Shown here piece by piece: positions 1-64,000 of a stretch of 64,000 bases of DNA. Within the stretch, counting starts at the first letter, position 1. Every line of letters begins with the position of its first letter. Both the position numbers and the translations under genes were made by a program. Origin of the DNA: Bowmanella yangjiangensis (GTDB taxonomy: Bacteria > Pseudomonadota > Gammaproteobacteria > Enterobacterales > Alteromonadaceae); assembly GCF_017255015.1 (NCBI RefSeq), contig NZ_JAFKCS010000016.1:20092-84091 (forward strand), written 5' to 3'. The notes beneath the pieces are model-generated. The model saw only the letters and a list, made by a program, of their open reading frames with translations. It was not told where the DNA came from and made no database searches.

Positions 1-35
1 CAACACGTTGCTCGCGTTTGTGGCGGGCGTTATAC
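1..35 (+). other. 3' part of an integron attC site (truncated by window edge)
   Basis: The segment ends in GTTATAC (29-35), a near match to the attC 3' core GTTRRRY. The preceding TGCTCGCGTTT is shared with the attC at 2283-2342. The reverse complement of GTTATAC is GTATAAC, which is exactly the 5' core of the attC at 1927-1986, as expected if the cassette starting at base 30 carries that attC. Only the right half is present, so the hairpin cannot be checked. Confidence 0.7.
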
Positions 36-70
36 CTCATACTAATATCTTTCCAAATAGGCAATGAAAG

Positions 71-1297
71 ATGATTAATTTTAGCAAAGTCACGTTAAAT
101 GACTGGCGACAATTCGAACACATAGATATTGACTTCAACAGTCAAACGACTGTATTGACCGGGGCGAATGGATGCGGGAAAACTACAATATTGAATGTTT
201 TGAGCCGCCACTTTGGATGGAATATTAACTTCAGTGCTACTCCATTCATCGGCAAAAAGAAGAAGAAAAAAATATTTAGTGATTTGAGAAGGATTCGAGA
301 TCGGGAGGAATCGAACCATCAAGCCGAAATTGTGGGAAATATTAGGTACTCGAATGGAGGAGTGTGCCAGCTACATGTTCCAGCCAATAGTGCGACAAAT
401 CCACAATACCAGCTGCAATATGCCAATCAACAGCCAGTTATTGGTCTACATATTCCGTCTCATCGACCAGCAATCTCATTCCAAAATATAGACAATCTCC
501 CAGTAAACCCCAAGTCAAATCAGCAGCAATATCAAGAATTTCAACAGCTACTGTTACAAACATATGGATCGGCAAATGTAAGGAATCCTGGAGTTGTTTT
601 AAAACAATCATTGATATCACTAGCATTGTTTGGTTATGGGAACGAAGCCGTTGAAGAAAACGAGGAATATAAAAGGCTATTTTTGAGGTTTCAGGAAATA
701 TTGCGGATAGTTTTACCTAAATCTCTCGGCTTCGAAAAATTGGAAATACGAATGCCCGATGTGGTTGTGATTACAAAAACCGGCGATTTTCCTCTTTCTT
801 CAATGTCAGGAGGTGTAAACTCTTTGTTTGGTATTGCGTGGCAAATACACATGTATGGTGCTGACAAAAATGGATGCACTGTTATACTCGACGAACCTGA
901 AAATCATCTCCATCCAAGCATGCAGAGAAGCCTGCTACCCAATCTTGAGAAAGCATTCCCTAATTATAAATTTATTATTGCGACACACAGCCCCTTTATT
1001 GTTACATCAAATCCCAATGCGAATGTTTATGGCCTGCTTTACAGTGGTGAAAGAAAAATTATTTCAGAGCATCTAGGTAAGGCAGATTTGTCCGGATCAC
1101 CCGACAAGATACTTCGCGAAATATTAGATGTTCCTACCACCCTACCAATATGGGTCGAGGAAAAAATAAGCGAGATATTAAAGAAATATGAAGGGCAACC
1201 AGATACCGAAGAAAAAATATCGAAGATGTTTAATGAGCTTAAAGAATCAGGCTTGAATGACTCATTATCAATGTATGATTTTAAGAGAGAGGGGTGA
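71..1297 (+). CDS. ptuA: PtuA-like AAA/ABC-type ATPase of a Septu-like antiphage module
   Basis: The 408-residue protein is an SMC/ABC-type ATPase. It has Walker A GANGCGKT at residues 31-38, an ABC-signature-like SMSGG near residue 244, Walker B with ILDEPE near 272-277 and the switch histidine in ATHSPF near 304. In Septu systems such an ATPase forms a complex with an HNH nuclease and restricts phage growth. The next gene, 4 nt downstream, encodes exactly that partner. ATG at 71 is preceded by a modest GAAAG. Base composition is AT-richer than the core genes further right, which fits acquired DNA. The Septu assignment is inferred from domain pairing; an OLD-like ATPase of another defence type is the main alternative. 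Confidence 0.75.
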   Translation: MINFSKVTLNDWRQFEHIDIDFNSQTTVLTGANGCGKTTILNVLSRHFGWNINFSATPFIGKKKKKKIFSDLRRIRDREESNHQAEIVGNIRYSNGGVCQLHVPANSATNPQYQLQYANQQPVIGLHIPSHRPAISFQNIDNLPVNPKSNQQQYQEFQQLLLQTYGSANVRNPGVVLKQSLISLALFGYGNEAVEENEEYKRLFLRFQEILRIVLPKSLGFEKLEIRMPDVVVITKTGDFPLSSMSGGVNSLFGIAWQIHMYGADKNGCTVILDEPENHLHPSMQRSLLPNLEKAFPNYKFIIATHSPFIVTSNPNANVYGLLYSGERKIISEHLGKADLSGSPDKILREILDVPTTLPIWVEEKISEILKKYEGQPDTEEKISKMFNELKESGLNDSLSMYDFKREG

Positions 1298-1301
1298 ACT
1301 C

Positions 1302-1976
1302 TTGAGGAATCTACAAAAACTGGCCGAGCCAGATATATTAGCGACTAATCACGTAGTTTGGCTTGAGCAATACAGAGCAGACAAAACAAATAGCACCAAA
1401 AAAAATCGTTATCGACATAAGGAAATAAAGCAGCAACTAAAAGATGAAACTGGGCATAAATGCGTATATTGCGAAAGTAAAATAGGTCATAACACACCTG
1501 GTGACATCGAGCATAAAATTCCTTCGTCGAAAGACGAAAACCAACATTTCGTTTGGTTTAATCTCACAATTGCGTGTACTGAGTGTAATCGACGAAAGAA
1601 TGATTACTACGTTGTAGGCAACGAATTCCTAGATCCTTATTCTGATGACGTTGAAGGAATGCTGGAACATCATGGTCCGTTGGTTTACTGGAAGAGTGCC
1701 AATGTACGGGCGGAAACTACAATTCGCACACTAGAGCTTAATGGGTATAGCAGGCAACAACTTATTGAAAGGAAAATCAATAAAATTGAGGAGTTCAATA
1801 ATCTAATTGAGCGATTTCTTTCCAATAGTGGTGCGCTGAAAATGCTGCTATGGCGTCAGATTGAAGAAATGATTGATAAGAAGTCTGAGTACTCAGCAAT
1901 GCTATTAGAGACCGTTGAGAAAAAAGGTATAACAAGTCAAAGCACGCGGACGTCGCTACGCTCCGCCGGTGTTTGA
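1302..1976 (+). CDS. ptuB: PtuB-like HNH endonuclease (TIGR02646-like)
   Basis: The HNH/zinc fold is visible: CVYC at residues 54-57, the IEH core with His about residue 71, and CTEC-N at 92-96. This resembles PtuB, the nuclease of Septu and of some retron systems. I chose TTG at 1302 because GGGGTG lies 5 nt upstream and the resulting N-terminus (MRNLQKLAEPDIL) matches the usual beginning of this family. The longer ATG start at 1257 would overlap ptuA and has no ribosome site. The last 15 or so codons lie inside the attC hairpin, so the C-terminal tail is probably set by the recombination site rather than by function. Confidence 0.75.
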   Translation: MRNLQKLAEPDILATNHVVWLEQYRADKTNSTKKNRYRHKEIKQQLKDETGHKCVYCESKIGHNTPGDIEHKIPSSKDENQHFVWFNLTIACTECNRRKNDYYVVGNEFLDPYSDDVEGMLEHHGPLVYWKSANVRAETTIRTLELNGYSRQQLIERKINKIEEFNNLIERFLSNSGALKMLLWRQIEEMIDKKSEYSAMLLETVEKKGITSQSTRTSLRSAGV

Positions 1977-1986
1977 GTCGTTGAAT
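1927..1986 (+). other. complete integron attC site of cassette 1
   Basis: The 5' core GTATAAC is at 1927-1933 and the 3' core GTTGAAT at 1980-1986, which fits GTTRRRY. Between them lies an imperfect hairpin. CAAA (1938-1941) pairs with TTTG (1972-1975), CAC (1943-1945) with GTG (1969-1971), and GCGGA (1946-1950) with TCCGC (1962-1966). G1942 is extrahelical and there is a CG bulge at 1967-1968. Extrahelical bases of this kind orient integrase on the folded bottom strand. The loop is 1951-1961. Confidence 0.8.
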
Positions 1987-2336
1987 TGGAGAAAGTTGAG
2001 ACTAATATGGATATTTTGAGCACTGCGATTCAAGTTAACCTTTCTACAATCATATTTTCCTGCATTGCTGTAATTGTTGTCTGGCGATTCCAACACGCGG
2101 GAAAGCTTCGTTTTGCTTTGGGTTTATCCGTTGTCTGTCTAAGTGGTTTGCTGGCAATTCCAGCGGCTGAATATTTTGCAGGTTCATCTATTTCAATAAT
2201 TACCCTAAGTAACATAATCGGTATGTTTCATGGTGCTGGTTTGCTAATTTGTGCGACAGCTTTTAAGCCAAATAAAAAACGCGTGTAACAAGTTAAAGCA
2301 TATGGAAACCAACCACTGTGCTCGCGTTTTCCGCTG
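1981..2336 (+). mobile_element. integron gene cassette 2
   Basis: This short cassette begins at the cleavage point of the preceding attC and ends at the G of GTTAAAC (2336-2342). It carries one small membrane-protein gene whose stop codon TAA lies within the attC 5' core. It appears to be the last cassette before non-cassette sequence. Confidence 0.6.
2007..2288 (+). CDS. small three-helix membrane protein of integron cassette
   Basis: The predicted protein has 93 residues with three hydrophobic segments at about residues 10-28, 34-52 and 60-84, and a basic C-terminal tail (KPNKKRV). It therefore probably sits in the inner membrane. I do not recognise a family. ATG at 2007 has GAG 6 nt upstream; TTG at 1986 would add seven polar residues. 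The gene is the sole content of its cassette and lies directly downstream of a defence cassette, but co-function is not shown, since cassettes are assembled independently. Confidence 0.6.
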   Translation: MDILSTAIQVNLSTIIFSCIAVIVVWRFQHAGKLRFALGLSVVCLSGLLAIPAAEYFAGSSISIITLSNIIGMFHGAGLLICATAFKPNKKRV

Positions 2337-2342
2337 TTAAAC
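2283..2342 (+). other. probable attC site of cassette 2
   Basis: The 5' core GTGTAAC (2283-2289) is followed by AAGTTAAAGCA, nearly identical to AAGTCAAAGCA after the 5' core of the upstream attC. The 3' core is GTTAAAC (2336-2342). GGAAA (2304-2308) can pair with TTTCC (2328-2332), and AGC with GCT, leaving a bulge. CTCGCGTTT is shared with the truncated attC at the left edge. The pairing is weaker than in the first site, so this copy may be decayed. Confidence 0.6.
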
Positions 2343-2886
2343 CGTAACAGTCCGTAATTGGTGCAAAGCAAACATTAACCGACAAAACATCATAAGTTGT
2401 AACCCCTAAGCGGCCCGAGCCGCCTTAATTCCCCTTTAACGCCACGCCCGAGCTGGATGCCAGGTAAACGCCTGACGATTATCAAGGATGAGAATCGAGC
2501 CGATACGAACAGGGAGTGAGTGGAGGCGACAGGCGTTTTCCCAATCCAGTTTGGGTGTTGTGTGGCGTCAGGGGCGCGTTTTCTTTGCGTCTCGTTTCTT
2601 TGCCGCGCAGCAAAGAAATGGGACTGGCGCTCCAAGGATGGAGTGTCATATCAGGCATGGATGCCGATGAAGTTTAGATTGTCACCTTTTGTACTTTCTA
2701 ACGCTAAGCCAGGCAATCCATGCCGCAAGTAATAACCAAAACACCACTATGACCGTGTAAGCCAGAGGAGATTGGGGCGTTGCGCCAAACTCCGCGACCT
2801 CAAAATGGCACTACTAGTGCAAGGAACCTATTACCCTGCCAAGATCGCAAGTACAATCCGTTGCCTGCCGAAAAAAGGAGATGGGG
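2343..2886. other. gene-free stretch downstream of the cassette array, with a short hairpin
   Basis: No convincing gene was found; open frames here lack ribosome sites and family resemblance. A perfect 9-bp inverted repeat TTTCTTTGC / GCAAAGAAA with a 6-nt loop lies at 2595-2618. The stretch is GC-richer than the cassettes. It may be an intergenic repeat or decayed gene, but neither can be shown from a single copy. AAAGGAG at its right end serves the next gene. Confidence 0.5.
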
Positions 2887-3519
2887 ATGGATCTGATTAA
2901 TTTACTGGCCTTTGTCGTTGTTGTGGCGTTACTGGTTATCTCGCCTGGTCCCAACGGGCTGTTGATTGCCAAGACTGTGCCTGCCTCCGGTCGGGCGGCT
3001 GGCTTTGCCAATATTTGGGGATTTGTGGCGGCTTTCTATGTGCACGGTACCTTATCGGTATTTGGTATCTCGGTGTTATTGGTGCAGTCCGCTCAGGCAT
3101 TTTTTATCTTTAAAATCCTCGGCGCCATGTATTTATGTTGGATTGGCGTGAAGTCTCTGCTGGCGGCCTGGAAAGCACAAACTGTGGTTGTGTCGGCCGA
3201 TGTAAAAAAGGCTAAGGCGGTCAACTTTAAGGGAGCCTTTGCTGAGGGCTTTTTTACCAACGTGCTCAATCCCAAAGTGTCGATGTTCTATCTGGCTGCT
3301 TTTCCTCAGTTCCTATCTATGGACGCATCCGCCAGCCAGGCCTACTTGCTGGTATCAGCACATGCGCTTATTAACCTCATTTGGTTCTCTTGTATGGTGA
3401 TGCTGTTGTCCCGGCTTAAAGGGCTGGCCGGTAGTCCAACCTTCAGCCGCTGGCTTAAGTCGGTCACTGGGGTGGTGTTTATTGGTTTTGGTGCCAAGCT
3501 CGCTTATCTCAAGCCCTAA
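2887..3519 (+). CDS. LysE/RhtB-family amino acid exporter
   Basis: The 210-residue membrane protein has about six hydrophobic segments and the SPGPNG motif near residue 20 that is typical of LysE/RhtB translocators. These export amino acids or their analogues across the inner membrane. I chose ATG at 2887, which is 6 nt after AAGGAG; the in-frame ATG at 2881 abuts the ribosome site and is unlikely. The substrate cannot be read from the sequence. It is the first ordinary chromosomal gene to the right of the integron cassettes. Confidence 0.85.
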   Translation: MDLINLLAFVVVVALLVISPGPNGLLIAKTVPASGRAAGFANIWGFVAAFYVHGTLSVFGISVLLVQSAQAFFIFKILGAMYLCWIGVKSLLAAWKAQTVVVSADVKKAKAVNFKGAFAEGFFTNVLNPKVSMFYLAAFPQFLSMDASASQAYLLVSAHALINLIWFSCMVMLLSRLKGLAGSPTFSRWLKSVTGVVFIGFGAKLAYLKP

Positions 3520-3610
3520 GCCGGTTTGCTTTTTTGTGAAACGGCGCTGTGTTTAAACGGACGGCTAAAGGTTACGCCGCTCTCCCTTGCCCATTTATCA
3601 GGAGAAGTTG

Positions 3611-3946
3611 ATGTTTTTAAGGATGGCCCCGTTTTTATTGTTATTGATGCTATTAAGTGGTTGCAGTAAACCGCTGCCCGACGACAAGCTGATGTATGCC
3701 GGTGAGTGGCAAAGCAAGGAAATGTATCTGCTGATTTTGCCTGATGGTACTGTGGCTTATGAGCGGCTTAAAAATGGCGGCACCACCTCGATAAACGGGC
3801 CACTAAAAGAATTCAACGGCGATAATTTTGTGGTGGGGTTTGGCCCGCTAAGCTCCACTTTTGAAGTATCAGAGCCGCCGCATTTGGTGGACGGGCACTG
3901 GCAAATGGTGGTGGATGGCGTGCGACTCACCCGCAGCCCCGATTAA
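3611..3946 (+). CDS. small lipoprotein of unknown function
   Basis: The protein has 111 residues and a lipoprotein signal peptide: a hydrophobic leucine run followed by the lipobox LSGC with Cys at residue 18. The mature part is about 94 residues, beta-rich by appearance, and has no catalytic motif I recognise. ATG at 3611 follows AGGAG by about 6 nt; an upstream in-frame ATG at 3587 would put the signal sequence too far inside. It probably lies in the outer or inner membrane facing the periplasm. Confidence 0.7.
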   Translation: MFLRMAPFLLLLMLLSGCSKPLPDDKLMYAGEWQSKEMYLLILPDGTVAYERLKNGGTTSINGPLKEFNGDNFVVGFGPLSSTFEVSEPPHLVDGHWQMVVDGVRLTRSPD

Positions 3947-3994
3947 GCCTATTTGGCTGTTTAGGAACGATTTAGTTAAACAAAAGGATTGGCA

Positions 3995-4213
3995 GTGAGA
4001 GCCGAGCTAAGAGCGAAAATTATTCAAGTATGCGATAAAAAGATGGCCAGTAAGGGCGAGAACGTTGGGCTGTCATTTTATGCGTTTTTTGCCAATAAGA
4101 ATGACAACCCGGCACTGCTGATGGAAGCCGCTACCTGGTGGATACAAACCCATCAACTGGATCACTTCGTTAAGGCTAAAACCATTAAGCAGATGGTGGA
4201 GCAGGGCCTGTAA
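3995..4213 (+). CDS. small conserved-looking hypothetical protein
   Basis: The 72-residue protein has a basic N-terminal helix, a central KGENVGLSFYAFFANK stretch and an aromatic middle (ATWWIQTH). There is no signal peptide or membrane span, so it is probably cytoplasmic. GTG at 3995 is preceded by AAAAGGA with 6-nt spacing; TTG at 3989 is the other possible start. I do not recognise the family. Codon use looks like that of its neighbours and the frame is cleanly open, so it is likely a real gene. Confidence 0.55.
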   Translation: MRAELRAKIIQVCDKKMASKGENVGLSFYAFFANKNDNPALLMEAATWWIQTHQLDHFVKAKTIKQMVEQGL

Positions 4214-4241
4214 AGCAGGCCTGCATCTGCCATTGTTAAAT

Positions 4242-5141
4242 TTACCCAGCACTCGCCAGGTGCTGATTGAAAAAGGCTAGGGTGCGCTGCCAGGCCAGTT
4301 CGGCGGCATCCTTGGCATAGCGCGGCGTGGAATCATTATGAAAACCATGCTGCGTGCCGGGGTAAAAGTGCACTTGATGGGCTTTGTTGTGTTGATTCAG
4401 GGTTTGCTGGTAGGCTGGCCACTGGCTGTTTACCCGTTCGTCATTTTCTGCATATTGGATCAGTAGTGGTGCCTGAATTTGTTCAACCAGCTCCAGCGGT
4501 GCGGCTGAGCCGTAAAAGGGCACTGCGGCGTTAACCAGTTCCGGCAGCTCTGCGGCCATGCGGTTGGTCATGGCACCGCCAAAACAAAAACCTACCACCC
4601 CCAGTTTGCCATTGCCTTGGGTTAGTGCTTTGGCATAGCGGGCAGCGGCGAACAAATCTTCTCGTAACTTGTTAGCATCCAGGCTGCGTTGCATGGCGCG
4701 ACCGTCGTCGTCATTGCCAGGATAACCGCCAAGCGGCGCTAAACCGTCTGGTGCCAGGGCGATAAAACCGGCCTTGGCAAAGCGCCTGGCCACATCCTTA
4801 ATATAAGGATTGAGCCCGCGGTTCTCGTGGATAACCAAAACCACAGGGCGCGGTGTTTCCAATGGCTGGGGCAGCACCAGGTAGCCCTTGCCTTCGCCAT
4901 GGCCGTCAGGGGAGGGGTAGGTGACATAAGTGGCTTTTAGGCCAGGATCATTAAAGGATACCTGTTCGGCAGCCGCATAATCCGGGCTGAGATACTGATA
5001 CAGAGTTAACGCGGTAATGCCGCCAACCGCCAGGCGGCTCAAGCCTTGCAAGAATGCACGCCTGTCCATCTGACCGTGGGCATACCGGTCGTAAAGATGG
5101 AACATTTCATCGGTCAGGGCGGGGTGGCGTGGTTTGCTCAT
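4242..5141 (-). CDS. dienelactone hydrolase family protein, YghX-like, with Tat-like signal
   Basis: The 299-residue alpha/beta hydrolase has the dienelactone hydrolase triad: Cys186 in GFCFGG, Asp234 in ENDERV and His265 in TQHGFH. The N-terminus carries DRRAFLQ (26-32) followed by a hydrophobic stretch, consistent with a twin-arginine signal, so the enzyme is probably periplasmic. The divergent neighbour is a YghU-type glutathione transferase; the E. coli yghX and yghU genes are also neighbours, which supports the YghX-like call. The natural substrate is not known. Confidence 0.8.
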   Translation of the reverse strand: MSKPRHPALTDEMFHLYDRYAHGQMDRRAFLQGLSRLAVGGITALTLYQYLSPDYAAAEQVSFNDPGLKATYVTYPSPDGHGEGKGYLVLPQPLETPRPVVLVIHENRGLNPYIKDVARRFAKAGFIALAPDGLAPLGGYPGNDDDGRAMQRSLDANKLREDLFAAARYAKALTQGNGKLGVVGFCFGGAMTNRMAAELPELVNAAVPFYGSAAPLELVEQIQAPLLIQYAENDERVNSQWPAYQQTLNQHNKAHQVHFYPGTQHGFHNDSTPRYAKDAAELAWQRTLAFFNQHLASAG

Positions 5142-5318
5142 GTTTATTCCCTAAAATGTCAGTTGTACGCTGAAACCTGATCAACAGGTTGTATAGCCTC
5201 AAGCAACTTATCGTACTTTACAAAGTCATTGGTCGCAAAACAGGCAATGCAATGACTTGAATCTGGTTCCTTTCGTGCGCATTAATTGCCTGACGCATTT
5301 TCCAATCAAGGACTCGTG

Positions 5319-6161
5319 ATGACCGACAACAATGACTATACCCCACCAAAAATCTGGACCTGGGACGCCGAAAGTGGCGGTAAGTGGGCCAGTATTAACC
5401 GTCCTATTGCCGGGGCAACCCATGATAAAAGCCTGCCGGTGGGCAAGCATCCGATGCAGCTTTATTCGCTGGCTACCCCCAATGGCCAGAAGGCGGCCAT
5501 TATGCTCGAAGAGCTGCTGGCGCTGGGTATCAAAGAGGCTGAGTATGATGCCTGGCTGATTGATATAGGTGAGGGTACGCAGTTTTCCTCTGGCTTTGTA
5601 GAGGTAAACCCCAACTCCAAGATCCCCGCCTTACTGGATACCAGTTCACTGCCGCCTATCCGGGTGTTTGAGTCAGGGGCGATTTTGCAGTACCTGGCTG
5701 ACAAGTTCGGTGTGTTGGTGCCAAGCGATGCGAAAGGCAAAGCCGAATGCCGCAACTGGTTGTTCTGGCAGATGGGGGCTGCGCCGTACTTAGGTGGCGG
5801 CTTCGGGCATTTCTACGCTTATGCGCCGTTTAAGATGGAGTACCCCATCAATCGTTTCACTATGGAAGTGAAGCGCCAATTGGATGTGCTCGACCGCCAT
5901 CTGGCGGAGCATCAATATATGGCAGGTGATGAATATTCCATTGCTGATATTGCGATCTGGCCCTGGTATGGCGATCTGGTACTAGGCAATATTTATGACG
6001 CCGCCGAGTTTTTGCAGGTTCAGGAATATGCCCATGTGCAGAGATGGGCGAAACAGATTGCCCAGCGCCCGGCTGTACAACGAGGTAGGCGGGTCAACCG
6101 TACCTGGGGTGAAGAGCATGAGCAATTAGCCGAACGTCATAGTGCGGCTGATTTGGACTAA
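5319..6161 (+). CDS. yghU: YghU-like glutathione S-transferase / disulfide-bond oxidoreductase
   Basis: The 280-residue protein begins with the long N-terminal extension (YTPPKIWTWD...GGKWASINRPIAG) characteristic of YghU. It continues into a thioredoxin-fold GST N-domain (LYSLATPNGQKAAIMLEE, NPNSKIPALLD, ESGAILQYLA) and an alpha-helical C-domain (YSIADIAIWPW). YghU-type enzymes bind two glutathiones and reduce disulfides or organic hydroperoxides in the cytoplasm. ATG at 5319 follows AAGGA; the in-frame start at 5286 lacks one. It is divergent from the YghX-like hydrolase, with about 177 bp between. Confidence 0.9.
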   Translation: MTDNNDYTPPKIWTWDAESGGKWASINRPIAGATHDKSLPVGKHPMQLYSLATPNGQKAAIMLEELLALGIKEAEYDAWLIDIGEGTQFSSGFVEVNPNSKIPALLDTSSLPPIRVFESGAILQYLADKFGVLVPSDAKGKAECRNWLFWQMGAAPYLGGGFGHFYAYAPFKMEYPINRFTMEVKRQLDVLDRHLAEHQYMAGDEYSIADIAIWPWYGDLVLGNIYDAAEFLQVQEYAHVQRWAKQIAQRPAVQRGRRVNRTWGEEHEQLAERHSAADLD

Positions 6162-6175
6162 GACGCTAGCAGGCG

Positions 6176-6721
6176 CTAATCACACTGAGCGAAATGCACT
6201 TGTGCCTGGTCAGCCTCGCTGGCTGCCGATATGGCAACCTGCTTGAGCTGGGCACTGGCGTCAAACTGCGCGCCGGTGCCAGGCCAATAGTAATGGGTGC
6301 CTAACTGCGGATTTGGGCCTTGGCATAGGGTAAGCAGCACGGGATAGTCAGGGATAAGTGCATCTTCGCCTTGCTCAACGGCCATGGCAAAGCGCAGCGA
6401 GCGGGTGGGGGTTCCACGGATCATCTGTTGCACTTCGGCTGTATAAATATGCCACTGCATCTCTGGCTCGTGATGATCATGCTGAGTTTGCACCTGCGTG
6501 ATCTTTACCACAGCGCTAAAGGGCGTTTGCCGCACGGCAATGTAAAGAGCCTGTTGCTGGGCCTCGTCCAGAGCAACATGTTCAAGCTGGTTTCTCTGAC
6601 TACATGCACACAGGCCAGCTGTCAGCGCGGTCAAAATCAGCCATCCTCGCCGTGCATTATGCTTCGCTGCCTGCGGCTGTGGCGTGCTGCGAATAAAGGG
6701 GTAAGTCCACCCTGGTTTCAT
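6176..6721 (-). CDS. probable lipoprotein of unknown function overlapping the upstream amidase gene
   Basis: The 181-residue product has a late signal segment (GWLILTALTAGLCAC) ending in a lipobox-like CAC, preceded by a long basic N-region. ATG at 6721 is supported by GGAAGG 5-6 nt upstream, although this makes the gene overlap the end of the upstream amidase gene by 65 nt in another frame. The mature part resembles secreted proteins with a short CxP-like region (LTLCQGPNPQLG) but no family is certain. It is likely translated from the same transcript as the amidase. Confidence 0.6.
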   Translation of the reverse strand: MKPGWTYPFIRSTPQPQAAKHNARRGWLILTALTAGLCACSQRNQLEHVALDEAQQQALYIAVRQTPFSAVVKITQVQTQHDHHEPEMQWHIYTAEVQQMIRGTPTRSLRFAMAVEQGEDALIPDYPVLLTLCQGPNPQLGTHYYWPGTGAQFDASAQLKQVAISAASEADQAQVHFAQCD

Positions 6722-7460
6722 CAAAGCCTTCCGGTACCACAAAGCTGTCCCATACGTCACGACTATAGCGGGCGATGTTGACGCTGTCGCGCTGATTACC
6801 ACCCAGCATATAAAGTGATTTTCTATCCGCGCTTGTGCCTGCCACAAAGGCCACGTGCCCACCGCCTTGACGGCTTTTAATGCCAATGGCTCCATATACC
6901 GGCTGGGCAATCTGCCGGCCAAAGTGCCGCCACTCTTTGGCCCGGTAAGCTTGAGCTACTGGTGTGAAGCCACTTTGCCGCATTACCCAGGCAACAAATG
7001 AGCCGCACCAGGCATTTTCTCCGCCAGAGTCGTCTGTTCCCCAAAAACCTGCGGCTTTGAAATACGCCAGGATACGCGCATTGGCCTCGGGGCCCGGCAC
7101 TTCTGTTTGACCCATTTCAGCCATGGCGATAGTCATCCAGGGCACATCAGACCGAACTGACTGCGCAGGCTCGTTCCTGGTTAATGCGGCCAGCTCGCGG
7201 TTAATTGTTCTATGTGTCTTACCATTGACGTCAACCCGTCCGTCCGGCGTCTGCATCTTGACTACCTGAGCCTGAAAATACCTGATAGCGGCAACGGTTT
7301 TGGCTTTGTCGGGATCACTACCCAGACTGCCATCGACGCTGAGCGGGGCGATATGCGCGGGGCTGAGCAATTGATTAAGCGCAATCTGCACGGCGCGGAT
7401 GTCTTCGGTATGGTTAGTGCCCCCCATACCTACAGAGTGATTAAGTGTAAGCGGTGCCAT
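6657..7460 (-). CDS. TIGR02594-type peptidoglycan amidase with N-terminal PG-binding-like region
   Basis: The 267-residue protein starts with a peptidoglycan-binding-like repeat region (DIRAVQIALNQLL..., FQAQVV). From about residue 115 it continues into a CHAP/NlpC-like domain. Visible are the catalytic-type Cys in NAWCGSFVAWVM and a His in GGGHVAFVAG, with the AEMGQTEVPGPEANARIL segment typical of TIGR02594 proteins found in phages and bacteria. It probably cleaves peptide bonds in the cell wall. ATG at 7460 follows GGGAGG by 7 nt. No signal peptide is seen, so export or delivery would need another route. Confidence 0.8.
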   Translation of the reverse strand: MAPLTLNHSVGMGGTNHTEDIRAVQIALNQLLSPAHIAPLSVDGSLGSDPDKAKTVAAIRYFQAQVVKMQTPDGRVDVNGKTHRTINRELAALTRNEPAQSVRSDVPWMTIAMAEMGQTEVPGPEANARILAYFKAAGFWGTDDSGGENAWCGSFVAWVMRQSGFTPVAQAYRAKEWRHFGRQIAQPVYGAIGIKSRQGGGHVAFVAGTSADRKSLYMLGGNQRDSVNIARYSRDVWDSFVVPEGFDETRVDLPLYSQHATAAGSEA

Positions 7461-7628
7461 GAAGTGGCCTCCCAAGCTTGACTTGAATGAACTGCACTGG
7501 CGATTATTCAGTCAAGCAGGGCGATGGCTTGTTGTCCAACACATGGCAAATAAAACCGCAAGCTGGGACACGCGAATAAGCACAATGCTGGCTAGAGTTG
7601 GCAAACACCCTACCAAGAGGAACTCTCA

Positions 7629-8501
7629 ATGATAGATCGTGAAGCCCTGGTATTAGCGCGGATTGAACGGGCGGTTGCCCTGCTGCAAGCCCATTTGTTT
7701 GATGAGCCTCCGATAGAACTGGCAAAACTGGCTGAGGCGGCAGCGCTTTCACCTTTTCATTTTCACCGGCTGTATCGTCTGGTTACTGGAGAGACCTGTG
7801 GCCAAACCCAAAGTCGTCTTCGCTTAGCGGCGGGCGCCAAGCATTTATCGGCAGCCGCCAGCGTGACGGAGGCCGCATTGCAATCCGGCTTTTCATCCAG
7901 CCAGGCGTTTGCCAAAGCGATGAAACGCCAGGTTGCGCTCAGTCCTTCTCAGCTTCGTGATGATCCAGAGTTATTGGATAACATCATCAATCGCTTGTCG
8001 CAGCCAGCCAGCGGTAACCAGGCGAATCCACAGGGTTGGTTGGCGGTAGAGCTGGTTTCCCTGGCTCCGATGCATTTAATAACGGTGCGCACCGAGCATT
8101 TGTATCCGGACCTGTTCGATACTTATACCCGCTTGTTCGAGGCTGTGGGTGGTCCACAGCATCTGGAGGCCATTGTTGGTATGCCGCGGGATGATTCAGC
8201 GCAGCAAGCTGGGGTGTTCGACAGTGCCCTGTTGTTAAGTGAAGCGGTGGCGGGGGTACCGGATGATTTTTTCTGGCAGGACAGCGCAGCGGGCCTGTAT
8301 CTGCGAACCCGCCATAACGGCAGCTTCGAGGGACTGGAAGCGGCGGTGGATAACTTGTATCTGACCCTGTTGGGGATGGATGCGCTCTGGCCGGCGGATA
8401 CGCCTTGTATCTATCACTATCTGGATGACCCGGAGATGGTCGATGAGGAGCAACTTAGAACCGATATTTACTTGCCTGTTATACAAACTGACAGCCAATA
8501 A
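7629..8501 (+). CDS. AraC-family regulator with C-terminal GyrI-like effector domain
   Basis: The 290-residue protein has an N-terminal double helix-turn-helix of the AraC/XylS type (ELAKLAEAAALSPFHFHRLYRLVTGET, residues about 28-105). A GyrI/BmrR-like small-molecule-binding domain follows (about 135-288). This arrangement occurs in regulators such as Rob and SbmC-linked AraC proteins that sense drugs. AGGAACT precedes the ATG. Its target is not evident, and it is not obviously co-transcribed with a neighbour. Confidence 0.85.
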   Translation: MIDREALVLARIERAVALLQAHLFDEPPIELAKLAEAAALSPFHFHRLYRLVTGETCGQTQSRLRLAAGAKHLSAAASVTEAALQSGFSSSQAFAKAMKRQVALSPSQLRDDPELLDNIINRLSQPASGNQANPQGWLAVELVSLAPMHLITVRTEHLYPDLFDTYTRLFEAVGGPQHLEAIVGMPRDDSAQQAGVFDSALLLSEAVAGVPDDFFWQDSAAGLYLRTRHNGSFEGLEAAVDNLYLTLLGMDALWPADTPCIYHYLDDPEMVDEEQLRTDIYLPVIQTDSQ

Positions 8502-8576
8502 AATCGCTGTGTCTTGGTGTTCTTTGAGGCCTTCGCGGTCAGCCAATATTTAGAAAGCTAAATTAACCATAAAAAG

Positions 8577-8659
8577 CCTGAGCACAGGAAGACGACATTG
8601 TCCTGAAGCGTTTCTGGGTATTCTGTCTGTCCTTCCTGGTCAGACGCTTTTCGCTCAGG
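8577..8659. other. nested inverted repeats between the convergent AraC and cca genes
   Basis: CCTGAGC (8577-8583) pairs with GCTCAGG (8653-8659), enclosing smaller complementary pieces including AAGCG...CTG with CAGACGCTT. The structure overlaps the 3' end of cca. There is no clean run of T after it, so a standard terminator is not certain. Confidence 0.35.
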
Positions 8660-9893
8660 GCTGAGGTGCTTGCCACTGCGCTTTTATCGTCGCAATGGCG
8701 GTGGTGCGTTCTCGGTCCAGCGCCTCTTTTATGGCTTTGCCCTGAATACCCTTGGCGATAATCAGTTGAACATCCACCGCGGCGGCGGCTTGATAGGCGG
8801 CGCGAAAGTAGTCGGCCTGGGGGTAAGGCCGCTGCTCAAAATGCAACCGGCCTCTGGCGTCAGCTTCGCAGGCCAGCAACAATTGCTCAAACCGGGCTGG
8901 TTTTCGCCAGGCATCACAATGATTTAATACTCTGAGAACTGTGGTGGGTTTCAGCTCTAAGGCTTTGTGTATATGAGTATGAAATTCGCCCACCAACAGC
9001 GCCAGTTCACGACAATCGTTAGGCACTTTAAGCCGCTCGCTTAAGCGGGTAATCGCGGCCAGGCCTGATTTTTCATGGCCGTGATGAGCTGGCCATTGCT
9101 CGGGCGGGGTCAGGGCCTTACCCAAGTCGTGTACCAGTGCTGCGTAGCGCACGGCTAAATCCTGGCTGAGGGTGGCGGCCATGCGTAACACCATCATGCA
9201 ATGCACGCCGGTATCGATTTCCGGGTGCCACTTTTCCGGTGCGGGCACGCCCCAAAGGGCATCCAGCTCGGCAAACCAATGTTTAAGAGCGCCGCAGCTG
9301 CGCAGGCTTTCAAAGTAAACTTCCGGGCTGGCTTCGAGCAAAGCGCGACTGGTTTCTTTCCATACCCGTTCTGTGGTTAAGGCAGTCAGTTCACCCGAGG
9401 CGGCAATAGTGCTCATCAGTGCCTGGGTTTCGGCAGCAATGGCAAAACCTAGATGGTGATAACGGGCCGCGAAGCGCGCGACACGCAAAACCCGCAGAGG
9501 GTCTTCTTCAAACGCCGCCGATACGTGACGCAGGACTTTATTGTGCAAGTCTTGCTGGCCGCCATAGGGGTCGATAATCTGACCTTGCTCGTCCATGGCC
9601 ATGGCATTCACCGTCAGATCGCGACGCAGTAAATCTTCTTCTAAGGTCACACTGGGATCGGCAATGCAGTCAAAACCGGTATAACCCACTCCGGTTTTAC
9701 GCTCGGTGCGCGCGAGTGCATATTCTTCACTGGTATCGGGGTGTAAAAACACTGGGAAATCGTTGCCCACCTGCTTATAGCCGAGCGCCAGCATCTGCTC
9801 AGGTGTTGCCCCCACCACCACATAATCGCGTTCAGTGATGGGGCGACCAAGCAATGTGTCGCGGACAGCGCCGCCTACCAGGTAAATTTTCAT
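8655..9893 (-). CDS. cca: multifunctional CCA tRNA nucleotidyltransferase
   Basis: The 412-residue length equals that of the E. coli enzyme. The nucleotidyltransferase head has GGAVRD (7-12), [15 protein letters not shown] and the catalytic-type RRDLTVNAM. The C-terminal HD phosphohydrolase domain is marked by [11 protein letters not shown] near residue 255. The enzyme adds or repairs the 3' CCA end of tRNAs, and the HD domain adds 2',3'-cyclic phosphodiesterase and phosphatase activity. It is a single-gene unit, with convergent AraC on one side and divergent esterase on the other. Confidence 0.95.
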
Positions 9894-10055
9894 GGGCTAA
9901 AGGATTCCAGAACACAACATTGGCTGGGCACATCAATATGCCATCATGCCTTCTATGTCGCCATTATGCCAAAGCAAGCCAAGGGCAGCCAGACAGGTGT
10001 ATCTGGTTTGGCAGGTGGCAAATAGTATGGGATGCTGTACAGAAAAGGAGAATAT

Positions 10056-11210
10056 ATGAAAAAAGCACAATGGGTAACGCTGTGGAGCATTGGATGGTTG
10101 CTGTTGTTAAGCGCCAGGGTCGGTGCTGAGCAGCTTAGTTTAAGTCATCCTCAATTTTCTGAGCCCTTGTTGTTTAATGTTCAGTTACCCGCAAGCTATC
10201 AAACTAAACCGGAAAAAACCTACCTGTTGATGTTGGATTTCCATCCTCGGGCTGACAGTTATTTAGGTGGCGTGCATGATTGGCTTAGCCATAACGGTGA
10301 GTGGCCTTGGCTTGAAACTATTATTGTTACTCCTGTCGCGGGTAATCCAGTGGGAAGACTGTTCGACCCGAGCGGTAACACTACCCCCTTGTTAGATTTT
10401 TTTGAGTCAGCTCTGTTTCCGGAACTGGAACGCACCTACAGAACCAATGGTTTTCGTATTTTCAGTGGCTTTAGAGTCAATGGTACGCTGGTATTGTCTG
10501 CGCTGCTGAATAAGCCCACTATGGCTAATGCCTATATTGCTGTGAGTCCTGAGCTGAAGGATGATTATGCGGGTATTTTATCCAGCGCAGCAAAGAAGCT
10601 AGCAGCGCTTCCCCAAAACCGCAGACCCTTTTTATTCTTCAGCCATGGTGACGGTGTGAAGGAAGATCACCAGTTGCCGGATTACGTCAAATTGCAGCGT
10701 CTGCTGCGAGCCTCTGCTCCATCACAATTAACCTGGCACTACCGTCAATATGCGCATCGCTATTTTATGTCGCTACCGGTGCTTTCCACTATAGAAGGGA
10801 TTGAGCTGCTGTTTGATGATATTCATCAAGGCTTAGCGCCGGATTCTGAGATTGCCAACCAGGGGGTTGAGGCCATTGTGGAACACTATAAATTACTCTC
10901 CGCTCAGAAATACGGCTTTGATGTGTCTCCAAAAGCCTCTATTCAGCGCTTGGCTGATTATCAACTTGACAAAGATCCAGGCAAAGCGGTGGAAATACTA
11001 AAGCAACAGTTGGCACTATATCCAGAGGACGCATACAGCTATCACTATCTTGCGGCGGCTTATGCGAAGCGCGGGCAACATGCTCTGGCATTGCAGTATC
11101 AACATCAGGCCGTAGCGTTAGCTGATTCGATGTTGGATTGGCATAAAAAAAGGATGCAGGCCGCGCTGCAGGAGTATCAGAACCAGGATGGCCGGCAGCA
11201 CAGGGAGTAA
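10056..11210 (+). CDS. secreted putative esterase (alpha/beta hydrolase) with C-terminal TPR
   Basis: The 384-residue protein has a signal peptide (MKKAQWVTLWSIGWLLLLSA) and a putative-esterase domain of the type related to IroE and esterase D. Recognisable parts are LLMLDFHPRAD, FPELERTYRTNGFRIFSGF and SHGDGVKEDH. Where a GxSxG elbow would be expected the sequence reads FSGFRVNG, so the nucleophile is not classical. A tetratricopeptide-like segment (EDAYSYHYLAAAYAKRGQHALALQYQHQAVAL) closes the protein. ATG at 10056 follows AAAAGGAG. It is probably periplasmic; the substrate is unknown and catalytic activity may be lost. Confidence 0.7.
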   Translation: MKKAQWVTLWSIGWLLLLSARVGAEQLSLSHPQFSEPLLFNVQLPASYQTKPEKTYLLMLDFHPRADSYLGGVHDWLSHNGEWPWLETIIVTPVAGNPVGRLFDPSGNTTPLLDFFESALFPELERTYRTNGFRIFSGFRVNGTLVLSALLNKPTMANAYIAVSPELKDDYAGILSSAAKKLAALPQNRRPFLFFSHGDGVKEDHQLPDYVKLQRLLRASAPSQLTWHYRQYAHRYFMSLPVLSTIEGIELLFDDIHQGLAPDSEIANQGVEAIVEHYKLLSAQKYGFDVSPKASIQRLADYQLDKDPGKAVEILKQQLALYPEDAYSYHYLAAAYAKRGQHALALQYQHQAVALADSMLDWHKKRMQAALQEYQNQDGRQHRE

Positions 11211-11383
11211 ATTGGCGGCTATACTTTGATAGGAAGGCACATCCTAAGTTTCCGCTCTCATGTTAGTTTTACGCCGTCGCAAGGCAATTTCACTGCTTTT
11301 CCCAGCCCGCCTTTGACTTGCCTTCGTCGAATCGTTACCTTAGTTGCCGCCCTTATCACAGCCTGCATAGCAGACGGTTTTGC

Positions 11384-12295
11384 ATGTATCTGAACTATTT
11401 TGGATTAGCGGACAATCCTTTTTCCATCGCGCCCAATCCTGACTATTTGTATATGAGCCCCCGCCATAAAGAAGCACTTGCTCACCTGACCTTTGGTTTG
11501 CGTGAAAGTGGCGGTTTTGTGATGTTGACCGGCGAGGTGGGAACCGGCAAAACTACAGTGTCCCGAAAGCTGATGCAGCAGTTGCCTGAAAATACCCAAG
11601 TGGCGATGATTTTAAATCCCACCTTGTCTGCACTGGAATTGCTGGCGACCATTTGTGATGAACTGGGCATTGCCTATGAGGACAATCAGGCCAGTTTGAA
11701 AAGTTTTACAGATAAAATTCTGGCGCATCTTGCCGCTAATCATCAAAAAGGTATCAATACCGTTCTGATTATTGACGAGGCCCAGCATTTATTACCCGAA
11801 GTGCTGGAGCAACTGCGCCTGCTAACCAATTTGGAAACCAATCGAGAAAAGCTGCTTAAAGTGGTGCTGATTGGTCAGCCCGAGTTGCAGCAATTACTTA
11901 AACGCAATGAATTGCGCCAGTTAGCCCAGCGCATTACCGCGCGTTATCACTTACTGCCACTGAGCGGCAACGAGGTTAAAGCTTATATCGCTCATCGTCT
12001 GCAAGTGGCCGGTGGCGATGTGAGTATTTTTGCGGCTACTGCCTTGCAGGCGGTGTATCAGATTAGTGGCGGTATACCGCGGGTGATTAATTTGTTGTGT
12101 GACCGGGCATTGACCTTGTCGTTTACCAAGCAGCATCCGGTGGTACGACGCTATATTTTTCTTGCTGCAGCCTCTCAGATCCTGGGGGACGATGTTGTGC
12201 GTCAGCGCCAGGGGAAGCAATGGACATTGATCCTGGCCGGACTGCTGGCTACGGGGCTGGCGCTGGGCTATTGGATAGGGAGCCTTCATGCTTAA
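11384..12295 (+). CDS. gspA: GspA/ExeA-type AAA ATPase of type II secretion
   Basis: The 303-residue protein starts with MYLNYFGLADNPFSIAPNP, the hallmark N-terminus of ExeA/GspA. It has Walker A GEVGTGKT (50-57), Walker B VLIIDEAQHLL and a C-terminal transmembrane helix (LILAGLLATGLALGYWIG). ExeA works with ExeB in placing the secretin of type II secretion in the envelope through peptidoglycan. The next gene, overlapping by 8 nt, is GspB-like. Unlike Aeromonas ExeA it ends at the membrane helix without a periplasmic peptidoglycan-binding domain. The ribosome site is weak. Confidence 0.85.
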   Translation: MYLNYFGLADNPFSIAPNPDYLYMSPRHKEALAHLTFGLRESGGFVMLTGEVGTGKTTVSRKLMQQLPENTQVAMILNPTLSALELLATICDELGIAYEDNQASLKSFTDKILAHLAANHQKGINTVLIIDEAQHLLPEVLEQLRLLTNLETNREKLLKVVLIGQPELQQLLKRNELRQLAQRITARYHLLPLSGNEVKAYIAHRLQVAGGDVSIFAATALQAVYQISGGIPRVINLLCDRALTLSFTKQHPVVRRYIFLAAASQILGDDVVRQRQGKQWTLILAGLLATGLALGYWIGSLHA

Positions 12296-13274
12296 GCATA
12301 TCAGGGTAGACGATTTACAGCCTGGCATGGTGATTGTGCAAATTACTGCACAAAATGGCCCGGTACGTATCCGTAAGTCAGGTTTGGTCAGCAGCCAGGA
12401 AATGGTGCAGGGCTTAAAAGAAATGGGTGTGCAGGAGCTGGAAATCGATATGGCGCAAACGGTCGAATTGGAGTCGACTTATTCGGTGCCAACGGCCAGC
12501 TCGCCAACTAAAACCCTGCTGATGCAAGGCGCGCATCAAGCCAATGTTGACCATAAACTGTCAGAGCATTTTAACCGTAGTTTGTTTCTACCTTCGGTGC
12601 AGTCACTGCCGGGGCGCTGGCATTATTACGGACGAAAAACCTTGGTGGCTGCCTTGGTGTTATTTGGTGGTATGGGACTAGGCTATACCGCGGCGGTAAC
12701 GCCATGGCAACAACTACTTGCCCCCAGGGAAGCGCCGACTGTAGTGATGGTGGCCGAACAGCCTCAAAATGCGGTGCCAAGCCCAGCCTTAGAACCTGAG
12801 CCAACCCCGGTAGCTGAAGAAGTCCCACAAACAGCGTTAACCCCAGAAAATACGCTAACACAGGCTGAACAGCTCGAAGAAGCCGGGGCCGTGCCGGTCG
12901 ATGTGGTGAATACCGAAGCAGAGGTGCCGCTGGACAGTGTTTCCCCCGAATTATTAAGGCGATTCCGACAGGCTGTATCTGAAACTGAGCAAAGTACGGA
13001 AGAACACCAAACTCCCAGCGCGGCTAAAACGTCTCAAACATTGCGGGTAGATCAATTGCCAGCCTGGGTGTTAGCTGAGCTGCCGTCCATGAGTTTTTCC
13101 ACCCACTTATACGCCTCAGTACCGACTGAACGTCGGGTGCGGGTTAACGGTGTAGAGCTTGGTGAAGGTGATTGGATTAGTGACAATTTGCGTATAGTCA
13201 GAATTGAACCACAGAAGGTGATACTGACTTACAAGGGCCAGGAATTCAGCTTGCCTGCGTTGGGGGAATGGTAA
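12288..13274 (+). CDS. gspB: GspB-like protein with an N-terminal DUF3391 domain
   Basis: The 328-residue protein has three parts. Residues 1-65 (MLKHIRVDDLQPGMVIV... GLVSSQEMVQGLKEMG) match the DUF3391 domain otherwise found in front of HD-GYP domains. A transmembrane helix lies near 115-138. A Pro/Glu-rich linker leads to a C-terminal GspB domain (about 250-328: LPSMSFSTHLYASVPTERRV, RVNGVELGEGDWIS). GspB partners GspA in secretin assembly. The DUF3391 part would be cytoplasmic. It is translationally coupled to gspA. The HD-GYP gene at 13765-14958 carries a visibly homologous N-terminus. Confidence 0.8.
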   Translation: MLKHIRVDDLQPGMVIVQITAQNGPVRIRKSGLVSSQEMVQGLKEMGVQELEIDMAQTVELESTYSVPTASSPTKTLLMQGAHQANVDHKLSEHFNRSLFLPSVQSLPGRWHYYGRKTLVAALVLFGGMGLGYTAAVTPWQQLLAPREAPTVVMVAEQPQNAVPSPALEPEPTPVAEEVPQTALTPENTLTQAEQLEEAGAVPVDVVNTEAEVPLDSVSPELLRRFRQAVSETEQSTEEHQTPSAAKTSQTLRVDQLPAWVLAELPSMSFSTHLYASVPTERRVRVNGVELGEGDWISDNLRIVRIEPQKVILTYKGQEFSLPALGEW

Positions 13275-13340
13275 ATACCTGCGGCTGTCTGACTCGCTAA
13301 GTTGCTTGCGCTGATGGGATAACTGCAAAAGGAAGAATGG

Positions 13341-13745
13341 ATGAAAAGACAAGGTTCGTGTTTATGTGCGGCAGTGAGTTTTGAGATTGATGGCGACTTT
13401 GAACAGTTCTTTCTATGTCATTGTCAGCATTGTCAGAAAGATACCGGTTCGGCCCATGCCGCTAATCTGTTCTCCCATACCGCCACCCTTAAGTGGCATA
13501 AAGGGCAGGGCTTGGTTAAAACTTTTCGGCTGCCGGGCACCCATCATCAGCGCGCGTTTTGTTCGCAGTGTGGCTCTGCAATGCCTTATCTGCTCAGCGA
13601 GTTTTCCATGTTAGTGGTACCTGCGGGTAGTCTGGACGACAAAGTGCAGATGAAACCCAATGCCCACTTGTTTATGGCAAGCCGGGCCGATTGGGATAAC
13701 GAACTGGAAAAGGTGCACAAACTGGATACCTTGCCTGGGCAGTGA
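13341..13745 (+). CDS. GFA-family (CENP-V/GFA domain) zinc protein
   Basis: The 134-residue protein begins GSCLCAAVSFEI and has the family's cysteines: CLC at the start, CHCQHCQ near residue 30 and CSQCGS near residue 75, a pattern that binds two zinc ions. It is named after glutathione-dependent formaldehyde-activating enzyme, but the biochemical role of most members is unsettled. Probably cytoplasmic. It has its own GGAAG ribosome site and is convergent with the HD-GYP gene. Confidence 0.88.
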   Translation: MKRQGSCLCAAVSFEIDGDFEQFFLCHCQHCQKDTGSAHAANLFSHTATLKWHKGQGLVKTFRLPGTHHQRAFCSQCGSAMPYLLSEFSMLVVPAGSLDDKVQMKPNAHLFMASRADWDNELEKVHKLDTLPGQ

Positions 13746-13751
13746 GTCGGT

Positions 13752-13780
13752 GCTACAGCAGCAGTCAGACCTGCTGTAGC
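13752..13780. other. 10-bp stem hairpin between convergent genes
   Basis: GCTACAGCAG (13752-13761) and CTGCTGTAGC (13771-13780) form a perfect inverted repeat with a 9-nt loop. It covers the last codons of the minus-strand HD-GYP gene and the end of the GFA transcript. No T-run follows on either strand, so it may block transcript decay rather than terminate. Confidence 0.45.
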
Positions 13781-14958
13781 AAAACGTCTTTAAAGAACTT
13801 GGTCAGGTTTATTTTAAATTCTTCCGGCCTGACGCTGGTTTCTATTTCATCGCCGACCTTGCTCAGATCCAGTCGTTTAATCTCGTTGTACATGTTGGTG
13901 CGCACGGAGTAGAAGCTCATCACCACCGGGCATAAGGGGTCTTGCTTATTGGCTCTGACCACGATGGCCAATTTGCCGCTTTTCAATTTGACCAGCGAGC
14001 CGACCGGATGCACGCCGACACAGCGGATAAATTGCTGCACCAATGACTGATCAAGTAAGCCCTGGCTGGACGACAGCAGACGTTTAAGCGCCTGCGTTGG
14101 GGGTAACCCTTTGCGCCATGGGCGGTCAGAGGTCATGGCGTCATAGCTGTCTACAATAGCGGCCATGCGCGCATAAACCGATAAGTAGTCGCCGCCTTTA
14201 CCGCGAGGGTAGCCGGAGCCGTCCATACGTTCGTGGTGATTGGCGATTACGTCCCGAACCACATCCAAATCCATCTCTGACTGTTCCAGCAATTCAAGGC
14301 CGAAGTCCACATGGCCTTCAACAATCTGAATTTCGGCCTGATCCAAACGGCCGGACTTACTCAGAATATCATCGGGGATAGTGGCCATACCCACATCCAT
14401 CAATAAGCCAGCCAAACCCAGTTCGTCGATAAGTTCTTTATCAAAGCCCAAATGGCGGGCAAATACCGCCATCAAAATGGAGCAGTTCAGTGAATGCTCT
14501 AACAGATATTGCTCGCGTTCTTTTATCAGAGTCAAACAGCACAAAGCGTCGGGGTTATCGAACACCGAATCAATAATATCGGCGCTGGTTCCCATCAATT
14601 CTGAAATGGAGACTTTGCCGCCTTTTCGTACTTTCTTGAAAAATTTGGATTGAACCGATTTGGCCTGCTCATAGAGTTTATGCGACTCATTGAGCGCTTC
14701 TCCTTCGGTTTGCTGCGGCTTTGCTGCGGTTACCTGGCTCTCGTCTTCCATCGGACTTTCCATGGTCAGTTCTTCATGCAAAATACTGCGGGAAAGATCA
14801 ATTTCTACTTCAAGAATGCCACGTGCCTTAAGTTTTTGGATCAGTCCTTGCTCCTTCACCAATCCTTGGGTTTTGATTTTCAGTTGTGCGGTTTGACGGG
14901 TAACCCGATTGACGAACATTCCGGGTCTGACTTCATCGATGGAGAACAGTTTTAGCAT
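13765..14958 (-). CDS. DUF3391 plus HD-GYP domain protein with altered HD motif
   Basis: The 397-residue protein has an N-terminal DUF3391 domain (1-60; MLKLFSIDEVRPGMFV) and an HD-GYP domain (about 135-345). The GYP part is intact (HHERMDGSGYP, 241-251), as is SDRPWRKG. The usual LLHDIGK motif reads LLMDVGM: His is replaced by Met187 while Asp188 remains. HD-GYP proteins hydrolyse c-di-GMP; loss of the metal-binding His may weaken or abolish this. I prefer ATG at 14958 because it aligns with the GspB N-terminus. It is cytoplasmic. Confidence 0.85.
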   Translation of the reverse strand: MLKLFSIDEVRPGMFVNRVTRQTAQLKIKTQGLVKEQGLIQKLKARGILEVEIDLSRSILHEELTMESPMEDESQVTAAKPQQTEGEALNESHKLYEQAKSVQSKFFKKVRKGGKVSISELMGTSADIIDSVFDNPDALCCLTLIKEREQYLLEHSLNCSILMAVFARHLGFDKELIDELGLAGLLMDVGMATIPDDILSKSGRLDQAEIQIVEGHVDFGLELLEQSEMDLDVVRDVIANHHERMDGSGYPRGKGGDYLSVYARMAAIVDSYDAMTSDRPWRKGLPPTQALKRLLSSSQGLLDQSLVQQFIRCVGVHPVGSLVKLKSGKLAIVVRANKQDPLCPVVMSFYSVRTNMYNEIKRLDLSKVGDEIETSVRPEEFKINLTKFFKDVLLQQV

Positions 14959-15151
14959 GTTGGATGATTTTTTTAACAGCAAGGAACAGCCAAGAATATT
15001 GACCAGAACCCACTAAGTATCAAGGAAAAACAAGACAGAATCAGAGGAATTGCTCAGAAGTTGAGCTTAATCAACTAGGCGGTCACTAAATACCACCCGG
15101 CAGACGGAAATACGCAGAGAAGGGTGGGATGAAACTTTACCTTGTCCGGCA

Positions 15152-15187
15152 TAAAAAGACGGTTGTCGGTAATACCGGCAACCGTCT
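15152..15187 (-). terminator. rho-independent terminator of the leu operon
   Basis: A 15-bp inverted repeat with a 1-nt centre and one G-T-tolerated mismatch spans 15157-15187, starting AGACGGTTG on the plus strand. On the minus strand it is followed by a T-run (15152-15157). It lies 9 bp beyond leuD. Confidence 0.85.
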
Positions 15188-15195
15188 GTTCGGGA

Positions 15196-15795
15196 TTAAC
15201 GCCAGGCAGGCATTGCCTGCTCGTAGCTATCAATACTGCTTACCAGTTCAAGGGTCTCGCCGATAGCATCCAAGCCTTTAATCAGCTTGTACTTATGGTG
15301 TTCCTTGATGTCAAAGTCAAAACTTTGGTCGGCTACTCGAACTTGCTGTGCAGGTAAATCAACCTCAATTTGCACTTGTGGATCGGCCTCTACGGCGGCA
15401 AACAGAGCATCCATCTGCTCGTTGTTCAGAGCAATAGGCAAAAGTTGATTGTTCATGCAGTTGCCGTAAAAAATATCGGCAAAGCTGGTAGCAATCACGA
15501 CTTTGAAGCCAAAATCGGTCAACGACCAAGGTGCATGTTCACGGCTGGAGCCACAACCAAAGTTCTCTCTGGCCAGCAGAATTTCACTGCCCTGATGCTC
15601 AGGCTTATTCAGCTCAAACTCGGGATTGGGCACTTTCTCTTCCAGATCAAGATAGCGCCAGTCATGGAATAAATGTTTGCCGTAGCCGGCGCGGGTCACC
15701 GCAGTCAAAAATTGCTTGGGGATAATCTGATCGGTATCCACATTGGCACGATTCAGTGGCGCCGCTTTGGCGCGAAGTTGTGTGATACCTGTCAT
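15196..15795 (-). CDS. leuD: 3-isopropylmalate dehydratase small subunit
   Basis: The 199-residue length is normal for bacterial LeuD. Family motifs are present: [33 protein letters not shown] and [17 protein letters not shown]. With LeuC it converts 2-isopropylmalate to 3-isopropylmalate in leucine synthesis, in the cytoplasm. Its start overlaps the leuC stop by 4 nt, so translation is coupled. It is the last gene of leuLABCD, before the terminator. Confidence 0.97.
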
Positions 15796-17191
15796 TTATC
15801 CAACTCCCTTACATCAACAAAACGGCCTGCCAGCGCAGCAGCGGCGGCCATAGCCGGGCTGACCAAATGGGTGCGGGCGCCGCGACCCTGACGGCCTTCA
15901 AAATTACGGTTACTGGTGGATGCGCAGCGATCACCTGCCTGCAGAAGGTCATCGTTCATGCCCAGACACATAGAGCAGCCAGGCAAACGCCATTCAAAGC
16001 CGGCGTCCAGAAACACCTTATCCAGTTGCTCGGCTTCCGCCTGCTGTTTTACCGCGTAGGAGCCGGGTACCACAATAGCGTTCACGCCCTGAGCGACTTT
16101 GCCGGTGCTGGCAATCTTGGCGGCGGCACGTAAATCCTCAATGCGGCTGTTAGTACAAGAGCCGATAAACACATGGCTGATCGCCACATCTGACAGTTTT
16201 TGCCCGGCTTCCAGGCCCATGTATTTCAAGGCTTTTTCTGCTGAGGTGCGTTCTACTGCATCGGTGAAACTTGCCGGGGCCGGAATGGGTTCGTCAACGG
16301 CCACCACCTGGCCTGGGTTGGTGCCCCAGGTAACCTGTGGTTTGATCTCTTCGGCACTCAGGGTGACAACAGTATCAAAGACGGCATCGGCATCGGATTT
16401 CAGGCTCTGCCAGCAGGCCAGGGCCTCGTCCCAGTCTGCTCCCTTGGGCGCACGCTCTTTATCTTTGAGGTAATCAAAGGTGATTCGGTCCGGGGCAATC
16501 AGTCCGGCTTTAGCGCCCGCTTCAATACTCATATTACAGATGGTCATACGCTCTTCCATGGACAGCGCTTCAATGGCGCTGCCGGCGTATTCCAGTACAT
16601 AACCCGTGGCACCGGCATGACCAATTTTACCTATGATAGCCAGGATAATATCCTTGGCGGTGACACCAATAGGCAGGGTGCCGTTAACTTCCACCTTCAT
16701 GGCCTTGGCTTTGCCCTGTTTCAGAGTCTGGGTGGCAAATACGTGTTCCACCTCTGAGGTGCCGATACCAAAGGCCAGGGCGCCAAATGCACCGTGAGTA
16801 GCGGTGTGCGAGTCACCACAGACCACAGTCATACCAGGTAAAATCAAGCCCAGTTCGGGGCCGATAACATGGATGATGCCTTGTTTTTGGTGGCCGACCG
16901 GGAAGAGTTCCACGCCAAATTTTTCGCAGTTATCCATCAGAGTGCGAAGTTGCAACTGATTGGCCGGACCACAGGCATCCAAGGCCAATGAGCGGGTAGA
17001 GATACTGTGATCCATAGTGGCAAAAGTGCGATCTGGACGACGCAGCTTACGGCCTTTTTCCTCAAGGCCGGCAAAGGCCTGCGGAGAGGTGACTTCGTGG
17101 ATCAGGTGACGGTCGATATAAATCAGGTTGTCGGTACCCGTTTGGGCCACTAAATGCATGTCCCAGATTTTGTCGTATAAGGTCTTACCCA

Positions 17192-17192
<1 letters not shown>
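15792..17192 (-). CDS. leuC: 3-isopropylmalate dehydratase large subunit
   Basis: The 466-residue aconitase-family subunit has the cluster ligands in [12 protein letters not shown] and [11 protein letters not shown], which hold the [4Fe-4S] centre, plus [13 protein letters not shown]. It isomerises isopropylmalate together with LeuD. ATG at 17192 overlaps the final base of the leuB stop, so the two genes are coupled. No oddities were seen. Confidence 0.97.
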
Positions 17193-18289
<1,097 letters not shown>

Positions 18290-19843
18290 CTACACCCCTG
18301 CTATTTTCTGTTGTTTCTTTTCATCTATCTGGTCAGCCAGACAGGTGTTATTCAGTACGTAAATCAACGCCTTTACGCCGGCTTCGACAATGTCGGTGGC
18401 CAGGCCAATACCGTTAAAACGGCGGCCGCGGTATTCGGCTACCACGCTCACTTGTGCCAGGGCATCGGCCCCTTCACCTTTGGAGTCCAGCTTAAAGTCA
18501 ACAATCTCGATGTCGTTGTTGCCGGTGACCTGAATAATGGCGTTAAACGCGGCATCTACCGGACCATTGCCGGTGGCTGATGCGGTACCTTCCTGATCGC
18601 CCATGCGCATTTTGACTGTTGCACTTGGGATCATGCCTTTTCCGGCATTGGCATGCAGGTACAGCAACTCATAGTTGGCTTCCTGCTGCTTTTGCTGGTC
18701 GAAGAATACCAGCGCTTCCAAATCGTAGTCGAAGACCTGGCCCTTTTTATCAGCCAGTTTCAAGAACGCCTGGTACAAAGTATCCAAATCGTAATCTTCG
18801 TCTTTGTAACCCAGTTCATGCATACGGTGCTTGATCACATGACGGCCGGAGCGGCTGGTCAGGTTCAGGTGGTTCTTATTAATGCCGACACTTTCCGGTG
18901 TCATGATTTCATAAGTGTTCTGGGCTTTCAGGATGCCGTCCTGGTGAATACCGGAAGAGTGGCTGAAGGCGTTAGCGCCAACTATGGCCTTGTTGCTCTG
19001 CACCGGCATATTACACATTTGGCTGACCAGCTTGGAGGTACGGAAGATCTCCTGGCTGTTAATACCGGTTTGCAAACCCAGCATAGCTTCGCGGGTTTTC
19101 AGGATCATAGCGACTTCTTCCAGCGAGCAGTTACCAGCCCGTTCACCTATACCGTTGATGGTACATTCAATCTGGCGTGCCCCAAACTGCACGGCGGCAA
19201 TGGAGTTCGCCACAGCCAGACCTAAATCGTTGTGACAATGCACGGAGATAGTGGCTTTGTCGATGTTGGGGACGCGGTTAAACAGGGTTTGGATAATGGC
19301 GCCAAACTCACTGGGAATAGTGTAGCCGACAGTATCTGGAATATTGACCGTAGTGGCACCGGCGTTGATGGCGTTTTCCACCATGCGGCACAAGTAATCG
19401 ATATTAGTACGGCCAGCGTCTTCACAGGAGAACTCTACGTCATCCGTGTAGCGCCTGGCGTGTTTGATGGCAGCAACGGCCATGTCTAACACTTCATCCT
19501 GAGACTTACGTAGCTTGGAGCCTACGTGGATATCTGAGGTGGCGATAAAAGTATGGATACGAAACTGCTCTGCTACCTTTAGGGCTTCGCCACAGGCATC
19601 AATGTCTTTCATCACCGCCCGGGACAGACCACAGACGGTGGCATTCTTGATTTCACGGGCGATGGTTTGCACCGATTTGAAATCACCAGGGGAAGAGACC
19701 GGGAAGCCAGCTTCGATAATATCCACGCCCAGACGTTCGAGGGCCAGGGCAATCTGCAGCTTTTCTTTTACGCTCAGACTAGCCGGAAGGGCCTGCTCGC
19801 CATCTCTTAACGTGGTATCGAATATCTTGACTCTATCTGTCAT
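18290..19843 (-). CDS. leuA: 2-isopropylmalate synthase
   Basis: The 517-residue protein has a TIM-barrel catalytic domain ([18 protein letters not shown] at the start, metal ligands in [13 protein letters not shown]) and a C-terminal LeuA regulatory domain that gives leucine feedback inhibition. It condenses acetyl-CoA with 2-oxoisovalerate. ATG at 19843 follows AGAGGAA; a longer frame upstream would run through the attenuator hairpin and is not translated from a proper start. It is first in the operon after the leader peptide. Confidence 0.97.
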
Positions 19844-19908
19844 GGTCTTTCCTCTTGTTGGTTGACCCGCCACACTGACACTGGTTTTTTTACTTGGTTC
19901 GAAAAGTG

Positions 19909-19935
19909 AAAAACCCGTGCAGTGCACGGGTTTTT
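19909..19935 (-). terminator. leu operon attenuator hairpin
   Basis: AAAAACCCGTGCA (19909-19921) and TGCACGGGTTTTT (19923-19935) form a perfect 13-bp inverted repeat around one base, ending in Ts. It stands between the leader peptide and leuA. GCACGGGT in the last codons of the leader gene (19967-19974) is complementary to the hairpin arm ACCCGTGC and can compete for it, giving the usual two-state attenuation. Confidence 0.85.
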
Positions 19936-19965
19936 CTAAAATTTTGCCTGTCTCTCGGCTACAAC

Positions 19966-20019
19966 CTACCCGTGCAATCTTGCTGCCATAAGGAGGAGTA
20001 GAGAGAGGAACTTTTGCAT
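19966..20019 (-). CDS. leuL: leu operon leader peptide
   Basis: The 17-residue peptide is [17 protein letters not shown] and ends in TAG. It carries a run of four leucine codons (CTA CTC CTC CTT), with CTC and TTG elsewhere. When charged leucyl-tRNA is scarce, ribosomes stall in the run and shift downstream RNA pairing away from the terminator hairpin. The promoter lies 31 bp upstream. The ribosome site is weak. Confidence 0.85.
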
Positions 20020-20049
20020 TTGTTCTGGCCTGTGTTTCAAACAGGCATA

Positions 20050-20078
20050 TTAGTATCGTTTTAAGGCCTGCGCGTCAA
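20050..20078 (-). promoter_or_regulatory. sigma-70 promoter of leuLABCD
   Basis: On the minus strand, the -35 box TTGACG (20073-20078) and the -10 box TACTAA (20050-20055) are separated by exactly 17 bp. Transcription would begin near 20043, just upstream of the leader peptide. Confidence 0.75.
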
Positions 20079-20208
20079 CCGCAAGAGGTAAATTAATTCG
20101 AAATTGAACGGGTTTATTTGGCATAAGCATATGCTTGATGGCATCAAAGCGGTGTGATTGAAATAAATGTCCTAATTCCCCCTGATTTTCTGGTCGCCCA
20201 GTCTTGCT

Positions 20209-20231
20209 TTGGCAAATATCAAACTTGCCAA
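20209..20231. promoter_or_regulatory. inverted repeat upstream of the flhA sigma-54 promoter
   Basis: TTGGCAA (20209-20215) and TTGCCAA (20225-20231) are perfect inverted arms separated by 9 bp, ending 15 bp before the -24 element. The position is suitable for an activator such as a FleQ/FlrA or FlrC protein, but the arms do not prove which. Confidence 0.4.
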
Positions 20232-20246
20232 CACCTAACTAAAGTC

Positions 20247-20262
20247 TGGCGCGCTTATTGCT
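20247..20262 (+). promoter_or_regulatory. sigma-54 promoter of the flhA operon
   Basis: TGGCGCGCTTATTGCT matches the consensus TGGCACGNNNNTTGCW, with the -24 GG and -12 GC ten bases apart. The expected start is near 20273, 26 bp before flhA. RpoN control of flhA fits the flagellar hierarchy of polarly flagellated gammaproteobacteria. Confidence 0.8.
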
Positions 20263-20298
20263 AAACCTGTTCAGCCGTCAAAATTCTGTTGTAAGTGT

Positions 20299-22398
20299 AT
20301 GGAACTGAGCACATACCTAAATCGATTCGATAAGAACAGCGTCAAGCAATTCACCTCGGGCCTGGGCGCACCGATAATCCTGTTGGCTATCATGGGTATG
20401 GTGATACTGCCGATGCCAGCGTTTTTGCTGGATATTCTGTTTAGTTTCAATATTGCCCTGTCATTGGTGGTCATCCTGGTCGCGGTATTTACCAAGCGCC
20501 CGATTGATTTTGGTGCATTTCCGCTGGTTCTGCTGATTGCTACGGTACTCAGGCTGGCGCTGAACGTTGCATCTACCCGGGTGGTACTGCTGGAAGGACA
20601 TGAAGGGGGGGATGCCGCTGGTAAAGTAATTCAGGCCTTCGGTGAAGTGGTTATCGGCGGTAACTTTGCTGTCGGTATCGTAGTGTTCGCCATCCTGTTG
20701 ATCATCAACTTTAAAGTGGTGACCGCCGGTGCCGGGCGTATTTCCGAAGTAAGCGCCCGTTTTACCTTGGATGCTATGCCGGGTAAGCAAATGGCCATTG
20801 ATGCGGATTTGAATGCAGGCTATATCGACTCAGATGAAGCACGTCGTCGTCGCCAGGAAATTACCACAGAAGCTGACTTTTACGGCTCTATGGATGGTGC
20901 CTCCAAATTCGTTAAAGGGGATGCCATTGCCGGCTTGTTTATTATGTTGATCAATATTGTCGGTGGGCTATTCATCGGCATGATTCAGCATGACCTGACC
21001 TTCGGTAACGCTATTGAGATCTACACTATTCTGACTATTGGTGACGGCCTGGTTGCTCAAATTCCGTCACTGCTCTTGTCTGTTGCTACCGCCATTATTG
21101 TGACTCGGGAAAATGACTCCCAAGACATGGGCGGCGAAGTAAAGAAACAATTGGGTAATAGACGCGCATTGTACATTACGACCGGCATTCTGTTTGTTAT
21201 GGGCATTGTACCTGGCATGCCGCATTTGGCTTTCTTAGGCTTTGCCGCCTTAATTGGTGGTTACGCTTATTACGATTGGTGGCGTGCGCAAAAAGAGCTG
21301 GAACAACCGGCTGCCGGTGAACTGGTACCCGAACAAACGCGCGCCCCTGCCGAAGCCAAAGAACTGGGTTGGGATGACGTTCAGCACGTTGACACTATCG
21401 GCCTGGAAGTTGGCTATCGTCTGATTCCATTAGTGGATAAAACCCAGGGTGGCGAGTTGTTGGCACGTATCAAAGGGGTGCGTAAGAAGCTATCCCAAGA
21501 GCTGGGGTTTCTTATCCCTCCTGTGCATATCCGTGACAATCTGGATCTGAATCCCAACACCTACACTATCGCTATGTTGGGTGTGACTATTGGTGAAGCG
21601 GATATCAGCCATGATCAGGAACTGGCTATCAATCCCGGCCAGGTATTCGGCAAGTTAGAGGGCAAGCCCACTAAGGATCCAGCTTTTGGTTTGGATGCGG
21701 TATGGATTAAACCTTCCCAGCGTGAACATGCTCAGACCTTAGGTTACACAGTGGTGGATGCCGCAACCGTAGTGGCTACCCACTTAAGCCAGTTATTGAC
21801 CAATAATGCCTATCAATTACTGGGTTATGAAGAAGTACAGCAGCTTTTGGACATGCTGGCCAAACAAAATCCTAAGTTGGTAGAAGGTCTGGTACCGGAT
21901 ATTCTGCCGATGAGCACAGTGGTCAAAGTGCTGCAAACTTTGTTGTATGAAGGTATCCCCATCCGTGACTTGCGCAGCATTGTACAAACGCTGTGCGAAT
22001 ACGGGCCTAAGAGTCAAGATCCCGACGTGCTGGTGTCCGCCGTGCGTATCGCTCTTAAGCGTCTGATCACCCAGGAAATCAACGGCAGCAGCAAAGAAAT
22101 ACCTGTTATTACTTTGGCGCCCGAATTGGAACAGATGTTGCATCAGTCGTTACAGGCAGGTGGTGGCGATGGAGCCGGTATCGAACCTGGTCTGGCTGAG
22201 CGACTGCAGCAATCGCTAGCGGATGCCGCGCAGCAGCAAGAACTGGCGGGAGAGCCCGCAGTACTTCTGACCTCAGGTATGTTGAGACCGGTACTGTCCA
22301 GGTTCCTAAAACACGCCATCGCAGGATTGCACGTATTGTCCTATCAGGAAATTCCTGACGACAAACAGATTAAGATTGTCAGTGCCGTAGGCCAGTAA
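20299..22398 (+). CDS. flhA: flagellar export gate protein FlhA
   Basis: The 699-residue protein has eight or so transmembrane helices in the first 330 residues, the conserved FHIPEP-type region (VVLLIATVLRLALNVASTRVVLLEG, AGAGRISEVSARFTLDAMPGKQMAIDADLN) and a large cytoplasmic C-domain. It forms the nonameric gate of the flagellar type III export apparatus. It is the first gene of the flagellar/chemotaxis block and is driven by a sigma-54 promoter. Its frequent partner flhB is not beside it here. Confidence 0.97.
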   Translation: MELSTYLNRFDKNSVKQFTSGLGAPIILLAIMGMVILPMPAFLLDILFSFNIALSLVVILVAVFTKRPIDFGAFPLVLLIATVLRLALNVASTRVVLLEGHEGGDAAGKVIQAFGEVVIGGNFAVGIVVFAILLIINFKVVTAGAGRISEVSARFTLDAMPGKQMAIDADLNAGYIDSDEARRRRQEITTEADFYGSMDGASKFVKGDAIAGLFIMLINIVGGLFIGMIQHDLTFGNAIEIYTILTIGDGLVAQIPSLLLSVATAIIVTRENDSQDMGGEVKKQLGNRRALYITTGILFVMGIVPGMPHLAFLGFAALIGGYAYYDWWRAQKELEQPAAGELVPEQTRAPAEAKELGWDDVQHVDTIGLEVGYRLIPLVDKTQGGELLARIKGVRKKLSQELGFLIPPVHIRDNLDLNPNTYTIAMLGVTIGEADISHDQELAINPGQVFGKLEGKPTKDPAFGLDAVWIKPSQREHAQTLGYTVVDAATVVATHLSQLLTNNAYQLLGYEEVQQLLDMLAKQNPKLVEGLVPDILPMSTVVKVLQTLLYEGIPIRDLRSIVQTLCEYGPKSQDPDVLVSAVRIALKRLITQEINGSSKEIPVITLAPELEQMLHQSLQAGGGDGAGIEPGLAERLQQSLADAAQQQELAGEPAVLLTSGMLRPVLSRFLKHAIAGLHVLSYQEIPDDKQIKIVSAVGQ

Positions 22399-22417
22399 GC
22401 TGACGTAGGGGGTAAAT

Positions 22418-23719
22418 GTGAAGATCAGACGTTTCTATGGCAAAGATATGCGCGACGCTTTAGCTCAGGTCAAAGATGAACTGGGGGGCGATGCAGTCAT
22501 TATGTCCAACAAGAAAGTGGCAGATGGTATCGAAATAGTGGCGGCCTATGATCGTGAACCGGTAAGAAAAACACCAGCTCCTAAATCCGGCGCGGATGTC
22601 ATCGCTAAACCTAAAGTTGCTGCCAGCAGTCTGTCTAAAACTCCCAGCCTTAGCGAGATCATCGGTGACTCAGGACCAGACAGCCTCAAAGCACTGCTAG
22701 AAAAACAAAGTCAGCAGACTCCAGCGGCCCAACCTGTGGTTGAACAGAGCGTTTCTGCCAGTCCCAAAAGTGCGCCGGTTGCTCGGCATGATGATGCAGA
22801 ACTGAATGATATCCGTCAGGAGCTGAAATCTCTGCGTAATGTGTTGGAATTCCAGGTGGCGGGACTGATAAAGCAGGAAAGACAACAGGCCAGGCCTTTG
22901 CATGGTTATCTTATCGACAAGCTGGTTCGCATGGGCATCACCCCGTCCCTGGCCGAGCAGGTAGTTTCATATGCGCCCGCCCAGTGCGAAGAGCGAGATG
23001 CTTGGGTATTCTTACTCAAACTGTTAGCCAACCGTTTGCATACCACGCAGAATGATATTCTGGGCAAAGGCGGCGTAGTGGCTTTGATGGGGCCAACAGG
23101 TACAGGTAAAACCACCACTATTGCCAAACTAGCCGCCCAATATGCACAACGTCACGGTGCTAATCAGGTTGCCCTGATTACCATCGACAGCTATCGCATT
23201 GCGGCCTATGAGCAATTGTCTACTTACGGCAAGATTATCGGCTGCACTGTCAAGAAAGCCGCCAGTGGGGAGGAATTATCCGATTTACTTCACCAGTTCC
23301 GTAACAAGGGCCTGGTTTTGATTGATACCGCCGGATTTAGTCAAAGAGACACCAGACTAATCAAACAGTTAGATACTTTGACTCAATCATCCTATGCTAA
23401 TATCAAACATTATCTGGTGCTGGCTGCCAATGCTCAACATCGAGTAATGGAGCACCAGTTGGCAACTTATCAGCAGATTTCTTTGCAAGGTTGTATTTTC
23501 ACTAAACTGGATGAGTGTTACAGTCTCGGCGAAGCCATCAGCCTGGCCTTGGAGCATCGTTTACCCGTCGGTTATTTGACGGATGGACAGAAAGTACCCG
23601 AGGACATTAAAGTGGCTGATGCCAAGTACATAATTTCTTGTGCAGCAAGGCTGTTTAAGCAGTATGCTTTAACTCCCACAAGAACTCAGCAGGTTGTAAA
23701 CTCAGCAGTATCATTATGA
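22418..23719 (+). CDS. flhF: flagellar placement GTPase FlhF
   Basis: The 433-residue SRP-type GTPase has an N-terminal basic/variable region and an NG domain with the P-loop GPTGTGKTTTIAKLAAQ near residue 225, DSYRIAAYEQL and DTAGF. It marks the cell pole for flagellum assembly. It starts with GTG at 22418 after TAGGGGG. The stop overlaps the start of fleN by 4 nt. Confidence 0.95.
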   Translation: MKIRRFYGKDMRDALAQVKDELGGDAVIMSNKKVADGIEIVAAYDREPVRKTPAPKSGADVIAKPKVAASSLSKTPSLSEIIGDSGPDSLKALLEKQSQQTPAAQPVVEQSVSASPKSAPVARHDDAELNDIRQELKSLRNVLEFQVAGLIKQERQQARPLHGYLIDKLVRMGITPSLAEQVVSYAPAQCEERDAWVFLLKLLANRLHTTQNDILGKGGVVALMGPTGTGKTTTIAKLAAQYAQRHGANQVALITIDSYRIAAYEQLSTYGKIIGCTVKKAASGEELSDLLHQFRNKGLVLIDTAGFSQRDTRLIKQLDTLTQSSYANIKHYLVLAANAQHRVMEHQLATYQQISLQGCIFTKLDECYSLGEAISLALEHRLPVGYLTDGQKVPEDIKVADAKYIISCAARLFKQYALTPTRTQQVVNSAVSL

Positions 23720-24588
23720 TTGAGGATCAAGCGAGTAGCTTAAGACGAATGAACCAGCCCAATCTCATTAAAGTTATCGCCGTCACCGGTGGCAAAGGCG
23801 GGGTGGGAAAAACCAACATCACGCTGAACACTGCTATTTCGATGGCTAAGCAAGGAAAACGGGTTCTGGTTTTGGATGCCGACTTGGGGTTGGCCAACGT
23901 CGATGTTATGTTGGGCCTGCGGGTCGAAAAGAATCTTTCCCATGTGTTGTCAGGTGAATGCCTGCTCGAAGAAGTCTTGGTTGAAGGCCCATATGGCGTG
24001 AAAATCGCGCCAGCGACATCGGGCTCGCAGTCCATGACGGAATTAACGCCCACGGAGCATGCCGGTCTAATCCGCGCTTTTAGCGAACTGCGCAGCAAAA
24101 TTGATGTGCTGATTGTAGATACCGCTGCCGGTATCTCGGATATGGTGCTGAGCTTTTCACGGGCAGCCCAGGACATCATGGTGGTGGTATGTGATGAGCC
24201 CACCTCGCTCACCGATGCTTACGCGCTAATTAAGATACTGAACCGTGACCATGGTGTGTTTCGTTTTAAAATTGTTGCCAACATGGTGCGTAACGTCCGT
24301 GAAGGTCAGGAACTCTTTGCTAAACTGTCCAAAGTAACTAACCGTTTCCTGGACGTTGCTCTGGAATTAGTGGCCACCATTCCGTTTGATGAAAATATTC
24401 GTAAAGCGGTGCGTCGTCAGAAGTCGATAGTGGAGGCTTACCCAAGCTCTCCGGCCGCTGTGGCTATTTCTAATCTGGCCAAGCAGGCGCTACGGTGGCC
24501 AATCCCTACCCAGCCGGGGGGACACTTAGAATTTTTTCTGGAACAGTTGGTTAATCAGAATTCCGCGGTACACAGAGATAAAGAGTGA
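23716..24588 (+). CDS. fleN: flagellar number regulator FleN/FlhG (MinD-like ATPase)
   Basis: The 290-residue protein has a deviant Walker A GGKGGVGKTN near residue 24, DADLGLANVDVMLGL and VDTAAGISD. FleN/FlhG limits flagellar number through FlhF and the master regulator FleQ/FlrA. It overlaps flhF and fliA at both ends by 4 nt, showing tight coupling. The family is also called FlhG. Confidence 0.95.
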   Translation: MIEDQASSLRRMNQPNLIKVIAVTGGKGGVGKTNITLNTAISMAKQGKRVLVLDADLGLANVDVMLGLRVEKNLSHVLSGECLLEEVLVEGPYGVKIAPATSGSQSMTELTPTEHAGLIRAFSELRSKIDVLIVDTAAGISDMVLSFSRAAQDIMVVVCDEPTSLTDAYALIKILNRDHGVFRFKIVANMVRNVREGQELFAKLSKVTNRFLDVALELVATIPFDENIRKAVRRQKSIVEAYPSSPAAVAISNLAKQALRWPIPTQPGGHLEFFLEQLVNQNSAVHRDKE

Positions 24589-25310
24589 ATAATAAAGCAG
24601 CCGCCTATCAGCAATTCGATAGTAAAACCAAGCTGGTTGAGCAACACGCCTCGCTGGTTAAACGTATCGCGCATCATCTGATGGCTCGCTTGCCTGCCAG
24701 TGTATTGGTTGACGATTTGATTCAGGCTGGCATGATTGGTTTGTTGGAAGCGGCCAAAAACTTTGATGGTTCTAAAGGTGCCAGTTTTGAAACCTTTGCA
24801 GGCATTCGCATACGGGGTGCCATGCTGGATGAAATTAGAAAAGGTGATTGGACACCCCGCTCTGTGCATAAAAATAGTCGCGCTATCGCTGAGGCTATCC
24901 AATCTGTAGAGCGTGAAACTGGCGGAGATGCCCGTGATGCCGATGTGGCCGCTAAGCTTCAGGTTAGCCTGGATGAATATCACCAGATGCTCAATGAAGT
25001 GAATGCAGGTCGTTTGGTAGGTATAGAAGACCTTGGGGTGACTGAGGATGTAATCAGTACTGAGCAAACACGAGGGACGGATGCACCCTTTGATGATTTG
25101 TTACAAGGATCGTTTCAAAAAGCGTTGGCCCATGCTATTACTACCTTGCCTGAACGGGAAGCCATTGTGCTCTCACTCTATTATGACGAAGAACTGAACC
25201 TCAGAGAGATCGGCGAAGTCCTTGAAGTCAGTGAGTCTCGGGTCAGTCAAATCCATAGCCAAGCCATGTTGAGACTCAGAACTCGCATGCAAAGCTGGCA
25301 AATGGAATAA
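24585..25310 (+). CDS. fliA: flagellar sigma factor FliA (sigma-28)
   Basis: The 241-residue sigma-70-family factor has region 2 (LVKRIAHHLMARLPASVLVDDLIQAGMIGLLEA...FETFAGIRIRGAMLDEIRKGDW) and region 4 (LPEREAIVLSLYYDEELNLREIGEVLEVSESRVSQIHSQA). It directs late flagellar and chemotaxis gene transcription. GTG at 24585 overlaps the fleN stop. No anti-sigma flgM is nearby. Confidence 0.96.
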   Translation: MNNKAAAYQQFDSKTKLVEQHASLVKRIAHHLMARLPASVLVDDLIQAGMIGLLEAAKNFDGSKGASFETFAGIRIRGAMLDEIRKGDWTPRSVHKNSRAIAEAIQSVERETGGDARDADVAAKLQVSLDEYHQMLNEVNAGRLVGIEDLGVTEDVISTEQTRGTDAPFDDLLQGSFQKALAHAITTLPEREAIVLSLYYDEELNLREIGEVLEVSESRVSQIHSQAMLRLRTRMQSWQME

Positions 25311-25356
25311 AATTTAATAAGAATAACAGTTGGTTGAATCCTCACTGGAGGCAGTT

Positions 25357-25740
25357 TTGGATAAAAACATGAAAATTCTTGTTGTCGACGATTTCTCGAC
25401 GATGAGACGTATCATCAAGAACTTACTGAAAGACCTGGGCTTTACCAATGTTCAGGAAGCTGATGACGGCAGTACCGCTTTGCCCATGCTGCAACAGGGG
25501 GATTTTGATTTTGTCATTACGGACTGGAACATGCCGGGAATGCAGGGTATCGACCTGCTTCGCGCTATCCGTGCCGATGACAACCTCAAACATACTCCCG
25601 TGCTGATGGTCACGGCGGAAGCGAAGAAAGAGCAGATCGTAGCGGCGGCCCAAGCCGGTGTTAATGGCTATGTTGTGAAGCCCTTCACCGCAGCCACGCT
25701 AAAAGAGAAACTCGAAAAGATATTTGAGCGCCTTGGGTAG
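25357..25740 (+). CDS. cheY: chemotaxis response regulator CheY
   Basis: The 127-residue receiver domain has the acidic pair in [10 protein letters not shown], the phosphoacceptor Asp in ITDWNMPG, Thr in [11 protein letters not shown] and Lys in YVVKPF. CheY-P binds the flagellar switch and changes rotation. TTG at 25357 is preceded by GGAGG at 5-nt spacing and gives [12 protein letters not shown], the N-terminus usual in related genera; ATG at 25369 is the alternative. Confidence 0.95.
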
Positions 25741-25775
25741 TCCCTGGCGGATCCTAACGCATAAGGAACGCCTTA

Positions 25776-26522
25776 ATGACGATTACCGAGCAAGCTCCTG
25801 TTTCGCTTGAGGATGCCCGCCAGTTGGTGGCATTGCTTGAGCAGGGAGATAATCAGGGAGCGGCACAGTTATTGGAGTCCATCACTATGGCGGATTCCAT
25901 GGAGCTGTTTGCGGAGGTGGGTAAGCTGACCCGCCAACTGCACGATTCCCTGAATAACTTTCAATTAGATGCGCGTATCGCGGATTTGGCGCAGGAAGAT
26001 ATTCCTGACGCACAGAGTCGCCTCAATTACGTCATTGAAACCACCGAAGATGCTGCCAACCGCACTATGGATGCGGTTGAGACCAGTATGCCAATTGCAG
26101 AACGCTTGAATGCCCAAATAAACGGTATCTTGCCCGAATGGAAGAAACTCATGACCCGGCAGCTACAGTTGGGCGAGTTTAAAGCTCTCTGCCATAATAT
26201 GGACAAGTTCCTTGATCAGGCCAGCGGCGATTCTGCCAAACTCAATGAGCTACTGACCGAAGTGCTGATGGCACAAGGGTATCAAGACCTCACCGGCCAA
26301 GTTATTCGCAAAGTTATTGATCTAGTTAAAGAAGTAGAAGACAGCTTAGTGCATATGCTAACGGTGTTTGGCGAGCCTGAGATCGACGAAGATGCCAAGC
26401 AAGCTAAAAAAGAGGCCAGCAAGGAAATGGCTGAAGGGCCAATCATTGATGCGGCTAGCCGGGATGATGTGGTAACTGGTCAGGATGACGTTGATGATCT
26501 ACTTTCAAGCTTAGGGTTTTAA
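25776..26522 (+). CDS. cheZ: CheY phosphatase CheZ
   Basis: The 248-residue, mostly helical protein has the catalytic region AQGYQDLTGQVIRKVIDLV, in which the Gln of YQDLTGQ acts on CheY-P. Its C-terminal CheY-binding peptide is DDVDDLLSSLGF. It removes phosphate from CheY to end the signal. It lies between cheY and cheA in the operon. Confidence 0.95.
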   Translation: MTITEQAPVSLEDARQLVALLEQGDNQGAAQLLESITMADSMELFAEVGKLTRQLHDSLNNFQLDARIADLAQEDIPDAQSRLNYVIETTEDAANRTMDAVETSMPIAERLNAQINGILPEWKKLMTRQLQLGEFKALCHNMDKFLDQASGDSAKLNELLTEVLMAQGYQDLTGQVIRKVIDLVKEVEDSLVHMLTVFGEPEIDEDAKQAKKEASKEMAEGPIIDAASRDDVVTGQDDVDDLLSSLGF

Positions 26523-26535
26523 GGGGAATTGATGC

Positions 26536-28737
26536 ATGGCCTTTGACGTTGATGAGGATATCCTGCAGGACTTCCTGGTTGAAGCGGGAGAAATTCTCGA
26601 ACTGCTGCAAGAGCAACTGGTTGATTTGGAAAATAATCCTGAAGATGCTGACTTGCTCAATGCTATTTTTCGTGGTTTCCATACCGTCAAAGGTGGTGCC
26701 GGGTTTCTGTCACTGACAGAACTGGTTGACGCCTGCCATGGTGCCGAGAACGTGTTCGATGTGCTGCGCACCGGCAAGCGTCAGGTAACTGCAGAATTGA
26801 TGGATGTCATCCTGCAAGCGTTAGACAGCATCAATGAAATGTTCGCTAACGTCAAAGCCCGTGAGCCGCTGGAACCGGCGGCCCCCGAGGTACTTGAAGC
26901 CCTGCATCGTTTAAGTAAGCCTGAATCGGAAGATGAGGTGGCCAGTACTCCTGTCGAGCCCGAACCAGAACCTATTCCTGAACCCGAAATGAGTAGTGAA
27001 GCGTCAACTGGTGGCAGCATTGACGATATCACCGAAGATGAATTTGAAGCCTTGCTTGATGAACTTCATGGCCCCGGTGGTCCTTCAGCGGCTAATACAA
27101 CGGCACCTGCAATAGACTTGAATATGGGTGATGAAGATATCACCGACGACGAATTTGAAGCCCTTCTGGACCAGTTGCATGGTGAAGGCAAGTTTAACGC
27201 ACAAAAACAGGCTGCTTCATCTGCTCCTGCCACACCTGTTTCGGGCCCAGTAGACGGCGACGATATTACTGATGATGAATTTGAAGCTTTGTTGGATCAG
27301 TTGCATGGTTCCGGCAAAGGGCCTGGGGCAGAAAAGGCCGGTGCCAAACCTGCCGCTAAAGTTGAAACTGCTAAGCCTAAAAGCGATGCCAAAGGTGTCA
27401 GTGCGCCGGTGGCTAAAGCCGAGCCAGCTAAACCTGTGAGCAAGCCGGTTGCCAAACCCGCTGAAGACGAAGATGAGGATAAGGCTGCTAGTACTGCTTT
27501 ACGAGGCGCAGATAAGAAAGCTGCTGCCGCGCCACCGCCTGCGGAAACCACAGTTCGGGTGGATACCAAACGTCTGGACCAGATAATGAATATGGTCGGT
27601 GAATTGGTATTAGTACGTAACCGTTTGTTAAGCCTTGGGGTTAACCTGAATAATGAAGACATGTCCAAGGCTATTGCCAACCTGGATGTGGTAACGGGGG
27701 ATTTGCAAGGTGCGGTGATGAAAACCCGCATGCAGCCCATCAAGAAAGTCTTTGGTCGATTCCCACGGGTGGTTAGAGATTTAGCTCGCAGTCTGAAAAA
27801 GGAAATTAATCTTAATCTGGTTGGGGAAGAGACAGACCTGGATAAAAACCTGGTCGAGGCTTTGGCTGACCCGTTGGTGCACTTGGTTAGAAACTCTGTT
27901 GATCACGGTATTGAGATGCCCGATGAACGGGAAGCATCCGGCAAAAAACGCACAGGTACAGTGACCTTGTCTGCTTCTCAGGAAGGCGATCATATTCTGC
28001 TTACCATTGAAGATGACGGTAAGGGCATGGATCCCGAAAAACTTAAAGATATCGCGATTAAACGTGGCGTGTTGGATGTGGATGCGGCCGCCCGTATGTC
28101 GGATGTAGAAGCCTTCAATCTGATTTTTGCCCCCGGTTTCTCTACAAAAACAGAAATTTCGGATATTTCCGGCCGTGGCGTGGGTATGGATGTGGTGAAA
28201 ACCAAGATCAACCAGCTAAACGGTACTGTGCATATCCATTCCGAAAAAGGTGTGGGAACACGACTGGAGATTAAGGTACCGCTGACCTTGGCGATATTGC
28301 CAACTCTGATGGTTATTGTCGGTGAGCAAACCTTTGCGTTGCCGTTGGCGGCAGTGAGCGAAATTATTAATGTTGATATGAGCAAGACCAACACAGTAGA
28401 CGGTCAGCTCACCATGATTGTTCGTTCAAAAGCGATACCGCTGTTCTATCTGAAGGAATGGTTGCATCGTAGTAAAGGAAAAGTACAGATTGAACGCAGC
28501 AAAGGTCATGTTGTGGTGGTGCAGATTGGCACCCAACAAGTAGGTTTTGTCGTAGATGCCCTGATTGGTCAGGAAGAAGTGGTAATTAAACCCTTGGATG
28601 CCTTATTGCAAGGTACGCCCGGTATGGCAGGGGCGACTATTACCAGTGACGGCGGTATCGCATTGATTCTGGACATTCCAAGCCTACTAAAGCGTTATGC
28701 GAAAAAGGCCTTAAAGACAAAAAAAGCAATTAACTGA
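26536..28737 (+). CDS. cheA: chemotaxis histidine kinase CheA without a recognisable P2 domain
   Basis: The 733-residue protein has P1 Hpt with phosphorylated His49 ([13 protein letters not shown]) and P3 from about residue 337 ([18 protein letters not shown]). P4 has its ATP-site motifs ([29 protein letters not shown]), and a P5 CheW-like domain closes the protein. The 105-335 linker holds three copies of an acidic motif, [20 protein letters not shown], at residues 163-179, 200-216 and 242-258, joined by Ala/Pro/Lys-rich stretches; I see no globular P2. CheA passes phosphate to CheY and CheB. The stop overlaps the cheB start (TGATG). Confidence 0.95.
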
Positions 28738-29843
28738 TGCAATATAAGGTTCTGGTTGTCGACGATTCGACATTCTTTCGTAGACGGGTTTCTGATTTCC
28801 TCAACCAGGATCCGGGCCTGACGGTAGTGGGAGAGGCCAAGAACGGCCAGGAAGCCATCGATATGGCCGCTAAATTGCGGCCTGATGTAATCACCATGGA
28901 TGTCGAGATGCCGATCATGGACGGTATTAGTGCGGTGAAGCGCATTATGGCCAGTAATCCGACGCCGATTCTGATGTTTTCCTCTCTAACCAAAGATGGT
29001 GCTCAAGCGACATTAGATGCATTGGATGCCGGTGCATTAGATTTTCTGCCGAAGAAGTTCGAGGATATTGCTAAGGAACGGCAAGAAGCCATTAGTTTGC
29101 TTCAGCAGCGGGTTAAAGCCTTAGCCAGACGCCGGGCATTTTCCCGACCCAGTTTGCTTAGGACAACACCCAGCCCGGTTGCCAGCTTGCGAGACAGTAG
29201 GGCTGCAGAGACAAAGCCAACGGTTAGCGTTGAATCTGTCCGTCCACCAAAAGCCAGCGGCAAACGCTATTCCGCCTTGGCTATTGGCGCGTCCACCGGC
29301 GGCCCTGTGGCACTGCAAACTATTCTAACCAAGTTGCCAGCGAACTTTCCTTATCCTATTTTCCTGGTGCAGCATATGCCGGGCACCTTTACCACGGCCT
29401 TTGCCGGGCGGATGAATAATCTTTGTCAGATTAAGGTTAAGGAAGCTGAAAACGGCGATCTGATTGAACCCGGCTGTGCTTATCTGGCCCCCGGGGGGAA
29501 GCAGATGTTGGTCGACGGCACCAGCCGCTCATGTCGAATTCGTATTGTGGATGACCCGGGTCTGGACAACATTACCTATAAGCCCAGTGTCGATTTAAGC
29601 TTTGCCTCACTGGGTCGGGTTTATGGCGGCGATCTATTAGCTGTTGTTTTGACTGGTATGGGTGCAGACGGTCGTGAAGGCTGTCGGTCTCTTAAGCAAC
29701 GTGGCGCGACTATCTGGGCGCAAGACGAAAAGTCTTGTGTGGTTTACGGAATGCCTCAGGCCGTGACGGCTGCTGGACTGTCTTCGGCCAGTCTGGCTTT
29801 AGGTGATGTTGCTTCGCATATTTTGGCCGAGATGCCTGCCTGA
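28737..29843 (+). CDS. cheB: chemotaxis protein-glutamate methylesterase CheB
   Basis: The 368-residue protein has an N-terminal receiver ([11 protein letters not shown], phosphoacceptor Asp in [12 protein letters not shown]) and a C-terminal methylesterase domain with the triad Ser in GASTGG, His in QHMPGTFT and Asp in GMGADGREG. It removes methyl groups from chemoreceptors. Its stop codon is the loop of a short hairpin at 29834-29850. Confidence 0.96.
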
Positions 29844-29850
29844 GGCAGGC
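29834..29850. other. GC-rich hairpin with the cheB stop codon as its loop
   Basis: GCCTGCC (29834-29840) and GGCAGGC (29844-29850) form a perfect 7-bp stem; the 3-nt loop TGA is the cheB stop. No T-run follows, so it is not a standard terminator and transcription presumably continues into parC. Confidence 0.6.
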
Positions 29851-29878
29851 TGGCTTCTATTCCTGTAAGGGCTGAGTT

Positions 29879-30655
29879 GTGATTGTCTGGACAGTGGCGA
29901 ACCAAAAAGGTGGGGTAGGTAAAACCACGACGACAGTGACATTAGGTTCCTTATTGGCCCTAAAGGGCAAAAAGGTATTGCTGGTCGATACCGATCCCCA
30001 TGCTTCGCTTAGCTATTACTTCGGTGTGGATTCCGAAGAACTCTCCTCGAGTTTGTATGACGTGTTTTTGGCGCATAAGAGCCTGACTGCCGACAGAGTG
30101 TTGGACAGTTTGTGCCCAACCAAGTTTGACTCCTTGTTTATTCTGCCCGCCACTATGGCTCTGGCAACGCTGGATCGCAGTATGGGCCATCAGGGCGGAA
30201 TGGGGCTGATAATTAAAAAGGCCTTGGAACTGGTAGAGGACGAGTTTGACTTTGCAATTATGGATTGCCCCCCGGTACTGGGTGTATTGATGGTCAATGC
30301 ACTGGCGGCCTGTGAGCGAATTTTGATTCCGGTGCAGACCGAGTTTTTGGCCCTCAAGGGCCTAGAGCGCATGATGCATACCCTGGAGATTATGAAAAAG
30401 TCCCAGCCGCGTGATTACACTTACACTATTGTTCCCACCATGTACGACAAACGCACTAACGCGGCACTAGAAGCCTATAAGAAATTGCGTGCGACCTACG
30501 GGGATTTGGTTTGGAATGGTGTGGTACCTGTAGACACGCGTTTTCGGGATGCCAGTCAGGCACAAAGCCCGCTACCTGTTTTTCACCCTCGTAGCCGGGG
30601 GGTCTATGCTTATAACAGCTTACTGAATTTCCTTTTGAGTCAGGAGCCGAATTAA
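29879..30655 (+). CDS. parC: ParA-like ATPase ParC, polar localisation of chemotaxis clusters
   Basis: The 258-residue protein has a deviant Walker A ANQKGGVGKTTTTVTLG at the N-terminus, DTDPHASLSYYFG and MDCPPVLGVLMVNAL. ParA homologues inside che operons of Vibrio and relatives (ParC; not topoisomerase IV) move chemotaxis arrays to the pole and divide them between daughter cells. GTG at 29879 follows AAGGGCTGAG. The stop overlaps the parP start, and the operon position fits the role. Confidence 0.88.
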   Translation: MIVWTVANQKGGVGKTTTTVTLGSLLALKGKKVLLVDTDPHASLSYYFGVDSEELSSSLYDVFLAHKSLTADRVLDSLCPTKFDSLFILPATMALATLDRSMGHQGGMGLIIKKALELVEDEFDFAIMDCPPVLGVLMVNALAACERILIPVQTEFLALKGLERMMHTLEIMKKSQPRDYTYTIVPTMYDKRTNAALEAYKKLRATYGDLVWNGVVPVDTRFRDASQAQSPLPVFHPRSRGVYAYNSLLNFLLSQEPN

Positions 30656-31332
30656 TGAGCAAGGGCCAGTTCGCCAATGAAAAGGTGATGGAGGATTACC
30701 TGTCAGCTCTGCTTACCGAAGAGGTAGTGATTGAACAAGCGCAGCGCCAAACTGTGGCTAAGTTGCTTGAAGAGGCTCAGCCCTTTGTTCAAGAACCCGA
30801 GATAGTAACAGAGGTGCAAGCCCCGCAGCTTGCTGAGCCTTTTGAAGCCAGGCCACAGGAGCAAGAGACACCTGAATATCGCCAGGGCCAGTTTCAGGCG
30901 CTGTTATTTGATGTGGCGGGTTTAACCCTGGCAGTTCCTTTGACTGAGCTGGGTGGGATCCACCAGTTTGAAAAGGCCTCACCCTTAATCGGTAAGCCGG
31001 ATTGGTTTAAAGGTGTTATGCTGCACCGTGATGAAAAGCTCAAGGTTGTGGATACCGCACGTTGGGTGATGCCAGAAAAATACTCAGAAACACTGGCAGA
31101 AGCCTTAAATTATCAATATCTTATTATGTTAGGAACCAGTGGTTGGGGGCTTTGCTGCGAATCATTGGTAGATACGGTCAGCTTGCATCAGGATGATGTG
31201 AAATGGCGCGAGAATCAGGGCAAGCGTCCCTGGTTAGCTGGGCTGGTCAAGGAGAAAATGTGTGCCCTGATCGATGTTGGCGCATTGGTCGCACTGTTTG
31301 AACAGGGGTTGGGCAGTAAAGATGCAGATTAA
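30655..31332 (+). CDS. parP: ParP-like CheW-domain protein linking ParC to the chemotaxis array
   Basis: The 225-residue protein has a variable acidic N-terminal region (about 1-75) and a C-terminal CheW-like domain (QFQALLFDVAGLTLAVPLTELGGI...FKGVMLHRDEKLKVVDTARW). This matches ParP, which binds CheA and ParC and stabilises polar arrays. It overlaps the parC stop by one base. An alternative name is simply CheW-domain protein. Confidence 0.85.
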   Translation: MSKGQFANEKVMEDYLSALLTEEVVIEQAQRQTVAKLLEEAQPFVQEPEIVTEVQAPQLAEPFEARPQEQETPEYRQGQFQALLFDVAGLTLAVPLTELGGIHQFEKASPLIGKPDWFKGVMLHRDEKLKVVDTARWVMPEKYSETLAEALNYQYLIMLGTSGWGLCCESLVDTVSLHQDDVKWRENQGKRPWLAGLVKEKMCALIDVGALVALFEQGLGSKDAD

Positions 31333-31355
31333 TCCGCTAGTCGGGAGCGAAGCAT

Positions 31356-31844
31356 ATGAGTGATGACAGAAACAGTAATGCAGCCATAGATAACGACGAA
31401 GTCCTGCAGTGGGTGACCTTCAGATTAGGAGAAGAAACCTACGGCATCAACGTGATGCAAGTGCAGGAAGTGCTGCGTTATACCGAGATTGCTCCGGTAC
31501 CGGGAGCGCCGGATTACGTGTTAGGTATTATTAACCTGCGCGGTAACGTAGTTACGGTCATTGATACCCGTGCCAGATTCGGTTTGGACGCCAATGATGT
31601 CTCTGACAACACCCGTATTGTGATTATTGAGTCAGAACAGCAGGTAGTGGGTATTTTGGTGGATAGTGTCGCTGAAGTGGTGTACCTGAAATCCTCCGAA
31701 ATCGACAGTGCTCCGAATGTGGGTACTGAAGAAAGCGCCAAATTTATTCAGGGCGTTAGCAACCGCGATGGCGAGCTACTGATCCTGGTTGATTTGAATA
31801 AGTTGCTGACGGACGAAGAATGGGATGAAATCAGCAGTATGTAA
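31356..31844 (+). CDS. cheW: chemotaxis coupling protein CheW
   Basis: The 162-residue single CheW domain (QWVTFRLGEETYGINVMQVQEVLRYTEIAPVPGAPDYVLGIINLRGNVVTVID) couples receptors to CheA. The NLRG motif is intact. It is preceded by GGGAGCGA and followed by a rho-independent terminator, which closes the main chemotaxis transcript. Confidence 0.96.
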   Translation: MSDDRNSNAAIDNDEVLQWVTFRLGEETYGINVMQVQEVLRYTEIAPVPGAPDYVLGIINLRGNVVTVIDTRARFGLDANDVSDNTRIVIIESEQQVVGILVDSVAEVVYLKSSEIDSAPNVGTEESAKFIQGVSNRDGELLILVDLNKLLTDEEWDEISSM

Positions 31845-31861
31845 CGGCTGATTCGGTAAAT

Positions 31862-31887
31862 AAACACCCGCTTAGCCGGGTGTTTTT
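31862..31887 (+). terminator. rho-independent terminator after cheW
   Basis: AAACACCCG (31862-31870), loop CTTAGC, then CGGGTGTTT (31877-31885) running into further Ts. Confidence 0.85.
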
Positions 31888-31907
31888 GTATCTGACTAAG
31901 GAACCAT

Positions 31908-32339
31908 ATGGCTTGGATGGGGATTGGAATAGGATTGGCACTACTGGTCGGCGTTATGCTGGTGGTGGTTCTTTTACGCCAGCAGGCCGCGTTAAGCGTT
32001 AGCCAGACTCAGGTCGGGCAGCAAAGCTCAGAAGTTGAAGCCCTGCGAAAGGAGTGCCAGGCCTTGGCCGCGGAGTTGCATGAATTGCGTGCCGGTAGTA
32101 TTGGTATGGGGCAGAGGATCAAACAACTGGAAAGCAGACAAAGGGCCTTTGACAACAGTTTGCGGGAGACCCGTGAACAACAGCAGGAATTAGCTGAAAT
32201 GGATCCCGACACTAAGCTCTACAACAGGGCGGTGAAACTACTGCAGCAAGGGGCATCGGTAGATGAACTGATGCATGAATGTGAACTGCCACGTGCTGAG
32301 GCCGAACTATTGTTTAGCATTCACGGCAAGCAGAGTTAG
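31908..32339 (+). CDS. DUF2802 membrane-anchored coiled-coil protein
   Basis: The 143-residue protein has one N-terminal transmembrane helix (MAWMGIGIGLALLVGVMLVVVLL), a heptad-rich coiled coil (about 28-85) and a small C-terminal DUF2802 domain (YNRAVKLLQQGASVDELMHECELPRAEAELLFSIH) resembling a helix-turn-helix. This gene typically follows cheW in polar-flagellum loci, but its role is unknown. The final codons and stop merge into a 7-bp tandem array. Confidence 0.85.
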   Translation: MAWMGIGIGLALLVGVMLVVVLLRQQAALSVSQTQVGQQSSEVEALRKECQALAAELHELRAGSIGMGQRIKQLESRQRAFDNSLRETREQQQELAEMDPDTKLYNRAVKLLQQGASVDELMHECELPRAEAELLFSIHGKQS

Positions 32340-32403
32340 GAGTTAGGAGTTAGGAGTTAGGAGTTAGGAGTTAGGAGTTAGGAGTTAGGAGTTAGGAGTT
32401 AGG
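32334..32403 (+). repeat. 10 x 7-bp tandem array AGTTAGG
   Basis: Ten perfect copies of AGTTAGG. The first copy contains the last sense codon and the TAG stop of the DUF2802 gene, so the array extends downstream from the stop codon. Confidence 0.95.
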
Positions 32404-32444
32404 AAAATATTTGTTATATCCGAGTGCTCAGTCAATACTTATCT

Positions 32445-32483
32445 GCCTCACGCCTCACGCCTCACGCCTCACGCCTCACGCCT
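32445..32483. repeat. 5.6 x 7-bp tandem array GCCTCAC
   Basis: Five perfect copies of GCCTCAC plus GCCT. On the minus strand the array begins at the TGA stop of the FlhB-like gene and runs away from it. Unit length equals that of the facing AGTTAGG array 41 bp away, but the unit sequence is different. Confidence 0.95.
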
Positions 32484-32787
32484 TGTCATCCATCTTGCCA
32501 TGCATATTGTTCCAGCTGTTGGGGAATTTTCCCTGTAGCACATAAGAAAAAGCAATCAGTTCAGCGATGACAATATACAGCTCCCGCGGTATTTCCTGAC
32601 CCAGATCGAGACTATTCAGAAAGCCTGCCAGTTGCTCATCCTCGTGGACCAAAACACCATGTTCTTTCGCCAGGGCAATAATTTCTTCGGCTAACTCGCC
32701 AAAGCCTTTGGCAATAATCTGCGGTGCTTGTTTAGGGTTATCTGCCTGATATTGGATACCGACGGCGCTTTTAGGTTTGTCTGTCAT
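32476..32787 (-). CDS. stand-alone homologue of the FlhB C-terminal cytoplasmic domain
   Basis: The 103-residue soluble protein matches the part of FlhB/EscU after the autocleavage site: APQIIAKGFGELAEEIIALAKEHGV, EDEQLAGFL, IPRELYIVIAELIAFSYVLQ. It has no transmembrane region. In FlhB this domain switches export specificity when FliK signals hook completion, and the gene directly upstream encodes a FliK-like protein. ATG at 32787 is 4 nt after the fliK-like stop. The 3' end runs into the GCCTCAC array. Confidence 0.85.
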   Translation of the reverse strand: MTDKPKSAVGIQYQADNPKQAPQIIAKGFGELAEEIIALAKEHGVLVHEDEQLAGFLNSLDLGQEIPRELYIVIAELIAFSYVLQGKFPNSWNNMHGKMDDKA

Positions 32788-32791
32788 ATCA

Positions 32792-34945
32792 CTAAGCCTG
32801 TGTCTCAAAGACCTGGTAGGGTCTCTGTTGCAGATGTTCAGGGATTTTACCCAATTGGCATTGGCTGTGATTAACCTGAATACCCAGTGCCGTCAGGCGT
32901 TTTTTCAAATGTGGAATGAATTGGATCACCTGATCCCGAAGGGCGGCATTGGCGGCATAAAAGTCCAGTTCCACTTCGGTCTGGTAGAGCCGCGCTTTGG
33001 CCAGTAAACCACCTAGCTCACCAATTTCCAGTTTCATGGTTAGGTTCCATTGCCTGTCAGCCGAGTGTTTGCTCTTACTCTTTTTGTCAGGTGGTGGTTC
33101 GCGGCGTATCAGCAACTCAATATCACGACGGACTTCTCCCTGAGCTATGGGTAAGTTGTAGTAAAAGCTATCCTGACCCTGAAGCTGAGTTTCAACGCCA
33201 CGTAATTTAGCGTGACTGTGCCCGCCAAGCAGCCGCCCCAAAGTGTTGAGTAATTGGTGTCGTTGCTCAAGCTGAGCCATATCCGACAGATTTCGCTGGT
33301 TAACTGGCGTTGAACTGGTGCTTGGGCGCACGGTTTCCAACAAGGCATTTAATCCGTCCAGTAGTTTCTGCCCCTGACCGGCTTGCAACTTACCACTCTG
33401 ATTGGCCAGTCTGGATGTCAGCGCAACCTGCAACAAGGTCACTAATGCGCCCACCAAGCCTTGGCTGCTGTTCGTTGTGACCAATTGCAGCGGTGTTAGA
33501 TTCAATGCCGGTGTAGTCAGCAGGCTGCGCAGTGCTGCAGCATCCTGTTCATTGCCCTGCGGCAAGCTCTGCTTCAGGTGTTGGCTAAGTTGCTGCAAAA
33601 GCTTACCAGTATCCGTGGCAACGGTCCGGTTATCCGCTAATGCCGTATCAATCTGGTTGAAAAGCCGGGCAGGAGAGTCCTGCTGGCTCATCAAACGGCG
33701 CCCCAGGTCCTGGAATTTTTGCAGCAAGGGGTCTTGCAGATCAACCCTTTGGGCTGCTTGTTGGGTTTTGCTAAGGCTTGGCTGTTGTTCCTGTACTGTT
33801 CCCGATGTGACAGGCCCATTTTGTAACTGTGTTGGTGAGGGTTGCCCGGTGATAACCTGACCTTCCACTTTAATTGGGTTTTGAACCTGATTAAGTGGCG
33901 TAGCGGGTGCCTGCATCCCTTGAAGCAATTTGCTGGTGTCCAGGGTTGTAGGCGGTGCAGCAGAGGAAGTGGGAGCTGACACGGGGGGCGCTGAGCCCAC
34001 TGTGGGCTGCAGGCTGGAAATCATCTGCTGCAGTACCGGTTTTCCAACTACCAGCGTCGCGACGGGTTGTGCCCTGTTTAACAATAGTTCGGGCTGACTG
34101 CCGGTCGGCCATTGCAATTTGACTGACTGCACTTGTCCCTCCGGGCCAAGCAGTAAGGGCATCAGAGACTTCTGCTGGACGATGGGCAACTGACCAACCC
34201 ATTGTTTAAGCTGAGCAAGGTCCAGATTTTGAGGTTTACTCAGTGCTTGTACAAAACGAAACAACTCAGTGCTTTGTTTGGGTATTGGCCATTCGGCAGT
34301 CGCCGCCTTGGCGCTAGGTGTATGACTTGAGGGGCCGGACGAGGAGAGCTTAGGTTCTGCTGAACCTGATTCACTCAGTTTCACATTTTGTGCATCAATT
34401 TTTATTGTCCATTGGCCTTGCTGGCGTTGATAGTTGACTTCCACCGGCTGGCCCGGACGCAGTTCTGGCAGCGGAGCAGACAATGACAGCCTGAGCGTCT
34501 GACCTTGAACATCAAGTATCAGCGCGGCAGCCTGCTGATTCAGCACTCTGGCGGGAAAGCTCAGCGTGTCGGGCAATCCTTGCTGATTATTGACGATAGC
34601 GGTGAGCAAACTATTGAACACAGCGCCCCCCAGCGGTATGGACTGTTGGCTTGTTGGGGCCGGGGTGGCAGTAGTCTGCGTATAGAAAAGTAAACGCCCG
34701 CCGTCCTTATTGTCGGTGAGCAACTGATAGAGTTGGCCGTTTTGTAGCTTACCCTGCAGGTCCTTGGCATTGATAACAACCTGGCGGTTAGCCAGGCTCA
34801 ACAGCAGTTGGTTGCCGGGTAACAGTTTGACTTCTACCTGACTAAGCTGTGCGGCGACGTTATCGGGCAGGGTTAAACCGGCCTGCTGCATTTGTCGCAT
34901 GGCATTGAGCAGGGCTGACTGAGGAGATAATTGCAGTTCTGACAT
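32792..34945 (-). CDS. FliK-like hook-length control domain protein
   Basis: The 717-residue protein is Gln/Pro/Ser-rich and of low complexity through most of its length. It ends in a FliK C-terminal domain (about 600-700: QWNLTMKLEIGELGGLLAKARLYQTEVELDFYAANAALRDQVIQFIPHLKKRLTALGI). The classical fliK, which usually lies with fliE-J, is not in the window, so this is probably a second FliK-type protein. It is paired with the FlhB-C homologue. The role in hook length is inferred. Confidence 0.8.
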   Translation of the reverse strand: MSELQLSPQSALLNAMRQMQQAGLTLPDNVAAQLSQVEVKLLPGNQLLLSLANRQVVINAKDLQGKLQNGQLYQLLTDNKDGGRLLFYTQTTATPAPTSQQSIPLGGAVFNSLLTAIVNNQQGLPDTLSFPARVLNQQAAALILDVQGQTLRLSLSAPLPELRPGQPVEVNYQRQQGQWTIKIDAQNVKLSESGSAEPKLSSSGPSSHTPSAKAATAEWPIPKQSTELFRFVQALSKPQNLDLAQLKQWVGQLPIVQQKSLMPLLLGPEGQVQSVKLQWPTGSQPELLLNRAQPVATLVVGKPVLQQMISSLQPTVGSAPPVSAPTSSAAPPTTLDTSKLLQGMQAPATPLNQVQNPIKVEGQVITGQPSPTQLQNGPVTSGTVQEQQPSLSKTQQAAQRVDLQDPLLQKFQDLGRRLMSQQDSPARLFNQIDTALADNRTVATDTGKLLQQLSQHLKQSLPQGNEQDAAALRSLLTTPALNLTPLQLVTTNSSQGLVGALVTLLQVALTSRLANQSGKLQAGQGQKLLDGLNALLETVRPSTSSTPVNQRNLSDMAQLEQRHQLLNTLGRLLGGHSHAKLRGVETQLQGQDSFYYNLPIAQGEVRRDIELLIRREPPPDKKSKSKHSADRQWNLTMKLEIGELGGLLAKARLYQTEVELDFYAANAALRDQVIQFIPHLKKRLTALGIQVNHSQCQLGKIPEHLQQRPYQVFETQA

Positions 34946-35132
34946 AGGCTCTTATCGACAGACATCGCGCTTAGCTGAATGTCAGGTGGGTTATTTAATA
35001 GAATTTTTGATGATCTCGATCAGTATATCAAGGGCCGTGAAAACATCCCCAACGGCGACCGTCTATGCTATTATCCGCCGGTTTTTGTGTAGTGCATCGC
35101 ATTAAGAATGCCAACCACCTAAAAGGCTAAGT

Positions 35133-35756
35133 TTGTCCTTACTATCGGTTAACAAATTATCTTGCGTAAAGCGTGATCGCATTTTGTTTGAGGAATTGGG
35201 CTTTAGTATGCAAGCGGGTGAACTGCTGCATGTTCAAGGTCCCAATGGCGCAGGCAAAACCAGTTTATTACGGTTGCTGGTAGGGTTGTCGCTACCGGAT
35301 AGTGGCAGCATCCAGTGGCGTGGAGAGGATATCCGCCGAACTCCTGGCCAGTATCAGAGTGAACTCTGTTATTTCGGCCATAAACTGGGTGTGAATCTGG
35401 CGTTAAACGCCATAGATAACCTGCGTTTTTGGTGTCGTATGCAAGGGTTACCTACCAATCAGGATCTTTATCCACTGCTTGAAACCATGGGTTTGGTGGG
35501 ATTAGAAGAGCTTCCCGCCGGGCAATTGTCTGCAGGTCAGCAGCGTCGTATTGCCCTGGCTCGTTTCTGGTTGAAATCCTGCCCTTTATGGGTACTGGAC
35601 GAGCCTTTTACCGCCTTGGACAAACAGGCGGTCGCGCTACTTAAATCGCGTCTAGCTGAACATTTGCAGAGTCAGGGCCTTATCATTATGACCTCTCATC
35701 AAAGCCTGGACTTTCCCTTGCCGGTGCGCGAGCTGCATCTGGAGTACCGCTTATGA
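35133..35756 (+). CDS. ccmA: heme exporter ATP-binding protein CcmA
   Basis: The 207-residue ABC ATPase has Walker A GPNGAGKTSLL near residue 36, signature LSAGQQRRIALAR and Walker B CPLWVLDEPFTALD. With CcmB, CcmC and CcmD it drives release of heme-loaded CcmE in system I cytochrome c maturation. The start is TTG at 35133 after AAAAGG. The stop overlaps the ccmB start by 4 nt. It is divergent from the fliK-like gene. Confidence 0.95.
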   Translation: MSLLSVNKLSCVKRDRILFEELGFSMQAGELLHVQGPNGAGKTSLLRLLVGLSLPDSGSIQWRGEDIRRTPGQYQSELCYFGHKLGVNLALNAIDNLRFWCRMQGLPTNQDLYPLLETMGLVGLEELPAGQLSAGQQRRIALARFWLKSCPLWVLDEPFTALDKQAVALLKSRLAEHLQSQGLIIMTSHQSLDFPLPVRELHLEYRL

Positions 35757-36421
35757 TAGCCAGACTAACCGGCTTATTAGGGCGTGAGATGGCGCTGGCC
35801 TATCGACAGAAATCCGAATTGATCCAGCCACTGATATTCTTTGTATTGGTGATTAGTTTATTTCCTCTTGGTGTAGGACCCGGCCCGCAGATGCTGCAAA
35901 AAATTGCCCCCGGTGTAATTTGGGTGGCGGTGTTACTGTCTTCGCTGTTGGGTATGGAGCGGCTGTTCCGTGACGATTTCAGCGATGGCTGGTTGGAACA
36001 GATGATGCTAAGCGGTTTGCCACTGTATGCGGTGGTGCTGGTGAAAGTGACTGCTCACTGGTTGACCTGCGTATTACCATTGCTGTTGATTTCGCCACTG
36101 CTGGCCCTGTTTTTGAACCTCACCCCAGAGATGTATGTCGCGCTGCTGTGCAGTTTGCTGGTCGGTACCCCCCTACTGAGCCTTGTGGGTGCTACGGGTG
36201 TTGCGCTGACTCTGGGGTTACAACGTGGCGGCGTATTACTGTCGCTGTTACTGTTGCCGCTGTTCATCCCATTATTGATTTTTGCCACCTCGGCGGTGGA
36301 TGCGGCCTCAATGCAACTTCCCTATAATGGCCAACTAGCCATTATAGGGGCGCTGTTGTTGCTGGCACTGGCGTTGACGCCTGTGGCCACCGCACATGCT
36401 TTGAAAATCAGTCAGAATTAA
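35753..36421 (+). CDS. ccmB: heme exporter membrane protein CcmB
   Basis: The 222-residue protein has six hydrophobic segments and the family motifs YRQKSELIQPLIFFVLVISLFPLG and DDFSDGWLEQMMLS. It is the membrane partner of CcmA. It is coupled to ccmA by overlap and is followed 23 nt later by ccmC. Confidence 0.95.
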   Translation: MIARLTGLLGREMALAYRQKSELIQPLIFFVLVISLFPLGVGPGPQMLQKIAPGVIWVAVLLSSLLGMERLFRDDFSDGWLEQMMLSGLPLYAVVLVKVTAHWLTCVLPLLLISPLLALFLNLTPEMYVALLCSLLVGTPLLSLVGATGVALTLGLQRGGVLLSLLLLPLFIPLLIFATSAVDAASMQLPYNGQLAIIGALLLLALALTPVATAHALKISQN

Positions 36422-36444
36422 AAAACTATCAGGTGCAACTGACT

Positions 36445-37191
36445 ATGTGGAAATGGTTACATCCATACGCTAAAACCGAACGGGCCTTTGCCCTTTGTAG
36501 CAAACTGCTGCCATGGTGCTGGGGTGGTGCCGCATTGGGCTTGGCTATCGGCCTGGTCTGGGGGCTGGCTTTTGCCCCGGCCGATTACCAGCAAGGCGAT
36601 TCATTTAGAATCATATACTTGCATGTACCCAGCGCAATTCTGTCAATGGGGGCATACAGCGGTATGGCTATTGCTGCCTTTATTGGGCTGGTTTGGCAAA
36701 TCCGTAGTGCCGACATGGCGGTTGCCGCTATCGCGCCGGTAGGGGCGGTGGTCACTTTTGTTGCACTCTTTACCGGTGCTGCCTGGGGCAAGCCCATGTG
36801 GGGCACTTGGTGGGTGTGGGATGCCAGACTGACCTCAGAGCTGATTCTGCTGTTTCTTTACCTGGGTGTGATGGCGCTCTATCAATCTTTTGAAGACAAG
36901 CAACAAGGCGCCAAAGCGGCTGGTATTTTGGCCCTGGTTGGGGTGGTGAATTTGCCTATCATTCATTACTCCGTGGAATGGTGGAATACCCTGCACCAAG
37001 GGGCGACTATAACCAAATTTGGCAAACCCTCTATTGCGCCGGAAATGCTCTGGCCGCTTCTTATCAGTATTGTCGGCTTAGGGCTGCTGGTTGCAGCGCT
37101 GAGTCTGTATCGATTACAAAGTGAAATGATCCGCCGTGAAATGCACCGCCCCTGGGTGCAAGCCATGTACCGTCAACAAGAGGGCCAGTAA
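36445..37191 (+). CDS. ccmC: heme lyase/handling protein CcmC
   Basis: The 248-residue membrane protein has six helices, the tryptophan-rich WWD segment (WGKPMWGTWWVWDARLTSELILLFLYLG) and flanking heme-ligand histidines (IIYLHVPSAILSMG, IIHYSVEWWNTLHQ). It loads heme onto CcmE. I chose ATG at 36445 (MWKWLHPYAK), the usual family start, over GTG at 36433. Confidence 0.96.
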   Translation: MWKWLHPYAKTERAFALCSKLLPWCWGGAALGLAIGLVWGLAFAPADYQQGDSFRIIYLHVPSAILSMGAYSGMAIAAFIGLVWQIRSADMAVAAIAPVGAVVTFVALFTGAAWGKPMWGTWWVWDARLTSELILLFLYLGVMALYQSFEDKQQGAKAAGILALVGVVNLPIIHYSVEWWNTLHQGATITKFGKPSIAPEMLWPLLISIVGLGLLVAALSLYRLQSEMIRREMHRPWVQAMYRQQEGQ

Positions 37192-37193
37192 CC

Positions 37194-37424
37194 ATGCATT
37201 TTGAGAGTTGGTCAGCCTTCTGGGCCATGGGTGGATATGCATTTTATGTCTGGCTGGCGTTCGGCGTCAGCGGTTTGGCCTTGCTGCTGTTGATTGTACA
37301 GAGCGTCAAAGCGCGCCGTAGTCTGCAGACAACCTGGCAGGCCGAACAGGCCAGGCAGCAACGTATTGCTGCCAGCCGTGCCCGCCAGCAACAGAATTCT
37401 AAACTTGCTGAAGAGGTGGATTGA
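37194..37424 (+). CDS. ccmD: heme exporter subunit CcmD
   Basis: The 76-residue protein has one transmembrane helix ([23 protein letters not shown]) and a basic cytoplasmic tail. CcmD bridges CcmC, CcmE and CcmAB. The length and GGYAFYVW motif are typical. The stop overlaps the ccmE start by 4 nt. Confidence 0.92.
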
Positions 37425-37900
37425 TGAATCCAAGACGTAAACAACGGCTGGTGGCCTTTAGCGCAGTGATCCTGGTGGTCGGTGGTGCTATTGGTCTGAT
37501 GCTCTATGCCTTGGGGCAGAACATTGATTTGTTCTACACCCCAACCGAGTTGGTAGAAGGCAAAAAGGGCGTGAAACCCCAGGTCGGTCAGCGCCTGCGA
37601 ATTGGTGGTATGGTGGTACCCGGGTCGGTGAAACGCGTTGACGACAGCCTGGCGGTGAGCTTCGACCTGGTCGATACCGGGCCTGTTGTTACTGTCAGTT
37701 ATCAGGGCATTCTGCCTGATCTGTTCCGCGAGGGGCAGGGTATTGTCGCCACCGGCGTATTAACTGCTGCGAACCATATCGAAGCAGAAGAAGTCCTGGC
37801 CAAGCACGATGAGGAATATATGCCTCCAGAGTTGGCCGAAGCCATGAAAGGGATTAAACACGTTAAACCATCCGAGGCCGTCTACGGCGATAAGGGGTAG
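37421..37900 (+). CDS. ccmE: heme chaperone CcmE
   Basis: The 159-residue protein has an N-terminal membrane anchor and an OB-fold periplasmic domain. The heme-binding motif HDEEYMPPE (about residue 128) contains the covalent heme-attaching His. It carries heme from CcmC to CcmF/H. Confidence 0.96.
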
Positions 37901-37903
37901 GTG

Positions 37904-39883
37904 ATGCTGGCAGAATTAGGTCACTTTTCGCTGGTTCTGGCGCTGCTGATGGCCATCTTGCTGGCTATTTATCCCATGTGGGGTGCCCAGCGTGGTCAGG
38001 TATTGCTGATGCAAACAGCCAAGCCGCTAACCGTCGGGCTGTTTCTTTTTACCCTGTTTGCCTATCTGTGTTTAACCCAGAGCTTTCTGAATAACGACTT
38101 CTCTATCGCCTATGTCGCGCATAACTCCAACAGCTTACTGCCTTGGTATTATCAAATCACCGCGGTGTGGGGGGGACATGAAGGGTCGTTTCTGCTGTGG
38201 GTATTGATCTTTGCTGCCTGGGCCGTGGCCGTTGCCATGTTCAGTGGTGGCATTCCGCAGGATATCCTGGCACGGGTATTGGCCATTATGGGCATGGTCG
38301 GAATAGGATTTTATCTGTACATCCTGCTGGCATCTAACCCATTTGAACGTTTATTGCCCTTCTTTCCGGTTGATGGACGCGACTTGAATCCCCTGTTACA
38401 AGACTTTGGTATGATCATTCATCCACCTTTGTTGTATATGGGCTATGTGGGATTCTCCGTGGTGTTTGCCTTTGCCATTGCCGCCTTGGTGGCTGGCCGT
38501 TTGGATTCCACCTGGGCTCGCTGGTCAAGACCCTGGACACTGGCCGCCTGGGTATTTCTAACCCTAGGCATTGCACTGGGCAGTTGGTGGGCATACAAAG
38601 AGCTTGGCTGGGGCGGTTGGTGGTTCTGGGATCCGGTTGAAAACGCCTCTTTTATGCCCTGGTTGGTCGGTACTGCGCTTTTGCACTCATTGGCGGTTAC
38701 CGAAAAACGTAAAGCCTTTAAGTCCTGGACGGTTTTGCTGGCCATTGCGGCTTTCTCATTGAGCCTGTTGGGTACCTTCCTGGTGCGCTCCGGCGTGTTG
38801 GTATCGGTACACTCCTTTGCCTCTGACCCTACCCGTGGTCTGTTTATTCTGGGCCTGCTTGTGCTGGTTATCGGTGCGTCACTGCTGCTGTATGCGCTTC
38901 GCGCACCGCAACTGCGTAGTGTTGGACGCTATGAGTTGTTGTCCCGGGAGACCATGCTGATAGGCAACAACATTCTGCTTTGCAGTGCCACGTTAGTGGT
39001 GTTGATGGGGACCTTGTTACCTTTGGTACATAAAGAGTTAGGACTGGGTTCTATCAGTATTGGAGCACCCTTTTTTGACCAGATGTTTGTTTATCTAATC
39101 GTACCTTTTGTGCTGCTGATGGTGATGGGGCCGCTGAGCCGTTGGAAGCACCAGACATTGCCGGCACTACGTAATCAAATGCTGGCTGGTGTTGGGCTGA
39201 GTGTCGTGGCCGTGGCATTGCTGAGCTTTGGTCGTGATGGATTGTCTTACATGGCCACGTTGGGTATGGCACTGTCGGTGTGGATCGCGATTGCAACAGT
39301 GCAGGAGATTCGCCAGCGTTTATCCGCAAGTAAACAAGGGCTGGCCGGTCTGACTTCTCTGACACCCAGTCATTGGGGGATGGTAATGGGGCACCTGGGA
39401 TTCGCCGCCATGATTATGGGCATAGCAATGGTAACCAGCTATAGCGTTGAGCGGGATGTGCGTATGACTCCCGGAGACAGCATTGAGCTGCAAGGTTATG
39501 AGTTCCGTTTTCTGGGGGTTGAGATTCTTAAGGGGCCGAACTATTCAGGCCATGTAGCCAAGCTTGATGTATATGAAAATGGCCGTAAGATCAGCCATTT
39601 GGAAGCGCAAAAACGCTTCTATACGGTGCAGCGCAATATGATGACCGAAGCGGCAGTAGATCCTGGTTTTACCCGTGATCTATACGTCGCCCTGGGTGAA
39701 CAACTTAACAACGGCGACTGGGCCTTACGTGTTTATGTCAAACCCTATATCCGCTGGATTTGGGGCGGGGCAGCGCTGATGGCCATTGGTGGCTTACTCT
39801 CCATGAGTGACAAGCGCTATCGGATGAGCAAACTGGCTAAGGTTCGTGTTAAGTCCGAAGCCATGGCAGGAGAGGCAGCATGA
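37904..39883 (+). CDS. ccmF: cytochrome c heme lyase subunit CcmF
   Basis: The 659-residue protein has about fifteen transmembrane helices. It has WGGHEGSFLLWVL, the WWD domain (GWGGWWFWDPVENASFMPWL) and the conserved periplasmic C-terminal region (EAAVDPGFTRDLYVALGE-like). It attaches heme to apocytochrome c. ATG at 37904 follows GGGGTAG; GTG at 37901 is adjacent and cannot be excluded. The stop overlaps ccmG. Confidence 0.96.
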   Translation: MLAELGHFSLVLALLMAILLAIYPMWGAQRGQVLLMQTAKPLTVGLFLFTLFAYLCLTQSFLNNDFSIAYVAHNSNSLLPWYYQITAVWGGHEGSFLLWVLIFAAWAVAVAMFSGGIPQDILARVLAIMGMVGIGFYLYILLASNPFERLLPFFPVDGRDLNPLLQDFGMIIHPPLLYMGYVGFSVVFAFAIAALVAGRLDSTWARWSRPWTLAAWVFLTLGIALGSWWAYKELGWGGWWFWDPVENASFMPWLVGTALLHSLAVTEKRKAFKSWTVLLAIAAFSLSLLGTFLVRSGVLVSVHSFASDPTRGLFILGLLVLVIGASLLLYALRAPQLRSVGRYELLSRETMLIGNNILLCSATLVVLMGTLLPLVHKELGLGSISIGAPFFDQMFVYLIVPFVLLMVMGPLSRWKHQTLPALRNQMLAGVGLSVVAVALLSFGRDGLSYMATLGMALSVWIAIATVQEIRQRLSASKQGLAGLTSLTPSHWGMVMGHLGFAAMIMGIAMVTSYSVERDVRMTPGDSIELQGYEFRFLGVEILKGPNYSGHVAKLDVYENGRKISHLEAQKRFYTVQRNMMTEAAVDPGFTRDLYVALGEQLNNGDWALRVYVKPYIRWIWGGAALMAIGGLLSMSDKRYRMSKLAKVRVKSEAMAGEAA

Positions 39884-40449
39884 AGCGCATAGGCTTATTT
39901 TTGTTGCCGCTGGGATTGTTTCTGCTAATCACGGTGTTTTTGCTACAGGGGCTTTTCTCAAACCCCAGGGATATTGAGTCCAGCCTGCTAAATCAACCAG
40001 TGCCAACGTTTCGCTTGCCAGATGTGATGGATGCCTCCATCGAATATGGCCCTGAGGTGTTTGACGGTGAGGTAACACTATTGAATGTGTGGGGTACCTG
40101 GTGCGTCACTTGCGCTATTGAACTGCCGTTTTTAACCGAACTGCGTCAACAGGGCGTGCGCATTGTCGGTCTTTATTACGAGCAGAACATGGATCCCGAC
40201 TTTGGTGGTAAGACCCTGCCTGAGATTCGATTGGATATCGACAAAACCCTATCTCAATTAGGTAACCCCTATGTGTTTAATATCTTTGATGAGCAGCGGG
40301 ATACCTCTATGGACTTCGGTGTCACTGGGGCGCCTGAAACTTTTCTGATTGATCGCCAAGGCAAGGTGCGGCTGCACCATGTGGGTGACTTGAATGAGCG
40401 GGTATGGCAGACCAAATTCCTGCCTTTGTATCAGGAGCTAAGCCAATGA
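39880..40449 (+). CDS. ccmG: thiol:disulfide interchange protein CcmG/DsbE
   Basis: The 189-residue membrane-anchored thioredoxin-like protein has the active site WCVTC (about residue 73) and the cis-proline region GVTGAPETFLID. It keeps apocytochrome c cysteines reduced. It overlaps ccmF and ccmH by 4 nt each. Confidence 0.95.
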   Translation: MKRIGLFLLPLGLFLLITVFLLQGLFSNPRDIESSLLNQPVPTFRLPDVMDASIEYGPEVFDGEVTLLNVWGTWCVTCAIELPFLTELRQQGVRIVGLYYEQNMDPDFGGKTLPEIRLDIDKTLSQLGNPYVFNIFDEQRDTSMDFGVTGAPETFLIDRQGKVRLHHVGDLNERVWQTKFLPLYQELSQ

Positions 40450-40904
40450 AAAAACTGCTATGTGCATTGGCCATGATGTTACCCCTGTCGGTCTTTGCTG
40501 TTGAAGAAGTCTATAGCTTCGCCAGTGATAAACAGCGTCAGGAGTTCAAAGAACTGACCGAAGAGTTGCGTTGCCCGAAATGTCAGAATCAGAATATCGC
40601 TGATTCTGACGCGCTGGTTGCCCAGGATCTGAAACGCAAGGTTTATCAGTTGATGCAACAAGGTAAAAGCAAAGGCGAAATCATTGATTACATGAAAGAC
40701 AGATACGGTGATTTTGTTTATTACCAGCCACCGCTAAATCCAGCCACCATACTGCTGTGGCTTGGGCCCATCGCCTTTATCGGTGGGGCAGCCTTGATGG
40801 TCGTCAGAAGGCGTCGTAGCACAGTGTCCGAGTTGGATGCGGCACTTTTAGCCCAGGCTGAACAACTGCTGGACAAAGATCAAACGCAGGAGAACAAACC
40901 TTGA
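40446..40904 (+). CDS. ccmH: cytochrome c maturation protein CcmH
   Basis: The 152-residue protein has a signal peptide (MKKLLCALAMMLPLSVFA), the redox motif LRCPKCQNQNIADSDA and a C-terminal transmembrane helix (ILLWLGPIAFIGGAALMVV). It handles the thiols of apocytochrome c with CcmG. ATG at 40446 overlaps the ccmG stop (ATGA). The E. coli CcmH C-terminal TPR part is a separate gene here (ccmI). Confidence 0.95.
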   Translation: MKKLLCALAMMLPLSVFAVEEVYSFASDKQRQEFKELTEELRCPKCQNQNIADSDALVAQDLKRKVYQLMQQGKSKGEIIDYMKDRYGDFVYYQPPLNPATILLWLGPIAFIGGAALMVVRRRRSTVSELDAALLAQAEQLLDKDQTQENKP

Positions 40905-40906
40905 CC

Positions 40907-42115
40907 ATGTTTTGGATTGCCGTCGCGGTTATGGCTTTACTGGCCGCGTTCCTGGTCGCCTGGCCTTGGCTGGGTAAAACCTTTAATAAGACAGTGGATG
41001 GCCAAAGGTTAAATGTGGCGTTAACGCGCCAGCGCCTGCAAGAATTGCGTCGAGAGGTGGCTGAAGGGTTAATTGAAAGTAAGGATCTGGAAACTGCCGA
41101 GCAGGAGCTAAAGCTGGCCCTGGCGGTTGAGCAAGGTGAGGCTGAACAACAACGTGCGACAGGCAGCAAAGCCGTATTTATTGCTGGTTTACTGATAGCT
41201 GTGATGGTGAGTGCATTGAGTTATTGGAAGGCTAATGAGATTGATGCGCTGCAGGATTGGCAACAGGCTAATTCGCAGTTGGCAGAGCTGGGGCGCCGAG
41301 TGGTAGTGGAAGCCGATCCGACCGTAACGGTGGATGAATTACAACGCTTCGCACTTGCTTTGCGCACTAAGTTGAATGCTGAACCCGCGGCGCCAGAAGG
41401 CTGGTTATTGCTGGGGCGCTTATATGCCAGTTTGAGTCGCTTAGACAGTGCAATTGAAGCCTACGAAAAATCTTTAAGCCTTGACCCTGAGCGGGGGGGC
41501 ACCTTGCTAAGTCTGAGTCAGGCATTGGTGATGGTAGGCAATGAAGAAAGCTTGATCAGAGCGAAACAACTTTTGACAAAACTTCAGTTGCAGGAGCCGG
41601 AAAATCAGAGCAGTCTTGGGCTGCTTGCTATTGCGGCGTCTCAGTTAGGTGATACCCCTCTGGCAATCAAAAGTTGGACTGCCCTAGGCGCCATGTTGCC
41701 CGCCGACGATCCTATGCAGGCTTCCATACAGCAGCGTATTAGTGAACTAAGCGGCATGTCCAGCACCCGTCTGCTGGTGCAAGTCGCGCTGAGTGAAGAG
41801 GTGAAAGCGCAACTACCAGAGCAGGGTTATCTGATTGTGTTTGCCCGCAGCAGTGATGGCGCCATGAAAATGCCGGCAGCCGTGATTAAACAACCGCTGT
41901 CAGTATTACCTATTGAAATTGAGTTGTCTGATAGCAATGCAATGTTGCCCAACTACAATCTATCCAGTCTTGCGCATGCTCAGGTGATCGCGCGGGTTTC
42001 CCGGGACGAGAATGTCGAAATCGCACCCGGTGAATTGCAGGGCGAAATTCAGCTTGAGGTGGCGAAAGGTACCACCATGCGTGCCGAGATACTGATCGAT
42101 AAGGAATTGAATTAA
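40907..42115 (+). CDS. ccmI: cytochrome c biogenesis protein CcmI (TPR)
   Basis: The 402-residue protein has two transmembrane helices (residues 2-20 and about 92-108) with a cytoplasmic coiled region between them. It continues with TPR repeats (EGWLLLGRLYASLSRLDSAIEAYEKSLSL) and a C-terminal beta-domain. CcmI binds apocytochrome c C-termini for CcmFH. ATG at 40907 is preferred to TTG at 40901. The stop overlaps the mlaA start by one base. Confidence 0.93.
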   Translation: MFWIAVAVMALLAAFLVAWPWLGKTFNKTVDGQRLNVALTRQRLQELRREVAEGLIESKDLETAEQELKLALAVEQGEAEQQRATGSKAVFIAGLLIAVMVSALSYWKANEIDALQDWQQANSQLAELGRRVVVEADPTVTVDELQRFALALRTKLNAEPAAPEGWLLLGRLYASLSRLDSAIEAYEKSLSLDPERGGTLLSLSQALVMVGNEESLIRAKQLLTKLQLQEPENQSSLGLLAIAASQLGDTPLAIKSWTALGAMLPADDPMQASIQQRISELSGMSSTRLLVQVALSEEVKAQLPEQGYLIVFARSSDGAMKMPAAVIKQPLSVLPIEIELSDSNAMLPNYNLSSLAHAQVIARVSRDENVEIAPGELQGEIQLEVAKGTTMRAEILIDKELN

Positions 42116-42921
42116 TGAGATTGAACAAGTGCCAATTGGGCTTGTGCTTATTGTTACCCGCTTTGCTTTTGGGCGGCTGTGCCAATCAGGGCGCTGCTGA
42201 ACAAGCTGCCGCTGCACAAACCAATGCAGTGGAACAGAATAATGACGTGAAGGGCGATCCAAGAGATCCACTAGAATCTTTTAACCGCGCCATGTGGACC
42301 TTCAACTGGGATTACCTGGATACTTATGTTGCCCGCCCGGTCGCTGTGGTTTACCGCGATTATATGCCAGGGTTTGCCCGTACCGGCTTACATAACGCCG
42401 CCTCCAACCTGGAAGAGCCAGCCAACACGGTTAACAACTTGTTGCAAGGCAAGGTGGGTGACTCCATGGTCAGCCTGGGACGTTTCCTGCTTAACTCTAC
42501 CGTAGGTCTGCTCGGCACCATTGATGTTGCTGGTGAGATTGGTATGGACCGCAAGGGTGAAGAGTTCGGAGAGGTGCTAGGGGTCTGGGGCTTAGGTAAT
42601 GGGCCTTATGTTATGCTACCAGTGTACGGTGCCAACGATGTGCGTGGCGGTGTCGGGGATTTAGTTGATTCTGCTTACTGGCCAATGGATACCCTGAGTC
42701 TCCCCTTAAGTTTGTTTCGCTGGGGGATTGATGCGGTTGAAACCCGTATTAAGCTGATGGATCAGGAGCAATTACTGGATGGTGCAGTAGATCCCTACGC
42801 GCTGGTTAAAGATATCTATTTCCAGAATACAGAGTTTAAGGTGAAAGACGGTAAGGTCGAACAGAGCAAAGAAGACAAACAGCTCGACGATGATATTGAT
42901 GCCTATTTAGACCAACTCTGA
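42115..42921 (+). CDS. mlaA: outer-membrane lipid asymmetry lipoprotein MlaA (VacJ)
   Basis: The 268-residue protein has a lipoprotein signal with lipobox LGGC (Cys about residue 20) and the VacJ domain (DPLESFNRAMWTFNWDYLD, YVARPVAVVYRDYMPGFARTG). It removes mislocalised phospholipids from the outer leaflet with the Mla transporter. It is coupled to ccmI by TAATG and is followed by a terminator. An acidic C-terminal tail is present. Confidence 0.94.
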   Translation: MRLNKCQLGLCLLLPALLLGGCANQGAAEQAAAAQTNAVEQNNDVKGDPRDPLESFNRAMWTFNWDYLDTYVARPVAVVYRDYMPGFARTGLHNAASNLEEPANTVNNLLQGKVGDSMVSLGRFLLNSTVGLLGTIDVAGEIGMDRKGEEFGEVLGVWGLGNGPYVMLPVYGANDVRGGVGDLVDSAYWPMDTLSLPLSLFRWGIDAVETRIKLMDQEQLLDGAVDPYALVKDIYFQNTEFKVKDGKVEQSKEDKQLDDDIDAYLDQL

Positions 42922-42943
42922 GTTCTGACGCTTTAAATATCCT

Positions 42944-42971
42944 GGGGCGGATTCTTTACCGCCCCTGTTTA
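42944..42971 (+). terminator. probable terminator after mlaA
   Basis: GGGGCGG (42944-42950), an 8-nt loop and CCGCCCC (42959-42965) followed by TGTTTA. The stem is strong and GC-rich; the T-run is short. Confidence 0.65.
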
Positions 42972-43037
42972 TCCAGTGACAGTAAATCAATAGCACTTTT
43001 TCTACCTTTCCTGGATCCGGTCTTTTCATTTGCCAGA

Positions 43038-43058
43038 TTTTGTCACTAAGTGACAAAA
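43038..43058. promoter_or_regulatory. 21-bp palindrome upstream of tviB, operator candidate
   Basis: TTTTGTCACT and AGTGACAAAA are perfect 10-bp inverted arms around a single A. It lies 86 bp before tviB and 15 bp before a TTGACT (43074-43079) that could be a -35 box. It looks like a repressor or activator site; the protein is unknown. Confidence 0.5.
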
Positions 43059-43143
43059 AATTGGCTATTGCCGTTGACTTACTATCCAGATCCATCACCA
43101 TAGCAAAAATCAAAAAATTGATGGAATTTTGAGGGACAAGTCA

Positions 43144-44433
43144 ATGGAAAAGCAGTTGCTCAATGGTCAGGAAGTGAGCCTGGCTGTTATCGGTTTAGGT
43201 TATGTGGGATTGCCGCTGGCGGCTGAGTTTGGCAAGAAACGACCGGTTATTGGTTTTGATATTAATGCCAAACGTATTAAAGAGTTGCAGGAAGGGGTGG
43301 ATTTTACCCTGGAAGTCAGCAAGGAAGAATTGGCTGAGGCTTCTCAGCTTAGCTTCAGTTGCGATTTGGAAGACTTGCGCCGTGCCAACGTATTTATTGT
43401 TACTGTACCGACTCCCATTGATAATTTTAAGCGTCCAGATTTAACCCCCTTAATCCGCGCCAGTGAAACCATTGGCAAGGTGCTTAAGCAAGGGGATATC
43501 GTAATTTATGAATCCACGGTTTATCCGGGTGCAACGGAAGAAGACTGTGTGCCTGTGCTGGAGCGAGTGTCCGGGCTGAAGTTCAACCAGGACTTTTATG
43601 CCGGCTACAGCCCAGAGCGAATTAACCCGGGTGATAAAGAACACCGGGTGTCCACCATCAAAAAGGTGACCTCTGGTTCCACTCCCGAGGTTGGCGTGCT
43701 TGTGGATGGTATCTATCGCGAAATCATCACCGCCGGAACGCATCTGGCTAGTTCTATTAAAGTGGCGGAAGCCGCCAAAGTAATAGAGAACACCCAGCGT
43801 GACGTAAATATTGCCCTGATTAATGAACTGGCCATCATCTTTAACCGCCTGGGTATAGATACACTGGAAGTACTGGAAGCGGCAGGTACCAAATGGAACT
43901 TCCTGCCATTCAGACCCGGTTTGGTTGGCGGTCACTGTATTGGTGTCGATCCCTATTATCTGACGCATAAAGCGCAGGCCATTGGCTACCATCCGGAGAT
44001 GATCCTGGCTGGCCGCCGCTTAAACGACGGTATGGGGCAGTATGTGGTATCTGAACTGGTCAAAGCCATGATTCAAAAGGGTATTCAGGTGCAAGGTGCT
44101 AAGGTACTGTTGCTGGGATTAACCTTTAAAGAAAACTGCCCCGACCTGCGAAATACCCGTGTGGTAGACATAGTTGATGAGCTTAAAGAATACGGTGTGG
44201 CGGTGGATATCCATGATCCCTGGGCTTCTCCGGAAGAGGCCATGCATGAGTATGGTTTGGAGCTAACCGCACAGCCCACCAGTGGTGCTTATGATTCAGT
44301 AATATTGGCTGTGGCGCATAAAGAATTCAAAGACTGGGGCAGTGAGAAACTCGCCTCTTTGTGTAAGGACAAGCGCGTAGTATACGACCTTAAGTATGCA
44401 CTGGATAAATCGCTGACGGATATGAGGCTGTAA
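43144..44433 (+). CDS. tviB: UDP-N-acetylglucosamine/galactosamine 6-dehydrogenase, TviB/WbpO type
   Basis: The 429-residue UDP-sugar dehydrogenase has Rossmann motif [17 protein letters not shown] near residue 14, VTVPTPID and the catalytic-Cys loop [12 protein letters not shown]. Of this group, the TviB/WbpO type oxidises UDP-HexNAc to the uronic acid for surface polysaccharide. ATG at 43144 follows GAGGGA by 7 nt. The next gene, 3 nt away, is the matching 4-epimerase. Confidence 0.88.
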
Positions 44434-44436
44434 AGA

Positions 44437-45456
44437 ATGGATAGATTCTCCCGCTTACTGAGCGAACTTAAACTTAACCCGCAAACCTGGTTGGTAACCG
44501 GGGTTGCCGGGTTTATTGGTTCGAACTTACTGGAGGCCTTGCTTATGGCCAACCAGAAAGTGGTAGGGCTGGATAATTTTGCCACAGGTCATCAACGTAA
44601 TCTGGACGAAGTGCAGCAGTTGGTGGGCGAAGAGCGCTGGCAACAGTTTCGTTTTATTGAGGGCGATATTCGCGATAAGGCCACCTGTTTTGAGGCGGTA
44701 AACGGGGTTGACAGAGTGCTGCATCAAGCGGCGCTGGGTTCGGTACCTCGTTCGTTAAACGATCCTATTACCAGCAACGAAGTGAATATCAGCGGTTTTC
44801 TGAATATGCTGGTAGCGGCCAAAGAGCAAGGGGTGAAGGCCTTTGTTTATGCGGCGTCCAGTTCAACTTATGGCGACCATCCGGCTTTACCCAAAGTTGA
44901 AGAGAATATTGGCAAGCCTTTGTCGCCTTATGCCGTGACTAAGTACGTAAACGAACTGTATGCCGATGTATTTGCAAGGGCTTATGGTTTTAAATCAGTA
45001 GGACTGCGTTACTTTAACGTGTTCGGACGTCGCCAGGATCCAGATGGCGCTTATGCAGCGGTGATACCTAAATGGACCGCGGCTATGAAGCGTGGTGACG
45101 AAGTGATTGTGAACGGTGACGGCGAAACTAGTCGCGATTTCTGTTATATCGAGAACGTGATCCAGGCTAATTTGCTGGCGGCTATGACAGAGTTGGACAA
45201 CAGTGAAGTGTTTAATGTGGCAGTAGGTGACAGAACCACCTTGAATCAGCTATTCCAGGCCATTAAGGATGCACTGGATGAACAAGGTGTGACGTACCCC
45301 AAGCAGCCCGTTTATCGTGATTTCCGACCTGGTGATGTGCGCCATTCTCAAGCGGATATCAGTAAAGCTGAAAATCTGCTTGGCTATGCTCCTCAGTACC
45401 GCATTTTTGAAGGCATCAGCCTGACCATGCCTTGGTATGTGGCCAATGTGGGCTAA
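44437..45456 (+). CDS. tviC: UDP-N-acetylglucosamine 4-epimerase, TviC/WbpP type
   Basis: The 339-residue extended short-chain dehydrogenase has [15 protein letters not shown], Ser and YxxxK catalytic residues ([20 protein letters not shown]) and the family's [25 protein letters not shown]. It interconverts UDP-GlcNAc and UDP-GalNAc or their uronic acids. With tviB it would supply UDP-GalNAcA. No glycosyltransferases are beside the pair, so the final polymer is made elsewhere. Confidence 0.9.
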
Positions 45457-45506
45457 TGACTAGACGGCATTACCCGTATTTATTTTCAAAAGCGGGTGTG
45501 AAAAGC

Positions 45507-45540
45507 AAAAAGGGGCAGTGATACTGCCCTTTTGTCTTTT
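45507..45540 (+). terminator. rho-independent terminator after tviC
   Basis: AAAAGGGGCAGT, loop GAT and ACTGCCCTTTT form a stem followed by GTCTTTT. It closes the tviBC transcript. Confidence 0.8.
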
Positions 45541-45606
45541 TAGTGCTCCCGCACATTCAGAAGCTGTGGATTGCGCGTAAAAGCAAATTGTTTAAAGCAC
45601 AAGCCA

Positions 45607-46341
45607 TTATGGCAGCGCCCACTCACTGCGTAACTTCTGATATTCGTCCTCGGGTAACAGCAGTAGTGCCGGGTGTTTTTCTGCTTCCAGCCAACCTAAT
45701 AATTTATCCATAGCGCCTTCCGGCATCGCAGTGCATCCTGCGGTAGGCTTGTCTTTTGCACGCCACAGGTGCATGAATATACAACTTCCCGCGCCGGAAA
45801 TATTACCGCCATTATGCTCCACCACTATGCCCTTTTTATATAAATCGTCACCATTATGCAGGTCGCGGCGCATCCCTTCTGTTGAACCCTCAACGGCCTT
45901 TTCACCCACTTTCTGGCTGTCTACTATCTGGTTGTAATAAGGTGAGCCGTTCACGTCCATACAGTAGTGACTGGATTGCATTTGCTCATAGGGCAGATGC
46001 AAATTGTTCAGCGCTTGATAACCAAAAGCTGTTGTCAGGCGAAATACTCCGGCTGGTGCTTTGCCGTCACCCTCCTGTTTTTGCTGCCCAGGTTGTTGGG
46101 GATGCAGGCCAATTCCCCACGCCATGCCGGTACGACCAATAGTCACAGGGGTCTTTATGTCTGCGGCTTGCCACTGGCCGTCTTGACGCTCATAGACCTG
46201 CATTTGTCCCTGAATGGCTTGCCAGTCCTTGGTGGTGACGACCACCAACTGTTCTACATCGCTCGGAACTTGCCAGTTTGCCAGGGCGACATTACATGCC
46301 AGTAACGCCGCCAGGGGGATAAGTTTCTTGTAATGTTTCAT
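45607..46341 (-). CDS. secreted L,D-transpeptidase family (YkuD) protein
   Basis: The 244-residue protein has a signal peptide (MKHYKKLIPLAALLACNVALA) and a YkuD-type domain with GKAPAGVFRLTTAFGY, CIFMHLWR and the catalytic Cys in KPTAGCTAM. Such periplasmic enzymes form 3-3 crosslinks or trim peptidoglycan; this subgroup is less well studied than ErfK. It is divergent from alr, another cell-wall gene. Confidence 0.85.
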   Translation of the reverse strand: MKHYKKLIPLAALLACNVALANWQVPSDVEQLVVVTTKDWQAIQGQMQVYERQDGQWQAADIKTPVTIGRTGMAWGIGLHPQQPGQQKQEGDGKAPAGVFRLTTAFGYQALNNLHLPYEQMQSSHYCMDVNGSPYYNQIVDSQKVGEKAVEGSTEGMRRDLHNGDDLYKKGIVVEHNGGNISGAGSCIFMHLWRAKDKPTAGCTAMPEGAMDKLLGWLEAEKHPALLLLPEDEYQKLRSEWALP

Positions 46342-46471
46342 GTTACTCTGCCCATTGGTATGGAGGGAATGGTCCGATAATAGAACAAGTACCTCTGTGA
46401 ATAAAATATTTAATTTGTATTCATTTTTGGTAAATTAATATTCTCGTTTGCTTTTTCTGATTTGGATAACA

Positions 46472-47554
46472 ATGCATCACCGACCCACTCTGGCCAAAAT
46501 TAACTTGTCAGCAATACTGAGCAATTATCAGCAAGCTTGTAAGCTTGCGCCCAAAGCCAGACAAGTTGCGGTGATCAAAGCCGATGCCTATGGCCATGGC
46601 GCCATCGAAGTGGCCACGTATCTTGAACCTCATGTGCCAGCATTTGCTGTGGCTTTTCTTGATGAGGCGCTGGCGTTGCGGGCGGCAGGTATTGGAAAAC
46701 CTATACTGATCCTCGAAGGGCTGACTGGCGAAGAAGAGCTGCGTTTAGCGGAGCAATTCAATTTTTGGCCCATGCTGCATAGCAACGAGCAATTGTTAGC
46801 CTTAATGTCTTTAACGCCAACTCCTGAGCTGCAGTGTTGGTTAAAAGTGGACACCGGTATGCACAGGCTTGGGTTAACACCGGTAGATGCGCAGAGTTGG
46901 GCCGACAAACTCTGCAGGGAAATGAAACAAAGACCCGTGCTGGCAAGTCACTTTTCTTGCGCCGAGGTGCTGGATTCCCCCATTAGTAAACACCAGATGC
47001 AGCAGTTATTTGCACTGGCAGCACATATGGAATGTGAAGTGAGTCTGGCGAATAGTGCAGCCCTTATCAGGTTGCCCCAGTCCGCTGTTGGCTGGAATCG
47101 ACCAGGTATCATGCTGTATGGCTGTCCGCCCATTGCCGATAAGACTGTTGCTGAGCTGAACTTACAGGTGGCGATGACGGTTACCAGTCAGATTATTGCC
47201 ATTCGCGAGGTTATGCCGGGTGAGGCTGTGGGCTACAACTGCCGCTGGCAGGCTGAGCAGAAGAGCCGAATTGCGACGCTGGCGATAGGTTATGCAGATG
47301 GCTACCCGCGCTTAACTAACAGTGCCAGCGAAGTCTTTTTACATGGCCAGCGGGCCAGGGTGGTGGGCACTGTCTCTATGGATATGTTGACCATTGATAT
47401 CAGCCATATCCCTGAAGCTAAGGTCGGTGACGAGGTCGAACTTTGGGGTGGCAATATTCCGGTTAATGAGGTTGCCGCCCATGCTAATACCATCGGCTAT
47501 GAACTGCTGACCCGTGTGACTCAACGCATGCACAGAGCGTACCTAAGGGATTAA
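46472..47554 (+). CDS. alr: alanine racemase
   Basis: The 360-residue fold-type III PLP enzyme has the PLP lysine at residue 36 (AVIKADAYGHG), AEVLDSP and the catalytic Tyr region VGYNCRWQ, with ATLAIGYADGYPR and GTVSMDMLTIDI. It makes D-alanine for peptidoglycan. ATG at 46472 gives the usual short N-terminus; the ribosome site is weak (GATAACA). Confidence 0.95.
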   Translation: MHHRPTLAKINLSAILSNYQQACKLAPKARQVAVIKADAYGHGAIEVATYLEPHVPAFAVAFLDEALALRAAGIGKPILILEGLTGEEELRLAEQFNFWPMLHSNEQLLALMSLTPTPELQCWLKVDTGMHRLGLTPVDAQSWADKLCREMKQRPVLASHFSCAEVLDSPISKHQMQQLFALAAHMECEVSLANSAALIRLPQSAVGWNRPGIMLYGCPPIADKTVAELNLQVAMTVTSQIIAIREVMPGEAVGYNCRWQAEQKSRIATLAIGYADGYPRLTNSASEVFLHGQRARVVGTVSMDMLTIDISHIPEAKVGDEVELWGGNIPVNEVAAHANTIGYELLTRVTQRMHRAYLRD

Positions 47555-47555
47555 G

Positions 47556-47660
47556 TTGTTATCGATACTGCGTCTGCTGGCGTATATTGCTGTTGTCTTT
47601 TGCTGGGCGCTAATACTCAGAATCGTTGTAACAGCCTGTATCAAGCTAAATAGTCTGTAG
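47556..47660 (+). CDS. possible small membrane protein coupled to alr
   Basis: A 34-codon frame starts with TTG one base after the alr stop and has AAGGGA at 5-nt spacing (47545-47550). The product is almost wholly hydrophobic (AYIAVVFCWALILRIVVTA) with a basic end, so it would be a single membrane span. It is short and begins with TTG, so chance cannot be ruled out. Confidence 0.4.
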   Translation: MLSILRLLAYIAVVFCWALILRIVVTACIKLNSL

Positions 47661-47831
47661 GACGCTTCTAAGACAGTTTGCAGTAAGTGCAGCTTGTGGA
47701 TTAGATGGAGATTCCTCTATTTAGTTGCGTTTTTTAATTAAAACAAAGTGTTATTATATTTTCTTACCTGATTAGAATTACTGTGAATAATACAGAAACG
47801 ACTTGAATTGCTGAGCATAAGGAAATGAACG

Positions 47832-48065
47832 ATGAAGCTAAAGGCATTAATCACTGCAATGTTAGTCGCCGTTTTTGCTGGCAACGCGCATGCCGAGCTA
47901 AACCCAGCCGATTGGCGCTATGCCACCGATCCTCATGGTAGTACTGCCACTTATAGCCACCCTCTAGTAAAACAAGATGAAGTGGCTATCTCCTTTGTTC
48001 CAGATCTTACCGATGCAGAAGGGGGCCAGGCCTGGATAAAGATAAAAGCGGTTGAGTTGCAATAA
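47832..48065 (+). CDS. small secreted protein of unknown function
   Basis: The 77-residue protein has a clear signal peptide (MKLKALITAMLVAVFAGNAHA) and a mature part of 56 residues (LNPADWRYATDPHG...). AAGGAAATGAACG precedes the ATG, and upstream DNA is AT-rich and promoter-like. I do not recognise a family. It is convergent with the DUF3300 gene. Confidence 0.65.
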   Translation: MKLKALITAMLVAVFAGNAHAELNPADWRYATDPHGSTATYSHPLVKQDEVAISFVPDLTDAEGGQAWIKIKAVELQ

Positions 48066-48126
48066 AAGGCCACACTATTCCAGCAAGTGAAAACCTGGCG
48101 AAACCCCCATCGCCAGGCTGCGTGCT

Positions 48127-49569
48127 TTATCTGTGCTGCATTTCCTTTTTGTTCTGTCGTTCATGGCTATTGTGTTTGACCTGCTGGCGATTGCTGTGCT
48201 GGCTACGGTCTGCTTTTCGGCTGTTTTGCTGCTGGTTAATTTCGCGAGTGGGTTTGTTTGGCTGTGAGTAACTTTGCCTGCGCGTTTCGGTTGAGGCACT
48301 GAAACCGGATACGGCTCGGCTTTCAGCCCGAGAGCTTGGCTTGTCTTTCAGCCGTTCTGGCACCTGCTGGCGTTGTTGCGGCTTTTCCTGATGACGCCTA
48401 TTGGGTTCGCTACGCGGCGATTTTTCCTCAAGGCGGCGGATGGTTTTCTCTTCCCGTGGATGGGCTTTATCCTTCGGATATCTTGCTTTGTCTATGTCGC
48501 GGTTTGGAACTTGTCCTTGCAATGTGCGGCTTACTGCCGGTTTGTCTGCATGACGCACAATGTCCCGGCTTTTAACTGGCTTTACAAGGTGCCTGCTATT
48601 GCTTTCCATCGTGCGGCTATGATGCTCAACCGATTTAAACCTGGGGTTTTGCTTTACCCGGTTCACATGTACCGTGCCACCAGGCTGGCCGCTTTCCCTG
48701 TTATAGGTAACCTGACGGTAAGCGCGGGGCTGGTGGTAGCGAACGCCGCGTCTGTGGTGCACATCATGGTGCCAGCGTCTGGCATCATTTCGATACCAGT
48801 ACTGGCTGGGGTAGTAGTGACGAGGCGTGCGGTAATAATCATAATTCACCACAATATGACGGTTGTGCCAATGAAAGGCACTGAAGTAGAACGCGGGGCG
48901 TACCCAAACACTATGACCCCAGTGAATGTCCACCGACCAACCACTGGATGGCCAATAAACCGGAGGGCGGTGCCACCACCAATCACCATATACCACACGG
49001 CTGTCGTAATAGGGCACATATACCACTTCACGTTTTACCGTTTCGATGCGGATCACTTCCGGTTCTTCTTCCACCACCACATGATCATTGCTGGACAGAT
49101 TGCCCTGACTGTAAGCCTGGCGACGCAGATGCTGAATACGTGCAAGCACCAGCCCTTCATCAGCCAGATTGGCTTCACCAAGATCACGCGTCCAGTCTAA
49201 ATCCTCACTCATGCGTGTTAACAGATCGCGAAATGGTAGCAACGCCTTCACGCTGGGATCCCAGTCTTTGTTTTCACTGGCCTGCAGTACATCCTCGGCG
49301 TCCAAATCCGCGTTTTTCTCGCGCCAACGTGCGGCTTCTACAACTTCCAAGGGATAACTGGCAGCAATCAGAATATGTGACAGCAGGGTGTCCGGATATA
49401 ATGCAACCGGTGCCAGCAGAGCATCCAGTTCTTCCACATCCAGGGCTTCTTCTTCCTCAACTACCCTGATCTCTTGTGCCCATGCACTGCTAAGGGGTAC
49501 TAAGGTAAATCCCAGCAGTAGCACCGCCAGCAGTCGCAAATGCGCTTTCCAGTAAGCTAGGTTAAGCAT
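48127..49569 (-). CDS. DUF3300 family secreted protein
   Basis: The 480-residue protein has a signal peptide (ending SSAWA) and the DUF3300 domain (LDALLAPVALYPDTLLSHILIAASYPLEVVEAARW...), continuing through a Trp/His/Tyr-rich middle (YGDWWWHRPPVYWPSSGW). The C-terminal 170 residues are Arg/Lys/Gln-rich, of low complexity and probably disordered. ATG at 49569 follows AAAGGAGG. Function unknown; it is expected to be periplasmic or on the surface. Confidence 0.85.
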   Translation of the reverse strand: MLNLAYWKAHLRLLAVLLLGFTLVPLSSAWAQEIRVVEEEEALDVEELDALLAPVALYPDTLLSHILIAASYPLEVVEAARWREKNADLDAEDVLQASENKDWDPSVKALLPFRDLLTRMSEDLDWTRDLGEANLADEGLVLARIQHLRRQAYSQGNLSSNDHVVVEEEPEVIRIETVKREVVYVPYYDSRVVYGDWWWHRPPVYWPSSGWSVDIHWGHSVWVRPAFYFSAFHWHNRHIVVNYDYYRTPRHYYPSQYWYRNDARRWHHDVHHRRGVRYHQPRAYRQVTYNRESGQPGGTVHVNRVKQNPRFKSVEHHSRTMESNSRHLVKPVKSRDIVRHADKPAVSRTLQGQVPNRDIDKARYPKDKAHPREEKTIRRLEEKSPRSEPNRRHQEKPQQRQQVPERLKDKPSSRAESRAVSGFSASTETRRQSYSQPNKPTREINQQQNSRKADRSQHSNRQQVKHNSHERQNKKEMQHR

Positions 49570-49768
49570 CTTGTGCCTCCTTTGATAAAGCTTGCGGGCG
49601 TTGAACAAATAAACGGCGACGTTCAACCTGTTTTAGGGTTATAGGCGCGAGGCGCTTAACCTTAACTGAACCATGTTTGAACTGGCTGGTTGAAAAAGTG
49701 AGGCAACCCGGCGATTGGCTTGGTTCGGAGGGACGGTCGCCGCCGGGTGCCTCAAAGAGGGCAAGGGG

Positions 49769-51190
49769 TTAATGACTGGCCAATAGGTCCGATTCGGGCA
49801 CCGTTAAGCTACCACCAAAGGCGGTATACACATTGGTCAGTGCAGAGAAGGTTCTATGCTGGGCCTGCACCAGATTGTCGTGGGCGGCCAGCAAGGTGCG
49901 CTGACTGTCGAGCAGATCCAGCAATTCAATGGCTCCAGCGTCATACTGCAACTGTGCCAGTTGCAAGGCCTGCTGGCTGGCATCAACCTGGGCTTGCAAT
50001 AAATGGCTTTGTTGTTGGCTGAAGCTGTAATCGGTTAACGCAGATTGCGCGTCCGCCACGGCGTTTAGCCACTGCTGCTGAAGATTGGCCAGGGCCGCTC
50101 TTTGTCTGGCATTGGCCACATCGATTTGTGCTTTTACAGAAGACATATCAAAGGCAGGTAAGCGCAAGCTTGGGGCCAGACTCCAGGCCCGGGTTTGGCT
50201 GTCAAACTCGGTACTACCCAAAGATAAAAAGCCCAGAAAACCATTTACTGACAGCTCTGGGTAGCTGGCGGCTTTGGCGACACCTATGCGTGCCGTAGCG
50301 GCGGCCAGCTGACGCTCTGCCTGCTGCACATTGGGGCGTGCTTGCAGCAAGCGTTCAGGCTGGCTAATGGCCACCGGTTGAGACAGCTTGGGCAGCGCCC
50401 GGTCTTGCCATTGCCAATCGGGCAGTTGCTGACTGCCGCCTGCCAGGGCCAGTAAGGTATTACGGCTACGCAGCCGCTGTGCTTCAAGCTGCGGAATACT
50501 GGCTTCTACACCTTTTAGCTGGGCATCCATACGCAGTAAGTCCAATTGTGAGGCATAGCCTGAATCGAGTCTGGCCTGAATAATGGCGCGGGTTTGGGTC
50601 AGGCTTTGCAGGTTTTGCCTGGCCACCTCAATGCGACTGTTTAAGGCCTGGCTGGTGGCGTATTGGTTGGCCACTTCGGCCAGTAAACTAATGCGCACTT
50701 CCTGCCAGGCTTGCTCGCTCGCCTGGGCGTCGGCCTGCGCTGCCTCTGTGGCCCGGCGCAGCTTGCCAAACAGATCCAATGTCCAGTTCAGGTTTGCCCC
50801 TAAGTGGGCAGATCGGCTGTGAATTCGCGCATCGCCCATACCCGGAGTGAGCTGGCTTTGCGCCTGATGGCTGGCTTCGATATCCCCGCTTGGCAGAATA
50901 TCGTTGCTGATGTCCATAAACTGGGCATAAGCGGCATCCACATTGGCCTTGGCGGCGGCCAGGGACGGGTTGTTCTTAAGAGTCGCTTCAATCAGCTGAT
51001 TAAGTTGTGGGTCATCAAACTGACGCCACCAGAGTGGGTCCTGGCTGACCCCTGACTGCGCAGCGGCAGTCAGGTTAGTCAGTTCACTGGCCTTCAGTTC
51101 CGGTGCCTGGTAATCCGGTCCTACCGCACAAGCACTGAGGATCGCAGTGGCCAAGGCGGCCAGTGGCATTCTGAGCATACTGTTAGTCAT
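49769..51190 (-). CDS. outer-membrane efflux channel (NodT/OprM family)
   Basis: The 473-residue TolC-like protein has a lipoprotein signal (LAALATAILSACAVGPDYQAPEL, lipobox Cys about residue 22) and two helical OEP repeats. It forms the outer channel for the RND pump encoded just upstream; its start overlaps the pump gene's stop by 8 nt. The family resembles OprN. The substrate is not predictable. Confidence 0.9.
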   Translation of the reverse strand: MTNSMLRMPLAALATAILSACAVGPDYQAPELKASELTNLTAAAQSGVSQDPLWWRQFDDPQLNQLIEATLKNNPSLAAAKANVDAAYAQFMDISNDILPSGDIEASHQAQSQLTPGMGDARIHSRSAHLGANLNWTLDLFGKLRRATEAAQADAQASEQAWQEVRISLLAEVANQYATSQALNSRIEVARQNLQSLTQTRAIIQARLDSGYASQLDLLRMDAQLKGVEASIPQLEAQRLRSRNTLLALAGGSQQLPDWQWQDRALPKLSQPVAISQPERLLQARPNVQQAERQLAAATARIGVAKAASYPELSVNGFLGFLSLGSTEFDSQTRAWSLAPSLRLPAFDMSSVKAQIDVANARQRAALANLQQQWLNAVADAQSALTDYSFSQQQSHLLQAQVDASQQALQLAQLQYDAGAIELLDLLDSQRTLLAAHDNLVQAQHRTFSALTNVYTAFGGSLTVPESDLLASH

Positions 51191-54100
51191 GGGCCAGAGC
51201 TCCTTGCATAGCAACTTGTTCGGCTTGCTTTTTCGCTTTGCGATTTCTCAGCAAGTGGTAAAACACCGGGGTCAGAATCAAACCGAATATGGTTACCCCA
51301 ATCATGCCGGAGAATACTGCCACACCCATGGCCTGGCGCATTTCTGCACCGGCACCGGAGGACAACACCATAGGCACCACACCCATAATAAAGGCGATGG
51401 AGGTCATCAGAATTGGACGCAGACGCAGACGACTGGCTTCCTTGATAGCATCCATGGTGCTCAGGCCTTTGTCCTCAAGCTCTTTGGCAAATTCGACAAT
51501 CAATATGGCGTTCTTGGTGGCGAGCCCGACCAGTACGATAAAGCCAATCTGGGTGAAGATATTATTATCCCCTCCATAAATAATCACCCCGGTCATGGCC
51601 GACAGCAGCGTCATAGGCACAATCAGAATGATCGCCAGCGGCAGTGTCAGGCTCTCGTACTGAGCAGCCAGTACCATGAACACCAGCAGTACCACTAGCG
51701 GGAACACCAGCATCGCGGTATTACCGGCCAGAATTTGCTGATAGGTCAGTTCTGTCCACTCATAGGTCATGCCAAGCGGCAGAGTCTCGTTCAGGATTTG
51801 CTCAATCGCCGCCTTAGCCTGACCAGAGCTGTAGCCGGTTGCCGGTGCACCGTTAACCTCGGCCGTTGGATAAGCGTTGTAGTGCATCACCCGATCCGGT
51901 CCGGCACTGTGATTCGCACTTAAGAAAGAGCCTAGTGGGATCATATGGCCGTCCTGATTGCGCACTTTTAGCTGGGCAATCTGCTCCGGCTCCTGACGGA
52001 AACGTTCGTCTGCCTGCACGTTGACCTGATAGGTACGACCAAATTGGTTGAAGTCATTCACATACACAGAGCCAAGATAAGCCTGCATCGTCTGGAACAG
52101 GGTATTCATATCCACGCCCTGGCTCATGGCTTTGGTGCGGTCAAGTTCCACATCAAGTTGCGGCACATTGACCTGGAAGCTGGTGAAATTACCCGTGAGC
52201 TCTGGGGCTGCCCAGGCTTTACCTATGACTTCCTGGGTGACGCGATACAGTTCTTCATAACCAAGACCGGCCCTGTCCTGAATTTGCAACCTGAAGCCGC
52301 CAATTGTGCCTAGCCCTTGTACTGGTGGCGGTGGGAAAATGGCAATAAAGGCTCCCTGAATAGCGCCAAACTGCTGATTTAATTGGGCTGCAATGGCACC
52401 GGCAGAAAGCTCAGGACTGTTGCGTTCCTCAAAAGGTTTTAGTGCAGCAAATACAATGCCGCTGCTGGGGCTGTTGGTAAAACCGTTGATGTTCAAGCCT
52501 GGGAAGGCCACGGCATTAGCAACACCTGGGTGTTTGAGCATGATGTCAGACATCTCGCGGATCACCGCTTCGGTTCTGTCCAATGAGGCGGCATCCGGTA
52601 GCTGGGCAAAAGACACCAGATACATTTTGTCCTGACCCGGTACATAACCGGTTGGAGTACTTGAGAACTGCTGATAGGTCAGCGCCATCAGGCCAGCATA
52701 CAGCACCAGAATAATACCGCTCATACGCACCAGCTTGCCTACACCTTGTGTGTAACCTTTAGCACCACGGTCAAACAAACGGTTGAATGGACCAAACAGC
52801 CAGCCGCCGAAGACCTTGTCCATACCTCGGGTTAGCCAGTCCTTGGGGGCGTCTTTGCTTTTCAGTAACAAAGCCGACAGGGCAGGGCTGAGGGTTAGGG
52901 AGTTAAAGGCTGAGATGACTGTTGAGATAGTGATGGTTAACGCAAATTGCTTGTAGAACTGACCTGTCAGCCCAGACATAAATGCGGTAGGAATAAACAC
53001 CGCGGCCAGCACCAAGGTGGTGGCCACAATAGGCCCGGTTACTTCGCGCATAGCCTGTTTGGTCGCTTCTATCGGGCTTAAACCGTCATGGATGTTACGC
53101 TCAACGTTTTCGACTACCACTATGGCGTCGTCCACCACGATACCTATGGCCAGAACCAGACCAAACAGCGAGAGCGCATTCAGGGAAAAGCCCATCAGAT
53201 GCATAATGGCAAAGGTACCAACCAGTGAGATAGGTACTGCCACTAAAGGGATAATTGAGGCGCGCCAGGTTTGCAGAAACAGCACAACCACCAACACCAC
53301 CAGTAATATGGCTTCCAGCAGGGTATTGATCACGGCTTTAATGGAACCGCGCACAAACACTGTTGGGTCATAAACAATCTGGTAGTCCACCCCTTGTGGG
53401 AAGGTTTTCTTCAGTTCGGCCATACTGGCCCGTACATCATCTGAGATCTGGATGGCGTTAGAGCCCGGTGCCTGAAATACACCAATGGCTACCGCTGGTT
53501 GGTTATTCAGTAAAGAACGCAAGGCATAGAAGCTGGAGCCCAGTTCAACCCGGCCCACATCACGAATACGGGAGATCTGCCCATCGTCACCGACTTTGAT
53601 GATGATATTGGCGAACTCTTCTTCATCTGCCAGACGCCCTTTTACGTTGATCAGCAATTGAAAATCGCTGTCCCCGGCTGGCTGTGCGCCGAGACTGCCG
53701 GCCGCGGCCTGCTGGTTTTGCGCGCGTATTGCAGCAACCACATCACCCGGGTTTAGGTTTAGGGCCGCCACTTTCTCAGGATCCAGCCAGACACGCATGC
53801 TGAATTCACCAGCGCCCCACTGTTGAGTGCTACCCACGCCTTCGATGCGCGCCAGCTCGTCTTTTACGTTCTGGTGGGCATAGTTGGACAGATACAACAT
53901 ATCGTATCTCTCATCCGGGGAAATCAGGTGCACTACCATGGTCAGGTCCGGTGAGGATTTCTCGGTCACCACACCTAAACGCTGTACTTCCTGCGGTAGG
54001 CGCGGGATGGCACGGTTAACACGGTTTTGTACTAAGGTCGTGGCATCGTCCGGATCTGTGCCGATGGCAAAGGTAATGGTGAGTGTCATACGCCCATCAG

Positions 54101-54356
54101 AGGTGGCAGAGGAAGACATATACAGCATATTTTCCACGCCGTTGATTTCTTGCTCCAACGGGGATGCCACTGTTTCAGCAATCACTTTGGGATTGGCACC
54201 GGGATAGTTAGCCGTAACCACTACCGTGGGCGGCACCACTTCCGGGTATTCAGTGATGGGGAGTTTCCAGACCGCCAAGGCGCCGGCGATAAATATCATC
54301 AGCGATAATACACCGGCAAAAATGGGACGCTGAATAAAGAACTGGGAAAAGTTCAT
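51183..54356 (-). CDS. RND multidrug efflux inner-membrane pump (MexF-like)
   Basis: The 1057-residue HAE1-type RND transporter has twelve helices, the N-terminal FFIQRPIFAGVLSLMIFIAGALAV and the proton-relay Asp pair in GIVVDDAIVVVENVERN near residues 407-408. It has the proper porter loops and a duplicate-half structure. Features such as MDKVFGGWLFGPFNRLFDRGAKGYT point to the MexF/OqxB branch. It would export drugs or metabolites from periplasm and membrane through adaptor and channel. It lies one base from the adaptor gene. Confidence 0.93.
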   Translation of the reverse strand: MNFSQFFIQRPIFAGVLSLMIFIAGALAVWKLPITEYPEVVPPTVVVTANYPGANPKVIAETVASPLEQEINGVENMLYMSSSATSDGRMTLTITFAIGTDPDDATTLVQNRVNRAIPRLPQEVQRLGVVTEKSSPDLTMVVHLISPDERYDMLYLSNYAHQNVKDELARIEGVGSTQQWGAGEFSMRVWLDPEKVAALNLNPGDVVAAIRAQNQQAAAGSLGAQPAGDSDFQLLINVKGRLADEEEFANIIIKVGDDGQISRIRDVGRVELGSSFYALRSLLNNQPAVAIGVFQAPGSNAIQISDDVRASMAELKKTFPQGVDYQIVYDPTVFVRGSIKAVINTLLEAILLVVLVVVLFLQTWRASIIPLVAVPISLVGTFAIMHLMGFSLNALSLFGLVLAIGIVVDDAIVVVENVERNIHDGLSPIEATKQAMREVTGPIVATTLVLAAVFIPTAFMSGLTGQFYKQFALTITISTVISAFNSLTLSPALSALLLKSKDAPKDWLTRGMDKVFGGWLFGPFNRLFDRGAKGYTQGVGKLVRMSGIILVLYAGLMALTYQQFSSTPTGYVPGQDKMYLVSFAQLPDAASLDRTEAVIREMSDIMLKHPGVANAVAFPGLNINGFTNSPSSGIVFAALKPFEERNSPELSAGAIAAQLNQQFGAIQGAFIAIFPPPPVQGLGTIGGFRLQIQDRAGLGYEELYRVTQEVIGKAWAAPELTGNFTSFQVNVPQLDVELDRTKAMSQGVDMNTLFQTMQAYLGSVYVNDFNQFGRTYQVNVQADERFRQEPEQIAQLKVRNQDGHMIPLGSFLSANHSAGPDRVMHYNAYPTAEVNGAPATGYSSGQAKAAIEQILNETLPLGMTYEWTELTYQQILAGNTAMLVFPLVVLLVFMVLAAQYESLTLPLAIILIVPMTLLSAMTGVIIYGGDNNIFTQIGFIVLVGLATKNAILIVEFAKELEDKGLSTMDAIKEASRLRLRPILMTSIAFIMGVVPMVLSSGAGAEMRQAMGVAVFSGMIGVTIFGLILTPVFYHLLRNRKAKKQAEQVAMQGALAHD

Positions 54357-54357
54357 C

Positions 54358-55599
54358 TTAGCCTCCGAACTCGCCGGTCAGACCCGACTGTCTGGCCAGT
54401 TGAGTACCGGGAAGGAGGGTATCCAGGCGGTCTTGCATGGCTTGTAGTTGCTCCAGTTTTTGTGGGCTGGTCATATTCACCAGTTGGGGATTCACTTCAC
54501 TGCCAGGACGCACCCGTTGCAAACCATTTACAACAATCTTGTCAGCAGCGGTTAAGCCGGACTTGATGATGCGCAGGCCTTGTAGCTTCTCACCCAGCTC
54601 TACCGCGCGGTATTGCACTTGATTGGCCTCGTCCAATACAAGTACAAACTTGTTGCTAAGGTCAGTGCCAATGGCTCTGTCTTCAATCAAAATACCGTTA
54701 TAGCTGGCACTGCCGGTCAGTTTAATGCGGGCAAACAGGCCGGGCAGGAATTGCCCTTCACTGTTGTTAAAAACCGCTCGTGCGCGGATGGTGCCTGTGG
54801 TGGGGTTCACCTGGTTATCCATAAAATCCACCACCCCCTGATGCGGATGCCCCTTGTCATTGGCCAATCCCATAAATACCGGGTGTTCACCATCACGGGC
54901 ACTGGCGCGGCTGCCTTCTTTAGCCAGTTTCAGGTACTGCAAATAGGTTTGCTCGTCCGCATCAAAGTAGGCATACACCTTGTCGGTGGAAACGATTGTG
55001 GTGAGCAGGCTTTGCCCGGCGGTCACGTAGTTGCCTTTAGTAATCATGGCGCGCGATACACGGCCTGAAATCGGTGCTTCCACACGGGTATAGCCACGGT
55101 TCAAGCGAGCTACGTCGAGTGCGGCACTAACCGAGTGAATGCGGGCGGTGGCCTGTTGAAGCTGAGCGCGGCGATTATCCAGTATCTCCTCTGATATTGC
55201 CGATTGTGCCGCCAATTTCTGCGCGCGAGCGTACTCACTTTTTGCCAGTTCTACTTGGCTTTGTGCCTGTTCCAATTCCCCTTCCAAGCGTCGGACTTCG
55301 GCTTTGAAAGGTTGGTTATCTATAAAGAACAAGGGATCGCCGGCTTTTACCAAGGCGCCTTCTTCAAAGGCGACCATATCAATATAGCCGGACACTCTGG
55401 GGCGCAGTTCCACGGTTTGTGGTGCTTCCAGTCGGCCGGTAAACTCGTCCCATTCGGTAATACGTTGACTGATAACAGGCGCAACGGAAACTTGCGGGGC
55501 GTGCATTTGTGGTGCGCCGGATGGTTCCGTTCCACAGGCGCTGAGTAAGCTGACAGTTCCCGCCAAAAGGGTAACTGCGAGTATGTGTTTAGTGGGCAT
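54358..55599 (-). CDS. periplasmic adaptor (membrane fusion) protein of RND pump (MexE-like)
   Basis: The 413-residue protein has a lipoprotein signal (TVSLLSACG), barrel-sandwich hybrid halves (VELRPRVSGYIDMVAFEEGALVKAGDPLFFID and RVEAPISGRVSRAMITKGNYV), an alpha-hairpin between them and a beta-barrel. ATG at 55599 follows GGAGAG. It is first in the adaptor-pump-channel operon, divergent from a LysR gene. Confidence 0.92.
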   Translation of the reverse strand: MPTKHILAVTLLAGTVSLLSACGTEPSGAPQMHAPQVSVAPVISQRITEWDEFTGRLEAPQTVELRPRVSGYIDMVAFEEGALVKAGDPLFFIDNQPFKAEVRRLEGELEQAQSQVELAKSEYARAQKLAAQSAISEEILDNRRAQLQQATARIHSVSAALDVARLNRGYTRVEAPISGRVSRAMITKGNYVTAGQSLLTTIVSTDKVYAYFDADEQTYLQYLKLAKEGSRASARDGEHPVFMGLANDKGHPHQGVVDFMDNQVNPTTGTIRARAVFNNSEGQFLPGLFARIKLTGSASYNGILIEDRAIGTDLSNKFVLVLDEANQVQYRAVELGEKLQGLRIIKSGLTAADKIVVNGLQRVRPGSEVNPQLVNMTSPQKLEQLQAMQDRLDTLLPGTQLARQSGLTGEFGG

Positions 55600-55672
55600 G
55601 TGTCTCTCCATAAGCCATTTGCGACGCCGGCAAGTATGGGAGTTTAGTTGTTATAAAAAAAATTATAATTTT

Positions 55673-55707
55673 GCATGATACATATCATGATATTTGATGT
55701 ATTATGC
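55673..55707. promoter_or_regulatory. LysR-type operator candidate between efflux operon and its regulator
   Basis: GCATGATACAT (55673-55683) and ATGTATTATGC (55697-55707) are inverted arms with one mismatch. The palindrome ATATCATGATAT (55682-55693) is nested between them. Position and AT-rich dyad fit a LysR regulator acting on divergent promoters. Confidence 0.55.
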
Positions 55708-55733
55708 GGAGCAACATGGGATAGGAGTATGTG

Positions 55734-56756
55734 ATGCGACATCAAGACCTGAATCTACTGATGATTTTTGACGCCATCATGACGGAAGGCGCTATTACCC
55801 GGGCAGCCGACCGTTTAGCCATGACCCAGCCTGCTGTGTCAAATGCGCTATCCAGAATGCGCAGCGCCTGGAAAGATGAGCTGTTTGTGAAAGACGGCAG
55901 GGGCATCCAGCCTACCGTATTCGCACAAAACCTGTGGAGCCAGATCCGTGATCCTTTGCGTCAGTTGGAGGATGCCGTCGACCCGACATCTTTTGATCCG
56001 GCTACGGCAACACGTACCTTTCGCTTGGTGATTTCTGATATTACCGTCAGTATGGTGTGGTCGCCGCTGCGACGTTACATTGAACAGCACGCACCTAACA
56101 TTAATATCCACGCTATTCCCAATACCATAGTAAATAACGAAAAAGCCCTGAACGATGCCGAAGTGGATATGATTGCGGCAGGGCAAACTATGGTGTCCAG
56201 CGTGATCCGCAGCGAATACCTGTTCACCCCGCGTTATGTGTGCGCCATGCGCCCTGGTCATCCCCTTGCTGGTGAAGAACTGAGTTTGGAAGATTTTATC
56301 CGTGCCGAACATCTGTTGGTATCCATGTCCGGCGATACCACTGGCATCACCGATGTCGCGCTGCTGCAATTGGGTATGACCAGACGGGTTGCCATGTCAG
56401 TCAACCATTTCTCTGCGGTAGCTCCCTTGTTAAGAGATAGCAATCTTATCTGTGTGGTGCCGTCCATGGCCGTGGAAAAGGAAATCTTCAATGGGGAATT
56501 GGCGGTATATGAAACTCCTATTGAGTTACCGCCCACCCAATTAGGTATGCTCTGGCATAAACGTCAGGATGGCGATCAAGGTCTGATGTGGCTTCGTGGG
56601 GTGATTGGCGACCTTTTGCGCAAGCGCGCTAATCAGCATTTTGCTGACCTGTCACGTTGCTGCCGTAAAGGCTACTGCCCGGATGCCATGGCTAAAATGC
56701 TCGCGACCTGTGACAAAAGTAAAATTGCCGATGTTCTCACTGCTGAGATGGAATAA
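55734..56756 (+). CDS. LysR-family regulator of the divergent efflux operon
   Basis: The 340-residue protein has an N-terminal winged helix (NLLMIFDAIMTEGAITRAADRLAMTQPAVSNALSRM) and a periplasmic-binding-type effector domain. The N-terminus resembles NodD/MexT-type regulators. An extended C-terminal tail with several Cys (CCRKGYCPDAMAKMLATC) is unusual. ATG at 55734 is 6 nt after AGGAG. Control of the divergent MexEF-OprN-like operon is inferred from position. Confidence 0.85.
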   Translation: MRHQDLNLLMIFDAIMTEGAITRAADRLAMTQPAVSNALSRMRSAWKDELFVKDGRGIQPTVFAQNLWSQIRDPLRQLEDAVDPTSFDPATATRTFRLVISDITVSMVWSPLRRYIEQHAPNINIHAIPNTIVNNEKALNDAEVDMIAAGQTMVSSVIRSEYLFTPRYVCAMRPGHPLAGEELSLEDFIRAEHLLVSMSGDTTGITDVALLQLGMTRRVAMSVNHFSAVAPLLRDSNLICVVPSMAVEKEIFNGELAVYETPIELPPTQLGMLWHKRQDGDQGLMWLRGVIGDLLRKRANQHFADLSRCCRKGYCPDAMAKMLATCDKSKIADVLTAEME

Positions 56757-56837
56757 GCCACGAGATAACAAGACCAACGACAGGGGGCAGGCGATGACAG
56801 GGCTTGTTGTCTGAGCAACGCCTGCCACTATTAGGCG

Positions 56838-57680
56838 ATGTTTCTCAATTTATTCAGGCCTATGCGTTCCATTTTTTTGTGGTTATTGTTGATGTTCAAC
56901 TGGTTTGCCTGGGCCGGGCAGGGCGGTGGCTATCAGATCCAAGGGCGGCAGGCATTTGATGAAATACAGCAAGCCAAGTTGAGTCAATGGCTTGAACATG
57001 CCGTTAGTGCCACTCGAAAGACACTTGGACCCTATCCCTTCGAGATGCAACTGATATTGCATCCTCGCAAAGCCAATCAGCCGGTGCCTTGGGCAAATAC
57101 CTGGCGTGAAGGGCGTCAAACGGTGCATTTTTATGTTGATCCGCGTTTTCCTGAGCAGAAGTTTATCGATGATTGGACTGCCTATCATGAGATTAGCCAC
57201 CTTGCTATTCCCTATCTTGGCAGTTGGAACAGCTGGTTTGCCGAAGGTTTTGCCAGTTTTATGCAATATCAGATAATGGCAGAAGCTGGTGTGTTGGATA
57301 CGAGTCTGGAAGCCGCTTATCGAGCCAAAATTGCTCCACAGGTACGCTGGTACAATAGCCAGTACAGTGCCGCGACGGTGGCGCGCAGGTTAATGCAAAA
57401 TCGTCAGTATCCGCCGGCATATTGGGGAGGTGCCTGGTTTTTTGTTGTGGCAGATGGCCAATTACAGCAAAACTATGGTAGGTCGTTAACCCAGTTGCTA
57501 AGTCGTTATCAGGAATGTTGCCGGATGACAGACCAGAATATCGAGCAACTGCTGGATTCCTGGGATGGTCTTTTGCAGAAACCGCTGTTCGTCCCTTTAC
57601 ATAAGCAGTTTGAAACGGCACCTGCCAAGGTATTCTTCCGGGAATGGTTTAGCGCTGAGGATACTGGCAGTAACGGATAG
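56838..57680 (+). CDS. secreted gluzincin-type zinc metallopeptidase
   Basis: The 280-residue protein has an N-terminal signal peptide (SIFLWLLLMFNWFAWA) and the zinc motif HEISH at residues 117-121. WFAEGFASF supplies the third ligand Glu136, as in M1/M61-type peptidases. Probably periplasmic or secreted. ATG at 56838 or 56862 could be the start; neither has a strong ribosome site. The 3' end overlaps the GGDEF gene by 32 nt in convergent orientation. Confidence 0.75.
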   Translation: MFLNLFRPMRSIFLWLLLMFNWFAWAGQGGGYQIQGRQAFDEIQQAKLSQWLEHAVSATRKTLGPYPFEMQLILHPRKANQPVPWANTWREGRQTVHFYVDPRFPEQKFIDDWTAYHEISHLAIPYLGSWNSWFAEGFASFMQYQIMAEAGVLDTSLEAAYRAKIAPQVRWYNSQYSAATVARRLMQNRQYPPAYWGGAWFFVVADGQLQQNYGRSLTQLLSRYQECCRMTDQNIEQLLDSWDGLLQKPLFVPLHKQFETAPAKVFFREWFSAEDTGSNG

Positions 57681-58560
57681 ACCCCTTGCTCTCCTGCGTT
57701 ACCTCACTCATAAGGTTGTACAAAGATTTCAGTAAAGTATCTAAATGGTCCGGCGCCTGCTCGCAGACCAAAACGGCGATACTCACAGAAACAGGGCTGT
57801 AACGACTGGCTAGGCTATCCAATAATTGTCTATGTAAGCGATCCAGTATGCCTTTAGCAAGATCCTGCGGGGCCTCGGGCAGTAGCAGGGCAAATTCGTC
57901 GCCGTCAATTCTTGCCACTGTGTCGCTGCTTCGCAGGGCACCTTCCAATTGTCTGGCAATTGATTGGAGCAATTGATCGCCAACCAAATGTCCTTCATGT
58001 TCATTGACCCGCTTAAAATTACCTAATGCCACAAAGGCGATACTGAAAGGCCGATGATAACGACTGCAACGCTCAATCTCGTATTCCACCATCTCGGTAA
58101 ATGCACGGCGATTGGCACATTGGGTTAGTGGATCCCTGCGGGCCAATTGCCGCTCGCGGCGCAGCGCTTCGGTCAGTGCATCCTGCATTTGTTTTACCTC
58201 GCGCATCTCGCGGATGGTACATATCACAAATCTTTCGTGATCCAATTCCAGTGGACTGAGCATTATATCTACAGGGAATGTCTGGCCATTTAGGTGCTGC
58301 CCGTACAAGGTCATTACCGAGCCCATCATTCTGCGTCTTGGGCACTGCATGTATTCATGTACATGTTTGGCATGCTTAGTATGGTATTCGCTTGGAATCA
58401 AAGTATGCACAGGTTCGCCGACTAAAGACTGGTTGGGATAGCCAAACATCTGCTCCAGTTGGCGGTTACACATCAATATTTGCCCCTGATTATTGACTAC
58501 CAGTGTCGCATCGGGCATAGCATCTAGTAGTGTACTTAGTGGCAGGGACGGGTCGAGCAT
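57649..58560 (-). CDS. PAS-GGDEF protein with degenerate catalytic site
   Basis: The 303-residue protein has an N-terminal PAS domain (about 8-120) and a GGDEF domain (about 140-300). The GGDEF signature reads DGDEF (219-223). The upstream metal site, usually DxDxFK, has Ala178 and Gly180 in place of both Asp (VALGNFKRVN). The allosteric I-site RSSD (210-213) is intact and at the correct 5-residue spacing. It may bind c-di-GMP without making it. No membrane segment, so cytoplasmic. Confidence 0.85.
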   Translation of the reverse strand: MLDPSLPLSTLLDAMPDATLVVNNQGQILMCNRQLEQMFGYPNQSLVGEPVHTLIPSEYHTKHAKHVHEYMQCPRRRMMGSVMTLYGQHLNGQTFPVDIMLSPLELDHERFVICTIREMREVKQMQDALTEALRRERQLARRDPLTQCANRRAFTEMVEYEIERCSRYHRPFSIAFVALGNFKRVNEHEGHLVGDQLLQSIARQLEGALRSSDTVARIDGDEFALLLPEAPQDLAKGILDRLHRQLLDSLASRYSPVSVSIAVLVCEQAPDHLDTLLKSLYNLMSEVTQESKGSIRYCQYPQR

Positions 58561-58693
58561 CTGTTATCTCAGGCTTTCTAACCACACTAATTGTGTGGCT
58601 ACCATAGTAATATCAGCTTTCTGCCTGTTTTTTGATCTGGATCTATAAGCTTAACTGGACAGGTGGCTACTTCCATGCTCCCTGCCCAATTAA

Positions 58694-59710
58694 TTAACGA
58701 CGTACCGGAATCGCCAGAGGGCGCATTGGTGCTGCATCTGCACCCTTTAGTTTGAGTGAGGCCCCTATAAATACGAACTCATAGATTCGTTGTTTGGCCA
58801 AGGACTCCAAATTAACCAATTCCATGATTGGGATCCCTTGCTGTGCTAATAAATAAGTGTGGACTGGTACATAGTTACCGCTCACCTCAGAAGGAAAGGC
58901 TTCAAAGCTTAGGTTGTCAGCACCTACCAGCATGGCGTTCCCTTCTTCTGCCAGGTAGCGGGCTGCCTGCATGCCAAGTCCCGGGGCATTGTGCATGAAC
59001 TGTTGGGCCTGCGCGTAGTTTTGCATACGACCTGTTCGAATCAGTACCACATCGCCTTTATGCAAAGATACCTGCTGTTTTTGCAAGGCCAGCTTTATAT
59101 CTTCAGCGCTGATCCTGTAATTATCAGCTAATTGATCAACGCCTAAACTAGCCGCAATATCTATCATCACGCCGCGGGCAATGATAGGCGGAAGCGTCTC
59201 TGCGCCACTGCGACGCCAGCCTTTGTCCCCTAAGTGTTGATCTGCGCTAAAGCCGTTGTAGATCTGTCCGTTCAGACCAAAATGGCTGAGGGCATCGATA
59301 TGTGTGCCCGTGTGGGTATACATAGATATCGCACTGCCAGAATAGCTCACATGTTTGTTGATGGCTTCACCCTGCCCGAGCACGTTATCAACTACGGCGC
59401 CTCGGGGAGTGTGGGTCATCCATATCTGGTAGCTTGGATCACCTGCAGCCTGCCAGCTCGGCATGCCGACAAAATAGTCTACCGACAGGTCATGCACCTC
59501 AGACCAATCAGCCTTGGCCAGTAGTTTAGTTCGGTCAACTTGTTCAATTAGGTTGAGGCGACCTAATTGATCCTCCTCGCCCCAAGGACTTTTACCAACC
59601 TGCGCATCTGCAGAAACCCAGGTGTCAGCGTTTTGATGAGCCAAACTTTGCGCCGTTAGTAATTGCAGCGCGACTAAAATTGGCAGATTTATCAATAAAT
59701 ATTTGTTCAT
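58694..59710 (-). CDS. secreted cyclase-family hydrolase (kynurenine formamidase-like)
   Basis: The 338-residue protein has a signal peptide (MNKYLLINLPILVALQLLTAQSLA) and the cyclase metal-binding motif HTGTHIDALSH (133-143). These enzymes hydrolyse amides or lactones using zinc or manganese. The start overlaps the stop of the DsbA-like gene (ATGA), so they form one unit. The substrate is not known. Confidence 0.85.
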   Translation of the reverse strand: MNKYLLINLPILVALQLLTAQSLAHQNADTWVSADAQVGKSPWGEEDQLGRLNLIEQVDRTKLLAKADWSEVHDLSVDYFVGMPSWQAAGDPSYQIWMTHTPRGAVVDNVLGQGEAINKHVSYSGSAISMYTHTGTHIDALSHFGLNGQIYNGFSADQHLGDKGWRRSGAETLPPIIARGVMIDIAASLGVDQLADNYRISAEDIKLALQKQQVSLHKGDVVLIRTGRMQNYAQAQQFMHNAPGLGMQAARYLAEEGNAMLVGADNLSFEAFPSEVSGNYVPVHTYLLAQQGIPIMELVNLESLAKQRIYEFVFIGASLKLKGADAAPMRPLAIPVRR

Positions 59711-60345
59711 ACCAGAGCACCTTCAAGCTTGTTCAGGTTGTGAAAAAGGGTATACATCTCGCCCTGTGTCAGGGTTTGTGAAATCAACCGCTGATTGTTG
59801 ATATACAGGCTGGGAATAGAGCGCACACCAATTTGTCTGGCCCTTAGGTTGTCTGACTCAACGGCATGGATGATAGGTTCACTACTCATCAACCTGGCTA
59901 TTTCCGAGCGCTCGAATCCTTGTTCCGTGGCGATATCCAGCAGAGTGTCTGTGTCTGCTATATTGCGATTTTCCTTAAGATGGGCAGTTTGAATGGCATC
60001 GAATAACTGCCAGTGACCGGCCTGACCAGCCAGAATTTCCGCACTCTTGGCTGCTAATGCTGCCTGATAGCCGCTGGGGTAATTGAAAGGTTTGGCTCGC
60101 ATACCTTCAATATTGAACCGCTCCGGTTGCTCGGCATGTTGCTGACAGGCCTGCCAGTGCCGTAGGATTTCATCCTTGGCGCTTTGCATGGAGCCAAAAC
60201 GGGCAATCATTTCCTGTTCATTGCGCTGCAGGACAAAGGCTCTATGTACAATTTTGATATTCAGATTCTGGGCTACCTTGCGCAGTCGCGGTGACTGCAG
60301 ATAACACCAGCCGCATACGGCGTCGTGGAAAAACTCTACTTGCAT
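59707..60345 (-). CDS. DsbA-family (FrnE-like) thiol oxidoreductase
   Basis: The 212-residue thioredoxin-fold protein has the active site CGWC at residues 11-14, a helical insertion and the cis-Pro region GVRSIPSLYINNQ. The FrnE subgroup acts as a cytoplasmic disulfide isomerase or in polyketide-like reactions; no signal peptide is present. It is coupled to the cyclase gene. It resembles HCCA isomerases too, but those usually lack this CxxC. Confidence 0.85.
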   Translation of the reverse strand: MQVEFFHDAVCGWCYLQSPRLRKVAQNLNIKIVHRAFVLQRNEQEMIARFGSMQSAKDEILRHWQACQQHAEQPERFNIEGMRAKPFNYPSGYQAALAAKSAEILAGQAGHWQLFDAIQTAHLKENRNIADTDTLLDIATEQGFERSEIARLMSSEPIIHAVESDNLRARQIGVRSIPSLYINNQRLISQTLTQGEMYTLFHNLNKLEGALV

Positions 60346-60438
60346 TGTGTTTTACTCTTCTGGTTCAAGTGCAGGCAGAGTAAATAATGTCAGTCTGAAT
60401 GAATAATGAGGCTTTTTTGGGTTATTGATGCAAATAAC

Positions 60439-61305
60439 TTATGTACTGAGCAGGGCATCCCGTAAGGCCATAAGTAATTCATCATTCTTCACATTGGGAT
60501 AGTAGCCTAACTGCAGGGAAACATGCCTACTTGCACCGTCGGTTAATGCCAGTTTCTGCATTACGCCTTGCGCCAAGGGAGCCGTTATGGCCCACTCTGG
60601 CAGCCAGGCAAAGCCCAACCCGGACTTTACTGCCGCCGACGCGGATGGGATATCCTGAACCGACAGGCGAAGATCGCTGCCCAGCCACCCAGAGTTGGTA
60701 TTGCTGCGCAGGCCCATATCGGAAATAACAATTTGTCGGTATGGGGTTAGCGCTTCAATATTCAGGCTGGCTTCTTTTGCCAGGGGGTGCGACGAGGCGG
60801 CGACGGCGACCAGTTTAATATCTGTTAAGGGATGACTGAGGGTGTGACCGGGCAGGCGACTGGCAATGGCTAATTCAACCTGTCCGTCTTCCAGAAGTTC
60901 AGCCGCCCTGGATAAACTGCTGTGTTGAACTTTAACCTGTGTGCGAGGAAACCTTTCAAGTGCCCTGTTTAACGCTCCTAACCATTTATCACTGGGAAGC
61001 AACACATCTACAGCAAGGCTGATGTGTCTGGCTGGTTGAGTAAAACTCATAGCCTGGTTTTCCAGATCATTAGCCTGACTGACCAGATGTTTGGCCTGGG
61101 GTAACAAGGTAGCACCAAAAGGGGTTAGTACGGCTTTTCTGCCCTGAATATCAAATAGTGATTTACCCAGCAACTGTTCAATCTTGCGCACTCCATGGCT
61201 GATGGCCGGTTGCGTCTTAAACAGCAATTCTCCGGCCTGGGCAAAGCCTCCGCCTTCAACTACGGCGACAAACATTTTCCATTGTTCCAGACTGATTTTA
61301 CTCAT
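60439..61305 (-). CDS. LysR-family transcriptional regulator
   Basis: The 288-residue protein has an N-terminal helix-turn-helix (EQWKMFVAVVEGGGFAQAGELLFKTQPAISHGVRKIEQLLG) and a C-terminal effector domain. ATG at 61305 follows GGAGCGG. It lies upstream on the same strand of the DsbA/cyclase pair (93-bp gap) and may control it; this is only positional. Confidence 0.85.
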   Translation of the reverse strand: MSKISLEQWKMFVAVVEGGGFAQAGELLFKTQPAISHGVRKIEQLLGKSLFDIQGRKAVLTPFGATLLPQAKHLVSQANDLENQAMSFTQPARHISLAVDVLLPSDKWLGALNRALERFPRTQVKVQHSSLSRAAELLEDGQVELAIASRLPGHTLSHPLTDIKLVAVAASSHPLAKEASLNIEALTPYRQIVISDMGLRSNTNSGWLGSDLRLSVQDIPSASAAVKSGLGFAWLPEWAITAPLAQGVMQKLALTDGASRHVSLQLGYYPNVKNDELLMALRDALLST

Positions 61306-61371
61306 AAACCGCTCCATCCACTTGTTGCTGAGGGTTATACCGGCTTTATCGGATAACGCCAAGGGGGAATT

Positions 61372-61848
61372 CTAGTTTTGCCTGACCGGATAAGGCTGAC
61401 CGCTGGCCCACTTGTGATACAGCCAGCCACTTAAGGTAATAAGCAAAGCGCCAGTTAGTACAGGTGCAATCAGGAAAGGCCAATCCTGGGCCGTTAGCAT
61501 AACCACTAAAGGATTGGCTCCGGCCGGAGGATGCGTGGTTTTGGTTAGCAGCATCAAGCTGATTGCCATGCCAACAGCAATACTCAGGCTGAGCGGCGTC
61601 ATGCCCCAGGTATGCAGTACTACCAGGCCAACTAAAGTTGTCAGCAGATGGCCAAGGATAATGTTTTTAGGCTGCGCGAGCGGGCTGGCGGGTAAACCAA
61701 ACAGAATGACCATGGTTGCACCAAAGGGGGCCATCAACCACAACTCATGCTGCCATTCATCCAGATGGGTTAGCACCAAGGTGCAAAGGGTGGCACCAAT
61801 TCCTGCAATCAGGGCCGGGTGAGTTAAGACTAAGCGAGCAGATTTCAA
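61372..61848 (-). CDS. HPP-family integral membrane protein
   Basis: The 158-residue protein has four hydrophobic segments and the family signature THPPAGANPLVVML, which contains HPP. HPP proteins have been linked with nitrite transport in chloroplasts and cyanobacteria; the bacterial role is otherwise open. GGTAACCT precedes the start, with two operator-like repeats just upstream. Confidence 0.85.
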   Translation of the reverse strand: MKSARLVLTHPALIAGIGATLCTLVLTHLDEWQHELWLMAPFGATMVILFGLPASPLAQPKNIILGHLLTTLVGLVVLHTWGMTPLSLSIAVGMAISLMLLTKTTHPPAGANPLVVMLTAQDWPFLIAPVLTGALLITLSGWLYHKWASGQPYPVRQN

Positions 61849-61860
61849 AGGTTACCTCAG

Positions 61861-61907
61861 GTAGACAATTCTGTATATTTTTATGGTAGACAGATCTGTA
61901 TATTTTT
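61861..61907. promoter_or_regulatory. two 22-bp direct repeats, each with a palindrome, upstream of the HPP gene
   Basis: GTAGACA-N3-CTGTATATTTTT occurs at 61861-61882 and 61886-61907, 25 bp apart. The second contains the perfect palindrome ACAGATCTGT, the first ACAATTCTGT. The arrangement looks like tandem operators for a TetR-like dimer overlapping the HPP promoter. No TetR gene is present in the window. Confidence 0.55.
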
Positions 61908-62036
61908 GTCAACGAAAAACAGAGTTTGTTGGCCGGAGTATCAGGCATGCCGTCAAGGTGAATTTGTCGTCTTGTCTGAGAATGAAAGCGAATGGAGGAA
62001 TCGCGGCACTTTGCATCGGTACCGCGATTAGATGGA

Positions 62037-62687
62037 TTAAATGGGATGGTAGAAACGGTCGCCACGTGGCAAATAAAAGTTGTCGTAGTTGAGGCTGAAC
62101 AGCACATGATGGGCACGGCCACGAATCTCATGTCGGGGTACAAAGCCGATAACTCTCGAGTCGGCGCTGTTATCTCTATTGTCTCCCAGTGCCAGATATG
62201 CATTTTCTGGTACTTGAACCGGCGGGAAATTCGCCAGGGGCTGGTGGCCGGGTTTAATGCGTACGCTATGCTCTATGCCAACTAAGTTTTCAACCAGATC
62301 CTGCCCGTTTGTGTCTGCACGCTGGGTGACATAAGTGAGCGCTTCACCGTTGATAAACAGTCGATTATCTCGCATTTCCACCACATCTCCGGGTACTCCC
62401 ACAACCCGTTTAACTAACTGGTTGCCGGCTTTTTGTGACTCAAACACAATAATGTCGCCACGGGCCGGGTCGGCGAGTTTCTTCAGGGATATCTGGCTAA
62501 AAGGAAGACGAATATCGTAGGCCATTTTATTAACCAAAATACGGTCACCTTCGAGGATAGTTGGCTTCATGGAGCCGGTAGGAACGTCATTCCAATCCGC
62601 TACTGCGCTGCGAAACACCAGCATCAGCGCAATAAAAATCAGCAGGCCTTTGTTTTCTTTTAGCAAGGTTTTTAATTTTAGTTTCAT
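62037..62687 (-). CDS. lepB: signal peptidase I
   Basis: The 216-residue protein has one N-terminal transmembrane helix and the catalytic Ser39 in PTGSMKPT. The general-base Lys is in LVKRVVGVPGD, and GDNRDNSADSR forms box E. It cuts signal peptides at the outer face of the inner membrane. ATG at 62687 follows AAGGACT. It is shorter than the E. coli enzyme and is not next to lepA/rnc, so it may be a second, accessory LepB. Confidence 0.9.
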   Translation of the reverse strand: MKLKLKTLLKENKGLLIFIALMLVFRSAVADWNDVPTGSMKPTILEGDRILVNKMAYDIRLPFSQISLKKLADPARGDIIVFESQKAGNQLVKRVVGVPGDVVEMRDNRLFINGEALTYVTQRADTNGQDLVENLVGIEHSVRIKPGHQPLANFPPVQVPENAYLALGDNRDNSADSRVIGFVPRHEIRGRAHHVLFSLNYDNFYLPRGDRFYHPI

Positions 62688-62802
62688 AGTGAATTCAGTC
62701 CTTGTTACTAAGAGGCTATGAGTGCTGCTTTTGACAAAAATTCCCACCAGGGCGTGGGATAAATGTAACAAAATGCCAGGCATGCATACCTTAATCAGCC
62801 TA

Positions 62803-63756
62803 CTACTCTGTTACAACAATTTGCCCAGTGACGGGATCCCAGCGTGGGCAACCTGTTCTGTTGATATCAAAGGGACCGACCCACCAACTGCCTATATTGG
62901 TTTCACTGGTGGGCGTGGCGATACTGACCATACGCATTGGCCAGTCTGTGCGTGATGGCGCTATCTCAATCAGACCTTGCACAGCTGCTTGTTTGAGCAG
63001 GGCCCAAAACATCAAATCGCCAAGGTGAGGCAAAGGTTCAAGCTTTAGTGTCAATTCGCGAAATAGCTGCCCACAAGTGCAAGGGCCTTTGTCCCGAAGC
63101 ATCTGCAAGGTTAACTGTAAGGTCAGGCCAATGCCGCAGTCTGTCCAGGGCAGTTCTTGCATTTGCCGTTTCAGCGCAGCAGCCAAAAACGGCAGTGCTT
63201 GTGTGCCCTGACGAATAATGCGGTTTAGCTCGCTCAGATTGCCCTGCTCAAAGGCATACCACAGCTTACTTGCCTCCTGGTACTGAGCGGCAGATACCAC
63301 CTGACGCTGTTCAGTGTATAGCTGTTCTAGCTGATCCGGGGAAAGCTGACCCAGGCCGATAAATGGTTCGATGCCTGCAAAGGCAGAAATACAAATAAGC
63401 TCCAGACGAGTCCCCAGATTGGCATCCGCCAGTCGGGTTAACAAATAGGCAAGGATAAGCTGGTCATAGTTGTCATGCTCAAACCACAAGACGATATGGG
63501 CATACTGAGAAACCGAGCAAAGGCGCTTGTACGCTAGCGCTTGTCGCTGTTGCAGGTCAGCCAGGGGTATTTCATAGTGGGTTGACAAGAATGCATTGCG
63601 TCTGGCTGTCCAGTCACCGTCACCGCCAACCGGTCCCTGGCAAAAAGGATCAGAAAATTCCAGAAAATCGCCGATAAAGCCGGCTGCCTGAAGGCTTCGT
63701 TGAATATCGCTGCCGCAGCGAATATGCAAAGTGTTTGGGGTATCCAGGGTGGTCAT
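62803..63756 (-). CDS. DUF1835 domain protein
   Basis: The 317-residue soluble protein begins with the DUF1835 motif LHIRCGSDIQRSLQAAGFIGDFLEFSDPFCQGPV, followed by a helical C-domain (DUF3658-like position). The role is unknown. No signal peptide or membrane span. It is divergent from the lipoprotein at the right edge. Confidence 0.8.
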   Translation of the reverse strand: MTTLDTPNTLHIRCGSDIQRSLQAAGFIGDFLEFSDPFCQGPVGGDGDWTARRNAFLSTHYEIPLADLQQRQALAYKRLCSVSQYAHIVLWFEHDNYDQLILAYLLTRLADANLGTRLELICISAFAGIEPFIGLGQLSPDQLEQLYTEQRQVVSAAQYQEASKLWYAFEQGNLSELNRIIRQGTQALPFLAAALKRQMQELPWTDCGIGLTLQLTLQMLRDKGPCTCGQLFRELTLKLEPLPHLGDLMFWALLKQAAVQGLIEIAPSRTDWPMRMVSIATPTSETNIGSWWVGPFDINRTGCPRWDPVTGQIVVTE

Positions 63757-63925
63757 GGGGCAGATTGATTTAGGATTGTATGGCCTACAGCGTAGGAGAC
63801 TGCTTCCGGCTGCTCAAGAAAAATTGCTGGCCTGTGCAAAAAAGCTGGATAAGATTGGATTGTATCCTATACCAGCTTCTATGCTGTTTATAACGCGGCG
63901 GGTCGTTTCGATAACTGAGGTGTGC

Positions 63926-64000
63926 GTGACGCGATATCTAGTGTTTTTTGTGTTTTTACTCTGCGGTTGTCAGGTTTCCCAAACGGTTTCGCCACAGGTG
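63926..64000 (+). CDS. lipoprotein, N-terminal 25 codons only (cut by window edge)
   Basis: GTG at 63926 has CTGAGG 5 nt upstream and opens MTRYLVFFVFLLCGCQVSQT, a lipoprotein signal with lipobox LCGC. The frame stays open to the edge. The family cannot be known from this much. Confidence 0.6.
   Translation, partial: MTRYLVFFVFLLCGCQVSQTVSPQV

Follow-up and report, generated by a model that had tools for sequence, protein, structure and literature searches.

The CheA chemotaxis kinase encoded in the 64-kb stretch of DNA analysed here (hereafter the window) lacks a detectable P2 domain and carries, in the linker between P1 and P3, three copies of an acidic 17-residue motif. The motif recurs in gammaproteobacterial CheAs of the same type and resembles the N-terminal peptide of FliM, and these sequence comparisons leave it evenly balanced whether the copies are tandem FliM-like docking peptides for CheY/CheB in place of P2.

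A CheA of probable F6 type with a repeated acidic motif

The window belongs to an Alteromonadaceae genome near Bowmanella, its closest named match being Bowmanella pacifica (88% in the best tblastn segment). Genes around cheA lie in the order cheY, cheZ, cheA, cheB, parC-like ATPase, parP-like CheW-domain protein, cheW and DUF2802 protein. The features that enter the argument are as follows.

25330..25740, + strand, cheY, encoding the proposed partner; start codon as in the list of open reading frames
25776..26522, + strand, cheZ; C-terminal tail of the product ...DDVDDLLSSLGF
26536..28737, + strand, cheA, 733 aa, probably F6-type, P1-linker-P3-P4-P5 (open reading frame; Pfam Hpt, H-kinase_dim, HATPase_c and CheW)
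26557..26832, + strand, P1 (Hpt) domain of CheA, residues 8-99 (PF01627, E=1.5e-17)
26911..27546, + strand, P1-P3 linker, residues 126-337; mostly disordered in the model, P2 not detected
27022..27072, + strand, motif copy 1, residues 163-179; helix predicted at 167-177
27133..27183, + strand, motif copy 2, residues 200-216; helix predicted at 204-214
27259..27309, + strand, motif copy 3, residues 242-258; helix predicted at 246-256
27547..28695, + strand, P3-P4-P5 core, residues 338-720 (PF02895, PF02518, PF01584)
28737..29843, + strand, cheB, encoding a second possible receiver partner
29879..30655, + strand, parC-like gene for a ParA-family ATPase
30655..31332, + strand, gene for a parP-like protein, a rival partner, with a CheW-like domain; W193 invariant in the alignment

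Pfam delimits P3 at residues 338-397, and P3-P5 is 73% identical to the chemotaxis CheA of P. aeruginosa, whose chemotaxis pathway is named F6 in the accessible text of PMC12410967. In the sample described below, the F6 label was assigned by P3-P5 identity without a class model, with class-sample loci at 48% or above and other CheAs at 39-46%. The genome of the window also holds an open frame of 165 aa with a match to the CheC family (G000:C179:23415-23519, locus L222), although the operon has CheZ.

As the preliminary description had claimed, the acidic 17-residue motif occurs three times in the linker, with starts at residues 163, 200 and 242 and thus 37 and 42 residues apart. Pairwise identities among the copies are 14/17, 15/17 and 16/17, and the consensus (14 protein letters not shown here) ends in x-L-H-G. 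A six-frame scan of the 64-kb window with a FliM/CheA-type pattern returned no place beyond these three copies. An AlphaFold model of CheA, built from a 43-sequence alignment (mean pLDDT 65.5, pTM 0.38), placed a short helix on each copy with disorder around it: pLDDT was below 50 across nearly all of residues 136-344, bar the helices at 167-177, 204-214 and 246-256, which had 10-residue block means of about 49-67. When the model was submitted to Foldseek, the best 50 among the matches listed were CheA and other histidine kinase structures.

Absence of a detectable P2 domain

The linker had also been described as holding no P2 fold, and Pfam, linker profile comparison and the AlphaFold model were all without one. 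For the window's CheA, Pfam yielded neither a P2 nor a CheY-binding domain at E values up to 1; the same search recovered P2 of E. coli CheA as a positive control (PF09078, E=8.2e-17), and no P2 fold was seen in the AlphaFold model. Pfam also gave no P2 match in the four-copy CheA of P. aeruginosa, and no P2/CheY-binding family was among the 25 of 32 Pfam families listed for 101 class-sample linkers. The same Pfam models also failed on every one of the 28 P2-type linkers from other CheA classes that served as controls, so a Pfam miss was rejected as uninformative for a class-wide proof of absence. Because these models are too insensitive on linkers, profile comparison was used for the class-wide question. 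In hhalign, the F6 linker profile matched the E. coli P2 region with a probability of 0.2%, versus 84.5% for a control profile of 28 linkers from other-class CheAs, the aligned part of which includes the start of P3.

These P2-less F6 linkers fit a published survey that, in its accessible part, reports P2 missing from more than half of CheA homologues (PMC10782961). Against a P2-less reading count two papers whose available portions speak of P2 for Pseudomonas putida CheA (PMC11978298) and Vibrio cholerae CheA (PMC7534058).

Conservation and distribution of the motif

Conservation of the motifs equals that of the folded domains, while the spacers drift. In an alignment of 43 CheAs, comprising the window's own and 42 of the 80 named relatives fetched, column identity was 0.88-0.90 in the motifs, 0.84 in P1 and 0.89 in P3-P5, as against 0.32-0.38 in the spacers, and every invariant linker column fell inside or directly beside a motif. 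A wider alignment (n=101) added P291 and P308, nearly invariant residues in the proline-rich end of the linker. Such conservation bears on whether the motifs could be acidic solubility tags or spacers with no specific partner, an explanation in keeping with their acidic composition and disordered surroundings. Conservation at the level of single residues argues against it: among 491 copies in 182 linkers, F is kept in >99%, E in 99%, the second L in 98% and D in 97%, followed by I (93%), the first L (92%), G (90%) and H (85%). So does the behaviour of shuffled linkers, 0/910 of which reach 6 bits with the motif profile (best 5.2). This explanation is disfavoured, and we consider it highly improbable.

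A survey of copy number across relatives, suggested in the preliminary description, found the motif at 6 bits or more in 182/182 F6-type linkers, two of them weak with best copies below 15 bits (L199 at 14.3 and L219, the weakest, at 8.7). Three copies were found, at the same threshold of at least 6 bits, in 81/81 CheAs of a first set (L001-L081), which consists of the window's own genome and 80 named relatives (Alteromonadales, one labelled merely gammaproteobacterium). The motif profile was seeded from L002-L081, so that only the class sample is independent. That sample derives from 276 evenly sampled Gammaproteobacteria genomes of GTDB, 109 loci of which had a close CheA; eight of the 109 were dropped for want of a P1 match, leaving 101 readable linkers, and an F6-like fragment (G048) was omitted. 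One, two, three and four copies (6 bits or more) occurred in 8, 44, 44 and 5 of these 101 linkers, respectively. The window's own CheA entered twice among the 182 linkers, as L001 and L112. A stricter regular expression undercounts, giving three, two and one copies in 70, 8 and 4 of 82 entries and none in several class-sample linkers; the divergent copies it missed were recovered by the motif profile.

Confinement of the motif to the window's genus was considered and rejected, since it is widespread in gammaproteobacterial CheAs. Outside the sample, one CheA of P. aeruginosa has four copies, one of Aeromonas caviae three and a plasmid-borne CheA of Photobacterium toruni one. Two Shewanella CheAs among those read have three each. 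The P. toruni plasmid (L254, 3080-7652) carries cheY-cheZ-cheA-cheW and a further chemotaxis gene, with the CheA motif kept, and cheB, parC and parP are not among the annotations of the stretch seen. The A. caviae replicon (NZ_AP026896.1, L252; 4.9 Mb) is labelled a plasmid; it carries the flagellar/chemotaxis operon and has the appearance of a chromosome. Two F6-type che loci of the class sample (L209 and L212, from genomes G020 and G152) have a single copy of the motif in CheA, and BLAST finds no cheZ, parC or parP nearby. For positions 9151-10921 of L253, potential orthologues in Pseudomonas are stated in the accessible text of PMC12918733.

CheAs of other kinds do not share the motif: 0/30 reach even 4 bits with the motif profile. 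Limitation to one kind of CheA, together with domain-like conservation, would suit motifs that bind within the array, to P4, P5, CheW or a neighbouring CheA, and adjust packing or the activity of the kinase. Nothing specific speaks for such contacts, however, and a single-chain model with a pTM of 0.38 cannot reliably show them; we regard this explanation as quite unlikely.

Resemblance to FliM and CheZ peptides

The motif had been likened in the preliminary description to the C-terminal CheY-binding tail of CheZ. Part of this holds, in that the E. coli CheZ tail scored above the 99th percentile of shuffles in 44/101 linkers (and in 11/28 linkers from the other classes of CheA). With the CheZ tail of the organism itself the count was 0/101, and on that ground this tail was rejected as a model for the motif; the E. 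coli tail may still serve as one. FliM matches better: the organism's own FliM peptide exceeded the same percentile in 86/101 linkers, versus 4/28 of other classes, and the E. coli FliM peptide in 22/101 versus 0/28.

We scored FliM likeness as ungapped BLOSUM62 over about 13 residues, with thresholds that were set after the scores were known. On this scale a FliM 13-mer query reached at least 30 in 145/182 linkers, 0/910 shuffles, 30/177 CheZ tails and 2/4830 other open reading frames, and at least 28 in 161/182, 3/910, 51/177 and 15/4830, respectively. In the reverse direction, the CheA core reached at least 28 in 29/31 FliM proteins (all 30 FliM-family loci fetched plus L220) versus 18/5007 other open reading frames. 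Open rankings pointed the same way in both directions: outside CheA, the CheA core matched FliM N-termini best. When the FliM peptide was the query, the best matches outside the FliM label were two unlabelled FliM proteins (L237 and L220), followed by CheA motifs. HMMER profiles of the motif and of FliM did not detect each other among the matches listed. With an 11-residue FliM query, CheZ tails and CheA linkers scored about equally (medians 28 and 27), at least 28 being reached in 92/177 and 61/182, respectively.

Overall, the FliM N-terminal peptide appears the better comparison for the motif than the CheZ tail, and at the level of sequence the peptides of FliM and CheZ also resemble each other. 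The match to FliM is incomplete at two places. Position 9 is Phe in >99% of motif copies and Ile in FliM, and FliM has no counterpart, at the same distance, of the conserved LHG that closes the motif. Phe9 and the LHG end suggest that the motif may have a binding surface of its own.

Proposed docking of CheY or CheB

The accessible part of PMC9126983 identifies the EIDALL peptide of FliM as the CheY-P site of the motor, and that of PMC3774744 describes one CheY face, alpha4-beta5-alpha5, as common to CheZ and FliM. The window's CheY has 71% identity to its E. coli counterpart over 126 aa and shares with it 33/40 residues from alpha4 to the C-terminus (counted by eye on the alignment); by this comparison the predicted FliM/CheZ-binding face is kept. 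That the motif binds CheY/CheB at all, which face it contacts and how phosphotransfer is affected are inferences. Each copy would most likely become helical on docking to the alpha4-beta5-alpha5 surface of CheY, perhaps also to that of the CheB receiver, and the copies would keep the response regulator beside P1. Several weak sites could thereby do the job of P2 instead of one folded domain, and a subset of copies may serve ParP as well.

FliM prefers phosphorylated CheY, and a true FliM mimic could for this reason hold the product rather than deliver the substrate. Sites with such a preference might alternatively retain CheY-P at the array and create a polar store of it. In P. aeruginosa, CheY-eYFP overlaps CheA-CFP at the pole according to the available text of PMC12410967, which implies that something in that array, CheA or another component, retains CheY.

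An earlier proposal that the repeats are docking sites for CheY or CheB thus stands in part: the missing P2 and a repeated short site are upheld by conservation, predicted structure and distribution, and the likeness to CheZ proved weaker. That proposal had also left ParP and the LID out of account, despite the parC-like and parP-like genes just downstream.

ParP as a possible partner

According to the accessible parts of PMC7534058 and PMC5706961, the LID of CheA lies between P2 and P3, occurs only in species with ParC and ParP and, in Vibrio, binds the CheW-like domain of ParP; binding of V. cholerae ParP to CheA requires its W305 (PMC5706961). The strongest rival reading is accordingly that the motifs form the core of such a LID: they would bind ParP through its AIF (CheW-like) domain and so tether arrays to the pole marked by ParC, with the copies giving avidity. 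Besides the published location and ParC/ParP restriction, the parC-like and parP-like genes just downstream of cheA-cheB are as expected, and in our assignment W305 of V. cholerae ParP probably corresponds to the invariant W193 here. Moreover, across the 43 aligned relatives no stretch of the linker other than the motifs is conserved, so that a conserved LID must overlap them; in ParP-bearing species the LID probably includes motif copies.

Copy number points in the same direction. Genomes bearing ParP averaged 2.52 copies (n=46) and those without detected ParP 1.80 (n=15; p=0.0016, uncorrected for kinship). This comparison covers 61 of the 101 linkers, the 40 omitted, including the window's own, being mostly short stored loci, and five genomes were scored as ParP-bearing from matches elsewhere in the genome. 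The higher copy number with ParP favours a ParP role for some copies. The N-terminus of the parP-like protein (30685-30723) itself has a conserved V-M-x-x-Y-L-x-x-L-L-x-E, loosely similar to the CheA motif; the ParC-binding part of ParP is its N-terminal part in the accessible text of PMC5706961.

On the other side, the motifs persist in six genomes without detectable ParC or ParP (G008, G020, G152, G172, G261 and G023). In none of the six did the ParC profile score better than about 180-207 bits, comparable to the 198 bits of the second-ranking ParA-family match in the genome of the window, and matches to the ParP profile stopped at 28 bits, where CheW proteins score. Copies are clear in G008, G020 and G152 and weak in G261 and G023, and in G172 three FliM-like halves are intact and the LHG end is missing, which strengthens the case for a role independent of ParP. 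L198 (G172) and L199 (G261) come from same-family genomes, and their CheA copies keep the FliM-like half without the LDxLHG end. Published as occurring only where ParC and ParP are encoded, the LID differs in this respect from the motif, and was not accepted as the whole explanation; the six genomes make ParP unlikely as the only partner. In addition, FliM-like sequence would be unexpected for a CheW-like partner. We hold it doubtful that the motifs are the core of a ParP-binding LID; the copies, or the two halves of the motif, may divide the labour between them.

Implications and comparison with known systems

P2-less CheAs and the LID are already known; no description of a tandem, widespread FliM-like motif within CheA was found in those parts of the open-access literature that the search reached. 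For the question of how P2-less CheAs catch CheY, a conserved, countable and easily mutated peptide offers a direct test in polar gammaproteobacteria. The motif is at the same time a sequence-level candidate for the ParP-binding LID. Taking the proposed docking of CheY/CheB further, we propose tentatively, and with less confidence than docking itself, that a major class of CheA, including that of P. aeruginosa, has given up P2 in favour of tandem mimics, one to four in number, of the peptide with which the motor binds CheY. If so, kinase and motor would be rivals for CheY, using one peptide code, and the number of copies would determine the amount of CheY held at the polar array.

Four known systems invite comparison. 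P2 of E. coli and T. maritima CheA shares with the F6 linker its location between P1 and P3 and the proposed job; it is folded there, in contrast to the F6 linker. The LID of polar CheAs occupies the same linker and comes with a similar operon containing parC and parP, yet it is restricted to ParC/ParP species, whereas the CheA motif also occurs without detectable ParC/ParP. Like the motif, the C-terminal CheY-binding tail of CheZ is acidic, contains LL and belongs to the same pathway, and in many genomes it is FliM-like; against the motif, the organism's own tail is not above chance (0/101) and that of E. coli is in 44/101. The EIDALL peptide of FliM/FliY is likewise short and acidic, follows the pattern [LI]-[ST]-[QDE]-[DE]-E-[hydrophobic]-[DE]-A-L-L and is carried by a partner of CheY; in the CheA copies a helix is predicted. 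Unlike that peptide, the CheA motif is internal to its protein and tandem, has Phe for Ile and an added D-x-L-H-G end, and its binding to CheY is putative.
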